Part shown: positions 1 to 54,862 of the stretch, piece after piece
How positions within the stretch are numbered: the first letter of the stretch is position 1
How the letters are laid out: the number at the start of each line of letters is the position of its first letter
Assembly (NCBI GenBank): GCA_017651465.1
Contig: JAGCCX010000030.1
Location: forward strand, 1-54,862
Origin: Bacteroidales bacterium
GTDB taxonomy: Bacteria; Bacteroidota; Bacteroidia; Bacteroidales; UBA932
Direction: 5' to 3'
Length of the DNA: 54,862 nucleotides
Notes under the pieces: generated by a model
Seen by the model: the letters and a program-made list of their open reading frames with translations, nothing else
Told to the model about the DNA's origin: nothing
The model's database searches: none
Translations under genes and position numbers: made by a program

Positions 1-2562
1 ATATCGTTCATCGTGTCTTCTTCTGAAGGCTTGGTCAAGGATTGCAATGTCGCAGGTAAGATTACGGTTAAGTCCGGTGACGCCGGCCGTATTTATTGCG
101 CAGGTGTGGTCGGTGAATCAGAAAAGGGTATAGTCGAGGGCCGTAAGTTTACAGGCTCTATCGACGTTGAACTCACTAATAACTCTGCATCCTGCAGCGC
201 CATAGCCGGTGTTGTCGGCCGTATCGGCAATGCTGAGCAGGCCGGCAAGACAATTGTCAAGGACTGTGAGAATACAGGTTCTATCAAGTTTGTCTTCAGC
301 GGACCCTCCGCAGGAATGAAGAAGTTCGGTATCGGCGGTGTAGTCGGCCAGACTCCTTCTGTCAAAAATGCCGATAAGGATTGTGGCATTATCGAGAACT
401 GTATCAACCGTGGCAACATCGAGTGGAGCTATCCTGCAGGCGGTTCCGGCAGCTATCCTGCCCTTGGCGGTGTGGTCGGTATAGTAGAAGGCCAGCTTAA
501 GTCTGCAAAGAACTATGGAAAGGTTACCTATCATGGCGGTAATAGCGTTGCCGCTACCGATGCGAGCATAGGCGGTGTGGCAGGTTATGTCACCCTGGGC
601 GCATCTGATTGCCATAACTACGGAGAAATTGTTGTCGATGGCACGCTTGCCGGCGGTACTTCAATGGCACAGAGCGGCGGTAATACGTCTTTCACTACAA
701 TAGGCGGCGTATTCGGCAATGCCGGCCCTTATGCTGCTGACAATACTAACTGCGCAAGCCAGGGTGTACTTGTTGAGAACTGCAGCAACGAGGCAAGCTT
801 TACCATTAAGCCTTATATGGTTACTACCGGTGGCCCTCAGATGTGCTTCGGCGGTGTTATAGGCGCTTCTACTGCAAATGTCAAGAACTGCCAGAACAAG
901 GGTATAATTGTCTTTGAGTCCCAGATCAAGACTATCAACGCAGGAGGTATTGTGGGTTTCCTGGAAGCTGATATGGAAGACTGTACCAACAGTGGTTCCG
1001 TGACTCTGAACGGCGCTTCTGCAAGCCATCCTACTGCTATCACTGTCCAGGCCTATTTCGGCGGTATCTTAGGACAAGTCACCAAGGGTTCGGTAATCAA
1101 GAATGTCAAGAACACCGGGGATGTGACCATTGAAGATATGTACAGTACTGGTGATCCTGCCAACACTACTTATAATATCCTCTCTTACATCGGCGGTATT
1201 ATGGGTACTTACAAGGGCGGCATTACCCTGAACGGGGCTGAGAATAGCGGTGCTGTTACCAACAAATGTAATATACCTGTTGTGCTCGGCGGTATCGGCG
1301 GTGCGCTCAACGGTTCGCTTAGCAACCTCAAGAACAGCGGTGCTGTTAATAATCAGACCAGCTATTGCTCCACTATAGTGGGCAAGGAGCCTGAAGTTGG
1401 CGGTATTGCCGGTTATTCCTTTGGCAATTACACCAATGTAGAAAGCACAGGTAACATTACCAATGCGGCTGCCGGCGGTGCCACCGGCGGTATAGTTGGC
1501 GGTTATAATTCCGAGAAGGATGCAGTTACCAACTGGAACGCTTGCAAAGTAGATTGCACAATCAGCGGTGCTGCTACTGCAGGCGCATTCCTCGGCCGTT
1601 TCCGTTATAACAGTGCATCTGACGACAAATACAATTTTGCTACTATCAATGCTGGTGTTGACGGCGGTATGGAAGTTGCCGGCGGTGCAGCATCTCTGCC
1701 TCTGGTCGGCAACATCAACGGCGACCATGTGTTCAACTGCGTCAACCTTGTGGTTAACGGCGTGGCTACCGTCCAGTTCGAGGAAGACCTTGAGAACAAT
1801 AAGTTCACTTATGCCGGCAAAGAGTATCCTATTATCAAACTGGCCGACAACAGGTATTGGATGGCGGCTCCTCTTGCCTACGTCCCCGCCGGCAAGAAAG
1901 TCTCTTCCAATCCCGTAGAGGATACCGGTATCTGGTATACTTACACCATCGACACAGATAACAAAACCGCTATCCCTTCTACGGACAGGACTGATGCTTA
2001 TCTGTATGATTTCCCTACAGCTTTGGGCGTGGAGAGGAGTTCCATAACGTATTCCACCAGCTCTGCTCCTACTGAAGGAAACTACAGAAGTTTCGAAGGC
2101 AGCCAGGGTATCTGCCCTCCGGGCTGGTATATTCCTACCCGTGCTGATTTCCTGAAACTGGTTGGCAATTCTAATAAAGATGTTGGTGGAGATGCCATTG
2201 ATGATAATACTGCAGTTTACTATGAGGCAGATTTCAAGGGGTCTTCTATAGCTCGATTCAATGCCGAAGGATGGAACTTCTCATTCCTTGGGGCCCGCAA
2301 CAAGACCAGCACTACCGCTACAGGATCTTACAATGCCACTGATGTCAAGGCTACTTTCTGTTCTGTTCCCGAGTGGTTAGGGAAGTGCGCTTTGAATCAG
2401 ATCATGACTTCTTCGGCATACCAGCCCAATGCGACTGGTACCAGTTTCCAGATTTTTGTGCTGATGTCCACATTCTCTGCATCATATGAAGGGCGTCTTA
2501 ACTTGAGTTACGCCCAGTTTGTTCAGGGTGTGGAAGTCCGCTGCATCCGCCAGGCAGACTAG
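1..2562 (+). CDS. Large glycine-repeat surface protein with C-terminal FISUMP-like domain (5' end missing)
   Basis: The frame is open to the first base, so the gene starts outside the window; the first possible start inside is GTG at 13, giving 849 residues. About a dozen short repeats of the type GGVVG/GGIVG, each followed by a segment rich in Asn, Cys and Gly (for example ENCxNxG), cover roughly residues 20-560; this resembles GLUG-type beta-helix repeats of secreted adhesins. From about residue 698 the sequence reads GICPPGWYIPT and ends VRCIRQAD, the pattern of the Fibrobacter succinogenes major paralogous (FISUMP) domain common in Bacteroidales surface lipoproteins. A signal peptide or lipobox would lie upstream and cannot be seen. 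The lipoprotein at 27761-29683 carries the same repeat style. Function is probably surface adhesion or ligand binding; this is inference. Confidence 0.8.
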   Translation: MSFIVSSSEGLVKDCNVAGKITVKSGDAGRIYCAGVVGESEKGIVEGRKFTGSIDVELTNNSASCSAIAGVVGRIGNAEQAGKTIVKDCENTGSIKFVFSGPSAGMKKFGIGGVVGQTPSVKNADKDCGIIENCINRGNIEWSYPAGGSGSYPALGGVVGIVEGQLKSAKNYGKVTYHGGNSVAATDASIGGVAGYVTLGASDCHNYGEIVVDGTLAGGTSMAQSGGNTSFTTIGGVFGNAGPYAADNTNCASQGVLVENCSNEASFTIKPYMVTTGGPQMCFGGVIGASTANVKNCQNKGIIVFESQIKTINAGGIVGFLEADMEDCTNSGSVTLNGASASHPTAITVQAYFGGILGQVTKGSVIKNVKNTGDVTIEDMYSTGDPANTTYNILSYIGGIMGTYKGGITLNGAENSGAVTNKCNIPVVLGGIGGALNGSLSNLKNSGAVNNQTSYCSTIVGKEPEVGGIAGYSFGNYTNVESTGNITNAAAGGATGGIVGGYNSEKDAVTNWNACKVDCTISGAATAGAFLGRFRYNSASDDKYNFATINAGVDGGMEVAGGAASLPLVGNINGDHVFNCVNLVVNGVATVQFEEDLENNKFTYAGKEYPIIKLADNRYWMAAPLAYVPAGKKVSSNPVEDTGIWYTYTIDTDNKTAIPSTDRTDAYLYDFPTALGVERSSITYSTSSAPTEGNYRSFEGSQGICPPGWYIPTRADFLKLVGNSNKDVGGDAIDDNTAVYYEADFKGSSIARFNAEGWNFSFLGARNKTSTTATGSYNATDVKATFCSVPEWLGKCALNQIMTSSAYQPNATGTSFQIFVLMSTFSASYEGRLNLSYAQFVQGVEVRCIRQAD

Positions 2563-2586
2563 ACGAGTCTTTCTGATATGTTAAAA

Positions 2587-2618
2587 GAGGCCGCGCACTT
2601 GGGCGCGGCCTCTTTTTT
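2587..2618. terminator. Bidirectional rho-independent terminator
   Basis: A perfect 10-bp GC-rich stem (GAGGCCGCGC at 2587-2596 with its complement at 2603-2612) around a 6-nt loop is flanked by AAAA on the left and T6 on the right. It can stop the plus-strand repeat protein and, on the other strand, the beta-barrel gene whose stop codon (2617-2619) touches it. Confidence 0.9.
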
Positions 2619-4170
2619 AGAAGTATAGCTTTACGCCCCCGAGGGCGTTACCTCGATGGCGGTGTGCGATTCCCGAGGCCTCGTACGCCCAGTCACAGGA
2701 AGCGGTAAGGAACGAGCCTTGGGCACAGAGAGCAAGGCTAACACCTTTTGCAACATTGAACGCATATTCAACTTCCAGTCCTGCCTGCAGGCGGTCGGCG
2801 GCGAGGATAGAGAGATTATGTGGATAAAGATCCCGCACGGGGGCCGAAGCGCCGCGATGTCCCTGGTAAGAGTATTCGCCGTAAAGATTCTTTGTCGCGC
2901 GCAGCCTGAGGCCGGCAGTAAGGCTGGAATTGCTGAAACCAAAGCGCCTCTCGCAAACGGCCGACAGGGAGGCGTTGCCGTATCTGAAGACAGAGTGGGG
3001 GAGGGCGTAAGTATCATCTTTCCCTTCCCATGCGGCACCTGCTCCCCAGTGCCAGGAGTAGGCTTCGCCATCAGTGAGGTATGCGTTCCAGTCCAGCGAA
3101 GCGTCAAGCGAGCGCAGCATTACTTGGTCGATTGACATGGCGGTTATCCATTGCCCTGAACCGGTGTCCCAAAGCACCGTATGCTCGGTACCTTTGGTCT
3201 TTACGCCTTTTGCCGACAGGCGCAGGAAATGTTGCACCTTTTCACCCCAGATGGCTGATAATGAGCCGGATATGTTCTGGCGGTAAGTATTGCCGTGGGG
3301 CTTTGGCTGCGTTGCGCTCTCGGTGATGGTTGTCTTGTCCGTGAGATAGCCAAAGTCGGCGAGCAGTTTCCAGCCTTGGTTCCAGGAATACTGCAGGCCG
3401 CCGCCCCAGCTGTTGCAGCGGAAATACATAGTGCTCAGGCCGCTGCCGCCCACCTGGTCGCCCACCCAGTTGCCAAGCCCGCGGAGCAGGAACACCTTCT
3501 GTATCTCCTGGGAGTTGCTTATGCCCGGGGTTGAGCGCTCGAATGTGTTGGTATATATTCCGTTAAGCCCTATGGTGCCAATGTCGGTAGTCCAGGCGAG
3601 CGCCGGTTTGACAGAGACCGAATAGTGGTACGACTCGGCCCTCGGGTCTATCTGGCCGGCGGCTATGCGGTCGTTGTAGATAACGTGCAGGCCTGTCGAT
3701 ACTCTCTCTCCGAGCGGCAGCGCAGCTTTGAACTGCAGAAGATAGCTCTGCTTCTTCCACTGCCCCTCTATGGAGTCGGCGGCAGTGTACAGGAAGCGCT
3801 CGTCGTACGGGTTCCCCAGAAGAGTATTGAAAGAGGCTCCGTTCTCGGAAGAATTGTTGTAGCTGAAACGCCCCCAGGCAATGATCTTGCCTATCTTCTT
3901 CAGGCCCTGGGTGTCGAAGGTCAGCTCACCCTCTCTTTTGGGGCTTTGCTTAAGGCGGTAGTATCCCCGCTCATAGCTGAAGTCGGCATCGAGAAGGTTG
4001 AATTCGGCCGGAGCGTCGAAAGAAAGGCCTGCGGCATTGTCGGACCCCATCCACAGAGCGCGGCCTTCGTTCAGGACGCTCCAGGCTTTGTCGTGAAGCT
4101 CCTGCGCCGCCACGTTGAGGCAGAGGGGAGCTGTCAATAGCAGTGACAGTACTAATCTGTTGGTTCTCAT
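2617..4170 (-). CDS. DUF6850-like outer-membrane beta-barrel protein
   Basis: 517 residues from the ATG at 4170, which overlaps the TGA of the upstream gene as ATGA; an in-frame start 24 nt further upstream (4194) is less likely. The N-terminus is a signal peptide ending near AAQ. The rest alternates polar and aromatic residues (many GLxxxYN and WNxxW patterns) and ends in YF, as expected for an outer-membrane barrel. Size and position after a TonB receptor and a DUF4876-like lipoprotein match the DUF6850 family, whose function is not established. It is the last gene of the coupled operon that begins at 13980. I infer an accessory outer-membrane role in the same uptake or surface process. The family name is from memory, not a search. 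Confidence 0.72.
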   Translation of the reverse strand: MRTNRLVLSLLLTAPLCLNVAAQELHDKAWSVLNEGRALWMGSDNAAGLSFDAPAEFNLLDADFSYERGYYRLKQSPKREGELTFDTQGLKKIGKIIAWGRFSYNNSSENGASFNTLLGNPYDERFLYTAADSIEGQWKKQSYLLQFKAALPLGERVSTGLHVIYNDRIAAGQIDPRAESYHYSVSVKPALAWTTDIGTIGLNGIYTNTFERSTPGISNSQEIQKVFLLRGLGNWVGDQVGGSGLSTMYFRCNSWGGGLQYSWNQGWKLLADFGYLTDKTTITESATQPKPHGNTYRQNISGSLSAIWGEKVQHFLRLSAKGVKTKGTEHTVLWDTGSGQWITAMSIDQVMLRSLDASLDWNAYLTDGEAYSWHWGAGAAWEGKDDTYALPHSVFRYGNASLSAVCERRFGFSNSSLTAGLRLRATKNLYGEYSYQGHRGASAPVRDLYPHNLSILAADRLQAGLEVEYAFNVAKGVSLALCAQGSFLTASCDWAYEASGIAHRHRGNALGGVKLYF

Positions 4171-5369
4171 TGCGCGGTAGTCCAGTTGCTCCACGAAGGC
4201 CTTCCGGTTCCGTCACGTCGGATCTGGGGAGAATCGCTGACGGTAAAATCTTCGGTGGTATTGTTAGTATCTTGCAGGATAATGCTGCCGTTTTCGCGCC
4301 TGCCGGATATCTTCCGGACTACGCTCTCGTTGCCTCCGGTGGTGGAGCACTTGATCCAGCCCGCGTCAAGATCGCTTTCAAGGCGCTTGTCGTCGGGATT
4401 CTCGCTCTTGAGCAGGTCGATCGCGTCCAGGACATCGGTCTTAAGTACCTCCAGGCCGTAATTGTTGGCGTGGTTCGACTCCAGGTACTCTCCATCTTTG
4501 CGCAGCGGTACGGACGGATAGAACAGGGCCCAGGCGCCGTCGGTGAACTTGCCCAGCTGGTTTCCCAGCCCGCTCTCCTTGATGGTGCACACCAGGGTCA
4601 TATTCACGGCGTTGGCATCGGGCTGTCCGCCCCTTTCCTTGTATCTGTCGCAGATGGTCTCGAATTCGGCGGTCGAAAGGTCGAGGGTCTCGGCGGTCTG
4701 CGAGTGGTCGATGGCGGATGCGGCAATTACGAACGACTCTCCGGGAGCGATGGGGTAGTCGGTCCCGCTGCCCGGAATCTGCCAGACATAGGTGCCCATA
4801 AATACGTAGTTGGCGGCATCGGGCAGCTTGTCGGAGAAGTCATAGACCCGGCTGCTCAAAACGTCCCCCAGGCAAATTCCGTCGGCATACACCGTCTGCT
4901 CCGAATTATTATAAACCTCGAAGTAGGTGTCTTTGAGATAGCGCGCCGAGGCGGAATTCTTGACCATACTGGCATTGTAGTGTATCTCTTTGAACACCAG
5001 GGCGGAAGACTCTGAAGCGGATACTTTGATAGGAGTGGTGCCGGTGTTCCCGGGGCTTATCTTTACGGCATTTGCCGTGCCTATGTAGTTGAACGCCCGC
5101 CCGCCCAGAGTGCCGTGGGCCTGGACGGTAATGTTGTAGATACCCTGTACAAGCTCGAATGTCTGCGGAGAGAGGGCGTCGAATACCATTTCCTCGACGG
5201 CTTCGGTGCCGATGTTGCTGACGGTGATTTTGTAGCTGTCGGGCCTTGGAACGTCTCCCAGGGCCGACTCGTCGATGCTCGGACGCCATTCGACAAGCGA
5301 GGGCAGCCTGGTCTCTTCGCACGAGATGACCAGGCACAACGCCAGGAGGGAGTAGAGTATCCTTTTCAT
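4167..5369 (-). CDS. DUF4876-like surface lipoprotein
   Basis: 400 residues. The N-terminus MKRILYSLLALCLVISC has a typical lipobox with Cys17 as the lipidated residue. Next comes a beta-rich domain (about 30-125) containing IYNITVQAHGTLGG, then a domain with EIHYN and YFEVYNNSEQTVYADG (about 140-190), which resembles lamin-tail-like folds and is characteristic of DUF4876 proteins. The C-terminus is rich in SNHANNYGLE-type sequence. Start ATG 5369 overlaps the TGA of the receptor gene (ATGA) and its own TGA overlaps the next ATG, so it is translationally coupled on both sides. In Bacteroidota, DUF4876 proteins tend to sit beside TonB-dependent receptors; the ligand is unknown. I infer a surface-exposed partner that covers or feeds the receptor, by analogy with SusD, but there is no SusD similarity. 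Confidence 0.75.
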   Translation of the reverse strand: MKRILYSLLALCLVISCEETRLPSLVEWRPSIDESALGDVPRPDSYKITVSNIGTEAVEEMVFDALSPQTFELVQGIYNITVQAHGTLGGRAFNYIGTANAVKISPGNTGTTPIKVSASESSALVFKEIHYNASMVKNSASARYLKDTYFEVYNNSEQTVYADGICLGDVLSSRVYDFSDKLPDAANYVFMGTYVWQIPGSGTDYPIAPGESFVIAASAIDHSQTAETLDLSTAEFETICDRYKERGGQPDANAVNMTLVCTIKESGLGNQLGKFTDGAWALFYPSVPLRKDGEYLESNHANNYGLEVLKTDVLDAIDLLKSENPDDKRLESDLDAGWIKCSTTGGNESVVRKISGRRENGSIILQDTNNTTEDFTVSDSPQIRRDGTGRPSWSNWTTAQ

Positions 5370-8176
5370 ATCTTGAGTTTTATTTCAAAACCGAAGTACA
5401 TTGGATTGTTCAGCTCCGTGAAGCTGCCCTTGGATATTTCCGAAGGATCCAGAGGTCGGGAATTGAACAAATTGTTCACGTAGAAGGAGGCCGTCATAAA
5501 CTTGCGTATCTCTTTGGTTACGTTGAGGTTGAACACAACCGTAGGGATAGTGCGGCTGACGATGAAGCGGGAGTCGGACAGCTGCCCGACCATATATTTG
5601 TAGGCGGGGTCGGCTGCCATTTCGGATGTAAAGTCGTACACCAGGCCGTCTTCGACCGAGATGTAGCGCTGGGGCGCTTCGTCGTTATGATACTCGCTCC
5701 AGTTGCGCGTAAAGATGTTGAACTGGGTAGTGAGCGTCACCACGAAACCTATCGAAGGGATATTGTGGGTGGTACGGAGGGTGGTGAGGAACTTCTCGTA
5801 ATGATACTGCCTCACCCCCGGGTCGTAGATGGCCACGTTGCTGTTGACGTAGCTGCCTTCCTTGAGATTGAGGGAGAGCGTCTCGCCGGAATTGGAAGAT
5901 ACCGAATGCATCCAGGCTCCGTTGAGGAAGAACGAGGTGCGTATGGCGCTGAAGCGGCCCAGGTCGAGTTCGTACTCCAGGCCGTAGTGATGCTCCATTG
6001 CATTGTTGGCGGGGCGGTACCAGCCGAAGAAGCGGTGCGTATCGGCATCGGGCACAAACAGCGGTGCGCCGTCCGGGCCGTGACCTCCTATGTTCCAGGT
6101 CTTGTAGGGCACCCAGGCGAACGACTCCCGGCTGCGGGCGAAGGAATAACCGTTGCGCATCAATTCGTCGTACCAGGTCACACCGAGCCGGTAACGCTCC
6201 GCGATCTTGAGGTCGAAGCCTATTTCGGCCTTCCGGTTGCGGGCGATCTCCAGGTCGGGATTGACGGCGCTGAAGATACGTGTGGTGGCCATAACGGCGC
6301 GGTCTTCTTCCGCTGGCGCCTGGCTGGTGTTTATGTTTACCTGGTCGTAATAGGCGTCGGTGGGGTAGAGGTATGAGGACGTAGGCGCCTTGGCGGTGAT
6401 TCCCCAGCCGCCGCGCAGCGTCCAGACGTCGGGAATAATGTCCAGCGATGCGTTGATACGGGGGCCCAGAGCCGTAAGGGAGTTGACTATGTCAAGACGC
6501 ACGCCGGCGCTGAGATTGAAGTTACGCCTCAGCACTTTGGTCCTGAAGCTGCTTTCGGCGAACAGGCCTGTCTGGTTGACGAAGGGAATATCGTTCAGCG
6601 GCCTTTCGCGGTAGCCCGATTCGGTGTTGGTGCGGTTGGGCGGCAGGCCTTCGGTAAATACCAGGCCGCGGCCCAGGTTGCCTTCCGACTTGAAGTCTCC
6701 GCCGACGATTATCTTCTCGCTCGTGTCTCCCCATTGCTTGAACAGGTTGAGATATGCCTTGGCAAAAGTGCTGAGCTCCTTTCCGTAGAAGTCGTAGTGG
6801 CAGAAGTACGAATAGGGAGTCATTATCGCGTAGGCATAAGGGGAGGCGCCGAAAGAGGTGAGTTCGTTACCTTCCGTATCGAAAATACGCTTGCCCACGG
6901 CGTCGGCAACCGTAGTCCCGTCTGTCATATTGGTGGTAAATACCGCGATGGCGTTGATGTTGTCCTGCTCGTGGAAAGACTCCTTGTAAGTATAACTGTT
7001 GGACAGGTCGTAGCGCAGGGTCTTGAGCCACCCGCGGTTTATGTTCCACGTACCGTTGGTGTTGATGCGCCAGCCAAGTGACGTTCCGCCCGAAGCCAGA
7101 TTGGTGCGGAGGTCGTCGGGATTCTTGTCCCGGGTGTCTTTGCCAAGCCGCAGGTCCAGGGCAGTGGAAGTATTGAGGCTCCCGAAACGCTTGGACCAGA
7201 GGCCCTTGACGTTGAACCTCTGATAGTGGGCGTACGATTCGGTGGTTTTGGCGTTGCTGTAGGCGTAGTCGCCGGAGATGTGCAGGTCGCCGGCTTTCTC
7301 GCTGATCTTGAAGCCTTTGGATACGGCCACCTGATAGATTTTGGGGTCGGCTTTAAGGCGTACCGTGAGGGGTTCGGCACCGGCTTTAGAGTTGATGATC
7401 ACCGCTCCGGCGGTAAGGTCGCCGTACTGGACGGAGGGAATACCGCGGATAACTTCGACCGACTCGATGTTGTCGGTAGAGAGCTGGCGTACGTCAATGC
7501 CTCCGCCGGGCGTGGCTCCGCCGGCGGATACCGATGTGCCGGCGATTGCCGAGGATACGCCGTTCATCGTTGCCGTTATGCCCTCCATATTGGCGTTGTT
7601 GGACATAGGGGCGCCGTCCACTATGATGGCGGTCCCGAGGCTGTTCATATCGCTTCCGTTGACGGAGCGAAGGCCTATGCTGTGCGCCGAACTCAGGTCG
7701 GGATTGGTGATTGAAGCGCCGGGCAGCAGCTGCATAATGTCACGCAGCGAGCTGGTCTGGCTGTGGTCGATGGCCTGGCGCGAGATAAGCGAGGCGGTGG
7801 ATTCTCCGGCCTTGGAAGCTTCTGCCACCACGTGCACCTCTTCGAGCCTGAAGGAGCTCTGCGTGAGCACGAAGTCGCGGTGCAGCTCCCCGCGTATTGT
7901 GAGCGTGGTGTCGATGGTCTCGTACCCGATGAGCTGGATGTTGACTTGATACGAACCCGGATCAAGTCCTCCGAGCCGGTAGGATCCTTTTTCATCGGTG
8001 GTCGTATAAACCCCCGCAGGCTTGAGCAGGATTACGGCATAATCTACCGGCACGCTGACCCCGTTTTCGATTGTGGTCACGCGTCCCTGTATGGATGCTT
8101 TCTGCTGGGCCTGGACACCTATGGAGGCTAGTAGCAGCAGTGCCGTCAGCAGGGCTGTTTTACTTGGTGTGCGCAT
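5366..8176 (-). CDS. TonB-dependent outer-membrane receptor
   Basis: 936 residues from ATG 8176, chosen because it is directly followed by a signal peptide (MRTPSKTALLTALLLLASIG ending VQAQ); the frame also extends to 8218. Domains in order: carboxypeptidase-regulatory-like beta sandwich (about 25-110, ending HRDFVLTQ), TonB-box-like segment LEEVHVVAEASK (about 110), plug domain (about 120-240, with LPGASITNPDLSS, the VDGAPM motif, and VEVIRGIPSVQYGDLTAG), then a long 22-strand-type barrel ending KLKI. No STN domain, so it is not expected to signal to an anti-sigma factor. It overlaps the upstream peptidase gene by 17 bp and the downstream lipoprotein gene by 4 bp. It should import a scarce ligand across the outer membrane using TonB-ExbBD; the ligand is unknown. 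Confidence 0.92.
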   Translation of the reverse strand: MRTPSKTALLTALLLLASIGVQAQQKASIQGRVTTIENGVSVPVDYAVILLKPAGVYTTTDEKGSYRLGGLDPGSYQVNIQLIGYETIDTTLTIRGELHRDFVLTQSSFRLEEVHVVAEASKAGESTASLISRQAIDHSQTSSLRDIMQLLPGASITNPDLSSAHSIGLRSVNGSDMNSLGTAIIVDGAPMSNNANMEGITATMNGVSSAIAGTSVSAGGATPGGGIDVRQLSTDNIESVEVIRGIPSVQYGDLTAGAVIINSKAGAEPLTVRLKADPKIYQVAVSKGFKISEKAGDLHISGDYAYSNAKTTESYAHYQRFNVKGLWSKRFGSLNTSTALDLRLGKDTRDKNPDDLRTNLASGGTSLGWRINTNGTWNINRGWLKTLRYDLSNSYTYKESFHEQDNINAIAVFTTNMTDGTTVADAVGKRIFDTEGNELTSFGASPYAYAIMTPYSYFCHYDFYGKELSTFAKAYLNLFKQWGDTSEKIIVGGDFKSEGNLGRGLVFTEGLPPNRTNTESGYRERPLNDIPFVNQTGLFAESSFRTKVLRRNFNLSAGVRLDIVNSLTALGPRINASLDIIPDVWTLRGGWGITAKAPTSSYLYPTDAYYDQVNINTSQAPAEEDRAVMATTRIFSAVNPDLEIARNRKAEIGFDLKIAERYRLGVTWYDELMRNGYSFARSRESFAWVPYKTWNIGGHGPDGAPLFVPDADTHRFFGWYRPANNAMEHHYGLEYELDLGRFSAIRTSFFLNGAWMHSVSSNSGETLSLNLKEGSYVNSNVAIYDPGVRQYHYEKFLTTLRTTHNIPSIGFVVTLTTQFNIFTRNWSEYHNDEAPQRYISVEDGLVYDFTSEMAADPAYKYMVGQLSDSRFIVSRTIPTVVFNLNVTKEIRKFMTASFYVNNLFNSRPLDPSEISKGSFTELNNPMYFGFEIKLKI

Positions 8177-10229
8177 TGTCTTCAAGTCTTCTGAGGGTGC
8201 GGTGAATCTCGTCGGCAAGGGCGTCCGGGGTGACCTTGATCCCGCTCAGGCGCTGGTAAATCTCCTGCCGGCGGAAGGAATGGGTGTACCATCCGAGGGC
8301 CTCGGCCGCTTTGAGACGGAGGTTTTCGGGCGCTTTTTCGTCGCCCAGGACGGCAAACATAGGATCGATAGCCGCCGGGATGCAGGCGTTGCGCTGGTGG
8401 CTTATCGTTAACGCCCTGTCTTTCTCGCTGCCTTCTCCCTTTGCGAGAGCTTGCAGGTCGCCGTCGCTGCTGCGTATGCTGTTGCATATCCTCTTTACGC
8501 TGCTTTCAAAGTCCGCCGCCGTGGGCCAGATGCCGTCCCAGGCCGAGCGAAGTGCCTTTTCCACGCTCCCGGCGTTGTAAAGCGAAAAGGCGCTCAGGAG
8601 ATGAAAGCGCACTCTCGCTCCTTCTTGCGGGTCGAGATAGTGCCTGGCTATGGCCTCCAGCATATCCGGATCCCCGTAGTTCTCGGCGTAGCGCGCGGCC
8701 ATACGGCGAAGCATTTCGTACGGGTCGTCGAGGCCCTTCCGCAGCGCCGCGTCGATGATTTTAATGTCGGAAGCCTCGCGCATAATGTAGTAGAATGCCT
8801 CCAGACGCACATTCATCGAAGGGTCGTCCGAGAGAATCTGCAAGCATTTTTCCGCGCTGTAGCGCCCGTCGTGAATAGCTTTGCCGCGCAGCGAATCGGG
8901 GCTCTTGGCCTTGGAAGGGGCAAAACTGAAGGTGGGATCGCCGAAGAGGTGCGACTCGAGAGTCATATAATTGCGGACCCATTCGCCTACGCAAGTGCCC
9001 GAAATGAGCAGGCCGGCGAGCTCGTTTTTCCAGTGGTCCTGGATGATGTTTACCGAGTTTGCCGTAACCGCCAGAGTGCGGCTGCCGTGAGCGAAGGCGT
9101 AGCGCGAAGCCACATAATCATCGTGCAGGAAAGCTCCGTTGAAGCAGGCATCGAGAAGGATGACCTTGGCACCGGACCGGTAGCCGTTTAGATCTTCGAG
9201 CGTAATGTCCACGGCGGCCGCCCGCAGTGAATCGGCGCGGCTCACCTCAGCATCGTCCCATCCTTCCAGCCAGGAGGCGGGCACGTCGAACGACTGGCAC
9301 AGTTCGGCGGCCGTTGCCTCCTTGTTTTTAGATCTGCGCATACGGGCGCGCAAGGCTGACTTTACATTGTTGATATGCTCGCTCGTCATATAGGTGTAGG
9401 GCTCCTTGCTGATGTACTGGGCTCCCACTGCTCCGTGGCTGTGGATGTGGGCGAAATCAACGTCCGGGTCGGCGAGGGCGGCCATAAGGCGGGTGCGGGT
9501 AAAGAGATCTTCGTCGAAATTGAGGAAGCGTACCCGGCCCCGGGGCTCTTTGAGCGCAAACTGTTCGTAGTAAGCGCGTTCCTCGTCGATGCGGGCGTTG
9601 ATGCTCTCGGAACTGTTGCCGTGGCCTCCGAAATGGAATACTTCGTCCAGCTGATCCTTGCTGCTTTTTGCCGAGGCCGCCTTGTCGAGAAAATCGCTGA
9701 TAAGCTCGGTAAAACTGTGCTCCGGATCGGCCTTGGAAGGCTTGATGCGGGCCGTGTAGATGTCGCACCTGATTCTCTGCGCCCCCTCGGGAGAGAGGTC
9801 GTAGTAGTACAGGAGGCCATCCTGGCTAATGAAGTCGAAACGCAGCGAGAAGCAGTCGTAAAAGCGGTCGGAGGGGACGGAAGATCGCTTGATGGGCATA
9901 CCGGGGTTCATCTTGAACGCCGTACACAGGTGGTGCGAGCGGCGTATCATCGGAACGGGTATGTCTCCCACCAGCACGGCGCCTTCGAGCCCCTTGGTGC
10001 GATGCAGCAGCATCAGGGTGTCTCTCAGGCGTTCCGGGGTCCAGAGGGCAGAGAGTATCAGTACGTTCTTGCGGTCGTATTGCTTGATGGCGTCGGCATA
10101 GCGCTGCACCGAGGGAGCGGTAAGCTCGTAAGTGGCGGAATCGACGACCACCGCTACTGCCGTTCTGCAACGGGCTTGAAGCGTAACGGCGGCAAACAAG
10201 ACCGAAAGAGTAATCAGAAGCTTGTTCAT
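8160..10229 (-). CDS. Gingipain-family (C25-like, clan CD) cysteine peptidase with HEAT-like repeats
   Basis: 689 residues with an N-terminal signal peptide (cleavage near residue 19). The segment HIHSHG (His265) and the segment VILLDACFNGAF (Cys362) match the His-Gly and Cys positions of clan CD peptidases; the DACxNG pattern and a later LFGDPTF (about 428-434) are specifically reminiscent of family C25 (gingipains). A second HG motif, FHFGGHGNS, lies at 198-206. From about 450 to 680 the chain is helical with repeated DDPxxxVRxxAxxxI units, i.e. HEAT-like repeats, an uncommon companion for C25. There is no PorSS C-terminal sorting domain, so it is probably periplasmic or exported by another route. 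It overlaps both neighbours (4 bp upstream, 17 bp downstream). P. gingivalis gingipains mature fimbrillin lipoproteins; the gene just upstream here is fimbrillin-like, so a processing role is plausible inference. Confidence 0.82.
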   Translation of the reverse strand: MNKLLITLSVLFAAVTLQARCRTAVAVVVDSATYELTAPSVQRYADAIKQYDRKNVLILSALWTPERLRDTLMLLHRTKGLEGAVLVGDIPVPMIRRSHHLCTAFKMNPGMPIKRSSVPSDRFYDCFSLRFDFISQDGLLYYYDLSPEGAQRIRCDIYTARIKPSKADPEHSFTELISDFLDKAASAKSSKDQLDEVFHFGGHGNSSESINARIDEERAYYEQFALKEPRGRVRFLNFDEDLFTRTRLMAALADPDVDFAHIHSHGAVGAQYISKEPYTYMTSEHINNVKSALRARMRRSKNKEATAAELCQSFDVPASWLEGWDDAEVSRADSLRAAAVDITLEDLNGYRSGAKVILLDACFNGAFLHDDYVASRYAFAHGSRTLAVTANSVNIIQDHWKNELAGLLISGTCVGEWVRNYMTLESHLFGDPTFSFAPSKAKSPDSLRGKAIHDGRYSAEKCLQILSDDPSMNVRLEAFYYIMREASDIKIIDAALRKGLDDPYEMLRRMAARYAENYGDPDMLEAIARHYLDPQEGARVRFHLLSAFSLYNAGSVEKALRSAWDGIWPTAADFESSVKRICNSIRSSDGDLQALAKGEGSEKDRALTISHQRNACIPAAIDPMFAVLGDEKAPENLRLKAAEALGWYTHSFRRQEIYQRLSGIKVTPDALADEIHRTLRRLEDNAHTK

Positions 10230-12688
10230 TTCTCGATGACGGGACGTATGGGGTAAACGTACTGGCGGTTGCTGCCGTAAGTTGTGTTGACCGCGCCCTT
10301 GTTGTAGCAGGTCATACTGAAACCGGAAGTGCCGTTGTTGGCGTTGCCGGACCAGTAGGAGAAGCCGGTGCCCACGTTCCGCAGCGAGGCGTTTACCTTG
10401 CTGGAACTGGTGTTGGTGGTGGACATCGATCCGGTGGCGGGATAGAAAGTGGTGGTTCCTCCCTGGTTGGGAGCTGTGTAGAACAGCATTCCGTTATTGA
10501 ACTCTCCTTGCGAATTGTCTTTGCTGAAGGCGCTCCAGGCTCCGATAGGAGGCAGGGTGCATCCCACCGGGCAGGGGTCATAGACGCTCTTGACTATGGG
10601 AAGGGCGTTCTCCTCGGACGAGCTGCTGCTCGAGAATATCGCCTGGGTGGCGTTCCAGATGTTGGCGTAAACCCCGTCTCCGCCGGAACTGAGGTTGTAG
10701 TGCGTGGGATGGCCGATGTATGAGGCGATGTCGTTGCCCAGCACAGCGGCGCGGGTGCCCACGGTATCGCGCATCTCGGTGGTGAACCATACTTTCTTGG
10801 TGGCGTCAACCGTAACCTCGCAAGGAACTCCGTCGCTTGCGGGGAACGGGTCCTTGCGTCCCCACTGGTAGAACGGACAGTAACCGATGACGCTCTCGGG
10901 GAGGGTTCCGGCAAGCTGCTCGAGCGTAAACTCAATAACTTTGCCGCTGCTCTTTTCGGTAATGCGCACTCCGGTCCTGTGACCCTGGTAGGTAATGGCG
11001 CCCAGGAAAGGAGCCACCCAGCCCACATTGACGGGGCTGAACTGGTAAGTCTTGTTGGCCTTGTTGGTTATCGTTACTGGCGTGAGGTCCTGGGCTGTGG
11101 CGCCGCAAACCCATATATGCCAGCTCCATACGATCTTGCCTTCGGAGTCGAGGGCGCTGATGAGGGCGTTGCCCTCGCGTATGGTGGCGGCCGGCACTTC
11201 GAAGCAAATAACGTCGTTCACGCTGCCGGAGCCCTTGAGCTTGATTTTTTGGACGAGTCCCAGCGCATCCTCCCATTCGAGGCGGGCGCTTACCGCCTTT
11301 GCGCCTGAACCGTTGATGTAAGGTCCCGTGATGCCCTTGCCGTCAGCCCCGATGAAAGGGGATAGGCACGACTTGGCGCCTGCCGGGGGAGCGTAGGCCG
11401 TCTTGTTGTCGGCACCGCCCTTGATGGCATTGCCGTACACGAGAGGGAATGAATACCAGCCCGGGGTGGTGACTACGTAGCAGTTGGCCGTGTTGACGCC
11501 GCTGAGCGATGCGCCCATCAGCGTGTTGTTGTCGGTCGAGAGGTCGATGGGTTCGTCCATCGTGCCCCTTATGCGGGAGCCGCGCAGGCGGCTTACATTT
11601 TCGTTCAGGCCGCCGCTCTCTTCGGTGGGCAGCAGTTCGAGGATGCCGCTGCCGGCGCTGATGCCGGTCCTGAGTCTCGAAGGAGCCTCGGAAACGGGGG
11701 AGGAAGAACCGTCAAGGAAGTATTCCACGTCCACCGAACCGCTGCTCTTGAGATTGTAAGACAGCGAGTTGATGCCGGAATAAGAATACACAAGATGCTT
11801 TTCCTGCCCGGGATAAACGACTCCGGAGTTCTGTCCGTCGTCGTACTCGAAGCAGAAGGCCCCGTCTTCAGGTATCAGGGTAAGGGCGAGCGCTCCGGTA
11901 CGTACGCGGCTGCAGCGCTTGGCACTCAATGCTTTGCCGGTGCTCTTCTCGACGCTTCCGCCCTTGCCGCTAAGGGTGACGGTTACACCCTTCTTGAACT
12001 CCTGGGGGGCGATTGCAAGATAGTAAACGCCCTTTTCCAGAACCGCTCCGCCGTCGGAAATGCTGACTTCATTTATGCCGTCCACGATGGTGGGGTCGGG
12101 CGCCTCCGAAGTGGATGCCGTCATTCGTAGGGAACCGGCTATAGGCTCGCCGTTGTTACCACGGAACGAAATCTTGTCCACTCCGTCGGTCTGGAGGTCG
12201 ATTTCGACCAGGCACACGCAGGGTCTGAACACGAATTCCTTGGTCTTGCTGGCAGCTACCGCCACGATATTGCTGAACTGGCCGCGTATGGCTTTCTGCT
12301 CGGCGGGCAGGGTGGTGGTTATCGTACCGGTGGTATTGCTGGCGTTCTCGTCGAACGGATAAAGGGCATAATAGGTGCTGATTGCGGGAAGGGGATCTCC
12401 TTCAAGCCAGGTAGAAGTGCCCGTGAGAGTGACGGTAAAGGGATACTTGTCGTTCTTGTTGAAAATGCATACTACATCCTTGCCTTTTTCCCAGCAAATG
12501 GTGTATGCGTCGGTAAGGAAGGCCTTTGTGGCCTCGGCCGGGCTGATTCCCTGGGTGCCGGGGAAAAACTCGGTGCCGGTAACTTCAAAGCGTACGCGCT
12601 CCTGCTGGGGAAGGGTCTCAAGACCTTCTTTGGCGCAAGATACGATGGCAGCGGCGGCTGCAAGCAAAAAGAATAATGACTTTTTCAT
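10226..12688 (-). CDS. Fimbrillin-like lipoprotein with FISUMP-type C-terminus
   Basis: 820 residues. The N-terminus MKKSLFFLLAAAAAIVSC carries a lipobox (Cys18). Residues about 40-270 follow the Mfa-like fimbrillin pattern: TKAFLTD, STYYALYPFDENA, LPAEQKAIRGQF, FRPCVCLVEIDL, NNGEPIAGS and GVYYLAIAPQEFKKGV. A middle beta-rich region (about 290-620) contains ANCYVVTTPGWYSFPLVYGN. The last 115 residues start at VYDPCPVGCTLPP and end YPIRPVIEK, a FISUMP-like domain. It overlaps the peptidase gene by 4 bp and starts 12 nt after the 42-residue peptide gene, with GAGGG as an unusually good ribosome site. Type V pilins are made as lipoproteins and cut by C25 peptidases, which would fit the next gene; this protein is larger than a typical pilin, so it could instead be an anchored adhesin. 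Confidence 0.8.
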   Translation of the reverse strand: MKKSLFFLLAAAAAIVSCAKEGLETLPQQERVRFEVTGTEFFPGTQGISPAEATKAFLTDAYTICWEKGKDVVCIFNKNDKYPFTVTLTGTSTWLEGDPLPAISTYYALYPFDENASNTTGTITTTLPAEQKAIRGQFSNIVAVAASKTKEFVFRPCVCLVEIDLQTDGVDKISFRGNNGEPIAGSLRMTASTSEAPDPTIVDGINEVSISDGGAVLEKGVYYLAIAPQEFKKGVTVTLSGKGGSVEKSTGKALSAKRCSRVRTGALALTLIPEDGAFCFEYDDGQNSGVVYPGQEKHLVYSYSGINSLSYNLKSSGSVDVEYFLDGSSSPVSEAPSRLRTGISAGSGILELLPTEESGGLNENVSRLRGSRIRGTMDEPIDLSTDNNTLMGASLSGVNTANCYVVTTPGWYSFPLVYGNAIKGGADNKTAYAPPAGAKSCLSPFIGADGKGITGPYINGSGAKAVSARLEWEDALGLVQKIKLKGSGSVNDVICFEVPAATIREGNALISALDSEGKIVWSWHIWVCGATAQDLTPVTITNKANKTYQFSPVNVGWVAPFLGAITYQGHRTGVRITEKSSGKVIEFTLEQLAGTLPESVIGYCPFYQWGRKDPFPASDGVPCEVTVDATKKVWFTTEMRDTVGTRAAVLGNDIASYIGHPTHYNLSSGGDGVYANIWNATQAIFSSSSSSEENALPIVKSVYDPCPVGCTLPPIGAWSAFSKDNSQGEFNNGMLFYTAPNQGGTTTFYPATGSMSTTNTSSSKVNASLRNVGTGFSYWSGNANNGTSGFSMTCYNKGAVNTTYGSNRQYVYPIRPVIEK

Positions 12689-12700
12689 ACAGCAACCCTC

Positions 12701-12829
12701 CTACCATTCCCAGTTAATGTTTTCCGACTCGGTGAAGTCCTCCGACGAGCTCCCCGTAAGGCTCTCGCAGATGATCAGGACGGGGCTGTACTCCGCAGCC
12801 TCGGTGTGCGGTTTGATGTACTGTCTCAT
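12701..12829 (-). CDS. 42-residue peptide gene within the operon
   Basis: A short frame reads MRQYIKPHTEAAEYS... and ends NINWEW. Its ATG (12829) overlaps the TGA of the ATPase gene as ATGA, and its TAG lies 12 nt before the lipoprotein ATG, so it fills the gap exactly as a coupled gene would. The first half is basic with the M-(K/R)-xYIKPxT start seen in many short Bacteroidota frames; residues 16-22 are hydrophobic (PVLIICE); the tail is acidic and Ser-rich with paired Trp (INWEW). There is no signal peptide. It could be a secreted or processed peptide precursor, a structural small protein or a translational coupler. No function is established that I can recall. Its neighbours include a peptidase and a receptor, which makes a peptide-precursor role worth testing. 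Confidence 0.6.
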   Translation of the reverse strand: MRQYIKPHTEAAEYSPVLIICESLTGSSSEDFTESENINWEW

Positions 12830-13980
12830 ATTTTTATCTCAAAATAATATTTCGTTACCCAGTATTCGAAAAGAGGATCGATGATGTGCGGAACGTCTTC
12901 TTCGTCAAAGGTCAGGATTTCTTTCTTGCAGAGGGCGTCCTTGAGGCGCCTGACGTTTGCCGACGAGTTGAGCCCGTAGCGGTGAATGACCTCGGCGCTG
13001 CTGAATTTGCTGTGCCCGTCGATAACGGCGCGCAGCAGGCCCACCTGGAAAGTGGTAAGGTCGCTCATCGTGGCCTTGAAACGGGGCTCGTGCATCGCCA
13101 GCAGCTGCGAGAGGGCCTCTATCAGCACGGGTTCGGTCATATAACCCTTGGAGAGCGAGTCGCAGATGGCGGCGAAGGTATTGATATAGAAAGCGTTGCT
13201 CTTGAACAGCTGGCACGCTCCGAGCATCAGGGCCCGGTCCACGACCTTTCCGCTTGACAGGAAGCCCCTGTTTACCGATTCGGCAATGTCTTTGGTGTCG
13301 ATCGCGCCCAGGGCCACTCTCTCCACTTGTCGGTAGAAGTATTTGTGGTGCTCGAAGATCTCTTTCATCGCGTTGACTTGCGAGCCGTAGAGGATGTAGC
13401 AGGCGGCAGCCCGGTCTTCGGGTGTGCGGGCCTTGAACACTTCCTGCAGCAGGCGGCAGAGCCGGTCGCCGTCTTCGGTCAGCATAACGTTCTGGAAGTC
13501 GTCGATGCAAACGAAGAGTTTGCGCCCGTCCGAGCGTGCCAGGCGGTAGGGGAGGCTCAGCAGGGAGCGTATGTCCTCCTCGTTGATGTCCCAGTTGAGC
13601 GAGAGTATGGAGCCGCTGTCCTGATATGCCGTTTGGTCGAAGATGAAATGCGTGCCCTGGAAGTGGGTCGCCACCAGGCGGTCGTATTCGTCGGGGGTGG
13701 TGCCGTAGAGCTTGATTATCGAAGAGCCCAGATGCAGGCAGAAATCATTGATGGTCCGGATGTTGAGCAGCGAGAGCGAGGCTATGCGGAATTGCTGCGA
13801 GGATATCTTCATATCGAAGAACACTTGCTGCAGCAGCGAATCCTTGCCGGCCTTGGGGGGCTCGTACATCACTACATTTTCGCCTTCACGTATCAGATTG
13901 CCCAGAATTGCCGTCTCGGCCTTGCGCCCGATGAAGTGGCGTCCGGTTACAGGTTTATTGTAAATAAAAGGAGCATCCAT
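12826..13980 (-). CDS. AAA ATPase of the archaeal-type (ATPase_2-like) family with winged-helix C-terminus
   Basis: 384 residues from ATG 13980 (MDAPFIYNKPV); the frame continues upstream to 14046 but that would run into the predicted promoter. GRKAE (about 19) and VVMYEPPKAGKDSLL (about 37-51) form the Walker A region, and KLFVCIDDFQNV (about 163-174) the Walker B. Near the end, SSAEVIHRYGLNSSANVRRLKDALCKK looks like a winged-helix segment, followed by DPLFEYWVTKYYF, a common ending of this family. Proteins of this type in Bacteroidales have no agreed function; some may couple ATP hydrolysis to DNA binding or stress sensing. Its TGA overlaps the start of the 42-residue peptide gene. It is the first gene of the operon, so a regulatory or assembly role for the downstream surface proteins is inference. 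Confidence 0.82.
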   Translation of the reverse strand: MDAPFIYNKPVTGRHFIGRKAETAILGNLIREGENVVMYEPPKAGKDSLLQQVFFDMKISSQQFRIASLSLLNIRTINDFCLHLGSSIIKLYGTTPDEYDRLVATHFQGTHFIFDQTAYQDSGSILSLNWDINEEDIRSLLSLPYRLARSDGRKLFVCIDDFQNVMLTEDGDRLCRLLQEVFKARTPEDRAAACYILYGSQVNAMKEIFEHHKYFYRQVERVALGAIDTKDIAESVNRGFLSSGKVVDRALMLGACQLFKSNAFYINTFAAICDSLSKGYMTEPVLIEALSQLLAMHEPRFKATMSDLTTFQVGLLRAVIDGHSKFSSAEVIHRYGLNSSANVRRLKDALCKKEILTFDEEDVPHIIDPLFEYWVTKYYFEIKI

Positions 13981-14000
13981 TATAAAACAACTATGTTTCA

Positions 14001-14031
14001 CAAATATGATTAAGATTTTTCTAAAAAGCAA
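14001..14031 (-). promoter_or_regulatory. Probable promoter of the ATPase/peptidase/receptor operon
   Basis: On the minus strand TTG (14031-14029) is followed after 20 nt by CATATTTG (14008-14001), one base off the Bacteroidota -7 consensus TAnnTTTG. The ATG at 13980 lies 20 nt downstream. It overlaps in space with the divergent rplU promoter. Confidence 0.55.
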
Positions 14032-14034
14032 GTA

Positions 14035-14064
14035 TTGGAAAATCAATAATAATTACTAACTTTG
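14035..14064 (+). promoter_or_regulatory. Promoter of rplU-rpmA
   Basis: TTG at 14035-14037, a 19-nt spacer and an exact TAACTTTG at 14057-14064 match the Bacteroidota primary sigma promoter (-33 TTG, -7 TAnnTTTG). Confidence 0.8.
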
Positions 14065-14147
14065 CGGTCCATTTTATGACCGATGAGCCCGATAAGATCT
14101 GCCGCTTCGCAGACGCTCACGGCCCAAACATTTAAAAGAATTGTTTG
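14065..14147 (+). promoter_or_regulatory. rplU 5' leader
   Basis: About 80 nt separate the -7 box from the rplU ATG. It contains a small stem (TCTGC near 14098 with GCAGA) and could hold an autoregulatory structure as L21 leaders do in some other bacteria, but I see no recognised motif. Confidence 0.3.
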
Positions 14148-14459
14148 ATGTACGCAATCGTAGACATTGCAGGCCAGCAGTTTAAAGTAGAGGCTGGCAA
14201 CGAAATCTTTGTGCAGAGGCTTGCCGATGCCAAGGGTGCTGATGTAGAGTTCGACAAGGTACTCCTCGTCGCCGACGGAGAGGCCGTTAAGGTCGGAACT
14301 CCTTATGTAGAGGGAGCCATTGTCAAGGCTACCGTTCTGGATGACGACGCCAAGGCCGACAAGGTCCTCGTGTTCAAGAAGATCCGTCGCAAGGGCTTCC
14401 AGAAGCTCAACGGTCATCGTCAGAAACTTACCAAGATCAAAATCAACGCAATCGCTTAA
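14148..14459 (+). CDS. rplU: 50S ribosomal protein L21 (bL21)
   Basis: 103 residues, the normal length. [19 protein letters not shown] and the ending [15 protein letters not shown] are diagnostic of L21, which binds 23S rRNA in the large subunit. ATG 14148 is preferred over the in-frame TTG one codon earlier. rpmA (L27) follows after 5 nt, the usual order, and both depend on the promoter at 14035-14064. Confidence 0.98.
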
Positions 14460-14464
14460 GAATT

Positions 14465-14725
14465 ATGGCACACAAGAAAGGTCAATCCAGTTCAAAGAAC
14501 GGACGTGAATCACAAAGCAAACGCTTGGGTCTCAAGAAATTCGGCGGCGAGGTCGTAAAGGCCGGCAACATTATCGTACGCCAGAGGGGTACGGTCCACA
14601 ATCCCGATGTGAACGTTGGGATGGGCAAGGATCACACTCTTTATGCGCTTATCGACGGCACAGTGAAGTTCTCCCGCAAGAGAGGAGACAAGTCCTACGT
14701 GTCAGTGCTCCCTTTTGAGAACTGA
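14465..14725 (+). CDS. rpmA: 50S ribosomal protein L27 (bL27)
   Basis: 86 residues. [20 protein letters not shown] and [10 protein letters not shown] are diagnostic. L27 reaches toward the peptidyl-transferase centre. The N-terminus begins directly with MAHKKG, without the extra Firmicute-type leader that needs cleavage. It is cotranscribed with rplU. Confidence 0.98.
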
Positions 14726-14747
14726 TCTCGAAGGTTTTATGTAGATC

Positions 14748-14792
14748 AATGACTTGCACTTCGGGATCGGGGTAGCGGGTCATTTTTTTTTA
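14748..14792 (+). terminator. Possible weak terminator after rpmA
   Basis: AATGAC (14748-14753) can pair with GTCATT (14779-14784) just before T-rich sequence (14783-14792). The loop is long (25 nt), so stability is doubtful; partial read-through into serS is likely. Confidence 0.3.
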
Positions 14793-14804
14793 ATTTGAAC
14801 AGTT

Positions 14805-16076
14805 ATGTTGACGCTCAAGATGCTCCGTGACGATCCGAAAGGGGTCGTGGAGAAACTTAAAATCAAGAACTTCGACGCGCAGCCCATAGTGGACAAGGTG
14901 CTTGAACTGGACACGCGCCGCCGTAATTTCCAGACCGAGGCCGACGCTCTTCTTGCGACCCAGAAGCAGAAGGCCGCCGAAATAGGCACCCTGATGAAGC
15001 AGGGTCTCAAAGACCAGGCGGAGAAGGCCAAGGAGGCCGTCGCCGCTCTCAAGGCACGTTCGGCCGAACTCCTGTCCAAGATGGACGAGGCCGCTTCCGA
15101 GATGGAACGCAACCTGGTGCTTATGCCCAACGTCCCTTGCTCCCTTGTCAAGCCCGGCGCAGGCGCCGAAGACAACGAGGTGGTCAAGATGGGGGGCCCT
15201 GAGGTGAAGCTCCCCGAGGGCGCTCTGCCTCATTGGGACCTTGCCAAGAAGTATGATATTATCGACTTTGACCTGGGCGTCAAGATTACCGGAGCCGGTT
15301 TCCCTGTCTATAAGGGCAAGGGAGCCAAGCTCCAGAGGGCTCTTATCAATTTCTTCCTCGACTGCAATACCGCAGCCGGGTACAAAGAGGTCGAGCCTCC
15401 AGTAATGGTAAACCGCGACTCTGGTTTCGGCACCGGCCAGCTGCCCGACAAAGAGGGCCAGATGTACCACGCTGAGGTGGACGATTTTTATATGGTCCCC
15501 ACTGCCGAGGTGCCCGTCACCAACATCTTCAGGGATGTGATCCTGACCGCGGAGCAGATTCCCCAGCGCCTTACGGCCTACACTCCTTGCTTCCGCAGGG
15601 AGGCCGGCTCGTACGGCAAGGACGTCAGGGGCCTGAACCGCCTCCATCAGTTTGACAAAGTGGAGATCGTGCGTGTGGAAAAGCCGGAAGACAGTTACCG
15701 TGCACTCGACGAGATGGTCGCCCACGTGGAGGGCATCGTCAACAAGCTCGGGCTCAAGTACCGCATCCTCCGTCTGTGCGGAGGAGATATGTCCTTCACT
15801 TCGGCCATTACCTACGACTTCGAGTTGTGGAGCGCCGCCCAGGGCCGCTGGCTGGAGATAAGCTCGGTGAGCAACTTCGAGACTTACCAGTCGAACCGCC
15901 TGCACTGCCGCTACCGCGACGAGAACGGCAAGACCCAGCTCGCCCACACCCTCAACGGCAGTTCGCTGGCCCTTCCCAGGGTGGTGGCCGCCCTTCTGGA
16001 AGACAACCAGACACCGGACGGAATAGTCATCCCCGAAATACTGCGTCCTTACACCGGCTTTGATGTAATTGATTAA
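14805..16076 (+). CDS. serS: Seryl-tRNA synthetase
   Basis: 423 residues, the family's usual size. It charges tRNA-Ser with serine in the cytoplasm. Residues 1-110 form the antiparallel coiled-coil arm (MLTLKMLRDDPKGVVEKL, then long Lys/Glu/Ala-rich helices). Class II motif 2 is visible as FRREAGSYGKDVRGLNRLHQF and motif 3 near NGSSLALPRVVAALLEDNQ. The gene lies 79 nt after rpmA and its end overlaps the ruvC start by 8 bp. Confidence 0.98.
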   Translation: MLTLKMLRDDPKGVVEKLKIKNFDAQPIVDKVLELDTRRRNFQTEADALLATQKQKAAEIGTLMKQGLKDQAEKAKEAVAALKARSAELLSKMDEAASEMERNLVLMPNVPCSLVKPGAGAEDNEVVKMGGPEVKLPEGALPHWDLAKKYDIIDFDLGVKITGAGFPVYKGKGAKLQRALINFFLDCNTAAGYKEVEPPVMVNRDSGFGTGQLPDKEGQMYHAEVDDFYMVPTAEVPVTNIFRDVILTAEQIPQRLTAYTPCFRREAGSYGKDVRGLNRLHQFDKVEIVRVEKPEDSYRALDEMVAHVEGIVNKLGLKYRILRLCGGDMSFTSAITYDFELWSAAQGRWLEISSVSNFETYQSNRLHCRYRDENGKTQLAHTLNGSSLALPRVVAALLEDNQTPDGIVIPEILRPYTGFDVID

Positions 16077-16626
16077 GAGCAGCACCATACTAGGTATCGA
16101 TCCCGGAACCAACCTCCTTGGTTTCGGGATTGTACGTGTGGATGCGGCAGGCAAACCCCACTTTGTGGATATGGGGGTGCTGGACCTGCGCCGGGTTGAG
16201 GACCTGTACGAGAAGCTGCACATCATCTTCGACAAGGTTTGCGCCCTGTGCGATCTTCACCACCCGGACGACCTGGCCATTGAATCGCCCTTCTACGGGC
16301 GTAACGCCCAGGTTATCTTCAAGCTCGGCCGTGCCCAGGGAGCAGCAATGGCCGCCGCCCTCACCCGGGGCGCCAAAGTTTACGAATATGCTCCCCGAAA
16401 AGCTAAACAGGCCATTTGCGGCAACGGAGCAGCGAGCAAGGAGCAGGTGGCCCTGATGGTCGAGAAGACTCTCGCAATCGACATCGACCCCAAACACCTC
16501 GACGCTACCGATGCGCTCGCCATTGCGATGTGCCATTTCTACCAGATGACAAGTCCTCTGGTAGGCAAGGGTAACGGTGGCTCCTGGGAAAAATTCATCG
16601 CCGCCAATCCCGACAGGGTAAAATGA
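16069..16626 (+). CDS. ruvC: Holliday junction endonuclease RuvC
   Basis: 185 residues with a TTG start at 16069 that overlaps the end of serS by 8 bp. RuvC resolves Holliday junctions with RuvAB. The four acidic metal ligands are present: Asp11 (GIDPGTN), Glu72 (IESPF), Asp145 and Asp148 (HLDATDALAIA). The C-terminus has about 10 additional residues after the core. A 7-bp inverted repeat (16640-16646 with 16658-16664) lies between ruvC and the next ATG. Confidence 0.97.
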   Translation: MIKSSTILGIDPGTNLLGFGIVRVDAAGKPHFVDMGVLDLRRVEDLYEKLHIIFDKVCALCDLHHPDDLAIESPFYGRNAQVIFKLGRAQGAAMAAALTRGAKVYEYAPRKAKQAICGNGAASKEQVALMVEKTLAIDIDPKHLDATDALAIAMCHFYQMTSPLVGKGNGGSWEKFIAANPDRVK

Positions 16627-16664
16627 TTAAACTTTGAAGAACCTTTTGCGTCTAACCAAAGGTT

Positions 16665-19622
16665 ATGAAATTGTTGAATAGAATATTGTGCCTTGTTGGA
16701 GCCCTTCTCCTCGGCACCGGCCTTTATGCCCAGAACCGCCTGACTGCGGTACTTTCCGACGAAACCAGCGGCGAGCCTGTAGGATTCGCCACCGTTTCCC
16801 TGACCAAAGAAGGAGCTTCAAAGCCCACAAAATACGTCCTCAGCGAGGCCGACGGCTCGGTTGAGATTACCGGCATACGTGCCGGCAACTACACTTTCAA
16901 GGCGGAGCTGCTCGGCTATCAGCCCTTCGAGAAGCAGATCAAGATTCCCGACGTGAGCGAACTGGGCGAGATCAAGATGAAGCTCGACCAGCAGCAGCTC
17001 GACGCAGCTTCGGTGTCGGCAGTGGGCAACCCCATCATCATCAAGAAGGATACTATCGAGTACAACGCCACTTCGTTCAAGACGACCGACAGCGACGTGC
17101 TCGAAGACCTGCTCAAGAAACTCCCCGGCATAGAGGTGAGCGAAGACGGTTCCATAACCCACAACGGACAGACCATCACCAAAATAACCATCGACGGCAA
17201 GACCTTCTTCCTGAACGATCCCCAGCTGGCCTCGAAGAACATTCCGGCCAAGATCATCAACAAGCTCAAGGTCATCCAGAAGAAGTCGGAACAGGCCGAA
17301 TTTACCGGCATCGACGACGGTGAAGAAGAGCAGGTCATCGACCTGAGCATCAAGCCCGGTATGATGAAGGGCGCCATCGGCAACGTGATGGCCGGAGGCG
17401 GTCACGACATTCCTTCTTCCGATGTCCAGGGCGACTGGCGCTTCCAGTCGGCCGCTTTCGTAGGTAAATTCACCGACAAGACCCAGCTCTCGCTCATTGC
17501 CAACGGCAACAACACCAACAACCGCGGATTCAACGATATGGCCGGTTCGATGATGGGTAATATGCGCGGCGGCGGTGGCGGCCCTGGCGGCGGCGGTTTC
17601 GGCGGCGGCCGGGGCGGCAACTGGAACGACAACGGTATCACCACTTCCTGGATGGGAGGAGTCAACGGAGCGTGGACCCTTTTTGACGGGCGTATGGAAC
17701 TGGGAGGCAATTACCTCTACAACCAGGCCGACAAATACGTCGAGGAAGAAAGCGCCAAGACCACTTACCTCCAGGATCACAATATGCTCTATAACACTCT
17801 GGGCACCAACGATACCCGCACCTGGGGCCACAGGGTGGGAATGCGCCTGGACCATAAGTTCTCCGACAATACTTCCATATTGTTCGAGCCCCAGCTCAAC
17901 TTCGGCGGCGGCAGCTACAACCAGGGCAGCACCTACAATACCGACTACGACTACCTGCAGGGCGCTCCTCTCACCAAGATAAACGAGGGTATTTCGTCCA
18001 ATCTGGGGGACAACCGCAATCTCTCCACCAGGGGCTTTTTCCTCCTTCGCCAGAGACTGGGAATTCCGGGAAGGACCCTTACCGCAATGATCAACTACAG
18101 TTTCTCCAACAACGAACTGGACAGCCGCAACACATCGACGGTCTATTCCGGCGGCTATTCGGGAGGTGCTTGGGGAGAAGTGCAGAACCAGGACCAGAAG
18201 GTCGATCAGGACAGCCGTAATACCAGCATCTTCGGGCGTGTTACCTACACCGAGCCTCTCGGCAACAATTTCTACATCGAGGCCAATTACGCATACCACT
18301 GGTCCAACGCTACCTCGAACAAGGATACCTACGATATGCTCAACGGCGGGGCGAAGGATGATTTCTACTCCAGCCACGTGATCAACATCAACAATATGCA
18401 TAATATCGGTGCCAATGCTTTGTACCAGACCGATAAGATGCGCGCCCAGCTCGGTTTGTCGGCAAGGCACGTCCGCACCCGCAACGAGACTACCCGTGCC
18501 GGGAAGACACTCGATCCTTACGACGATACCCGCTGGCGCTTCGCCCCTCAGGGTATGCTGTGGTGGGAGATGGGCGAGAATGCCAATATGCGTATTTTCT
18601 ACCGCGGTTCTTCCGAGCAGCCCAGCGTGTCGCAGTTGATTCCCGTGCCGGACAATACCAACCCTCTGAACATAGGCTTCGGTAACCCTTATCTGGCTCC
18701 TTATTTCAGCCACAGCATCAGGGGCGACTACCGCTACTCGAACCGCAGGCGCTTCTCGTCGGTCAACGTGCGCTTTGATGGCAGTTACGTTCAGGATCCT
18801 ATAGTGAATGCTATATGGTACGGCCCCAACGGCGCCCAGTACTCTATGCCTTTCAACGGCCCCTCGTCGTTCAACGCCAACGTCAATATGTTCGCCAACA
18901 TTCCTTTGGGACAGTCCAATTTCTCCATCAGCAATATGTCCCGCGTCGGCTATAACAAGTCGTCCGCATATGTGGGAGGCGAAGATGTGTCGGGCAAGAT
19001 TGACAATTACTACGATGCCGCCAAGGGAGATATGGACTATAAAGGCTTCCTGGAAGCCTATGCCCAGAACGAATTCAAGTTTGACGAGAATACAACCCGT
19101 ACGCTCAGCGCTACCGAGCGCCTGAGGGTAACGTACCGTACCGACGACCTGGAGCTTTCGCTCAGCGGACGCACCCGTATGAACAAGAGCTGGTACACCA
19201 TCGCCAAGGAGGCCGACAACACGATGACCTTCAACAACCAGCTGAGGGCTACCGTCAACTGGACCTGGGACGCCCCCGGCATAACGCTCAAGTCGGACTT
19301 CAATTTTAATTGGTACAACGGTTATTCGAGCGCTCTCAACTATGCCCCCGAGTACATCCTCAACGCCGAAATCCAGAAACTCCTCTTCAAGAAGAGGGTC
19401 ACTCTGGCTCTCAAAGGCTACGACATCCTCGGCCAGGCCAAGAACCTCAGCGTTTCCGACAACTCCAACTATCACAGCGAAGTTATCAACAATACCCTGG
19501 GACGTTACATAATTCTGTCGCTCACCTGGCGCTTCGGTACATTTGACAACAACAATATGCGCGGCCCGGGCGGCCGTGGCCCCGGCGGATTCGGAGGCCC
19601 CGGCGGACGCGGTCCCAGATAG
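16665..19622 (+). CDS. TonB-receptor-like outer-membrane beta-barrel protein with glycine-rich segments
   Basis: 985 residues with a signal peptide ending LYAQ. Residues about 22-110 are a carboxypeptidase-regulatory-like domain; 110-230 a plug-like domain (KDTIEYNATSFK, LLKKLPGIEV, IDGKTFFLND); the remainder is a barrel of the OMP_b-brl_3 type. There is no TonB box of the SusC kind and no SusD partner. Two unusual low-complexity parts stand out: a GGGG/GGFGGGRGG stretch at about 302-320 and a C-terminal RGPGG repeat tail in place of the usual aromatic end. Related Bacteroidota proteins are of unknown ligand. It is followed by a terminator, so it seems to be a single-gene unit after ruvC. The ligand cannot be predicted. 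Confidence 0.85.
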   Translation: MKLLNRILCLVGALLLGTGLYAQNRLTAVLSDETSGEPVGFATVSLTKEGASKPTKYVLSEADGSVEITGIRAGNYTFKAELLGYQPFEKQIKIPDVSELGEIKMKLDQQQLDAASVSAVGNPIIIKKDTIEYNATSFKTTDSDVLEDLLKKLPGIEVSEDGSITHNGQTITKITIDGKTFFLNDPQLASKNIPAKIINKLKVIQKKSEQAEFTGIDDGEEEQVIDLSIKPGMMKGAIGNVMAGGGHDIPSSDVQGDWRFQSAAFVGKFTDKTQLSLIANGNNTNNRGFNDMAGSMMGNMRGGGGGPGGGGFGGGRGGNWNDNGITTSWMGGVNGAWTLFDGRMELGGNYLYNQADKYVEEESAKTTYLQDHNMLYNTLGTNDTRTWGHRVGMRLDHKFSDNTSILFEPQLNFGGGSYNQGSTYNTDYDYLQGAPLTKINEGISSNLGDNRNLSTRGFFLLRQRLGIPGRTLTAMINYSFSNNELDSRNTSTVYSGGYSGGAWGEVQNQDQKVDQDSRNTSIFGRVTYTEPLGNNFYIEANYAYHWSNATSNKDTYDMLNGGAKDDFYSSHVININNMHNIGANALYQTDKMRAQLGLSARHVRTRNETTRAGKTLDPYDDTRWRFAPQGMLWWEMGENANMRIFYRGSSEQPSVSQLIPVPDNTNPLNIGFGNPYLAPYFSHSIRGDYRYSNRRRFSSVNVRFDGSYVQDPIVNAIWYGPNGAQYSMPFNGPSSFNANVNMFANIPLGQSNFSISNMSRVGYNKSSAYVGGEDVSGKIDNYYDAAKGDMDYKGFLEAYAQNEFKFDENTTRTLSATERLRVTYRTDDLELSLSGRTRMNKSWYTIAKEADNTMTFNNQLRATVNWTWDAPGITLKSDFNFNWYNGYSSALNYAPEYILNAEIQKLLFKKRVTLALKGYDILGQAKNLSVSDNSNYHSEVINNTLGRYIILSLTWRFGTFDNNNMRGPGGRGPGGFGGPGGRGPR

Positions 19623-19634
19623 CAATCTGCAATT

Positions 19635-19669
19635 AAATGGATGCACTTTTTTGTGTGTCCATTTTTTTT
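19635..19669 (+). terminator. Rho-independent terminator
   Basis: A 12-bp stem with two G-U pairs (19635-19646 with 19653-19664) closes a T6 loop and runs into a T-rich tract ending at 19669. It ends the barrel gene and sits directly upstream of the sigma-factor promoter. Confidence 0.82.
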
Positions 19670-19678
19670 GTATATTTG
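19650..19678 (+). promoter_or_regulatory. Promoter of the ECF sigma factor gene, close to the start codon
   Basis: TTTG at 19650-19653 and an exact TATATTTG at 19671-19678 (17-nt spacer) match the primary promoter consensus. Only 5 nt separate the -7 box from ATG 19684, so the transcript should be leaderless or nearly so. Confidence 0.65.
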
Positions 19679-19683
19679 CCAAT

Positions 19684-20247
19684 ATGCAAGCCGGATTGAT
19701 AACACGCATCAAAGCTTCTGACCGGGCTGCCTTCGATGATCTTTGCCGGGAGCGGTACGTACCTCTCATTTCCTATGCGAGGTTGTTCCTTTCGGGTCTG
19801 GATTCTTCGTGGGCGGAGGATGTAGTGCAGGATGTGCTGTTCGGGGTCTGGCAAAACCGCCGCCGGCTGCGCGACAACGAATCCGAGCTTCACGCCTATA
19901 TGCTCAGGGCGGTGTACAACCGTTGCGTCAATTACCTCCGCAGGGCCAGGCGCCTGCAGATGTTCAACAACGAATACGAAGAAAAGATGATCTCCGTTAT
20001 GGGAGATTGCTGGTCGCCGGACCGTAACCCGGTCATCAGGAGCGTTTTCAATGCCGACCTGAGGGATATTATTTCCGAGGCTGTGGGCAAGCTCTCTCCG
20101 CGCTGCCGCGAGGTGTTTACGCTCAGTTATATCGAGAGTCTCTCCAATAAAGAAATCAGCGAGCGCCTGGGTATTTCGCTCAGTACCGTGGAGAATCATA
20201 TGTACATAGCCCTCAAGCAGCTTAGGATGAGTTTGTCGGGAATTTGA
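19684..20247 (+). CDS. ECF-family RNA polymerase sigma factor (FecI-like)
   Basis: 187 residues from ATG 19684; the frame is open further upstream but that part lies in the barrel gene and terminator. Region 2 is seen at about 15-80 (FDDLCRERYVPLISYARLFL, AEDVVQDVLFGVWQNR), and region 4 at about 120-180 (LSPRCREVFTLSYIESLSNKEISERLGIS, then STVENHMYIALKQLR). It directs polymerase to target promoters, probably the SusC/SusD genes downstream. The neighbouring FecR-like gene and the STN domain on the SusC protein complete a trans-envelope signalling set of the FecI/FecR type, widely used for glycan and other uptake loci in Bacteroidales. Confidence 0.95.
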   Translation: MQAGLITRIKASDRAAFDDLCRERYVPLISYARLFLSGLDSSWAEDVVQDVLFGVWQNRRRLRDNESELHAYMLRAVYNRCVNYLRRARRLQMFNNEYEEKMISVMGDCWSPDRNPVIRSVFNADLRDIISEAVGKLSPRCREVFTLSYIESLSNKEISERLGISLSTVENHMYIALKQLRMSLSGI

Positions 20248-20300
20248 TTTTTCTCTGCCGGCACTAGGTGTTTTTGATATTTGACTTGTATATATATTGT

Positions 20301-21254
20301 ATGCAAGATGAAATCATAGACATAATAATCAAAAGTCTTCGCCATACCGGGACGGAAGATGACAAGGCCCGTTTGCTCCAGTGGCTTAACCAGTCCGAGG
20401 AGAACAAGCGCTTTTATTCTTTATTCGTCGCCAATTATTCCCTGCATTATACCATTTCGTCAGACAAGTTGAGCCGCGACCGCGAGTCGATGATCAACCG
20501 CCTCAATGCGCGTATCGACGCCGCTGCGCCGCGCCGCAGCTTCCGGTCTCTGTATATCGGTCTTGCTTCTGTTGCCGCTGCGGCTCTTGCCCTGCTGCTC
20601 GTATTCCTTCCTCTCAGCCGCCCTGAAAAGGTCACGGAGGATCCGATGGAGCAGCTGGTCAACAGTACTGCCGAGACTATCCACTTCGTGCTTGACGACG
20701 GAACCAGGGTTTATCTGAGCCCGGGTTCGTCCTTGAGCTACAACGTGACCACCCTAACCGGCCGCAGGGAGGCGGTGCTGGGAGGCGAAGCTTATTTTGA
20801 CGTGGCCCACGATGAAGGCAGGCCGTTCACCGTCAGGACGGACAATATAGGCGTGAGGGTACTTGGTACGGCATTTTCCGTTTCAAGCTCCCCGGAGATT
20901 TCACAGGTGGTGCTGGAGCGCGGGGCGGTGCGGCTGCTCTCGCCTGAGGGCACTGCGATGGTAACCCTCAGCCCCAACCAGAAGGCTACGTTCAAATCTC
21001 TCTCCGGCGACGTGCGTGTGGAGCCGGTATATGCCACCGCATTCGTTACCGACAAATATAACCTGATGTCCATTTCGGATGCCACTCTCAAGGAGATAAC
21101 AACCAGGCTTTCCTCCGTCTTCCACAAGAAGATAGTTTCTACCGGCGGCGACCCCGACAAACGTTACAACCTGGCGGTCCTCAAGTCCGACACCCTCGAG
21201 GATGTTCTTTCCGTATTGGAATATATGACTGGAGCACAATTCACTATACAGTAA
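20301..21254 (+). CDS. FecR-family anti-sigma factor
   Basis: 317 residues from ATG 20301 (MQDEIIDIIIK). A cytoplasmic helical part (1-75) should hold the sigma factor; a single membrane helix follows (SLYIGLASVAAAALALLLVF, about 75-95); then a periplasmic FecR domain (about 110-215: FVLDDGTRVYLSPGSSLSY, GEAYFDVAHDEGRPF, LERGAVRLLSP) and a C-terminal DUF4974-like segment (about 240-317: ATLKEITTRLSSVF, ending TGAQFTIQ). A near-consensus GATATTTG at 20276-20283 may give it its own promoter. It is expected to bind the STN domain of the SusC protein and release the sigma factor when ligand is present. Confidence 0.94.
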   Translation: MQDEIIDIIIKSLRHTGTEDDKARLLQWLNQSEENKRFYSLFVANYSLHYTISSDKLSRDRESMINRLNARIDAAAPRRSFRSLYIGLASVAAAALALLLVFLPLSRPEKVTEDPMEQLVNSTAETIHFVLDDGTRVYLSPGSSLSYNVTTLTGRREAVLGGEAYFDVAHDEGRPFTVRTDNIGVRVLGTAFSVSSSPEISQVVLERGAVRLLSPEGTAMVTLSPNQKATFKSLSGDVRVEPVYATAFVTDKYNLMSISDATLKEITTRLSSVFHKKIVSTGGDPDKRYNLAVLKSDTLEDVLSVLEYMTGAQFTIQ

Positions 21255-21281
21255 CTATTATACACTTCTAACCAATCAATT

Positions 21282-24200
21282 ATGAGAAAAAAAATTCTGT
21301 TGACTCTGGGATTGTCCCTGCTGTTGGGCCTGTTTGCCGGCCCGGCGGTGGTGGCGCAGACCCAGGGAAAGCTCTACGATGTGGATCTGTCCATACCGGG
21401 AGCTACAGTTAGCTCGTTTACGGCCGCCCTCACCGGGCAGACCGGCGTGCTGTTTTCTTATGAGACCGATTTGGCTTCCAAGTCTTTGGGCAATGTGTCC
21501 ATCAATCAAAGCCAGGCCTCATTGGAATCTATTCTCACGAGGGCCTTCAGCGGCAAGGGAATTGCCTGGAAGGTGGTGAACAGGACAGTGGTCCTCACCG
21601 CCGAACAGCAGCCCCAGGACAAGGCCTCGGTGGTTTCCGGGCGTGTCACTGACTCCAACGGCGACCCGTTGCCCGGTGCAGGAGTCTTGATTTCCGGTAC
21701 TACAAAAGGTACTACTACCGATGCCGACGGCCGTTTCTCCCTGGCAGTCGCGCCCAACCAGTCTCTGGAGTTCTCCTTCATCGGCTATGCCACGCAGGTC
21801 GTTCCCGTGGGCGGACGTTCGGTTTTGAACGTTACCCTCGCCGACGACCAGAACATCCTTGACGACGTGGTGGTCGTGGGTTACGGTACCCAGTCTCGCA
21901 AGACCTTGAGTACGTCCATCTCCAAGGTAGACGGCGATAAGCTTATGGACGCCCCTGTTTCGACGGTGGGTGACGCCCTCAAGGGTAAGGTGACCGGTCT
22001 GCGCATCGCTTCCAACAACAACCTCCCGGGCGAGAGCCCCCGATTCCTGATCCGAGGCGGTTCGTCCATCAACCGTAGCAACGACCCTCTGTTCCTGGTG
22101 GACGGAGTCGAGCGCGGGATCGACGACCTCAACCCCAACGACATCGAGTCCATAGAGGTCCTCAAGGATGCGGCATCGGCAGCCATCTACGGTAGCCGTG
22201 CATCCAACGGCGTTATCCTCGTGACTACCAAGAAGGGCAACGCTTTCAAGCAGCCTCAGGTGGTGTTCGACTCCCAGGTGGGCTTTACTTCTCCCGCCCG
22301 CACCTGGAAGCTTGCCAATGCAACGGAGTTCCTCACCATCATCCGTCCCGCTGCCTTTATGGGTCCCAATGCAGCACTGGTGCTCAACGGCGCCAACGGC
22401 GCGGGTATAGGTAACACCGAGGCTTCTTCCACCTATTCCACCCGCTATCTGATGGAGGGTGAGAGCGTTCCCGAGGGCTTCCTGAGTATGGCCGACCCTA
22501 TCGACCCCAGCAAGACCATAATCTACACCGACCACAACTGGCAGAACGAGTGGTATCATCCTTCGCTGTATCATAAGCAGTACGTGGGTGTGAACGGCGG
22601 CAACAAAGACGTTAAATACGCTGCCTCCGTGGGTTATATGGGAGACGACGGTATGGTGGCGATGAGCGCTTACAAGAACTTCACGATGCACGGCAACACC
22701 GCCTTCAACGTGACCAAGTGGCTCACTGCTTCTACCACTTTCGATTACTCGAATGCTGTCAAGAATCCTATGACCAACGACTACTTCACGGTACTTGGTC
22801 GTGGTATAATGATGTCTCCTACCCACATCGGCAAGTATCCCGACGGCACCTTCGCCACCGGCGGTACCAACAAGAACCAGCAGACCGCCGAGTTCTACGA
22901 GACTTTCTATGACCGTGAGACTCAGCGTCAGAAATTTATGGGCAGTATGAACCTCAAAGCCCAGATTACCCCCTGGCTTACAGGTACCGCCCAGTATGCG
23001 TTCTACGACAACAGCTACCGCGGCAGCTATTACACGAAGGGAGAAGTCAACGGCTCCGTCAACTTCGTGAGTACAAGCCGCGGCACCACGGAAACGCGCA
23101 CCCAGACCCAGCGCCAGAACTTCCAGGCATATCTTGCCGCCGACAAGAGTTTCGGCAAGCACCGCTTGAGCGCAACTGCCGGATATGACTGGTCCAAGTG
23201 GCACTACTGGTACCTGAACGCAGGCAACAGCGGTTCCCTGTCCGACAAGGTGCCCATCCTGGGCTCCGGCGGCTCCAATACCGCGGGAACCATGAGCATG
23301 AGCAATCAGGATTACGAGACGGCCCTTATCTCTTACTTCGGCCGTGTCGGCTATAACTTTGCCGACCGCTACATCCTTTCCGCTACGTTCCGCGCCGACG
23401 GAAGCTCGCTCTTCCTGGGCGAGAACAAGTGGGGTTATTTCCCTTCGGTATCAGCTGCCTGGGTAATCAGCGAGGAGCCTTTCTTCAATGTGAGCAAAGA
23501 CAAAGTGAATATGCTCAAGCTCCGTGCTTCCTATGGTCAGACCGGTAACAACGATATCTCCCGTACCGATCCTCTCGGTGCTTATGCGGCAAGTACTTAC
23601 GACGTGTACAACGTGCTCCTGCCCTCCAAGATGGTCAACAGCGGCCTGAAGTGGGAGACCACCACTCAGCTGGACCTTGGTGTTGACGTGGGCTTGTTCA
23701 ACGACCGCGTGCGTATCATTGCCGACTACTACAACAAGGTAACCAACGACCTTATCTACGGAATCACCCTTCCCGATACGGGACAGGTCGGCAGCGTGAG
23801 CGCCAACGTGGGCAGCGTCCGTTTCTGGGGCGCCGAGTTGGAGCTCCATACCGTCAATGTCCAGAAGCGCAACTTCTCGTGGGAGACCGACTTCACGTAC
23901 TCCTATTCGCGCAACAAGATCCTCTCGCTTCCCGACGAGTACAAGTACCAGCTCAAGGATATGGACGGCAACTTGCTGTTCAATGCAGCCGGCGAGCCTA
24001 TCTATGGCTGGCGTATCGGTGGTTACACCACTGCCAACGGCTACCGTTTCGGCGGTACTGCAGTGGGCGAGCCTCTGGGAAGTATCTGGGGCTACCTGGT
24101 TGCCGGCATCATTCAGACCGACGAGCAGGCGGCAGCTGCCTATTTCGACTCCCAGTCGCACGGATACCGCCGTTCCGACGGACAGTCGATTGCCGGACGT

Positions 24201-24860
24201 AAAGACGCCGGTGACTTTGAATGGGTGAACCGTTACGGTACAGCCAAGACAGCCGACGGAGCAGAGCAGATCGATGCTACCGATATGTTCCTTCTGGGTA
24301 ACGTGATGCCTCACTCGACCGGCGGTATCAACAATACCATTCACTGGAACAGGCTCACCTTCAGCATATATTTCGACTATGCCCTGGGTCACAGCATCTA
24401 CAACTATATGAAGACCCGTATGGTGCAGAACACCCTCGGTTATTCCAACTCCAATGTGGACGTGAACCTCGTTGCAGGGTGCTGGCGCAGGCCGGGCGAT
24501 ACCGATGCCAAATGGGCACGCTTCTTCCCCAACGACGCCGACTATGGCAACCGTAACTACTCGCGTGCATCAAGCTTCAATGTGGAGGATGCCAGTTACC
24601 TGTGCCTGCGTGACGCTTCCATCTACTACGACCTGCCCGACGCAGTGGCCAAGGCCGTGTTTATGAAGAAGATATCCGTGGGTGTGACCGGCAATACTCT
24701 CTGGTACTTCACCAAGCTCTCCGGAGCCATCAGCCCCGAGACCGGTATCAGCACCGACTCCGATTCCAATATGTACAGCTCCGTGCAGATGGGCAGCGCG
24801 ACGTCCAACATTATGCCTGCCGCCCGCAAGGTCCTGTTCAATCTCAAGTTAACATTCTAA
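21282..24860 (+). CDS. SusC/RagA-type TonB-linked outer-membrane transporter with STN signalling domain
   Basis: 1192 residues. Signal peptide to about residue 26; STN domain about 30-108 (LSIPGATVSSFTAALTGQTG, LTRAFSGKGIAWKVVN) for contact with FecR; carboxypeptidase-like domain about 112-195; TonB box region DDVVVVGYGTQ (about 195); plug with FLIRGGSSINRS, PLFLVDGVERG and IESIEVLKDAASAAIYGSRA; then a 22-strand barrel ending LFNLKLTF. It forms the transporter of a SusCD pair, with the SusD lid encoded 13 nt downstream. Expression is probably controlled by the upstream sigma/FecR pair. Neighbours coding for a glycerophosphodiester phosphodiesterase suggest a phospholipid head-group or teichoic-acid-like ligand rather than a glycan; this is inference. 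Confidence 0.96.
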   Translation: MRKKILLTLGLSLLLGLFAGPAVVAQTQGKLYDVDLSIPGATVSSFTAALTGQTGVLFSYETDLASKSLGNVSINQSQASLESILTRAFSGKGIAWKVVNRTVVLTAEQQPQDKASVVSGRVTDSNGDPLPGAGVLISGTTKGTTTDADGRFSLAVAPNQSLEFSFIGYATQVVPVGGRSVLNVTLADDQNILDDVVVVGYGTQSRKTLSTSISKVDGDKLMDAPVSTVGDALKGKVTGLRIASNNNLPGESPRFLIRGGSSINRSNDPLFLVDGVERGIDDLNPNDIESIEVLKDAASAAIYGSRASNGVILVTTKKGNAFKQPQVVFDSQVGFTSPARTWKLANATEFLTIIRPAAFMGPNAALVLNGANGAGIGNTEASSTYSTRYLMEGESVPEGFLSMADPIDPSKTIIYTDHNWQNEWYHPSLYHKQYVGVNGGNKDVKYAASVGYMGDDGMVAMSAYKNFTMHGNTAFNVTKWLTASTTFDYSNAVKNPMTNDYFTVLGRGIMMSPTHIGKYPDGTFATGGTNKNQQTAEFYETFYDRETQRQKFMGSMNLKAQITPWLTGTAQYAFYDNSYRGSYYTKGEVNGSVNFVSTSRGTTETRTQTQRQNFQAYLAADKSFGKHRLSATAGYDWSKWHYWYLNAGNSGSLSDKVPILGSGGSNTAGTMSMSNQDYETALISYFGRVGYNFADRYILSATFRADGSSLFLGENKWGYFPSVSAAWVISEEPFFNVSKDKVNMLKLRASYGQTGNNDISRTDPLGAYAASTYDVYNVLLPSKMVNSGLKWETTTQLDLGVDVGLFNDRVRIIADYYNKVTNDLIYGITLPDTGQVGSVSANVGSVRFWGAELELHTVNVQKRNFSWETDFTYSYSRNKILSLPDEYKYQLKDMDGNLLFNAAGEPIYGWRIGGYTTANGYRFGGTAVGEPLGSIWGYLVAGIIQTDEQAAAAYFDSQSHGYRRSDGQSIAGRKDAGDFEWVNRYGTAKTADGAEQIDATDMFLLGNVMPHSTGGINNTIHWNRLTFSIYFDYALGHSIYNYMKTRMVQNTLGYSNSNVDVNLVAGCWRRPGDTDAKWARFFPNDADYGNRNYSRASSFNVEDASYLCLRDASIYYDLPDAVAKAVFMKKISVGVTGNTLWYFTKLSGAISPETGISTDSDSNMYSSVQMGSATSNIMPAARKVLFNLKLTF

Positions 24861-24873
24861 GGAGGACAAGATT

Positions 24874-26373
24874 ATGAAAACGATACTCAAATCATTCTGC
24901 CTTCTGATTGTTTGCACTGCTGTTTTCAGCGCGTGCCACAAAGATCTTGACATACCTTACGACAACGCTCTGTCGGTGAGTAATATGTGGCAGGACGCCT
25001 CCGACCTGGAACAGTCCGTGCCGGGCATCTACAAAAGACTGCAGGCATATTTCTCCGACTCGGAGTGCAATGTGTTCTACTTTGGCGAGACGCGCGTAGG
25101 CGACTATATGTGGGGCCCTTCACTTGAGAGCAAAGTGCAGGATAACTTCAAGATTGCCTGCCGCCACAATCTGCTTACTCCGTCCAATACCATCGGCTGG
25201 TCGGGTCTGTATTCCACAATCGACCAGGCCAATGCAGTGATAGCTCACGCCGCCGAGTGCAAAGCTCCTCAGGACAGGCTTGACTGGGCACTTTCCCAGG
25301 CATACTTCGCCAGGGCTTTCTGTTACTTCCACGCAGCCCGCGTATGGGGAGAAGTCCCGCTGAACCTCAAACCGGTGGAATCCACCACTCAGGAAGAGTG
25401 CTATCCCAAGCAGAAGAGCATACCTGAAATATATAAGCAGGTAGAAACCGACCTGATAGATAACTGCAAACCCGATAAGCTCGGTGGCGAAAAGTACTTC
25501 GGCACCCCTGCCGCTTACTACACCCTGCTTGCCGACTACGCCCTTTGGATGTACACTACCCGCGACGGCGGCTCCAAGTATCTGGATATGGCCGAGCAGG
25601 CCATAAACAAGGCCAAGAATTACAACAATGTGCTTGCCGATTACGCCAAGGTATTTGACCGTACCAACAAGAAGAACAACGAGATAATCTTCTCGCTGGC
25701 TCTCAGCGCATCCAGCACCGGCGGTTACCAGATATTCTTCTGCCAACCCAGCAACCTCATTGCTGCGGCATACCGCAACAAGCCTGTGCCTATCTCCTCC
25801 ACTCAGTGGTGGAGCTATTCCGAGGGCTTTGTCAATATCCTCAAGGATAGCGAGAAGAAGGGTGATACCCGTGTAGCTACCAATCTTGGTTACGGCCCCT
25901 ATTCCGCCGCCTCTGACCACCACGAAATTACCTGGTGCAACAAGCTCACCGGTGATATGTCCAAGAGCCCGGTGGTTCAGGATAACGACCTTATCTACTA
26001 CCGCTACGGCTATCTGGTTATGCTCGAGGCCGAGATGCTCTACTACAAGAAGGACTACACCGGAGCCAACAGGGCCCTCAACGTGATAGCCAAGCGTGCA
26101 TACGGCAAGGACAACTACTACACCAGCACGGCCCCTTCCGATGTACTCGACAACATTGTCAACGAGTACTTCCTCGAATTCCCGGCCGAAGGTATGATCT
26201 GGTGGGCCCTGATCCGTACCGGCAAGATCTGGTCTATGGTTCCCAATTCCGAAATCCCGGAGCAGACATTCGAAACTATGAGGGCCAAGAACCCGAACAT
26301 TCTCCTGTGGCCTATCCCTCAGAGTTCGCTCAACAGAAATTCCAATCTGCACCAGATTCAAGGATGGTCTTAA
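24874..26373 (+). CDS. SusD/RagB-type surface lipoprotein
   Basis: 499 residues. Lipobox at VFSAC (Cys21), then MWQDASDLEQSVPGIYKRL, and TPR-like helices with LSQAYFARAFCYFHAARVWGEVPL, a segment typical of SusD proteins. The C-terminal RagB/SusD domain includes YLVMLEAEMLYYKKD and ends RNSNLHQIQGWS. The start ATG lies 13 nt after the SusC stop with GGAGG upstream, an unusually strong ribosome site for this phylum. It should act as the lid that captures ligand for the transporter. Confidence 0.95.
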   Translation: MKTILKSFCLLIVCTAVFSACHKDLDIPYDNALSVSNMWQDASDLEQSVPGIYKRLQAYFSDSECNVFYFGETRVGDYMWGPSLESKVQDNFKIACRHNLLTPSNTIGWSGLYSTIDQANAVIAHAAECKAPQDRLDWALSQAYFARAFCYFHAARVWGEVPLNLKPVESTTQEECYPKQKSIPEIYKQVETDLIDNCKPDKLGGEKYFGTPAAYYTLLADYALWMYTTRDGGSKYLDMAEQAINKAKNYNNVLADYAKVFDRTNKKNNEIIFSLALSASSTGGYQIFFCQPSNLIAAAYRNKPVPISSTQWWSYSEGFVNILKDSEKKGDTRVATNLGYGPYSAASDHHEITWCNKLTGDMSKSPVVQDNDLIYYRYGYLVMLEAEMLYYKKDYTGANRALNVIAKRAYGKDNYYTSTAPSDVLDNIVNEYFLEFPAEGMIWWALIRTGKIWSMVPNSEIPEQTFETMRAKNPNILLWPIPQSSLNRNSNLHQIQGWS

Positions 26374-26394
26374 TGTCTTAAAATGAATGAAGTT

Positions 26395-26823
26395 ATGAAA
26401 AAGATATTTGCTATAGCTTTTGCAGTTATCCTCGGCCTGGGCGTACTCTCCTGCAGCAAGGAGGAGTTCCCGGAAGGAGCGGACTTGACCAGCCTGCGTG
26501 TGGCACTCTCTCCGGAACCTTCCGCCATTCCCGCGGCGGGCGGCAGCTTCGAAGCGGCAGTGGTAGTAAACCAGGGTCCCAAACTCGACGTCCCGTGGGA
26601 GGTGTCGGTGGACGGAACGCCCGGCTGGACTACAGTAAGCAAGATCCGTTACAAATCTCATTTTACCGGCACCTACAGCGGAGACGATATGGACGTGGAG
26701 CAGGATGGCATATCCTGTACTTTGTCGGCCAACACTACCGGCAAGAAACGCACGGTCAATCTGCGCTTTACAGTTGCCGACGGCAGGTCGATAATCTATA
26801 CAGTTACACAGTCAGCCAAGTAA
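26395..26823 (+). CDS. BACON-domain lipoprotein
   Basis: 142 residues from the ATG at 26395; an in-frame ATG 12 nt earlier is possible. Lipobox LGVLSC (Cys16). The rest is one BACON-like beta-sandwich (PSAIPAAGGSFEAAVVVN, LDVPWEVSVDGTPGWTTVS, NTTGKKRTVNLRFTVADGR, TVTQSAK). Such domains are common on surface lipoproteins of uptake loci and may bind carbohydrate or act as spacers. The stop is immediately followed by the ATG of the phosphodiesterase gene. Confidence 0.82.
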   Translation: MKKIFAIAFAVILGLGVLSCSKEEFPEGADLTSLRVALSPEPSAIPAAGGSFEAAVVVNQGPKLDVPWEVSVDGTPGWTTVSKIRYKSHFTGTYSGDDMDVEQDGISCTLSANTTGKKRTVNLRFTVADGRSIIYTVTQSAK

Positions 26824-27750
26824 ATGAAAACTTTAAAACTATTTGCATTGCTTGCCGCCGCAGCTCTTGTGGCCTACTCTTGTGACAACAAGATCGACAT
26901 TCCCCAGCCCAAGGGAGGGGAAACCGGCGAAGAGCAGACCGACGAGCCGGGGGTCTTCACCACGGAGCCCGCGCCCTGCGACAACAGGGTCGTGGCGCAC
27001 CGCGGCGGCTCCCGCGAGAGTGGCATTCCCGATAATTCCCGTGCAGGCCTTAAGTACACAATGTCGCTTAAGTGCTATGCGATGGAGTGCGATATCTATT
27101 GGACCAAAGACAACAATGTTATCATCGGACACGCCACGGACACGTACTTTATCAACGGCCTGAAGCCTTGGGAGCATACTCTCGCGGAGATCCGCAAGGC
27201 CGGGGTGCTCAAGAACGGAGAGACTATTCCTGTTCTCGAGGATTTCCTTGATATAGTGCAGGTTGAGGGCAATTGTACCAAACTCGTCCTGGATATAAAG
27301 AACCTCGACGGAAACCTTACGGCCTATCCTATAAAGGCAGTGCAGCGCGCCTGCGAGATAATCAAGGAGCGCAAGGCCGAGAAGTTCTGCGAGTTCATCT
27401 GCACCGGCAACGAAACCGTTGCCGCCGCAGCCGCCAACTGTATGGTCGTTTATGGTATTCCCGTGGGCTGGATGGCCAACAAGAATCCCGCCGGCCACAA
27501 AGCCAAGGGTTTCAGCTGGGCCAACCTGTCGGCCAAGAGCTATATGTCTCCTTACGGCGAGGGCGAGCGCACGATCGACGAGTTCAAGAATGCAGGTATG
27601 CAAATCAGTGTTTTCAATATCGACAAAGCCTCCGGTGACGGCAACGCCGTATATTCCGACGATGCTGTCAACTATTATGTCAACCGCTACGCTGACCTTA
27701 GGTTTATTTGTACCAATTATCCCCAGTGGATGTTATCGAAACTAAAATAA
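26824..27750 (+). CDS. Glycerophosphodiester phosphodiesterase lipoprotein
   Basis: 308 residues. Lipobox VAYSC (Cys20), a short acidic linker (GGETGEEQTDEPG), then a GDPD TIM barrel from about 55. VVAHRGG (catalytic His), IPDNSRAGL (PENT-like motif with Asp for Glu), ECDIYWTKD (metal-ligand Glu and Asp) and IIGHA are present. The third metal ligand, usually Glu in LEIK, reads Asp in LVLDIKN, a mild substitution. The enzyme would release glycerol-3-phosphate from glycerophosphodiesters at the cell surface or periplasm. It lies in the SusCD operon with no gap after the BACON gene, and a GlpT-like transporter starts 2 kb downstream, so the locus looks built for glycerophosphodiester use. Confidence 0.93.
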   Translation: MKTLKLFALLAAAALVAYSCDNKIDIPQPKGGETGEEQTDEPGVFTTEPAPCDNRVVAHRGGSRESGIPDNSRAGLKYTMSLKCYAMECDIYWTKDNNVIIGHATDTYFINGLKPWEHTLAEIRKAGVLKNGETIPVLEDFLDIVQVEGNCTKLVLDIKNLDGNLTAYPIKAVQRACEIIKERKAEKFCEFICTGNETVAAAAANCMVVYGIPVGWMANKNPAGHKAKGFSWANLSAKSYMSPYGEGERTIDEFKNAGMQISVFNIDKASGDGNAVYSDDAVNYYVNRYADLRFICTNYPQWMLSKLK

Positions 27751-27760
27751 TCACATAGAT

Positions 27761-29683
27761 ATGAAAATCAAATCCCTTCTCCTTTCTGTCCTGGCCTTGT
27801 CAGCCTTTGTGGCCTGCCAGGAGAAACAGTCGATCCTGACACCCTCCCAGGTGTCCCTGGATCCGCTTATCCTGAAGGTGTCGGCAGACGGTGAAACCAA
27901 GACCGTCGCCCTCAAAGCCAACTGTGATTGGGAAGCTTCCGGCCCTTCGTGGCTGACTGTAGCTCCCGCTTCCGGTACCGGCGACACTTCCATCTCCATT
28001 ATCGTTCCCGCCAATGAAGGCAAAGAGCGCGACGGCGAGGTTACCGTTACGGCCACCGATGCCAAGAGCGTTGCCAAGGTACTCATTGTCCAGTCCGGCG
28101 TCACCGTTACTCCCGAAGGTCCTGACGGTCCCGATAATCCTCCCACTCCTGAGAATCCCAATGAGATCAAGAATGTCGAGCAGCTGGCCGCTTTCCTGAA
28201 CGGGGCCGCCTCGCTTGCCGCCGATGAGGAATTCACCATCGAGGCTGATATCGACTGCGGAGGAGCCAAGATCGCTCCTGCCGGAGCATTCTCAGCTACC
28301 CTCGACGGCAAGAACCACAAGATCTACAATTACATTGTCGAATCGGCCGAGGCCACTTCGGGTATATTCCTCAGCGTCAACGGAACTATCAAGAACCTGG
28401 TGCTCGGATCCAGCGACGGCAAGTCCTGGGACGGTACTTCTTCCGTTGGATATGTTTCTGCCGATGCTCCTACCGGCCATACCGGTGGTGTGTGCGCTAT
28501 GCTTGCAGGTACTCTCGACAACGTCAAGAACTTCGCCAAGGTGGTTGTGCCTATGAACAATTCCGGCGGTGTATCCGGCATAGGCGGCCTCGTGGGCGCT
28601 ATGGATTCTCCGTCATCTATTCTCAACTGCGAGAACGGTGGTATAATCGAGCTTTCCGGTACTATGGCCAACGGTGCTTACGCCGGCGGTATAGTGGGTC
28701 ACGCCAACAATGCCGAGGCCCTCATCCAGAAGTGTATCAACTCCGCCGATCTGGAGTACTCGTTGGAGAACGGCAAATATATGATGTACGGCGGTATCGT
28801 CGGTTGCTCTCACGTGGGCTCCGTGGTTGACCAGTGCCAGAACCTTGGCGACATCACCCTGAACCAGAGCGGTACCGAGACTGCAGGTACTTATATGATG
28901 ATTGCCGGTATCGCCGGAGCGCTCTATACTGGTGCCGTGGTTACCAACAGTGTAAACAAGGGTAACGTCTCTTCGAACCGTATGCAGGTGAGCCGTATCG
29001 GCGGTATTGTCGGTACCCTTAACTCCAGGGGTCTTATCGAGGGCTGTGTCAACGACGGCAAGGTCTCGATCAAGCAGGCTGCTGCAAATGCCAACTGGCA
29101 GGCTGCCGGCGGTATCTGCGGATTCCAGGAGAAAGAGAATTCCGACAACATCATCCGTAAGAACACCAACAACGGTGCCGTGGAGGTGGAGGTCGAGAAC
29201 GCTACGACCCACGCCAACAAGGTGACCGCGGGCGGTATTATCGGACTCGGAGTCCTGGGTCTGGAGATTTCCGACAATGTCAACAACGGCTCCGTGAGCA
29301 TAGTCAACAAGGCTGCAGGTCCCGTTTATGCCGGTGGAATCGTTGGCTGGTTCAAGGGCGCAGGCACCTTCACCAAGGGTAACGAGAACAAGGGCGCGGT
29401 AACTGCCAAGACTTCCGACGATACGGCTTCCGTTGCCGGCGGCGTGGTAGGTTATTCCAGCGACGCTTCCAATACTTGTACTTCCGACAAGAACACGGGT
29501 GCCATCACATGCGGCAATGCTGCTGCCGCCGGATCGATTGCAGGTACCAACGCAGGTGCGCTTACCGACTGTGTGGCAGGCGGCTCCGTCAACGGTACAG
29601 CTCTTACCGACGCTAATTTTGCAACATTGATTCAGGGTACCAGCAGTACCGGTACAGCTACCGGAACCACCCTGGCAAAATAA
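27761..29683 (+). CDS. BACON plus glycine-repeat surface lipoprotein
   Basis: 640 residues. Lipobox SAFVAC (Cys19), one BACON domain at about 30-110 (LILKVSADGETKTVALKANC, GPSWLTVAPASGTGDTSI), a Pro-rich linker (GPDGPDNPPTPENPN), and then repeats with GGVCAM, GGIVGH, GGIVGC, GGIVGTL, GGIIGLG and GGIVGW at intervals of 40-70 residues. The repeats are the same style as in the partial protein at 1-2562 but there is no FISUMP end. It is the last gene of the SusCD operon, before a terminator. It is probably a surface binding protein for the same substrate. Confidence 0.82.
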   Translation: MKIKSLLLSVLALSAFVACQEKQSILTPSQVSLDPLILKVSADGETKTVALKANCDWEASGPSWLTVAPASGTGDTSISIIVPANEGKERDGEVTVTATDAKSVAKVLIVQSGVTVTPEGPDGPDNPPTPENPNEIKNVEQLAAFLNGAASLAADEEFTIEADIDCGGAKIAPAGAFSATLDGKNHKIYNYIVESAEATSGIFLSVNGTIKNLVLGSSDGKSWDGTSSVGYVSADAPTGHTGGVCAMLAGTLDNVKNFAKVVVPMNNSGGVSGIGGLVGAMDSPSSILNCENGGIIELSGTMANGAYAGGIVGHANNAEALIQKCINSADLEYSLENGKYMMYGGIVGCSHVGSVVDQCQNLGDITLNQSGTETAGTYMMIAGIAGALYTGAVVTNSVNKGNVSSNRMQVSRIGGIVGTLNSRGLIEGCVNDGKVSIKQAAANANWQAAGGICGFQEKENSDNIIRKNTNNGAVEVEVENATTHANKVTAGGIIGLGVLGLEISDNVNNGSVSIVNKAAGPVYAGGIVGWFKGAGTFTKGNENKGAVTAKTSDDTASVAGGVVGYSSDASNTCTSDKNTGAITCGNAAAAGSIAGTNAGALTDCVAGGSVNGTALTDANFATLIQGTSSTGTATGTTLAK

Positions 29684-29700
29684 TATTGCTTAATATGTCG

Positions 29701-29730
29701 AAAGGCGCGGCTTTTTGTCGCGCCTTTTTT
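29701..29730 (+). terminator. Rho-independent terminator
   Basis: A 9-bp stem (AAAGGCGCG at 29701-29709 with CGCGCCTTT at 29719-29727) with a T-rich loop is followed by more T. It closes the sigma/SusCD/phosphodiesterase unit. The next 100 nt to glpT contain a TATATTTA box and a GGCAGCTGCC palindrome (29799-29808) but no clear gene. Confidence 0.88.
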
Positions 29731-29829
29731 GTATATTTACAAGTCGGTTCGCTCTCTTGGGCCGAGCGGCACAAAACTAACAACTGAAGGCTGGACAGGG
29801 CAGCTGCCTGGCGTTAAATAAACGAAGAT

Positions 29830-31167
29830 ATGGCTGAAGTCAAAAAGACCAAACACTCTTTCAAGTATTGGCAGTGGAGAGTCATCATCTGCTCGATGAT
29901 AGGCTACGCGATGTTCTACTTCGTGCGCAAGAACTTCTCCTTTGCCATCCCAATGTTACAGGAGGTTTATCCCGACATCACCAAGGCGCAGTTCGGCGCC
30001 ATTATCTCGGCTGGAGGTATAATCTATGGTATATCCAAGCTGATTAACGGCGTCATAGGCGACCGCACCAACGCCCGCTGGCACCTGGTCATCGGCCTGG
30101 GAATCTGCGTGGCAGTCAATTTCCTCTTCGGATGGACCGACAAGCTGACCACGATGATTACCGGCGCCTCCGGCGGCCCCGATTTCATAGGAGGCTTCAT
30201 AGCCATTATGTCGGTGCTGTACATAATCAACCAGATATTCCAGGGCTGCGGCTTCGCCCCGTGTAACCACTTGATGGTGAACTGGGTGCCGCCGCACGAG
30301 CTGGCCACCAAGATGAGCATCTGGAACACCTCGCACAGCGTGGGCGCTTTCATCGCTTCCATCATCTGCGGTTATATGACCAGCTGGCAGCTTTGCTTCT
30401 GGGTGCCCGCCACCATATCGCTGTTCGGTGTGTTTTTCATCATAATCACGCTTCGCGACACTCCCAAGTCGGTGGGCCTCCCCGAGCTGCCCAAGGTTGA
30501 GGGCGAGCTGGACGAGAGCAAGGGCAAAGACAACAAAGAGTGGCGCAAGTTCTTGATGAAGAAAGTGTTCCTCAATCCTGTCATTTGGATCCTCGCCCTT
30601 ACCGACCTGTTCGTTTACGTGGTGCGCTTTGCCATCCTCGACTGGGGCCCTTCGATGCTCCAGGATATGGGACTCAGCCAGGCCCTGTCGGGCTGGACCG
30701 TGGCAATTTTCGAGGTGGCCGGCTGCCTTGGAATGATCTTCGCCGGATATATTTCGGACAAGCTCTTCAAGAGCCGCAGCCAGAGGGTCTGCGCCATTGA
30801 GATGGTGCTTGTGGCCCTTTGCCTTGTAGCCCTGCATTACATTCAGGATATGCACTCGCCGGTGCTCTTCCTCGCCGTGCTCGCCCTTGCTGGATTCTTC
30901 CTCTACGGCCCTCAGGCCCTCCTGGGCGTTGTGGCATCCAACGAGGTATCCAAGAAGGCCGCCTCTTCGGCCGTAGGTATCATCGGCTTTATGAGCTACC
31001 TGAGCACCCTCATCACCGGCTATCCTCTCGGCAAGTTCGCCGATACTTACGGCTGGCATCCTATCTTCCTGCTTATGGCCGTGGTATCAGTGATAGGCTT
31101 CGTGCTCATCATCACTCTGTGGAACCTTAAAGACCGCTCCCGCAGCGTCGTGACGGAGGAAGCCTGA
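29830..31167 (+). CDS. glpT: Glycerol-3-phosphate:phosphate antiporter (GlpT-like, OPA family)
   Basis: 445 residues with 12 predicted membrane helices of the major facilitator superfamily. The substrate-site residues of E. coli GlpT seem conserved in context: Arg in FVRKNFSFAIP, Lys in ISKLINGVIGDRTNAR, His in NTSHSVGAFI and Arg in VYVVRFAILDWGP. This favours glycerol-3-phosphate over hexose phosphates, although OPA members are hard to separate by eye. It follows the glycerophosphodiesterase locus and its TGA overlaps the ATG of ptsH (TGATG), so transporter and PTS proteins are cotranscribed. It should exchange cytoplasmic phosphate for external glycerol-3-phosphate. Confidence 0.88.
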   Translation: MAEVKKTKHSFKYWQWRVIICSMIGYAMFYFVRKNFSFAIPMLQEVYPDITKAQFGAIISAGGIIYGISKLINGVIGDRTNARWHLVIGLGICVAVNFLFGWTDKLTTMITGASGGPDFIGGFIAIMSVLYIINQIFQGCGFAPCNHLMVNWVPPHELATKMSIWNTSHSVGAFIASIICGYMTSWQLCFWVPATISLFGVFFIIITLRDTPKSVGLPELPKVEGELDESKGKDNKEWRKFLMKKVFLNPVIWILALTDLFVYVVRFAILDWGPSMLQDMGLSQALSGWTVAIFEVAGCLGMIFAGYISDKLFKSRSQRVCAIEMVLVALCLVALHYIQDMHSPVLFLAVLALAGFFLYGPQALLGVVASNEVSKKAASSAVGIIGFMSYLSTLITGYPLGKFADTYGWHPIFLLMAVVSVIGFVLIITLWNLKDRSRSVVTEEA

Positions 31168-31430
31168 TGAAAAGTGCAGAAGTAATTCTTGGCGCCCCCA
31201 CCGGGCTGCACGCCCGTCCGGCATCCGAATTGGTCAAGCTGGTCAAGGGGCTGGAAGGCTCCCGGGTGACCATTACCTGCGGAGAGCGCAGCGTGAACGC
31301 CGCTTCTATGCTTTCGCTGCTCTCGCTGGGCATCAAAAGCGGGACTTCTTTGACAGTGAGCGTCGATGGCGGTGAAGAAGACGCCGCGCTGGAGGCGGTT
31401 ACCGGATTCATCGAATCAATTAAAGAATAA
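31167..31430 (+). CDS. ptsH: PTS phosphocarrier protein HPr
   Basis: 87 residues. GLHARPA gives the phosphorylated His15. Ser47 in AASMLSLLSLG aligns with regulatory Ser46 of Firmicute HPr. It passes phosphate from enzyme I to IIA domains such as that of MtlA encoded 4 kb away. The ATG shares its A with the glpT stop, and the TAA overlaps the ptsI ATG (TAATG). General PTS proteins are uncommon in Bacteroidales. Confidence 0.95.
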   Translation: MKSAEVILGAPTGLHARPASELVKLVKGLEGSRVTITCGERSVNAASMLSLLSLGIKSGTSLTVSVDGGEEDAALEAVTGFIESIKE

Positions 31431-32857
31431 TGATAGTCAGCGGACCGGCAGTTGTCTGGAGGCGGAATGCATCCCAGGGTGCGGTCCGCTCTTTTGATGA
31501 GGCGTTCGCCATTGTCCGCGCCGATCTTGCCGCGCTTGCGGCGGGAAACCCCGTCTTTTCGGCGCATCTTGAGATGCTGGACGATACTATGCTCTGCGAT
31601 GCGGTGCAGGAGGGTATCAGCTCCGGTCTTGCTCCCCTCGATGCCCTGGATGCCGCAAGAGACGGTATCGTGGCTATGTTCGAGGGCATAGATGACGAGT
31701 ATCTGAAGGCCCGCGCCGACGATGTGAGGGACGTTTTCGGGCGCCTTCGGGAGGCTATGGCGGGAGAGGCTTCAGGCGGCGTGGAGCAAATGCCCCGGGG
31801 CAGTATCCTGGTTGCTGAAGAGCTGCTCCCTTCCGATACTACACGCCTCGATTTCAAATCTCTCGGAGGCATACTATGCCACAAGGGAAGCAGTACCAGC
31901 CACGTCTGCATCATTTCCCGCGCCAAGGGCGTTCCCATACAAGTCGGGGTTGATATTTCCGGTATCAGTGAGGGCGATACGGTGCAGGTTGACGACCCTC
32001 TCGCGGGTTGTCTGCAGTCGATTGCCTCCAGGGCAAGGGCTTCGGGACTCAAGGTTTATGTCAATGCTGCCAACCTCGATGAGATTCGCTCCGGAATCGA
32101 GGCCGGAGCGGAGGGTGTTGGCATATTCCGCACCGAATTCCTCTTCCTGAACCGCAGCTCCGTGCCCTCGAGAGAGGAGCACGCAGCTATTTACAAGGAG
32201 GCTCTGTTAAGCTGCGGGGGAAGGCCCCTCGCCCTTAGGACTATGGATATCGGGGGCGACAAGCAGCTCCCGTATCTGCCTGTGCAGGCAGAAGATAACC
32301 CGTTCCTCGGGCTTCGCGGAATACGCTTCAGCCTGCTTCATACTCATATTTTCATTCCTCAATTGGAAGGAGCCCTCGATGCTGCCCGGAGTGTGCGGGA
32401 TATCCATCCGGAGTGGTTTGAAGGAGGCAGTCCGCTGCATCTGATAATACCTATGGTGAGCTGTGCAGTGGAGATTCTTCAGGTGCGCGACATCCTGGGC
32501 TGGCTAGCCCCCGATTACAGGAGCCTGCTCGAGCTGGGCATAATGATCGAGACTCCGGCCGCGGTGCTGGATGCCCCGGCCCTTGCCGCAGAATCGGACT
32601 TTTTCAGCGTCGGAACCAACGATCTGACCCAATACATAATGGCCGCCGACAGGGGAGAGGCCGCCGTGGCCTATCTGTACGACTCCTTCGCCCCTGCGGT
32701 ATTCAAGGCTCTCCAGCTTACCGTCGCGGCGGCACACGACGCAAAAATACCGGTCGGCATTTGCGGCGAGATGGCCTCTGACCCGCGTGCGACCGGTATT
32801 CTTATCGATCTGGGCTTCGATTCACTCAGCCTTTCCAGACTGGAGCCTATTCAGTAG
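31430..32857 (+). CDS. ptsI: PTS enzyme I (phosphoenolpyruvate-protein phosphotransferase), C-terminally short
   Basis: 475 residues, about 100 fewer than E. coli enzyme I. The phosphorylated His158 is in GSSTSHVCIISRAKGVP. The PEP-binding half shows GVGIFRTEFLFLNRS, RTMDIGGDKQLPY, NPFLGLRGIR, FFSVGTNDLTQY and Cys445 in GICGEMASD. The protein stops soon after the last of these (SLSLSRLEPIQ), lacking roughly 50 residues that form the dimer-side end in E. coli. The 3' end overlaps the convergent nagB gene by 11 bp. The N-terminal linker is also short. All catalytic residues remain, so activity is likely. Confidence 0.93.
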   Translation: MIVSGPAVVWRRNASQGAVRSFDEAFAIVRADLAALAAGNPVFSAHLEMLDDTMLCDAVQEGISSGLAPLDALDAARDGIVAMFEGIDDEYLKARADDVRDVFGRLREAMAGEASGGVEQMPRGSILVAEELLPSDTTRLDFKSLGGILCHKGSSTSHVCIISRAKGVPIQVGVDISGISEGDTVQVDDPLAGCLQSIASRARASGLKVYVNAANLDEIRSGIEAGAEGVGIFRTEFLFLNRSSVPSREEHAAIYKEALLSCGGRPLALRTMDIGGDKQLPYLPVQAEDNPFLGLRGIRFSLLHTHIFIPQLEGALDAARSVRDIHPEWFEGGSPLHLIIPMVSCAVEILQVRDILGWLAPDYRSLLELGIMIETPAAVLDAPALAAESDFFSVGTNDLTQYIMAADRGEAAVAYLYDSFAPAVFKALQLTVAAAHDAKIPVGICGEMASDPRATGILIDLGFDSLSLSRLEPIQ

Positions 32858-33626
32858 CCTTGAAATAGCGATAGCTGTTGACCTTGAGCTCTCCGGCTGC
32901 AGGATCGTCGCAGGCAATGATGCCGGCGGGATGCATCTGCATAGCGCTGAGAGTGCAATAGTGAGAGATGGGGCCCTCGACGGCGTCCTTTACGGCGTGA
33001 GCCTTCTTGGAACCGAATGCCAGAACCACTACTTCCTTTGCTCCCATAACAGTGGCGACGCCAACGCTGAGTGCCTGTGCGGGCACCTGCTCGGGGTCGT
33101 TGTCGAAGAAACGCGAATTGACCTCGCGGGTCTGGGGGGTAAGGGTGATTACGCGGGTGCGTGACTCAAGAGAGGAGAAAGGCTCGTTGAAAGCGATGTG
33201 TCCGTCTTCTCCCACGCCTCCGAGGAAGAGGTCGAAACCACCGGCCTTCTCGATAGCCTCCTCGTATGCGGCGCACTCTGCGTCGAGGTCGGGAGCGTTG
33301 CCGTTAAGGATGTGGATGTTGGCTGCGGGTTCGTCGATCTGGTCGAAGAGGTACTTATGCATAAAACTATGGTAGCTCTCGGGATGCTCGACGGGGAGGC
33401 CTACATATTCATCCATATTGAAAGAAATGACGTTCTTGAACGACACCTCACCGGCCTTGACCAGGCGGATGAGCTCGTTGTAGGTCTCGATGGGAGTGGA
33501 GCCGGTGCAAAGACCGATAACAAAAGGCTCCGATGTGCGTGCAGCTTTTTCGTTGATCTTTGCTGCAATGTAACGGGCGGCCCATACGGAGGCCTCCTTC
33601 ATTGTGTCACGGATTATAAGTTTCAT
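32847..33626 (-). CDS. nagB: Glucosamine-6-phosphate deaminase
   Basis: 259 residues, typical for NagB. Catalytic residues keep E. coli numbering: Asp72 (NMDEYVG), Asp141 and His143 (GEDGHIAFNEP) and Glu148. It converts glucosamine-6-phosphate to fructose-6-phosphate and ammonia. It is the third gene of the mtlA / NagB-PIG-L / nagB operon, starting 4 nt after the fusion gene, and its 3' end overlaps ptsI. Confidence 0.97.
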   Translation of the reverse strand: MKLIIRDTMKEASVWAARYIAAKINEKAARTSEPFVIGLCTGSTPIETYNELIRLVKAGEVSFKNVISFNMDEYVGLPVEHPESYHSFMHKYLFDQIDEPAANIHILNGNAPDLDAECAAYEEAIEKAGGFDLFLGGVGEDGHIAFNEPFSSLESRTRVITLTPQTREVNSRFFDNDPEQVPAQALSVGVATVMGAKEVVVLAFGSKKAHAVKDAVEGPISHYCTLSAMQMHPAGIIACDDPAAGELKVNSYRYFKATE

Positions 33627-33630
33627 AATG

Positions 33631-35559
33631 CTAATATAGTTTTAAGAATACTTCGATTGCTTGATACTCCGCCATTCCGAGCAGGTCGTAGAGGCGGGCG
33701 GTATTGGACGTGCGGTCCTCAGCCCTCTGCCAGAACTCGCGTGGATCTTCTCCCGGGAAGGGGACGATATCCTTCTGCGAAAGATGACGGAAAATGGCGT
33801 GGCGTTTCTTTACCACCTCGTCGGGGGCGAGGGGCACCGCCATATCCACCCTGCCGAGTTCCCACTCCATCCAGGCGCCGCGGTACAGCCACACGTGGGT
33901 CTGCTCGAGCCACTTGCAGCCATCGTCTTCGCGCAGCTGGCGGAGCGCTTCGAGCGCCGCCTCGGTGCAAACCCTGTGGGTGCCGTGCGGGTCGGCGAGG
34001 TCGCCTGCCATAAATATCATATGGGGCTTGAGTTCCGACACCAGATTCTTGATGATGTCCACGTCGGCCTGGGTGCGGGGCATTTTCTTGATGCCGCCCG
34101 ATTCATAGAACGGGAGGTTGAGGAAATGAACGTTCTTGTTGTCGTCATGACCGAAGGAACGTACGGCTCCGCGGGCCTCGCTGCGGCGTATCGCACCTTT
34201 GATTTCGAGCAGGGCCCTGGGCTCGGGCTCGCCGGGGACCTTGCTGTCGATGATCTTCTTCACCTCGGCAAAGCGGTCGCCGTAGCCCAGCTGGGCTGCT
34301 GCGTCGATATGCTGCAGCACCACGTCGTCGTGGACAGCCACGTTACCCGATGTCTCGTACGCCACGTGCACATTGTGCCCCTGGCTTACCAGGCGGATGA
34401 ACGTTCCTCCCATTGAAATCACGTCGTCGTCGGGGTGCGGCGAGAAGATGAGCACGGTCTTGGGGTAGGGAAGGGCGCTCACGGGGCGGGTGCTGTCGTC
34501 GGAGTTGGGCTTGCCGCCGGGCCATCCGGAGATGGTGTGCTGGAGGTCGTTGAAAACGTCTATGTTAATCTTGTTGAACGTGCCGACCTTCTCCAGCAGG
34601 CCGTCAAGGTTGTTGTCCAGATAGTCCTTCTCGGTAAGCTTGAGGATGGGCTTGCCTACCCTCTGGCAGAGCCATACAACGGCCTTGCGCACGAATTTGG
34701 GAGTCCAGTCGCAGGGACCCACCAGCCAGGGCGCCTCGATGCGGGTAAGGAGGCTAGCTGCGGCTTCGTCGACATAGAATGAGATGCAGCCGTGATGCTG
34801 CAGGAACGATGCGGGCCAGGAGGGATCAACTTCACCCTCGGAAATGGCCTTGACGGCCGCAGCCTTGCTCTCGCCCCAGGCCATCAGGATGATGCGTTTG
34901 GCAGACAGCATAGTGCTGATACCCATTGTGATGGCTTTGTCGGGAGTCTTGGAGATGTCGTGCCCGAAATTGGACGACTGGCGCTTGCGGGAGGCATAGG
35001 AGAGACGGACCGCACGGGTGCGGGTCATCTCGTTGGAGCCGGCCTCGTTGAAGCCTACCTGACCTTGTTCGCCTACGCCGATAACCAGCAGGTCGAGCCC
35101 GCGTGCGTGGCTGTCGAAGTACTGGCAGTACTCGGAAAGCTTGTCCTGGGGCACCGTGCCGTCGGGAATATGGATGTTCTCTTTAAGAATGTCAACCCTG
35201 TCCAGAAGAGCGTCGTGCAGAAGGTGGTTGCGGCTCTGGAAATCCTCTTTGGATGAAGGATAGTACTCGTCGATCGAAACAATCTCGACATTCTTGAAAG
35301 ATACCAGACCCTTGTCGTAACGGCGGGCCAACTCGTTGTAAAGCGAGGTGGGAGTGGCTCCCGTGGTGAGCCCGAGGCGGAACAGTCCGTCGGTGTGAGC
35401 GTTGATGGCGTCGATGATGATGTCCGCAATGCGGTACGACGCGACTCTCGATTCCTGGAAGACGTTGGTCCAGATCTTCTCGTAGCTGTGGAGAATACCG
35501 GCGGGCAGATTATCGTCAATCAAACCGCCTTCGTAGGGTAGTGCCAGATGTTTTTCCAT
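33631..35559 (-). CDS. NagB-like / PIG-L (LmbE) deacetylase fusion protein
   Basis: 642 residues. Residues 1-290 are NagB-like (LGLTTGATPTSLYNELARR, SIDEYY with Asp97, FNEAGSN with Glu172). However the GEDGH motif reads GEQGQ: the Asp and His needed for ring opening in NagB are Gln165 and Gln167. Residues about 365-600 are a PIG-L/LmbE deacetylase domain with SPHPDDDVISMGG (375-379) and DLADPHGTHRVC as zinc-binding motifs. Such fusions occur in Bacteroides as deaminase-like proteins of unproven activity. The intact nagB follows 4 nt downstream, which may supply the deaminase step while this protein deacetylates an amino sugar (for example GlcNAc or its phosphate) and senses or binds a sugar phosphate. 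Its start is 3 nt after mtlA. Confidence 0.9.
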   Translation of the reverse strand: MEKHLALPYEGGLIDDNLPAGILHSYEKIWTNVFQESRVASYRIADIIIDAINAHTDGLFRLGLTTGATPTSLYNELARRYDKGLVSFKNVEIVSIDEYYPSSKEDFQSRNHLLHDALLDRVDILKENIHIPDGTVPQDKLSEYCQYFDSHARGLDLLVIGVGEQGQVGFNEAGSNEMTRTRAVRLSYASRKRQSSNFGHDISKTPDKAITMGISTMLSAKRIILMAWGESKAAAVKAISEGEVDPSWPASFLQHHGCISFYVDEAAASLLTRIEAPWLVGPCDWTPKFVRKAVVWLCQRVGKPILKLTEKDYLDNNLDGLLEKVGTFNKINIDVFNDLQHTISGWPGGKPNSDDSTRPVSALPYPKTVLIFSPHPDDDVISMGGTFIRLVSQGHNVHVAYETSGNVAVHDDVVLQHIDAAAQLGYGDRFAEVKKIIDSKVPGEPEPRALLEIKGAIRRSEARGAVRSFGHDDNKNVHFLNLPFYESGGIKKMPRTQADVDIIKNLVSELKPHMIFMAGDLADPHGTHRVCTEAALEALRQLREDDGCKWLEQTHVWLYRGAWMEWELGRVDMAVPLAPDEVVKKRHAIFRHLSQKDIVPFPGEDPREFWQRAEDRTSNTARLYDLLGMAEYQAIEVFLKLY

Positions 35560-35562
35560 TTT

Positions 35563-37566
35563 CTATCGTAATGTTTCAAATATTTCTTCAGGATCGGATG
35601 TAGTACTGAGCCTCTCCAGCAAGGCCTCGTCGTCAAGCGCGCCGGCCACCTTGGCCAGAATTGAAAGGTGCTCGTCCCCGACGCCGGCTATGCCCACAAC
35701 CAGTCGTGCCTTCTCGCCGTCGAAATCCACCCCCTCCGGATACTGCAGCACCACAATACCGGAGCGGCGCACCGACTCCTTGGCCTGAGCCGTACCGTGA
35801 GGTATGGCAAGCCCCATCCCCATATATGTCGAAGTTATACCCTCGCGCTCGAGCATCGCCGGCGCATACTTCTCATCCACATAACCCGACGCCTCCAGCA
35901 ACGCCCCTGCCCGCAGGATCGCCTCTTCCTTACTCTCCGACCGAAGCCCCGTCAGAACATTCCCCTTCAGCAGCAAAGGAACCTCCTCAGGCTGCATTGC
36001 TCCAGTTTCTTCGTCAGCGGCCTGCCGGGCACTCCGAGCCGGAGGCATTAACCCGGTTTCCCCGTCAGCGGCCTGCCGAGCACTCTGCTCCGGCTGCATT
36101 AACCCGGTTTCCCCGTCAGCGGCCTGCCGGGCACTCTGCTCAGGCTGCATTAACCCAAATTTTTCAGCAGCCTGAGCAGAGTGCCCAGCAGGCCGCCCAT
36201 CAGAAGCCAAAGGTCCAGCAGAAGCAGTATTCTGAGTTGACAGTCGGGAAAGCAACGAATCTAGAGCCGGGTCGGCAAGGAAATTGGTAATAGCCAGAAC
36301 CTCCTTTCCACTCAAACGCGCCCTCTCCGCCAACTCCTTCTGACAAATAACTATCGAAGCATCGGCAGGAATATCCCCCACAGCACAATTCGTACACTTA
36401 ATACTCCCAAGCCCCGCCTTCATCAAACGCGCCTTAAAACGAGTAGCACCCAACGCACTAGACCCCATCCCCGCATCGCAAGCAAAAACAATCTTCGAAA
36501 CCGCACCGAGCGGAGCCGCGCTGCCGCCGTCGGAAGGCCCCGACTCGCTCTCGCCCTGGAAATCAGGACGCGATTTAACCATAGGCCAGGCCAGAAGGAA
36601 CGACACTAAGGTGCCTATCAGCACGCCCAGGATACCCAGTAAGGTCTTACCCTTGGGCGACATAAGAATAATCGAGATAAGGCTTCCAGGCGAAGCTGGA
36701 GCCACGAGCCCAAAGTCCACCAGGGTAAAGAAACTCAGAGCGCAGATATTGCCTATCATCACCGCCAGCAGCAAGATGGGACGCGCAAGCACATAAGGGA
36801 AATAAATCTCGTGTATGCCGCCCAGCAGCTGGATGACCACGGCGCCGGGAGCCGACTGCTTGGTATTTCCCTTGCCGAACGCCCAGCAGGCCAGCAGTAT
36901 GCCCAGGCCGGGGCCGGGGTTGGGATCGACCAGGAACAGCATCGACTGTCCCATATCGGCCGCCTGCTGAATGCCGAGCGGAGTCATTATGCCGTGATTG
37001 ACCGCATTGTTGAGGAATAGAACCTTGGCAGGATCGACGAGCACCGCCAGCAGGGGATTCATCTTGTGGGCAAGCATCCAGTTGACCCCGTGGCTCAGGC
37101 CGTTGGTAATCCACGAAACAGCGTGTCCTATAACCAGATAACCCGCTATGGCAAGGAGCATTGCAATTATGCCCAGCGAGAAATTGTCCACCAGCATCTC
37201 GAAGCCGGCGCCTATCTTACCCTCCACCAGACGGTCGAATTTCTTGACGCACCAGCCCGCGATGGGGCCCATTATCATTGCGCCCAGGAACATCGGGGTA
37301 TCGGTGCCTATTATGACGCCCATCGCGGCCACGGCTCCAGCCACGCCGCCCCTGTATCCGCCGACATTTTTACCTGCGGTGAAAGCTATCAAGGTAGGGA
37401 GCAGATACTTGAGCATAGGGGCGACCATCTTGGCAATGCTCTCGTTGGGCCACCATCCGCCCGGAATGAATATTGCGGTGATAAGCCCCCACGCAATGAA
37501 CGCTCCGATGTTCGGCATTACCATAGCGCTCAGCGCCCTGCCGAATTGTTGTATCTTTTCTTTCAC
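35563..37566 (-). CDS. mtlA: Mannitol-type PTS permease IICBA
   Basis: 667 residues from GTG 37566 (VKEKIQQFGRALSAMVMPN aligns with the start of E. coli MtlA); upstream in-frame ATG codons would run to within a few bases of mtlD. IIC membrane domain about 1-345 (PMFLGAMIMGPIAGW, and GGIHEIYFPYV with the key Glu), IIB about 375-455 (FACDAGMGSS with the phosphocysteine), IIA about 530-667 (AIPHGTAQAK with the phosphohistidine). The IIB-IIA linker is lengthened by 17-residue repeats (see repeat feature). It takes up and phosphorylates mannitol to mannitol-1-phosphate. It is the first gene of an operon with the NagB fusion and nagB, and is divergent from mtlD. Confidence 0.94.
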   Translation of the reverse strand: MKEKIQQFGRALSAMVMPNIGAFIAWGLITAIFIPGGWWPNESIAKMVAPMLKYLLPTLIAFTAGKNVGGYRGGVAGAVAAMGVIIGTDTPMFLGAMIMGPIAGWCVKKFDRLVEGKIGAGFEMLVDNFSLGIIAMLLAIAGYLVIGHAVSWITNGLSHGVNWMLAHKMNPLLAVLVDPAKVLFLNNAVNHGIMTPLGIQQAADMGQSMLFLVDPNPGPGLGILLACWAFGKGNTKQSAPGAVVIQLLGGIHEIYFPYVLARPILLLAVMIGNICALSFFTLVDFGLVAPASPGSLISIILMSPKGKTLLGILGVLIGTLVSFLLAWPMVKSRPDFQGESESGPSDGGSAAPLGAVSKIVFACDAGMGSSALGATRFKARLMKAGLGSIKCTNCAVGDIPADASIVICQKELAERARLSGKEVLAITNFLADPALDSLLSRLSTQNTASAGPLASDGRPAGHSAQAAEKFGLMQPEQSARQAADGETGLMQPEQSARQAADGETGLMPPARSARQAADEETGAMQPEEVPLLLKGNVLTGLRSESKEEAILRAGALLEASGYVDEKYAPAMLEREGITSTYMGMGLAIPHGTAQAKESVRRSGIVVLQYPEGVDFDGEKARLVVGIAGVGDEHLSILAKVAGALDDEALLERLSTTSDPEEIFETLR
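35986..36196. repeat. In-frame 51-bp direct repeats with a 30-bp inverted copy, inside mtlA
   Basis: Units start at 36013, 36064 and 36115 with a period of exactly 51 bp, and a partial unit lies at 35986-36012. Sequence 36119-36148 is repeated as its reverse complement at 36167-36196 with one mismatch (36187), giving a potential 30-bp hairpin with an 18-nt loop. In protein this reads as QSARQAADGET-type 17-residue repeats and, from the inverted copy, AGHSAQAAE. All units keep the frame, so the whole array lies in the flexible IIB-IIA linker. Confidence 0.92.
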
Positions 37567-37592
37567 AAGGTGTAAAGATAGGATTTTTTTAC

Positions 37593-37600
37593 TAATTTTG
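37593..37600 (+). promoter_or_regulatory. Promoter -7 box of mtlD
   Basis: Exact TAATTTTG, 32 nt before the mtlD ATG; no clear -33 TTG. On the opposite strand TATCTTTA (37580-37573) lies 6 nt before the mtlA GTG and may serve mtlA. Confidence 0.55.
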
Positions 37601-37632
37601 TAAGATAAGAAACGTAAGAAATAACACAATTA

Positions 37633-38781
37633 ATGAAAGCTATTCAGTTTGGCGCCGGTAACATCGGCCGCGGATTCATAGGCGCCGTCCTTTCGCAGGC
37701 CGGATACGAGCTCGTTTTTGCCGATGTAGTAGAGGAACTCCTTAACCAAATCAATTCCAGACGCGAGTATGTCGTACACGTGTCGGATCATACCAGTTAC
37801 GATATTCCCGTCAAAGGCGTGCGTGCCGTCAATTCCGGCAGCCCCGAGGCGGTTGAAGAAATTGCAGGAGCCGACATCATCACCACGGCGGTCGGCCTGA
37901 GGATTCTTAAGTTCGTGGCACCCACCGTGGCCAAGGGCCTCTGCGCACGTATGGCCGCAGGCGTAGAAAAGCCCCTCAACATCATTGCCTGCGAGAATGG
38001 ATTGAGGGCCACTTCCCAGCTCAAAGAACTGGTGTTCGCGCAGCTGCCTTCAGAAGTCCAGGCCTGGGCGGAAAAGCACATAGGCTTTCCCGACGCCGCC
38101 GTTGACCGGATAGTTCCTCCGGTGCGCTGCGAGGTGCCCCTGGACGTGGCTGTGGAGGAGTATTTCGAATGGGATGTGGAGCGCGGCTCATTTGTGGGCC
38201 CTGTCCCGGAAATAAAAGGTATGACCCCGGTCGATAACCTGCTGGCATACGTGGAGCGCAAACTTTTCACCCTCAATACCGGCCACGCCACCGCCGCATA
38301 CCTTGGCAAGATGAAGGGAATATGCACCATCGGCGAGTGCGTCGCAGATCCCCAGATCTACGCCATAGTGCGCGAGGCGATGCAGCAGAGCGGTGAGGGG
38401 CTGGTGCGCAAGTTCGGTTTCGACCACGACGCTCATTTCGCCTACATCGAAAAGATACTCGGACGTTTCAGTAATCCGTATCTTCGTGACGAGTGCGACA
38501 GGGTGGGGCGCGAGCCTCTCCGCAAACTCTCGCCCAACGACCGCCTCATACTTCCAATGATGACGGCCAAGGGCTTCGGACTCCCTTACGACAAGCTTCT
38601 GCTGGCTATCGGCGCTGCCTTGCATTTTGACAATCCCCTGGATCCGCAGAGCGTGGAAATGCTTGCCGCCATCAAGGGCGAGGGGCTTGAAGGGACCATT
38701 GTCAAATACACCGGAATCGACGCCTCGGACCCTCTGGTCAGGGAAATCGCAGAGGCATACAAGAAGGTCGAAACCCTCTAA
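37633..38781 (+). CDS. mtlD: Mannitol-1-phosphate 5-dehydrogenase
   Basis: 382 residues. The N-terminal Rossmann motif MKAIQFGAGNIGRGFIG binds NAD, and KLFTLNTGHATAAYLG is the family's catalytic-region signature. It oxidises mannitol-1-phosphate to fructose-6-phosphate, the product that NagB also makes, so both enzymes of this island feed glycolysis at the same point. It is divergent from mtlA across a 66-bp spacer. A sulfatase gene follows after 12 nt. Confidence 0.97.
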   Translation: MKAIQFGAGNIGRGFIGAVLSQAGYELVFADVVEELLNQINSRREYVVHVSDHTSYDIPVKGVRAVNSGSPEAVEEIAGADIITTAVGLRILKFVAPTVAKGLCARMAAGVEKPLNIIACENGLRATSQLKELVFAQLPSEVQAWAEKHIGFPDAAVDRIVPPVRCEVPLDVAVEEYFEWDVERGSFVGPVPEIKGMTPVDNLLAYVERKLFTLNTGHATAAYLGKMKGICTIGECVADPQIYAIVREAMQQSGEGLVRKFGFDHDAHFAYIEKILGRFSNPYLRDECDRVGREPLRKLSPNDRLILPMMTAKGFGLPYDKLLLAIGAALHFDNPLDPQSVEMLAAIKGEGLEGTIVKYTGIDASDPLVREIAEAYKKVETL

Positions 38782-38793
38782 TCCTCATCCCGG

Positions 38794-40332
38794 ATGAATA
38801 AGTCACCCCTGTTCCTTCTACCTTTGGTTCCTGCGCTTGCCGCCGCCCAGGAGCGCCCCAACGTGGTGCTCATCCTGGCGGACGATATGGGCTACTCCGA
38901 CCTTGGCTGTATGGGCGGCGAGATAGAGACTCCCAATCTCGATTCGCTTTCCCGTCAGGGTATCCTTCTGACCAATATGTGCAACGTGTCCAAGTCCTGC
39001 CCATCCAGGGCGGCACTTTTGACCGGCCTTTATTCGTGGAGGGCCGGTATGGGCGCAATGACCAATCACGGCAGCACGATTCCCTCCTACCAGGGCTTCC
39101 TGAACGACAACTGCGTCACCATTGCCGAGGCTCTGCACGAGAACGGTTATCATACTTATGTGTCGGGCAAGTGGCACGTGGGCGACGCGGAGCCTTACTG
39201 GCCGGAACACAGGGGCTTCGACGACACATTCCATATCCCCAACGGGGGCGGCGTGTATTTCTATCCCTCCCTTTTCCCTCAGCGTTTCGACCGCAAGCTG
39301 TACCGCAACGGCGAGGAAGTGTTCCCAAGGGCCGACTGGTATTCTACCGACGGCTTCGGTGAGGTGGCGGTGGAATTCATAAACAATCCCGCCAACCAGA
39401 CCACGCCCTTCTTCCTGTACCTGCCATTCGTGGCTCCGCATTATCCGCTGCAGGCCAAGAGCGAGGATATCCAAAAGTATCTGGGGCGCTACGACGCCGG
39501 CTACGACGTTGTGCGCAAGGCCCGATTCGAGCGGCAGAAGGCGCTGGGCATACTTGACCCCCGTTTTGAGCTGTCGGCACCCGAGTATCCCGACTGGGAT
39601 AGCCTGAGTGCTGAGGAGCAGGCGGGCGAGTCGGAGAGAATGGCCGTGTACGCCGCCCAGATAGACTGTATCGACCAGAATGTGGGACGTATAGTCAAAG
39701 CGCTGAAAGACAATGGCCTGTACGAGAATACCGTAATCATCTTCCTGTCCGACAACGGAGCGGTGATGCATCACTTCAACGATACCCCCGACGTGCATTA
39801 CGGCGGTCCGGACTGCTGGGCGTCGGTAGGGAAGTGGCAGAATGTAAGCAACACTCCTTTCCGCCAGGGCAAGGGGCGCGAGTTCGAGGGAGGCATCAAG
39901 ACCCCGCTCATCATAAGCTGGCCTGCCGGTTTCAAGAAGAGCGGCTACCTGGTGAAGGACTATGCCCATATCACCGACATAATGCCCACCATCCTGGAAC
40001 TCACCGGCACAGCTTATCCCAAGACATTCAAGGGCAATACCATACAGCCGCTCGACGGCCGCAGCATCATACCTCTCCTGAAGGGGCGCCACATCAACCG
40101 CAACCGTGCCCTTTACTTCGAGCATATGGGCTGGAAGGGTATGCGCCAGGGGCGTTGGAAACTGGTGCGCAAGGACGGAGCTGAATTCTGGGAGCTGTAC
40201 GACCTGAAAAAAGATCCATACGAGACCAATGATATTTCGTCGTCACGCCGCGCCCGTACGCGCCGTATGGCTGCCAAATGGCAGAAGTGGGCCGACGAAG
40301 TGGGTGTAGAACCCTGGCCTCTGAGCCATTAG
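38794..40332 (+). CDS. Exported S-type sulfatase
   Basis: 512 residues with a signal peptide ending ALAAA. NVVLILADDMGYSDLGC supplies the metal-binding Asp pair. The active-site motif SCPSRAALLTG is Ser68-x-Pro-x-Arg, so the residue turned into formylglycine is Ser, which needs the radical-SAM enzyme anSME as in Bacteroides; no anSME gene is in the window. SGKWHVGD and LSDNGAVMHH are further conserved motifs. It removes sulfate from a sulfated sugar or aryl ester outside the cytoplasm. It begins 12 nt after mtlD and lnt follows in the same direction, so it may be cotranscribed, but no glycan partner genes adjoin. Confidence 0.93.
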   Translation: MNKSPLFLLPLVPALAAAQERPNVVLILADDMGYSDLGCMGGEIETPNLDSLSRQGILLTNMCNVSKSCPSRAALLTGLYSWRAGMGAMTNHGSTIPSYQGFLNDNCVTIAEALHENGYHTYVSGKWHVGDAEPYWPEHRGFDDTFHIPNGGGVYFYPSLFPQRFDRKLYRNGEEVFPRADWYSTDGFGEVAVEFINNPANQTTPFFLYLPFVAPHYPLQAKSEDIQKYLGRYDAGYDVVRKARFERQKALGILDPRFELSAPEYPDWDSLSAEEQAGESERMAVYAAQIDCIDQNVGRIVKALKDNGLYENTVIIFLSDNGAVMHHFNDTPDVHYGGPDCWASVGKWQNVSNTPFRQGKGREFEGGIKTPLIISWPAGFKKSGYLVKDYAHITDIMPTILELTGTAYPKTFKGNTIQPLDGRSIIPLLKGRHINRNRALYFEHMGWKGMRQGRWKLVRKDGAEFWELYDLKKDPYETNDISSSRRARTRRMAAKWQKWADEVGVEPWPLSH

Positions 40333-40344
40333 AATCGATTTGCA

Positions 40345-41970
40345 GTGGTGAAGAAGAATAAGAATCTGACTCTTTGGGCGCTGTCGTTTTGCTCGGCGGT
40401 ATTGCTGAGTCTGCCGTGGCTGGTGCCCCATCTGGGCATTTTCGCCCTGGTGGGTTTCGTGCCCCTGCTATGTGCCGACTACATAGCCTCCGGAGCCGGA
40501 GTCAAACGTTTCTGGATATGGCACTACTGCACGTTCGTCCTGTGGAACGCCTTTACCACCTTCTGGGTTTGTAATGCCACTGTAGGAGGAGGCATATTTG
40601 CAGTGCTTGCCAATGCCCTGCAGATGTCGCTGATTTTCGGGCTGTTCCGCCTCGCCAAGAAGCGTCTTGGCGGGGTGGTGCCTTATATTTTCCTGGCCGT
40701 CACCTGGATTGCCTGGGAGAGGTGGTATCTGACCAGCGCCCAGATTTCGTGGCCCTGGCTGGTGCTGGGCAATGCTTTCGCCACCACAATCAAGGACATC
40801 CAATGGTACAGCGTTACCGGCACTCTGGGCGGGTCGCTCTGGGTATGGTGCTCCAACCTTGCCCTGTTCGGGGCGGTGGTGTGCATTTGGAGCGGGAGCT
40901 GGAAAAAGTGGAACCGTGTCGCCCGCATAAGCAGCGCAGTTGCGCTTCCGCTCGTGCTGCTGGGCCCTCCCATATGCTCGGCGATAATGTTCAACAGCTA
41001 CTCCGAGCGCTCCGAGGGCAGCGTGGAGGTGGTAATAGGCCAGCCCAACCTCGATCCCTACAAGAAGTTCAGCTCTATGACCCAGGCTCAGCAGACCGAC
41101 GTGCTGCTGGGGCTTTACGAGCAGGAACTCAGCAAGGGCGGGACCGACCTGCTGCTGGCCCCGGAGACGTTTACCTTCGACGTGATTCTCAACGACATCC
41201 CCTCGTCTCCCACCTGGCAGCGCTTCCATTCCTTCCTGCAGGAGCACCCCGGTACGGACATCCTGTTCGGCGCTTCTACAAACGAGCTTTTCCATACCCG
41301 GGCGGCTCCCGGCCTTTTGAGCTATCCTTGGGGAGACGGCTGGAGAGTGCCCCACAACAGCGCTTTGATGCTTTCCGAAGACGGACGTACGGAAGTATTT
41401 CATAAGAGTAAACTCGTGGTCGGAACGGAGCTCACCCCGTATCCCAAGGTGTTCGTGCCGCTTGACAACTGGCTTTCCAAGACCTTCGGCGACGGACAGC
41501 CCCTTATGGCGCGTGATTCCGGCCAGGACGAGATAAGCCTCCTGCACCTGAGCGACGGAACGCCTCTTGGCTGCGCTGTATGTTACGAATCGGTGTACGG
41601 AGAGTATTGCACCGGCTATACCAACAGGGGAGCCGGATTCCTTACGGTCATTACCAACGACTCCTGGTGGGGCAATACTCCGGGATACCGCCAGCACTTG
41701 AGCTACAGTTGCTTGAGGGCCATAGAACTGCGGCGCGACATAGCCCGCTGCGGCAACAGCGGCATCAGCTGTTTCATCAACCAGAAAGGAGAGATCCTGC
41801 AGCGCGGCCCCTGGTGGGAAGAGGCCGTTCTGCGCGGCTCAGTAAATATCAATACCCGCGAGAGTTTCTTTGCCCGCCACGGCGATGTGACCGGGCGCGT
41901 GTGTACTCTGGCATTCTTGCTCCTGGGAGCGCTCCTTATCGTACGGCTCCTTTCCGGCAAGAAGAAATGA
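40345..41970 (+). CDS. lnt: Apolipoprotein N-acyltransferase
   Basis: 541 residues from GTG 40345 (a second GTG follows at once). Several membrane helices cover residues 1-215. The C-terminal nitrilase-type domain shows the catalytic triad: Glu in LLLAPETFTFD, Lys in FHKSKLVVGTE and Cys in GCAVCYESVYGEY. Lnt adds the third acyl chain to lipoproteins at the inner membrane, which suits the many lipoproteins in this window. Confidence 0.94.
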   Translation: MVKKNKNLTLWALSFCSAVLLSLPWLVPHLGIFALVGFVPLLCADYIASGAGVKRFWIWHYCTFVLWNAFTTFWVCNATVGGGIFAVLANALQMSLIFGLFRLAKKRLGGVVPYIFLAVTWIAWERWYLTSAQISWPWLVLGNAFATTIKDIQWYSVTGTLGGSLWVWCSNLALFGAVVCIWSGSWKKWNRVARISSAVALPLVLLGPPICSAIMFNSYSERSEGSVEVVIGQPNLDPYKKFSSMTQAQQTDVLLGLYEQELSKGGTDLLLAPETFTFDVILNDIPSSPTWQRFHSFLQEHPGTDILFGASTNELFHTRAAPGLLSYPWGDGWRVPHNSALMLSEDGRTEVFHKSKLVVGTELTPYPKVFVPLDNWLSKTFGDGQPLMARDSGQDEISLLHLSDGTPLGCAVCYESVYGEYCTGYTNRGAGFLTVITNDSWWGNTPGYRQHLSYSCLRAIELRRDIARCGNSGISCFINQKGEILQRGPWWEEAVLRGSVNINTRESFFARHGDVTGRVCTLAFLLLGALLIVRLLSGKKK

Positions 41971-41997
41971 TAACGACAATTGTAAAGTATTTTGATT

Positions 41998-42780
41998 ATG
42001 GCAGATAAAAAATCATCCCTCGGCTGGATTCCCCGTAACTTGCTGCTCGGCGCCCTGTTTGTGGTGCTGGTTGTAGCGGCGGCGAGTATATTCCTCTCCA
42101 TCCGTACCCGTCACGGCCAGGAAGTGACCGTGCCCGACCTTACCAGCCAGACAGTCGCCGACGCCTCCAGGAGCGCCTCGGCCGCCCGTCTGCGCGTCCA
42201 GGTAACCGATTCGGTGTATATGAAGCGTATGGCAAGAGGAGCAGTAGTCAGCCAGCTGCCCAAGGCCGGCTCCAAGGTAAAGCCCGGACGGAAGATTTCG
42301 CTGACCATAAACTCGCTGGTGCCCAAGAAGGTAACTATGCCGAACCTGATCCACATATCGCTCCGTCAGGCCAAGGCGGAACTTTCGGCAAAGGGCCTTG
42401 TGCTCGGTAAATTGAACTATGTCAGCGACATAGCCACCAATAACGTACTCGAACAGCACTACCGTGGACGTTCCATCGAACCCGGCAAGCAGATTTACAC
42501 CGGCTCGGTCATCGACCTTGTAATCGGACTCAACGGCGCCGACGCTATGACGTACGTTCCCAATCTGCACGGCTACAAGTATCTGCGCGCCATCGACGCC
42601 CTGCACGATAATTCGCTGAATGTAAGCGGGGTGTTCTTTGACAAGTCGGTCAAGACATACAGTGACTCTCTCAATGCAGTAGTATATTCCCAGAGGCCTT
42701 CTTCAACCGGATACCCGACGGTTATGGGTACCGGCGTCACCATTTATCTGTCGCTTGATGGAAAAGCTCCCGCAGATTGA
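41998..42780 (+). CDS. Membrane-anchored PASTA-domain protein
   Basis: 260 residues from ATG 41998. One N-terminal membrane helix (NLLLGALFVVLVVAAASIFL, about 15-35) is followed by three PASTA domains (VTVPDLTSQTVADASRS, VTMPNLIHISLRQAKAEL, TYVPNLHGYKYLRAIDAL). There is no kinase domain, unlike the PASTA kinases of Firmicutes. Such proteins may bind peptidoglycan or muropeptides in the periplasm. Its end overlaps the rluD start by 23 bp. Confidence 0.88.
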   Translation: MADKKSSLGWIPRNLLLGALFVVLVVAAASIFLSIRTRHGQEVTVPDLTSQTVADASRSASAARLRVQVTDSVYMKRMARGAVVSQLPKAGSKVKPGRKISLTINSLVPKKVTMPNLIHISLRQAKAELSAKGLVLGKLNYVSDIATNNVLEQHYRGRSIEPGKQIYTGSVIDLVIGLNGADAMTYVPNLHGYKYLRAIDALHDNSLNVSGVFFDKSVKTYSDSLNAVVYSQRPSSTGYPTVMGTGVTIYLSLDGKAPAD

Positions 42781-43822
42781 TCCCGAACTGCTGGAAGAAG
42801 AGCAGGACGAACAACTGTTCGAACATTTCCGCTTTGATGTCGATCCTGGGCAGGAGCCCTTGCGTATCGACAAATATATGGCGGCCCATATGGAGCACAC
42901 CTCGCGTCACCGGGTGCAGTGCGCCATCAAGGAGGGCTTCGTGCAGGTAGGGGACAAGACGGTCAAGGCCAATTACATAGTGCGTCCCGGCGATGTGATT
43001 CGCTTCGTGATGCCATACCGCCGCAGGGGAGTGGAGATACTGCCGCAGGATATACCCCTGAACATAGTGTACGAAGACGAGGATGTGCTGGTGCTGGACA
43101 AACCTGCAGGGATGGTGGTCCATCCCGGACACGGCCATTATGAGGGCACGCTTGTCAACGCGCTGGCTTTCCATCTGGGTATCACCCAGGGCCCCGATGA
43201 GGGGGACGACCGTATGGGAGTGCTGGTGCACCGCATCGACAAAGACACCAGCGGCCTGCTGGCCGTCGCCAAAAACGATGAAGCCCAGCTCAACCTGGCA
43301 CGTCAGTTCTTCGACCACAGCATAGAACGCCGTTACAACGCTATCGTCTGGGGCGATCTGAAGGAGGATGAAGGCACGGTGGATGCCAACCTTATGCGCG
43401 ACCCTTCCGACCGCCTGCGCTTTTGCACAACTTCCGACCCGGAGCGGGGCAAGAGGGCTGTGACTCACTGGAAAGTGCTTGAGCGTATGGGTTTTGTGAC
43501 GCTTGTGGAGTGCCGCCTCGAGACCGGCCGCACCCACCAGATCAGGGTGCACATGAGCAGCATAGGGCACCCGATTTTCGGCGACGAGCGCTACGGAGGG
43601 ACCGAGATTCGCCAGGGAACAATCTATTCCAAGTACAAGCAGTTCATCCACAATTGCTTCGAACTGTGCCCCCGGCAGGCCCTGCATGCCAGGACTCTCG
43701 GCTTTGTGCATCCCCGGACGCATAAGTCTGTGTATTTTGAATCACCCTTGCCTCAGGATATGACTGCACTTTTGGCAAAGTGGCGGGCGTATGTCAAAGA
43801 TTTTTCTCATATTTGTAAATAA
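42758..43822 (+). CDS. rluD: Ribosomal large-subunit pseudouridine synthase RluD-type
   Basis: 354 residues from ATG 42758, overlapping the PASTA gene by 23 bp. An S4 RNA-binding domain at about 35-95 (LRIDKYMAAHM, AIKEGFVQVGD) is followed by the catalytic domain with HRIDKDTSGLL, which holds the nucleophilic Asp, and RLETGRTHQIRVH. It isomerises uridines in helix 69 of 23S rRNA by family knowledge; exact target sites cannot be read from sequence. Confidence 0.94.
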   Translation: MEKLPQIDPELLEEEQDEQLFEHFRFDVDPGQEPLRIDKYMAAHMEHTSRHRVQCAIKEGFVQVGDKTVKANYIVRPGDVIRFVMPYRRRGVEILPQDIPLNIVYEDEDVLVLDKPAGMVVHPGHGHYEGTLVNALAFHLGITQGPDEGDDRMGVLVHRIDKDTSGLLAVAKNDEAQLNLARQFFDHSIERRYNAIVWGDLKEDEGTVDANLMRDPSDRLRFCTTSDPERGKRAVTHWKVLERMGFVTLVECRLETGRTHQIRVHMSSIGHPIFGDERYGGTEIRQGTIYSKYKQFIHNCFELCPRQALHARTLGFVHPRTHKSVYFESPLPQDMTALLAKWRAYVKDFSHICK

Positions 43823-43834
43823 AATCCAGTTAGA

Positions 43835-45160
43835 GTGAAACGTATATTAGTTGTTCTTTTTGCGCTGGTGCTCATGAGTGCAGCCGCATTGGCCCAGAAT
43901 TACAGGGATGTAGTGTACCTGAAGAATGGCAGTGTCATCAAAGGTACTGTGCTTGAGCAGGTTACCGGAGGCAATATCAAGATACAGACTGCCGACGGGA
44001 GCATTTTCGTGTACCCTTCATCTGAAGTGGTAAAAGTCGTAAAGGAAGAAGTGAGCGGAGGCTCGAACTCAGCTTCCCGCAATAAAAACAATGCTGCCGC
44101 TCCTGTGGAGAGCGTCGAACAGTTCCGCGGCTGGCGTTATTCTCCCGGCCTGGGAATAGGAGTGGCGCTTGTGAAAGGCGGTTCCGCCAGCGGTATTGTG
44201 GAATTCGGGCTCGGAAAAGATACCTCCGACCAGGTTTACCTGGGCGGCGGCATACAGTTTATTTTTCCTTTTATTAAAGATCCTAATGTAAGTCTGGGAG
44301 CTTTCTTCGAGAACCGTATTTATTTCCCTTCGTATTCCAAGATTTCGTTCCAGATCCGCGACAGGATATATTTCGCAATAGAGCCGGCGCACGAAAATTT
44401 CTTCCTTGGACTTACAATTATGCCGGGTGTGATGATGAAACTTTCGCCCTCTTTGGATTTGCTTCTTAATGCAGGATACCAGTTGTCCATCATGCCAAGT
44501 TATAGCGCTGCAGGCCACAGCCTTGTTTTCCAAACCGCATTTGATTTCCATCGCGCCCAGGGTGCTCCTGCCAAGAAGCGTGATTATCATCCGTCAGGTG
44601 TCGAAATCGGCTTTGGCGGTGGTTTGGGAATAATATCTCATCCAGAATATAAAGAGGATGGTGCTGATGCCAGTACCGGTATCTGTTTCCTCTCACTTGG
44701 CTATCGTTTCAATCCTCATTTCAGCGCTGCTCTTGAACTTGCTCCTATGGAGAGGAAGTTTTTTGCAAAGCCAAATAAGTATTATGAAACGCTTTATGCC
44801 GACGCGGCTCCTTTTGCATTAGTCGGACGCTACCGCCTGCTGGATAAGACTTTCTCGCCTGTCGGTACAGTCTCTATCGGGCTTGCCTCTCCCCACAGCT
44901 GGACCCAGTCCGGGGCGCGGAAAAACGTGTTGGCTGTATTGCTCAGCCCCAAAGTAGGCGTGTCCTGGCGTCTTGGCTCGGGCAACGGTCATCTGGAGCT
45001 TTGCGGAGGTGTCGGCACCGGTTTTTCGGCACCGTTTAAGTTGAGAGACAACGATAAAGCTATGGTGTACTCGATGTTCGCCCCCGAATTCTCCCTGCGT
45101 TATTACCATACCCTCAAATGGGGCTCCGCCCTGGCGGAGAAGATGGGATTTGAAAACTAA
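43835..45160 (+). CDS. Outer-membrane protein of unknown function with N-terminal YLKNGSVIKG-type domain
   Basis: 441 residues with a GTG start and a signal peptide ending ALAQ. Residues 22-65 (YRDVVYLKNGSVIKGTVLE, then GNIKIQTADGSIFVYPSSEV) form a short beta domain seen at the front of several Bacteroidota envelope proteins. After a Ser/Asn-rich linker the chain alternates in a way that fits a small beta-barrel (GLGIGVALVKGG, GGIQFIFPF, SLGYRFNPHFSAALELAP). The sequence duplicates a GIGxGL..PxY pattern, so two related barrels or an internal repeat are possible. I do not recognise a family function. It lies 12 nt after rluD and ends at a terminator shared with RNase G. Confidence 0.72.
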   Translation: MKRILVVLFALVLMSAAALAQNYRDVVYLKNGSVIKGTVLEQVTGGNIKIQTADGSIFVYPSSEVVKVVKEEVSGGSNSASRNKNNAAAPVESVEQFRGWRYSPGLGIGVALVKGGSASGIVEFGLGKDTSDQVYLGGGIQFIFPFIKDPNVSLGAFFENRIYFPSYSKISFQIRDRIYFAIEPAHENFFLGLTIMPGVMMKLSPSLDLLLNAGYQLSIMPSYSAAGHSLVFQTAFDFHRAQGAPAKKRDYHPSGVEIGFGGGLGIISHPEYKEDGADASTGICFLSLGYRFNPHFSAALELAPMERKFFAKPNKYYETLYADAAPFALVGRYRLLDKTFSPVGTVSIGLASPHSWTQSGARKNVLAVLLSPKVGVSWRLGSGNGHLELCGGVGTGFSAPFKLRDNDKAMVYSMFAPEFSLRYYHTLKWGSALAEKMGFEN

Positions 45161-45164
45161 CAAG

Positions 45165-45195
45165 AAAGGCGCCCGTTAATCGAGCGCCTTTCCAT
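45165..45195. terminator. Terminator between convergent genes
   Basis: An 8-bp stem (AAAGGCGC at 45165-45172 with GCGCCTTT at 45184-45191) lies between two converging stop codons; the right arm includes the end of the RNase G gene. The flanking T tract is short. Confidence 0.65.
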
Positions 45196-46735
45196 TTTCA
45201 TCGTAGAAGTCATATTGCAGGATGCTGTAGTCGGTAACTTCGACTATCTTGAGCTTGCAACGGTACTTACGTTTCCATTTACCTGCGAACGAAGACCAGC
45301 CCCTGGTGATGTATGCTCCCAGGATAGGGCTGATTTTGAGCGTGAACTGCTTGTGACCAGCTTCTACGTAGTCGGCAAGCTTGCGCTCAATTTGTTCGTC
45401 AATGACCACCGTGGAGGCTATCTTTCCCGTGCCGTGGCACAGGGGACACTTCTCCGTGGTGTTGATTTCCGTGACAGGACGAATCCTCTGGCGGGTAATC
45501 TGCATAAGCCCGAATTTGGTGAGCGGCAGCACGTTGTGCTTTGCACGGTCGGCCGACATAAGCTCCACCATATACTTGTAAAGATCGTTCCGGTGCTCGC
45601 CGGAATCCATATCGATGAAGTCAACGATAATGATTCCGCCCATATCTCGCAGCCGGAGCTGACGGGCAATTTCTTCCGCAGCCAGTTTGTTCACTTCGAA
45701 AGTGTTCTCTTCCTGGTCGTTGGATTTGGCCCGGATGCCGCTGTTCACGTCTATGACATTCAGGGCCTCGGTGGTTTCGATTACCAGATATGCGCCCTGC
45801 TTCATAGGTACCACCTTGCCGAAGGAACTCTTGATCTGGCGGGTGACCTCAAAATGGTCGAAGATCGGTTCCTTGCCCTCATAGAGCCGCACAATCTTTT
45901 CCTGCTCCGGCGAGATGAGGGATATGTAACGGCGCGTCTCTTCGTAAATCTTGGGATCGTTGACGTAGATGTTCGAGAACGAATCGTTGAGAAGGTCGCG
46001 CAGGATGGTGGTGGTTTTGGAATACTCCGTGAAGAGCAGTCCGATGTTTTTGTTTCTCGAAATCTTCTTCCAGGCTCCCTCCCACTTCTCAATCAGCGAG
46101 CGGAGTTCGGCCACCAGTACGGCGGCGGAACTGCCCTCTGCGGCTGTACGGATGATGGCTCCGTAGTTGTGGGGCAGAATGTTGCCCACCAGAGTTTCGA
46201 GTCTTCTTTTTTCCTCCTTCGAGGTAATCTTTTGGGAAACGCTCACTTTCTCGGCGAAAGGGAGCAGTACAATGTTGCGTCCTGCCAATGAAATCTCAGC
46301 AGTCAGTCGGGACCCTTTGGTGGAAATCGGTTCCTTAACTATCTGGCCGATAATCAGTTGCCCGGGCTTGAGATAATCCTCCACGCGGCCCTCCTTGGAG
46401 AGCGGCTCGCCGATTTTGATGCCCGAGAACAGTTCTTGCAGATTGCGGTTGGGGTTGGCGTCACGGACGAATTTGTCGAACGCGTCGAAGTGCAATCCAA
46501 GGTCCAGATAGTGGACAAACGCCTCTTTGCTGTCGCCGATATCCACGAAAGCAGCATTCAGTGCGGGAAGTATTTTCTTGACTTTGCCAAGATACACATC
46601 CCCCACCGAAAAACTGTGACCCTGACTCGATTCTCTGTTGTACTCTATCAGTCGGTGATTTTCCAGCAGCGCCAGACGCACCTCAGACGAGCCCACATCG
46701 ACCACAAGGTCTTTTTCTTGGTTTTCGGACTCCAT
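45176..46735 (-). CDS. rng: Ribonuclease E/G family endoribonuclease (RNase G-type)
   Basis: 519 residues, RNase G size. An S1-like domain lies at about 40-130 (GDVYLGKVKKILPALNAAFVDIG). The catalytic-site acidic residues are seen in NVIDVNSG and VDFIDMD, and the zinc-link cysteines in CPLCHGTG. It cuts single-stranded RNA in rRNA maturation and mRNA decay. A long RNase E-type scaffold tail is absent. It lies downstream of HU and the 29-residue basic protein, separated by a terminator; no strong promoter is visible, so some read-through may feed it. Confidence 0.95.
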   Translation of the reverse strand: MESENQEKDLVVDVGSSEVRLALLENHRLIEYNRESSQGHSFSVGDVYLGKVKKILPALNAAFVDIGDSKEAFVHYLDLGLHFDAFDKFVRDANPNRNLQELFSGIKIGEPLSKEGRVEDYLKPGQLIIGQIVKEPISTKGSRLTAEISLAGRNIVLLPFAEKVSVSQKITSKEEKRRLETLVGNILPHNYGAIIRTAAEGSSAAVLVAELRSLIEKWEGAWKKISRNKNIGLLFTEYSKTTTILRDLLNDSFSNIYVNDPKIYEETRRYISLISPEQEKIVRLYEGKEPIFDHFEVTRQIKSSFGKVVPMKQGAYLVIETTEALNVIDVNSGIRAKSNDQEENTFEVNKLAAEEIARQLRLRDMGGIIIVDFIDMDSGEHRNDLYKYMVELMSADRAKHNVLPLTKFGLMQITRQRIRPVTEINTTEKCPLCHGTGKIASTVVIDEQIERKLADYVEAGHKQFTLKISPILGAYITRGWSSFAGKWKRKYRCKLKIVEVTDYSILQYDFYDENGKALD

Positions 46736-46750
46736 TTTTGGGACGGTAAT

Positions 46751-46786
46751 AAAACAAAAGACCCGGCCGGATCTCCCGCCGGGCCT
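46751..46786 (-). terminator. Rho-independent terminator upstream of RNase G
   Basis: On the minus strand a 9-bp GC-rich stem (46786-46778 with 46767-46759) is followed by TTTTGTTTT. It ends the HU / small basic protein transcript. Confidence 0.82.
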
Positions 46787-46793
46787 TGAGCGA

Positions 46794-46883
46794 CTATTTC
46801 TTCTTGTGCCTGTTCAGACGCAAGCGCTTCTTGCGCTTGTGCGTCGCCATTTTGTGTCTTTTATGCTTCTTTCCGTTAGGCAT
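46794..46883 (-). CDS. 29-residue AURKAIP1/COX24-domain protein (ribosome-associated type)
   Basis: The frame MPNGKKHKRHKMATHKRKKR continues to LRLNRHKKK and stop, 29 residues with 18 Lys, Arg or His. It matches the short AURKAIP1/COX24-domain proteins that are annotated across Bacteroidota and that relate to the small-subunit proteins mS38 (mitochondria) and bS22 (mycobacteria). A role as a minute ribosomal protein is therefore likely, by family and not proven here. It starts 14 nt after HU and precedes a terminator, so it is cotranscribed with HU. Confidence 0.85.
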   Translation of the reverse strand: MPNGKKHKRHKMATHKRKKRLRLNRHKKK

Positions 46884-46897
46884 ACGCTATTAATTAA

Positions 46898-47173
46898 TTA
46901 TTTCTGCATCTCTGCCGCAAAAGCCTTGGAGGGCTTGAAAGCGGGGATATTGTGTGCAGGGATGGTGATAGTAGTCTTTTTGGTAATATTGCGTGCAGCC
47001 TTCTGAGCGCGGTGCTTGATGATGAAGCTGCCGAAACCGCGAAGATATACGGGCTCACCCTTGATTACGGAATTCTTGATGGATTCCATTGCTGCCTCAA
47101 AAACTGTCTGAACTGTTACTTTTTCAATGCCTGTTGCCTTTGCAACTTCACTGACGATTTCTGCCTTTGTCAT
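46898..47173 (-). CDS. HU/IHF-family DNA-binding protein
   Basis: 91 residues. MTKAEIVSEVAKATG, VYLRGFGSFIIKHRA and IPAHNIPAFKPSKAF are the HU/IHF landmarks, including the Pro of the DNA-intercalating arm (NIPAFKPSK). It bends and packages DNA, probably as a dimer. Transcription likely starts at the promoter 47226-47255. Confidence 0.96.
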   Translation of the reverse strand: MTKAEIVSEVAKATGIEKVTVQTVFEAAMESIKNSVIKGEPVYLRGFGSFIIKHRAQKAARNITKKTTITIPAHNIPAFKPSKAFAAEMQK

Positions 47174-47225
47174 ATCAAAAATTATTAATTATTAGTTGGT
47201 TTCTTTCCCTCAATCGATTGGAACG

Positions 47226-47255
47226 CAAAATTAGTTCTAAATTTCCAAGTTTCAA
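47226..47255 (-). promoter_or_regulatory. Promoter of HU
   Basis: On the minus strand TTG (47255-47253), a 19-nt spacer and an exact TAATTTTG (47233-47226) give a consensus promoter with a leader of about 50 nt. Confidence 0.72.
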
Positions 47256-47347
47256 AATATTTTGCGTCTTTTCTTTGGCACGGAGATTGACCAAATAGGG
47301 TTTTGCACATTTTTTGACGCGTTTACTGACATTTTGACACATTTTTT

Positions 47348-49717
47348 ATGAAGCAAGATATTAATATCATTCCCCTTGTACAGGGAGAACAGGCCTTCAA
47401 GGTCAACGAGTCCGAACTTCCCGACGTGCTGCCGGTGCTGGCACTGCGCAACGCCGCCTTGTTCCCCGGAACGGTTTACCCTATAACGATAGGCCGCGAA
47501 AAGTCGATCCGTCTCATCCAGGAGGCGGAGGAGCAGGGCTTCTACATAGGCGCCGTTCCCCAGAAGGACGTAACCGTCGAGAATCCCGCGGCGGAAGATC
47601 TTTACGCCTACGGCACAGTCTGCCGTATCCTCAAGACCCTCGAGATGCCCGACGGCACCCTGACAGCCATCCTTCAGGCCTTCAAGCGCATCGAGATCGA
47701 GACCGTGATAGGCACCGAGCCCTACATCACGGCCCGCATACTGTACCTGAACGACAAGACCTACAACTCGGAGATGACCGACATAAAGGCAGTATCGGAG
47801 GCCCTTAAAGACAAGGCGATGCAGGTGTTGCGCTCATCCAACCTGGGCTCCCGCGAGTCCATCGGCGCGCTCAAGGCCATCGACAATTTCGAATTCCTGG
47901 TGAATTTCGTCGCCACCACCATCGAGGTGGAGAACTTCAAGGAGAAGATGGAGCTGCTCCAGTACAGCGATGTGAAGATCCGTGCTATGAAGCTCCTGAG
48001 CATCCTGGACGTGCAACTGCAGCTGATGAAGCTCAAGCAGGATATCAACCAGAAGGTCAAGAGCGAGATAGACCAGCAGCAGAGGGAATACTACCTTAAC
48101 AGCCAGCTCAAGACCATACAGGAAGAGCTGGGTATGGACGAGCAGGAAGACTTTGACAAGTTCCGCGAGAGGGCGAAGGACAAGAAGTGGCCGGAAGAGA
48201 TTGCCAAGGCGTTTGACAAGGAGCTCGCCAAGTTGGAGAAATACAACCCCAATTCGCCCGACTACAGCGTGCAGTACAACTATCTGGAGTTTATGCTCCA
48301 GCTGCCCTGGGGCGAGATGAGCGAGGATAACCTCGACCTCAAGCACGCCCAGCAGGTCCTCGACCAGGACCATTACGGGCTCGATTCCGTTAAGGACCGT
48401 ATCATAGAGTACCTTGCGGTGCTCAAGCTCAAGGGGAATATGAAGTCGCCCATCCTGTGCCTGTACGGCCCTCCCGGAGTGGGAAAGACATCGCTCGGTA
48501 AGTCCATAGCCCGGTCGTTGGGACGCAAGTACGTGCGCATCTCGCTCGGCGGTATGCACGACGAGGCCGAAATCCGCGGTCACCGCAAGACCTACGTGGG
48601 CGCGCTCCCCGGACGTATCCTCAACGGTATAGCCAGGGCCGGTACTTCCAACCCCGTGATAGTACTCGACGAGATAGACAAACTGGGCTCCGACTTCAAG
48701 GGCGACCCTTCGTCGGCGCTTCTGGAGGCTCTCGATCCTGAACAGAACTCGACCTTCCACGACAACTACCTTGACCTCGATTACGACCTGAGCAACGTGA
48801 TGTTCATCACTACGGCCAACAGCCTTTCGCCGGTGCAGCCGGCCCTGCTCGACCGTATGGAGCTTATCAACGTGTCGGGTTACCTGGCCGAGGAGAAGGC
48901 CGAGATTGCCAAGACCTTCCTGCTGCCCAAGCAGCTGAGGGAGCACGGCATCGATGCCAAGGCGCTCAAGATCAGCTCCGCCGGAATCAAGGCGATAATT
49001 GACCAGTACACTCACGAGAGCGGCGTCCGCGGTCTCGAGAAGCAGATAGCCAAGATAGCCCGCGTGACCGCCAAGAAGATAGCTCTCGAGCAGGAGTATC
49101 CTTCAGTCATCAAGCCCGAGCACCTCAAGGAGTATCTTGGCCTGCCCACCAATTTCCACGACCAGCAGAAGGGCAACGAGGCCCCCGGCGTGGTTACCGG
49201 CCTGGCCTGGACTCAGATGGGAGGCGAAATCCTGTTCGTCGAGAGTTCTGTCAGCGGCGGCAAGGGCATTATGACTATGACCGGAAATCTGGGCGACGTT
49301 ATGAAGGAGTCGGCCACCATTGCCTATCAGTACATCAAAGCCCATCCCGAGATGGCAAAGATGGACTCGAAGACTTTCTCTGAAAAGGACATACACGTGC
49401 ACGTGCCCGAAGGGGCAACTCCCAAGGACGGCCCCTCGGCCGGTATAACTATGGTCAGTTCGATGGTATCGGCCTTGCGCGGCGAGCCTGTCAAGAAGGG
49501 CATCGCAATGACCGGCGAGATGACACTCCGCGGAAGGGTGCTTCCCGTAGGTGGCATTAAGGAGAAGATTCTGGCCGCCAAGAGGGCGGGCGTTCACACG
49601 ATTGTGATTTCGGAAGAGAACCGCAAAGACGTGGAAGACATCAAGGAAATCTACGTCAAGGGCCTGACCTTCCAGTACGTCAAGACCATCTCCGACGTCA
49701 TTGACTTCATATTCTGA
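47348..49717 (+). CDS. lon: ATP-dependent Lon protease
   Basis: 789 residues. LAN substrate-binding domain about 25-230 ([18 protein letters not shown]); Walker [16 protein letters not shown] near 373; Walker [12 protein letters not shown]; protease domain with Ser697 (DGPSAGI) and Lys740 (GGIKEK), spaced 43 residues apart as in E. coli. It degrades damaged and regulatory proteins in the cytoplasm. The upstream 75 nt are T-rich with repeated TTTTGACA-like words (47312-47345), but no promoter box fits well; stress-specific control is possible. Confidence 0.98.
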
Positions 49718-49749
49718 GATTCAATAATCGAGGGGGGATAGTAATCGAA

Positions 49750-49779
49750 GACGCTGTTCTGCGAGTTCAGAACAGCGTC
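49750..49779. other. Strong 12-bp inverted repeat between converging genes
   Basis: GACGCTGTTCTG (49750-49761) pairs perfectly with 49768-49779 around a 6-nt loop. It includes the last codons and stop of the minus-strand gene at 49767. There is no T tract on either side, so it may be an mRNA 3'-end protector or a rho-type stop site. Confidence 0.6.
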
Positions 49780-50003
49780 GGATGATTCTCTTCAAGTCCT
49801 CTGAGGACCCTTTCCATAACGGCCTGGCGTATGAGCGCCGAGCGGGAACTTACTTTGAAACGGCGGCAATATTCATTTATTGCCGCTAATTCTTTGTCGT
49901 TGAACAGGACGGCCTTCCGGTGGACCCGGAGCATCGCCTCCCGCTGCTTGTCAAAGTATGCAGGGTCAACTCCTTGAACCTTATTTGTTTTGCGTTTGCC
50001 CAT
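49767..50003 (-). CDS. Small ribbon-helix-helix-like protein
   Basis: 78 residues. A basic N-terminus (MGKRKTNKVQG) precedes RKAVLFNDKELAAINEYCRR, then FKVSSRSALIRQAVMERVL, which reads as a beta strand and two helices like MetJ/Arc proteins. A DNA-binding role is plausible but weak evidence. No toxin partner adjoins; the upstream gene is a thioredoxin-like protein with a 23-bp overlap, so the two are coupled. Confidence 0.65.
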   Translation of the reverse strand: MGKRKTNKVQGVDPAYFDKQREAMLRVHRKAVLFNDKELAAINEYCRRFKVSSRSALIRQAVMERVLRGLEENHPTLF

Positions 50004-50802
50004 AGTAATCGCAAATATAATGAATTATTTCGTCAAGTGACTCAAGTTCAAGGCGTCTGCCCAAAATTTCTCCGTCAGTATCAGTAAAATACAGCCTCGG
50101 AGTTGAAATTACTCCGTAGAGCCGGAGGTATTCGGTCTCTATTTCCGGATCCCAGGCGTGAACTATCTTCAAGTTCTTGTTGTTCACTTTGAAAGCGCGG
50201 CGCCACTGCCTCCAAGCCTTTTTGTCCTGTCCGCAATAAACGGCGTAGAACTTGGTGGGGAAGGTGATCTTCTGCAATATCCCGGGCATCAGCTGCGACT
50301 CGAGCTTGCACTTGGCGCAGGCCGTATCGTAGAAGAAAAGAATGGAATACGTGCCTTCCTGGGGCAGTGGAACCTTGCATCCGCAGGGCCCTTTCATCTC
50401 TACCACCGGAGCTTTCATTCCCAGCAGGGTAGAGCGGTTGAAGGTGGCGAACAGCTCGGCGTCGAAAAAGTCGAACTCGCCCCTCATCTTGACGGTGCCT
50501 GGCTTGAACCAGGAGTCGAAGATGTGGATGGCCACTGCCTCGTCGCCCATCAGGGCCGACTCCTTGTAGTGATCGAAGAGCCAGAGGGCGATGTGCTGGG
50601 TGGTGAGCGAGTCTTTGACCGAACTGATCAGGAAGTCGCTCTCGGCTTTCTTGACATCCACGCTCTCCCGTTCTATCGCAGCGGTATAGCGGGTAAGCAT
50701 AGTGTCGAGCTTGGAGAACACCGTGCTGTCGGCTGGGTGCTGCGCCCTGAGGGGGAAACAGCACAGGACGAAGAGTATAAGTAAGAGAGCTGTTTTGCGC
50801 AT
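49981..50802 (-). CDS. Exported thioredoxin-like protein (TlpA-like)
   Basis: 273 residues with a signal peptide ending RAQ. Residues about 30-135 form a helical DUF5106-like part; from about 140 a thioredoxin fold appears with KAPVVEMKGPCG, YSILFFYDTACAKC (the CAKC redox pair) and VISTPRLYFTD with the cis-Pro. It probably reduces or exchanges disulfides in the periplasm or outer membrane. The coaD gene lies 7 nt upstream, and the ribbon-helix-helix gene overlaps its end. Confidence 0.82.
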   Translation of the reverse strand: MRKTALLLILFVLCCFPLRAQHPADSTVFSKLDTMLTRYTAAIERESVDVKKAESDFLISSVKDSLTTQHIALWLFDHYKESALMGDEAVAIHIFDSWFKPGTVKMRGEFDFFDAELFATFNRSTLLGMKAPVVEMKGPCGCKVPLPQEGTYSILFFYDTACAKCKLESQLMPGILQKITFPTKFYAVYCGQDKKAWRQWRRAFKVNNKNLKIVHAWDPEIETEYLRLYGVISTPRLYFTDTDGEILGRRLELESLDEIIHYICDYYGQTQNK

Positions 50803-50809
50803 AAGGCGG

Positions 50810-51286
50810 TTAATCTTTGGCGACGGGAGGGAGGATTACCCCCTGGGGGACGAACATCGAAGTGTCGCCGTGATGGCGGAGAATGTCGCGGACGGCGCTG
50901 GAGGAGATGTGGGCGAACTCCTGAGCCGTAGGGATGATGATGGTTTCAATCTCGGGCGCGAGACGGCGGTTGGCGTCGGCTATGGCCCTTTCGTTCTCGA
51001 AGTCGAGCATATTGCGCACGCCCCTTACTATATGGCGTATTCCAAGGTTGCGGCAGACGTCGATGGTAAGTCCGTCGTACTCAATGACTTCAACATTCTT
51101 GAGCCCGGCTGTGGCCTGGCGGATGATGCTCTTTTTCTGCTCGTTGGAATAAAAGCCCCTCTTGTCTTGATTGACACCGATGGCTATGACCACGTTGTCG
51201 AACATCGTAAGGGCACGTCGCAGGATGTTGAGGTGACCTGCGGTAAAAGGATCGAACGACCCGGGGAACAGTGCTGTTCTGTGCAT
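50810..51286 (-). CDS. coaD: Phosphopantetheine adenylyltransferase
   Basis: 158 residues from ATG 51286 (MHRTALFPGSFDPFTAGH); an upstream in-frame ATG at 51304 lies within the promoter. The TxGH nucleotide-binding motif (TAGH) and ISSSAVRDIL are diagnostic. It makes dephospho-CoA from ATP and 4'-phosphopantetheine. The consensus -7 box ends 7 nt before the ATG. Confidence 0.97.
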   Translation of the reverse strand: MHRTALFPGSFDPFTAGHLNILRRALTMFDNVVIAIGVNQDKRGFYSNEQKKSIIRQATAGLKNVEVIEYDGLTIDVCRNLGIRHIVRGVRNMLDFENERAIADANRRLAPEIETIIIPTAQEFAHISSSAVRDILRHHGDTSMFVPQGVILPPVAKD

Positions 51287-51293
51287 AGTGAGA

Positions 51294-51301
51294 CAAAGAT
51301 A
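51294..51301 (-). promoter_or_regulatory. Promoter -7 box of coaD
   Basis: Exact TATCTTTG on the minus strand, 7 nt before the coaD ATG; no clear -33 element. It implies a leader of at most a few bases. Confidence 0.6.
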
Positions 51302-51314
51302 CAACTATTTTTAT

Positions 51315-51322
51315 TAACTTTG
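51315..51322 (+). promoter_or_regulatory. Promoter -7 box of ung
   Basis: Exact TAACTTTG on the plus strand, 8 nt before the ATG at 51331. The box sits 13 nt from the divergent coaD box, so the two promoters probably compete for polymerase. Confidence 0.6.
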
Positions 51323-51330
51323 TGAGTAAG

Positions 51331-51999
51331 ATGCAAGTCAAGATAGAAGAAAGCTGGAGGGAGGCGCTTGCTCCCGAATTCGAAAAGCCCTATTTCGCCT
51401 CCCTGGTTCAGCGCCTGCACGCCGAAAAGGCTGCCGGCAGGCAGATCTTTCCCCCGGGCGGCCAGATTTTCAAGGCCTTTGAGCTTTGCCCCCTTCCGGA
51501 GGTGAAGGTGGTCATCCTGGGGCAAGACCCGTATCACGGATACGGGCAGGCGATGGGACTCTCTTTCTCGGTGCCCGACGGTGTGCCCGCTCCGCCATCG
51601 CTTAAGAACATCTTCAAGGAGATCGAAGACGACCTGGGTGTCAAAATGTCAGGCCGCCCCAATCTGGAAAACTGGGCCAGGCAGGGAGTGCTGCTCCTGA
51701 ATGCCGTGCTGACGGTGAGGGCAGGGGAGCCTACGTCGCATTCGGCCATAGGCTGGCAGGAGTTTACCGATGCTGTTATCCGCTGCATTTCCGACAAGAG
51801 GGAGGGAGTGGTGTTTATGCTCTGGGGCAATTACGCCCGCTCCAAGGCTCCTCTCATCGACCCCCGGCGCCATACCATACTGCTGGCCGCGCATCCTTCG
51901 CCGCTTGCCCGCGGCGCCTTCTTCGGCTGCCGGCATTTCTCGCAGGCCAACGCTATCCTGCGCAGTGAGGGGCTCGAACCTATTGACTGGCAACTGTAG
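51331..51999 (+). CDS. ung: Uracil-DNA glycosylase
   Basis: 222 residues from ATG 51331; a GTG at 51322 overlaps the -7 box and is less likely. GQDPYHGYGQAMGLSFSVP holds the catalytic Asp and the water-activating loop, and AAHPSPLARGAFFGCRHF the catalytic His and DNA-intercalation loop. It removes uracil from DNA at the start of base-excision repair. Confidence 0.97.
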   Translation: MQVKIEESWREALAPEFEKPYFASLVQRLHAEKAAGRQIFPPGGQIFKAFELCPLPEVKVVILGQDPYHGYGQAMGLSFSVPDGVPAPPSLKNIFKEIEDDLGVKMSGRPNLENWARQGVLLLNAVLTVRAGEPTSHSAIGWQEFTDAVIRCISDKREGVVFMLWGNYARSKAPLIDPRRHTILLAAHPSPLARGAFFGCRHFSQANAILRSEGLEPIDWQL

Positions 52000-52029
52000 A
52001 ACAATAATTGACACAATAAACAGGACGAT

Positions 52030-52704
52030 ATGTATATTTGGGTTATACTGATTGGCGTGATGGTGGCCTCGTTCATCATCCAGAGAGTTCTTCAACGTAA
52101 ATTCGACAAGTACTCCGACGTGCCGTCTCCCGGCGGGCTTAGCGGTGCCGAGGTGGCCCGCCTTATGCTGGAGCGCAACGGCATACGCGGGGTGGAAGTA
52201 GTGTCGATCGACGGCAAGCTTACCGACCATTACAATCCTAAAGATTCTACCATCAATCTGAGCCGCGATGTCTATTCCGGCCGCAGTGTGGCTGCCTGCG
52301 CCGTGGCCGCCCACGAGACCGGACACGCCATCCAGCACGCCAAGGGCTATGCTCCGCTGAAAATGCGCACGGCTTTGGTCCCGATGGTGACGTTTGCCAA
52401 CAATACCGTTCAGTGGGTGCTGCTGGCAGGTGTGCTGCTTGTGACCATTACCCCGGCCCTGCTGTGGCTGGGCATCGTGCTCTTTGCGCTCACGACCCTT
52501 TTCAGCCTGCTTACTCTTCCGGTCGAGATCGACGCAAGTTCCCGTGCCGTGACCTGGCTCTCCTCGGAGGGAGTACTTGACGCGCAGACCAAGCCAATGG
52601 CGGTAGATGCCCTCAAATGGGCGGCATATACTTATGTGATTGCCGCAGTGGGTTCGCTGGCTACCCTTCTCTATTACATCTCCCTTGCCAGCGGGCGCAG
52701 GTAA
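52030..52704 (+). CDS. YugP-type membrane zinc metallopeptidase
   Basis: 224 residues. One N-terminal membrane helix (YIWVILIGVMVASFII), the zinc site HETGH within AAHETGHAIQHA at about 97, and two or three more helices (WVLLAGVLLVTITPALLWLG, YVIAAVGSLATLLYYISLA). The family, Zn_peptidase_2 (YugP), has no settled substrate; a role in membrane-protein quality control is inferred for relatives. It starts 30 nt after ung. Confidence 0.92.
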   Translation: MYIWVILIGVMVASFIIQRVLQRKFDKYSDVPSPGGLSGAEVARLMLERNGIRGVEVVSIDGKLTDHYNPKDSTINLSRDVYSGRSVAACAVAAHETGHAIQHAKGYAPLKMRTALVPMVTFANNTVQWVLLAGVLLVTITPALLWLGIVLFALTTLFSLLTLPVEIDASSRAVTWLSSEGVLDAQTKPMAVDALKWAAYTYVIAAVGSLATLLYYISLASGRR

Positions 52705-52715
52705 GCCTTTTTAGA

Positions 52716-53699
52716 TCAGGGGTTTATATAGGAGTCTCTCTCTTCCCTCGGGGCGATGGAGATTTCCAGCACCTGCGTATCCCTCGAAGCGGGAACCAGG
52801 TAGAAATCGGGGCACTCGGCGGGCACCAGCAGCGCTTTCCCCTCATTAAGAGGGAACAGGGCCCTCTGCCCGAGTACGTCCAGCTGGACGGAGGCCTCTC
52901 CTTTTATACCCACGTAAAGAATGAAAGAGTCGAAGCGCTCGCCGTAAATGTGCAGCGGGTCGGTAAGCAGCAGCTTGGTGGCGCTGAACTCCGGGATTTC
53001 TACCAGCTTGCGTACTATCTCGCCCGAATGATGATGCGGCTGCTCAGGAGCTTCCCAGGCTTTGTAATCGATGAAGTCGAGTGAGTCCACAAGCCCCAGC
53101 GAAGGGTCGAACTCCTCGGGGCTAACTTCCTCTCCCCAGGAGCACATACAGAAATCCAGCGGGGACGATTCGCTCACTTCCAGCAGTTCCACGTCACCTG
53201 CGGCACAATGCGGCACGCCCGGGCGGATGTGCAGGAACTGGCCCTCGTGGGGGGCGATAACGTTCATCAGGCTCTCGATGCTACCGTCGGAGCAGGCGGA
53301 AAAGACTTCCGATGCGTCAGTATCGCGCTTGAATCCTATCATCAACCGGGCTCCTGTACCTGCGCGCAGTACGTACCAGAGCTTCTCGCGCCCCAGAAAA
53401 TCGTAGCGCTGGAGGGCAGTCTGGGCGTCGGGATGTACCCTTAGGGGCATACGTCCCTTGACGCGGATACGCTTGACCTGAACGGGGAACTGACGGCCCC
53501 AGAAATTGAAGACATTCTCGCCTACGACCCTGTCCATATAGGTGTCCATAACTTCGCTTATGGCATTGCCGCCGAGCCATCCCTCGCGTATGAGTGAATC
53601 GCGGTAGCCCAGATCGGCCAGGAGGAACTCGTCGCTGCCCCAGGAATAGTCGTCCTGCAAGGTGCAAAAGCGCAGCGGGTATAATTTCTTTTCTTCCAT
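52716..53699 (-). CDS. manA: Class I mannose-6-phosphate isomerase-like protein
   Basis: 327 residues from ATG 53699 (MEEKKLYPLRF). WGGxxL-type motifs are relaxed here (YSWGSDEFLL), but the zinc-site region PLRVHPDAQTAL, the LWYVLRA segment and PGVPHCAAGDVELLEVSESS match class I phosphomannose isomerases. It would interconvert mannose-6-phosphate and fructose-6-phosphate. The C-terminal half is a cupin (LYVGIKGEASVQL). It is convergent with the YugP gene (11 bp apart). A related cupin isomerase with another sugar phosphate is possible. Confidence 0.82.
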   Translation of the reverse strand: MEEKKLYPLRFCTLQDDYSWGSDEFLLADLGYRDSLIREGWLGGNAISEVMDTYMDRVVGENVFNFWGRQFPVQVKRIRVKGRMPLRVHPDAQTALQRYDFLGREKLWYVLRAGTGARLMIGFKRDTDASEVFSACSDGSIESLMNVIAPHEGQFLHIRPGVPHCAAGDVELLEVSESSPLDFCMCSWGEEVSPEEFDPSLGLVDSLDFIDYKAWEAPEQPHHHSGEIVRKLVEIPEFSATKLLLTDPLHIYGERFDSFILYVGIKGEASVQLDVLGQRALFPLNEGKALLVPAECPDFYLVPASRDTQVLEISIAPREERDSYINP

Positions 53700-53705
53700 A
53701 CGATA

Positions 53706-53713
53706 CAAAAATA
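53706..53713 (-). promoter_or_regulatory. Promoter -7 box of manA
   Basis: Exact TATTTTTG on the minus strand, 6 nt before the manA ATG; near-leaderless start predicted. Confidence 0.55.
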
Positions 53714-53739
53714 CGGAAAAATCAGTATATTGTGGAAAC

Positions 53740-53747
53740 TATTTTTG
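53740..53747 (+). promoter_or_regulatory. Promoter -7 box of the DJ-1 family gene
   Basis: Exact TATTTTTG on the plus strand, 3 nt before ATG 53751; near-leaderless or leaderless start predicted. Confidence 0.5.
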
Positions 53748-53750
53748 TTT

Positions 53751-54326
53751 ATGAAAGGCATCAACATCTTTTTAGCCGACGGTTTCGAGGACATAGAAGC
53801 CCTTGCTACCGGTGACGTGCTCCGCCGAGGCGGGCTTGACGTCAGACTTGTTTCGATATACGATGAACTCACAGTTGAAAGTTCTCACGGCGTTTCAGTC
53901 ATCGCCGATTTTACACTTGACGAGGTGGACCTTTCTGCCGACGGCACCGATGCCGGGGACGTAATGATTTTTCCGGGAGGTATGCCCGGCACCAGGAACC
54001 TTGCTGCCTGCGAGCCGCTGATGGACGCTATGCGCGCCCACTATGCCGCCGGCGGTACGCTTGCCGCCATTTGCGCCGCCCCGGGCCTTGTGCTCAGTGA
54101 GCTCGATTCGCTGCAGGGAGTCGAGTTTACTTGCTTCGAGGGCTTCGAGGCCGCTCCTGTGGCGAAGGGGGGAGTGTTTACTCCCAAGGCGGCCTTGCGC
54201 AGCGGACGTATCATTACGGGGCGCAGCGCCGGCCACGCGGTCACTTTCGGCCTGGAGATTCTTTCTGTACTGCGTCCGGAAAAGTGTGAAGATGTTAAAA
54301 AGGCTCTGTATCTATGGACAGTGTAA
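53751..54326 (+). CDS. DJ-1/PfpI family protein (YajL-like)
   Basis: 191 residues from ATG 53751 (MKGINIFLADGFEDIEALAT). GFEDIEA supplies the conserved Glu, AAICAAPGLV the reactive Cys in its nucleophile elbow, and AGHAVTFGLEIL closes the fold. Family members act as glyoxalase III, deglycase or oxidative-stress chaperones; which applies is not clear. Its end overlaps the hslR start by 13 bp. Confidence 0.93.
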   Translation: MKGINIFLADGFEDIEALATGDVLRRGGLDVRLVSIYDELTVESSHGVSVIADFTLDEVDLSADGTDAGDVMIFPGGMPGTRNLAACEPLMDAMRAHYAAGGTLAAICAAPGLVLSELDSLQGVEFTCFEGFEAAPVAKGGVFTPKAALRSGRIITGRSAGHAVTFGLEILSVLRPEKCEDVKKALYLWTV

Positions 54327-54694
54327 GGACGGACAAATATCTCTGGGCTATACGTGTGTATAAGACCCGGAGCGATGCTACCGACGCGTGCAGCGGCAAC
54401 AAGGTCCGTGTGAACGGTACGGTGGCCAAGCCGAGCAAGGCGGTTAAGATAGGAGACGTGATCGAGGTTCACAAGGGGCCCGCTTGCCTTACGTACAAGG
54501 TGCATCAGTTGAGTGAGAACCGGATGGGGGCTTCGCTTGTGCCGGACTATGCCATCGATTTGACTCCCGAGTCGGAGAAGGCTAAGTTCCACGCTCCCAA
54601 GGAGACTATCGTGATGCATCGTGACAAGGGCTCGGGGCGTCCTACCAAGAAGGACCGCCGCACCCTCGACGCCCTTATGGATATGCTGGACTAG
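54314..54694 (+). CDS. hslR: S4-domain RNA-binding protein (Hsp15/HslR-like)
   Basis: 126 residues. An S4 domain fills residues 1-60 (RTDKYLWAIRVYKTRSDATDAC, NGTVAKPSKAVKIGDVIEVH); the tail is basic (KGSGRPTKKDRR). Hsp15 binds stalled 50S subunits carrying nascent chains in E. coli. The stop codon (54692-54694) lies inside the left arm of the palindromic element that follows, so the element reaches the gene's end. Confidence 0.92.
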   Translation: MDSVRTDKYLWAIRVYKTRSDATDACSGNKVRVNGTVAKPSKAVKIGDVIEVHKGPACLTYKVHQLSENRMGASLVPDYAIDLTPESEKAKFHAPKETIVMHRDKGSGRPTKKDRRTLDALMDMLD

Positions 54695-54862
54695 GCTTCT
54701 GGCCTGGTTTGGGTGACTACGGCCTTCGGCCTATCCCTCCCGCAAGCGGGCCCCTCCCACTTCGTGGGACCGTTTTCCCCCTGTAGTCCCCCAAGGGACA
54801 TTTGCCCAAAGGGGGCCTGCGTGGGCGCAGACGGTAACCCAAACCAGGCCAGGAGCCTAGTC
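54689..54862. repeat. Multi-hairpin palindromic element at the window end
   Basis: 54689-54714 is the reverse complement of 54837-54862 (26 bp, one G-T pair), closing a stem around five hairpins: GGCC/GGCC at 54721-54731, CCCGC/GCGGG at 54739-54750, TCCCAC/GTGGGA at 54755-54769, GTCCC/GGGAC at 54786-54799 inside a CCCCCT/AGGGGG stem (54777-54782 with 54810-54815), and CTGCG/CGCAG at 54817-54830. No frame or T tract is present. It looks like a mobile or repeated palindrome, or a structured RNA. Confidence 0.85.

Follow-up and report, generated by a model that had tools for sequence, protein, structure and literature searches.

TonB receptors that import intact proteins for iron have been described for Proteobacteria (PMC6793856, in the sections available to us). 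According to the same sections, the Fus system of Pectobacterium and the related protease-associated import systems of Proteobacteria place a TonB receptor gene beside the gene for an exported protease and show iron-linked expression, and FusA homologues are sometimes associated with other proteases (PMC6793856).

A second set of described loci, PG1019-22, BT1933-39 and BT3625-33, shares a TonB receptor with a DUF4876 protein, and BT1933-39 also contains a HEAT-repeat gene (PMC10434189). In the accessible part of this transcriptomic study, loci related to the unit described below fall within the iron-starvation stimulon: upon iron depletion, expression rose 3.5-7.4-fold for BT1933-39 (HEAT protein, DUF4876, TonB), 38.1-128.1-fold for BT3625-33 (ABC, PepSY, DUF4876, TonB), which also encodes a fimbrillin family protein, and 20.8-214.5-fold for PG1019-22 (PMC10434189). 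That part lists the loci as iron-regulated and compares them between species, and it mentions neither a protease, nor DUF6850, nor an exchange of partners (PMC10434189). In a hemin comparison, as far as the available text reports it, a DUF4876 gene changed by a log2 value of -5.42 and hmuY by -6.11 (PMC10470040).

Here we analyse an operon on contig JAGCCX010000030.1 of a Bacteroidales bacterium (GTDB UBA932; assembly GCA_017651465.1); the window referred to below is the whole 54,862-nt stretch.

Organization of the operon and its resemblance to Fus

Reading of the window gave seven ORFs, all on the minus strand, at 2617..13980 (Table 1). The ORF coordinates confirmed the tightly coupled layout of the preliminary description, with four ATGA overlaps (among them the ATPase-peptide junction), a 17-bp overlap of the protease and receptor genes, and a 12-nt gap between the peptide and lipoprotein genes. 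The gene names given there held for the TonB receptor, DUF4876 and DUF6850 proteins, which Pfam backs; 'C25 peptidase' and 'fimbrillin-like' proved weaker. Four relatives (L166-L169) keep all seven genes in unchanged order and direction, implying that this order is not due to chance.

Table 1. Genes of the operon and the adjoining intergenic region in the window
Feature	Coordinates	Strand	Remarks
AAA-type ATPase	12826..13980	-	PF01637 E 0.00097, below cut-off
42-residue peptide	12701..12829	-	matches no family
Fimbrillin-like lipoprotein, 820 aa	10226..12688	-	window protein without Pfam or PDB match
C25-like cysteine protease with C-terminal HEAT repeats, 689 aa	8160..10229	-	HEAT_2 E 2.4e-08
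TonB-dependent receptor, 936 aa	5366..8176	-	CarbopepD_reg_2 PF13715 1.8e-11; plug PF07715 2.6e-11
DUF4876 lipoprotein, 400 aa	4167..5369	-	PF16215 9.7e-25
DUF6850 protein, 517 aa	2617..4170	-	PF21012 9.7e-78
ATPase-rplU intergenic region, likely promoter in the window genome	13981..14147	-	CATATTTG, one base off TAnnTTTG

As in Fus, a receptor and a protease predicted from its N-terminus to be exported are encoded in one putative operon, their genes overlapping by the 17 bp noted above. Unlike Fus, the window operon belongs to Bacteroidales rather than Proteobacteria, encodes a C25-like cysteine protease instead of an M16 enzyme, adds DUF4876 and DUF6850 proteins, and has a receptor lacking a sequence match to a solved receptor. 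Relative to PG1019-22 and the BT loci, the window lineage adds the peptide and the lipoprotein.

Four of the seven genes form a conserved unit

Conservation was examined in the 79 best-matching named loci among the matches listed for the protease. A TonB gene lay on the protease strand in 77/79 and directly downstream of a C25-like gene in 76/79 of these loci, and 67/79 contained TonB, DUF4876 and DUF6850 genes together; those without the full partner set were mostly at contig or locus ends. A second sample comprised 393 genomes of the order, picked independently of the protease, although the window's genome and no fewer than three genomes from the named set are part of it. Strong C25-like matches (E <= 1e-60) occurred in 16/393 genomes, not counting seven weaker matches (3.7e-11 to 9.1e-4), and in 15 of the 16 the match coordinates placed a DUF6850 match within 3.4 kb; the match in the sixteenth genome is a fragment located at the end of a contig. 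The test of a system set beforehand was that its order be conserved in distant genomes, and these results show such conservation for a core of four genes. Thus, we conclude that the conserved unit consists of the C25-like/HEAT protease, the TonB receptor, the DUF4876 lipoprotein and the DUF6850 protein.

The seven genes as one conserved system, as first proposed, were not borne out, the ATPase being separable and the peptide and lipoprotein restricted to one lineage. Among 25 genomes of the genus, many of them incomplete, the ATPase matched in 22 and the protease in 6, one of the grounds on which a seven-gene system is rejected. In the fetched stretches, 16 of 21 ATPase orthologues had rplU, rpmA or serS at a distance of 34 to 3669 bases, and 13/21 had a SIR2-like motif (motif match only) just downstream. 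Nine named loci contain the ATPase as well as the peptide. In four of them (L166-L169) the ATPase shares the reading direction of the module, and in the other five (L171, L172, L174, L175 and L178) it is oriented divergently; L171 has another gene between the two. All five divergent loci carry TAnnTTTG, presumably the Bacteroidetes -7 element, as a bare motif match 25-31 nt before the peptide start, and the ATPase-rplU intergenic region of the window contains no exact match to it. The ATPase is a gene of the rplU neighbourhood, outside the conserved system.

The 42-residue peptide had no match in PHROGs; alignment of nine homologues showed conserved Y4, P7, C21, S23, D31, F32, I38 and W40. The lipoprotein is 52-88% identical in 10 relatives. 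A Mfa_like_1 match was found in 1 of 11 aligned lipoprotein sequences (9.7e-06) and not in the window protein, and a PDB profile search with the lipoprotein returned nothing. Both genes are confined to near relatives, with the peptide in 9/79 and the lipoprotein in 11/79 of the best-matching protease loci, and the lipoprotein is directly beside the protease in relatives having both. After exclusion of the 21/79 loci with under 2.6 kb of sequence ahead of the first protease gene, the lipoprotein was absent from 48 of the remaining 58. Three of nine further peptide matches were followed immediately by a lipoprotein ORF (G000 contig 49, G171 contig 16 and G152 contig 21), and the script found no adjoining pair for the other six; on G158 contig 49, a lipoprotein match starts 36 bases after a peptide match. 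No protease match was present on any of these contigs. Therefore, the peptide and lipoprotein are a lineage add-on that also occurs as a pair apart from the protease module.

A C25-like protease family that points to the periplasm

In an alignment of 26 protease-family sequences, H265-G266 and D360-A361-C362 were invariant. A His-Gly and Ala-Cys pair is the catalytic pattern of peptidase family C25, and His265 (about 9435-9437) and Cys362 (about 9144-9146) are putative catalytic residues of the window protease. In Pfam this protein matched HEAT_2 and not C25; C25 matches at E <= 1 were obtained for 4/26 family members (best 7.4e-07), one of which scored 22.8 bits against the Pfam cut-off of 23. 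The C25 assignment is one of the two weaker names, resting on these four matches and the invariant His-Gly/Asp-Ala-Cys pattern. The strict DAC-NG pattern was absent in 3/76 upstream and 9/65 other C25-like copies, and HxHG was present in 72/76 and 55/65, respectively. PDB profile searches with the protease matched HEAT-repeat proteins and gave nothing for the catalytic part, for which adrenodoxin at E 2.2 is at chance level.

Gingipains, which carry a T9SS C-terminal sorting domain, share the His/Cys pattern in the first 400 residues. By contrast, the window protease family has a HEAT C-terminus, is fixed in TonB operons, and showed no T9SS tail among the Pfam matches of its 26 members; one Por_Secre_tail match was found elsewhere in the window's genome. 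The window protease has a signal-like N-terminus, and a hydrophobic N-terminal core was present in 138/141 C25-like ORFs, with a lipobox in 6/141. The combination of signal-like N-termini and no T9SS tail points to a periplasmic rather than a surface location of the family.

The receptor and its partner proteins

The window receptor had no PDB match at E <= 0.001 and thus shows no sequence link to FusA, although this was a single-sequence search and a distant link is possible. The DUF4876 profile matched 4q1z_A (7.2e-107), a solved structure named 'Putative lipoprotein', and the DUF4876 lipoprotein is a probable partner of the receptor. The DUF6850 protein, which we take from its family annotation to be an outer-membrane beta-barrel, had no credible solved relative in a PDB profile search (E 0.32). 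SusCD loci likewise combine a lipoprotein with a TonB receptor containing CarbopepD_reg_2; in the window the lipoprotein is DUF4876 instead of SusD, which Pfam matched in none of the seven proteins.

Exchangeable partners of the receptor core

We read 95 DUF6850 genes in 100 fetched stretches, some of which are cut by contig ends. TonB and DUF4876 genes were present within 5 kb of 90 of them, giving 90 cores; the five without a full core (L260, L281, L282, L305 and L307) were left out, and the 90 do not include the window operon. Counting same-strand neighbours within 5 kb, the partners were C25-like in 14 cores, M16 in 8, an ABC/DUF4857 set in 29, S46 in 4, and none in 35, the last implying that the core does not require a protease, because neither protease nor ABC set lies within 5 kb. 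L053 was scored as C25 despite intervening genes, and the ABC set is undercounted, being present in the gene run and outside the distance/strand rule in L062, L253, L271 and L275. A C25 or M16 protease together with the ABC set occurred in 0/90 cores (Fisher p 4.9e-05, relatedness ignored); DUF4876 guided the choice of some loci and DUF6850 that of others, and genomes that are related do not count as independent.

The window's own genome contains a second core (L033), the only one there with an M16 protease partner. This M16 protein has a signal-like N-terminus and an HFLEH motif, and it matches PqqL (2.1e-64) and 6b03 (6.1e-38), the latter presumably FusC.

A candidate protease-associated import system

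We propose, with a probability of about 0.5, that the four-gene core serves as an outer-membrane import system with an associated protease, most likely regulated by iron, and is an analogue of Fus that employs another protease. The operon looks like one for the import and cutting of proteins or peptides, probably for iron. The DUF4876 lipoprotein, perhaps with the DUF6850 protein, would capture the substrate on the cell surface, the receptor would carry it inward to the periplasm, and a soluble periplasmic C25-like/HEAT protease would cut it to release iron, an iron-bearing part, or peptides. In related cores an M16 protease would act instead, or the substrate might be handed to the ABC/DUF4857/PepSY inner-membrane set. 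The undescribed surface processing and uptake machine of the preliminary description survives as a candidate processing-and-uptake operon kept in distant Bacteroidales, which our literature searches did not find described as such, and loses its seven-gene extent and probably its surface site. These searches also found no paper combining C25, TonB, iron and HEAT.

A protease partner alone is no proof that a receptor takes up proteins. PqqU is presumably the receptor linked to PqqL. In E. coli, this TonB receptor takes up a small molecule, PQQ (PMC12124388, available part). In addition, yddB or pqqL mutants are reported, in the sections available, to have no growth defect under iron limitation (PMC6793856).

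A broader proposal, which we make only tentatively, is that Bacteroidales independently built a class of protein- or peptide-piracy importers, in which the TonB/DUF4876/DUF6850 core has exchangeable C25-like/HEAT, PqqL/FusC-like M16, or ABC/DUF4857/PepSY partners and takes iron from whole proteins or from peptides in the gut and rumen. If correct, the idea of iron-linked protein import would extend to another phylum, to dominant gut and rumen anaerobes and to a different protease, and functions would be suggested for DUF4876, DUF6850 and a C25-like protease family. The HEAT protein of BT1933-39 is probably of the window protease family, judging from annotation and neighbours, and these genes of a tractable Bacteroides are a place where the idea can be examined.

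A rather unlikely alternative is that dietary or microbial protein is cut outside or on the cell by a surface protease and the peptides are imported as a nitrogen or carbon source, independently of iron. Recurring peptidase neighbours are consistent with such a role: ORFs called with a simple greedy script, whose family labels (N0-N17) are backed by one Pfam-tested member or none, include a family (N2, one member matching Peptidase_S9) near the protease in 12/79 best-matching loci; at least two C25-like ORFs are present in 32/79; and the S46-like genes counted above lie near 4/90 cores. However, the missing T9SS tail, the rarity of a lipobox, the absence of SusD from the Pfam matches of the seven proteins, and the iron response reported for related loci in the available text (PMC10434189) argue against a surface nutrient protease.

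Much less probable is a maturation machine, in which the protease would process the fimbrillin-like or DUF4876 lipoprotein and the receptor or the DUF6850 protein would serve surface assembly or export. The fimbrillin family protein of BT3625-33 (PMC10434189, accessible part) would suit it, as would the ATGA overlap of the lipoprotein and protease genes in the window and their adjoining position in relatives having both. Yet fimbrillin maturation at the surface, the role first suggested, is rejected as a general one for the protease by the 48/58 loci without the lipoprotein and by the family's lack of a T9SS tail; moreover, peptide-lipoprotein pairs occur on contigs without a protease match, and the ABC/DUF4857 set that stands instead in 29/90 cores suits uptake.

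We also doubt strongly that a periplasmic protease defends the receptor, or serves quality control there, by destroying bacteriocins or other toxic proteins passing through it: a protease that stands guard next to a TonB receptor would present the same picture, and a family whose one tested member is alpha-2-macroglobulin, a protease trap, is upstream in 5/79 best-matching loci, but replacement of the protease by the ABC set in related cores fits uptake better. The iron response in print for related loci also argues against defence (PMC10434189, available text).

Neither the alternative protease and ABC partners nor the published iron regulation had been foreseen in the first reading of the window.

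The operon and its family assignments

As the preliminary description had stated, the stretch carries seven minus-strand ORFs connected by four ATGA overlaps, a 17-bp overlap, and a 12-nt gap. Pfam searches of the window proteins named three of the seven, the TonB receptor, DUF4876, and DUF6850. HEAT repeats are the sole Pfam match of the window protease, but His265-Gly266 and Asp360-Ala361-Cys362 are invariant in an alignment of 26 family members, 4 of which match the Pfam C25 profile (E ≤ 1; best 7.4e-07). We therefore refer to this protease as C25-like. Pfam and PDB searches with the window lipoprotein returned no match; among 11 aligned lipoprotein sequences, 1 matches the fimbrillin-like family Mfa_like_1.

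Conservation of the protease-TonB-DUF4876-DUF6850 module

Named genomes were scanned with the protease alignment, and the best 79 loci, a set skewed toward close relatives, were kept from 528 encoding stretches. Among these best 79 protease loci, same-strand genes for TonB, DUF4876, and DUF6850 occur in 77, 69, and 68, respectively, and all three are present in 67. Four genes of the proposed seven-gene unit are conserved together, whereas the ATPase, peptide, and lipoprotein are not part of the set. A C25-like gene lies immediately 5' of TonB in 76 of the 79 loci and immediately 3' of DUF6850 in 27. In 9 of the 10 loci lacking DUF4876, the sequence ends within ≈200 bases past the last C25 or TonB gene; in the tenth (L190), ≈800 bases remain after five consecutive C25-like genes. 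The 79 loci span Bacteroidales from the rumen, gut, and elsewhere, including Proteiniphilum, Tannerella, Prevotellaceae, Rikenellaceae, and Cryptobacteroides. The nearest relative of the window locus is L166 (bin RUG13810), and several near relatives are labelled as rumen bins, which makes it likely that the window comes from the rumen.

The peptide and lipoprotein occur in 9 and 11 of the best 79 loci, respectively, all of them near relatives of the window, and the lipoprotein is absent from 48 of the 58 loci whose sequence extends 2.6 kb or more upstream of the first C25-like gene. In a profile search, the peptide matched 5 of 41 genomes, including the window's own. Of nine peptide matches outside the module, three are directly followed by a lipoprotein ORF and six were not paired by script, although in one of the six (genome G158) a lipoprotein match starts 36 bases past the peptide match. 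Because the two genes are confined to near relatives at the module and pairs occur outside it, they look like a separate cassette.

Genus-wide, the ATPase is present in 22 of 25 genomes, compared to 6 of 25 for the protease. Its fetched orthologues share a stretch with rplU, rpmA, or serS in 16 of 21 cases, and a SIR2-like motif (motif only) follows in 13 of 21. In 5 of 9 named loci the ATPase is oriented away from the module, and all five contain a TAnnTTTG element 25-31 nt 5' of the peptide start. In the window and L166-L169 it reads with the module, so that co-transcription is plausible there, as a local arrangement only.

Partners of the TonB-DUF4876-DUF6850 core

We examined 393 genomes of the order. 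This sample overlaps the named set, as the window's genome is included and G248, G329, and G344 apparently correspond to L242, L240, and L244, respectively. DUF6850 was matched (E ≤ 0.001) in 84 of 393 genomes, above cut-off in 70, and the C25-like protease in 23 of 393, with two candidates scored per genome. Comparison of the two coordinate lists gave a protease-DUF6850 distance of no more than 3.4 kb in 15 of the 16 genomes with a strong C25-like match. TonB and DUF4876 lie on the same strand within 5 kb of 90 of the 95 DUF6850 genes read. The further partners of these 90 cores are C25-like (14), M16 (8), or S46 (4) proteases, ABC plus DUF4857 genes (29), or none (35). No core combines a C25 or M16 protease (n = 22) with the ABC set (n = 29; Fisher p 4.9e-05, relatedness ignored). 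The window's genome itself contains a second core with a downstream M16 protease gene (Table). This protease has 935 aa, a signal-like N-terminus, and an HFLEH motif, and matches 9ldy (7.8e-107), the M16 protease PqqL (2.1e-64), and 6b03, 6b05, and 6brs (≈1e-37), which we take to be structures of FusC, the M16 protease of the ferredoxin uptake system (Fus).

Probable protease location, proposed iron link, and comparison with Fus

A hydrophobic N-terminal core is present in 138 of 141 C25-like ORFs and a lipobox in 6 (crude test). No T9SS sorting domain appears among the Pfam matches of 26 protease family members, and the one such match in the window's genome lies elsewhere. The simplest reading is that the C25-like protease is a soluble periplasmic enzyme. 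A strict DAC-NG pattern is missing from 3 of 76 upstream copies and 9 of 65 other copies; hence, some may be inactive, and not all need be active.

In the portions available of PMC10434189, iron depletion induces BT1933-39 (HEAT-repeat protein, DUF4876, TonB) by 3.5-7.4 fold, BT3625-33 (ABC, PepSY, fimbrillin, two DUF4876, TonB) by 38.1-128.1 fold, and PG1019-22 by 20.8-214.5 fold. Changed transcripts in the available parts of PMC10101095 and PMC10470040 include DUF4876 genes. The literature searched by family name contained no mention of DUF6850, and DUF4876 was named in three papers. We give about even odds (≈0.5) that the window module is an iron-linked, protease-coupled import system. On the model of Fus and other protease-associated import systems (PMC6793856, in part), the receptor would import a substrate that the protease would then cut. 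According to the available text of that source, proteobacterial systems of this type carry M16 proteases, some clusters include other proteases, and the E. coli mutants showed no growth defect when iron was limiting. The window system resembles the Fus type in layout. However, it departs from two defining features of that type as tested, since its protease is C25-like/HEAT instead of M16 and its receptor gave no link to FusA; therefore, we do not class it as a Fus-type member. Since PqqU of E. coli is reported as a PQQ importer (PMC12124388, in part), the substrate may be a small molecule.

Neighbouring genes and protease copies

A small protein of neighbour family N0 (146-172 aa) is encoded just 5' of the first C25-like gene in 15 of the best 79 loci. 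The one sequence read is rich in Cys and His, has a hydrophobic N-terminus, and may bind metal. L191 has three tandem C25-like genes and, like L190, an upstream gene of family N2, one tested member of which matches Peptidase_S9. L218, L220, L224, and L233 encode a C25-like ORF of 1419-1452 aa (≈2x the usual length) beside another separate copy. Genes of families N11 and N12 lie 5' of the C25-like gene in L209, L222, L229, L230, and L231; tested members of these families, both taken from L209, gave matches to bacterial alpha-2-macroglobulin and MeaB. A gene related to the window's GLUG/FISUMP-type gene (Table) lies past DUF6850 in further loci; its strand is the same as that of DUF6850 in L167 and opposite in L168, L169, L172, L173, L174, L175, and L178.

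Table. Positions of additional features in the window, its genome (G000), other sampled genomes (G), and loci (L)
Feature	Source	Position	Strand
Large GLUG/FISUMP-type protein gene, tail-to-tail with the module	Window	13-2562	+
Short peptide of the module peptide's family just before a lipoprotein ORF, away from the TonB module	G000	contig 49:32013-32120	
Short peptide, same setting	G171	contig 16	
Short peptide, same setting	G152	contig 21	
Second TonB-DUF4876-DUF6850 core	G000	contig 52, ~81400-90160 (L033:5403-14160)	
N0 small-protein gene (example)	L203	9432-9875
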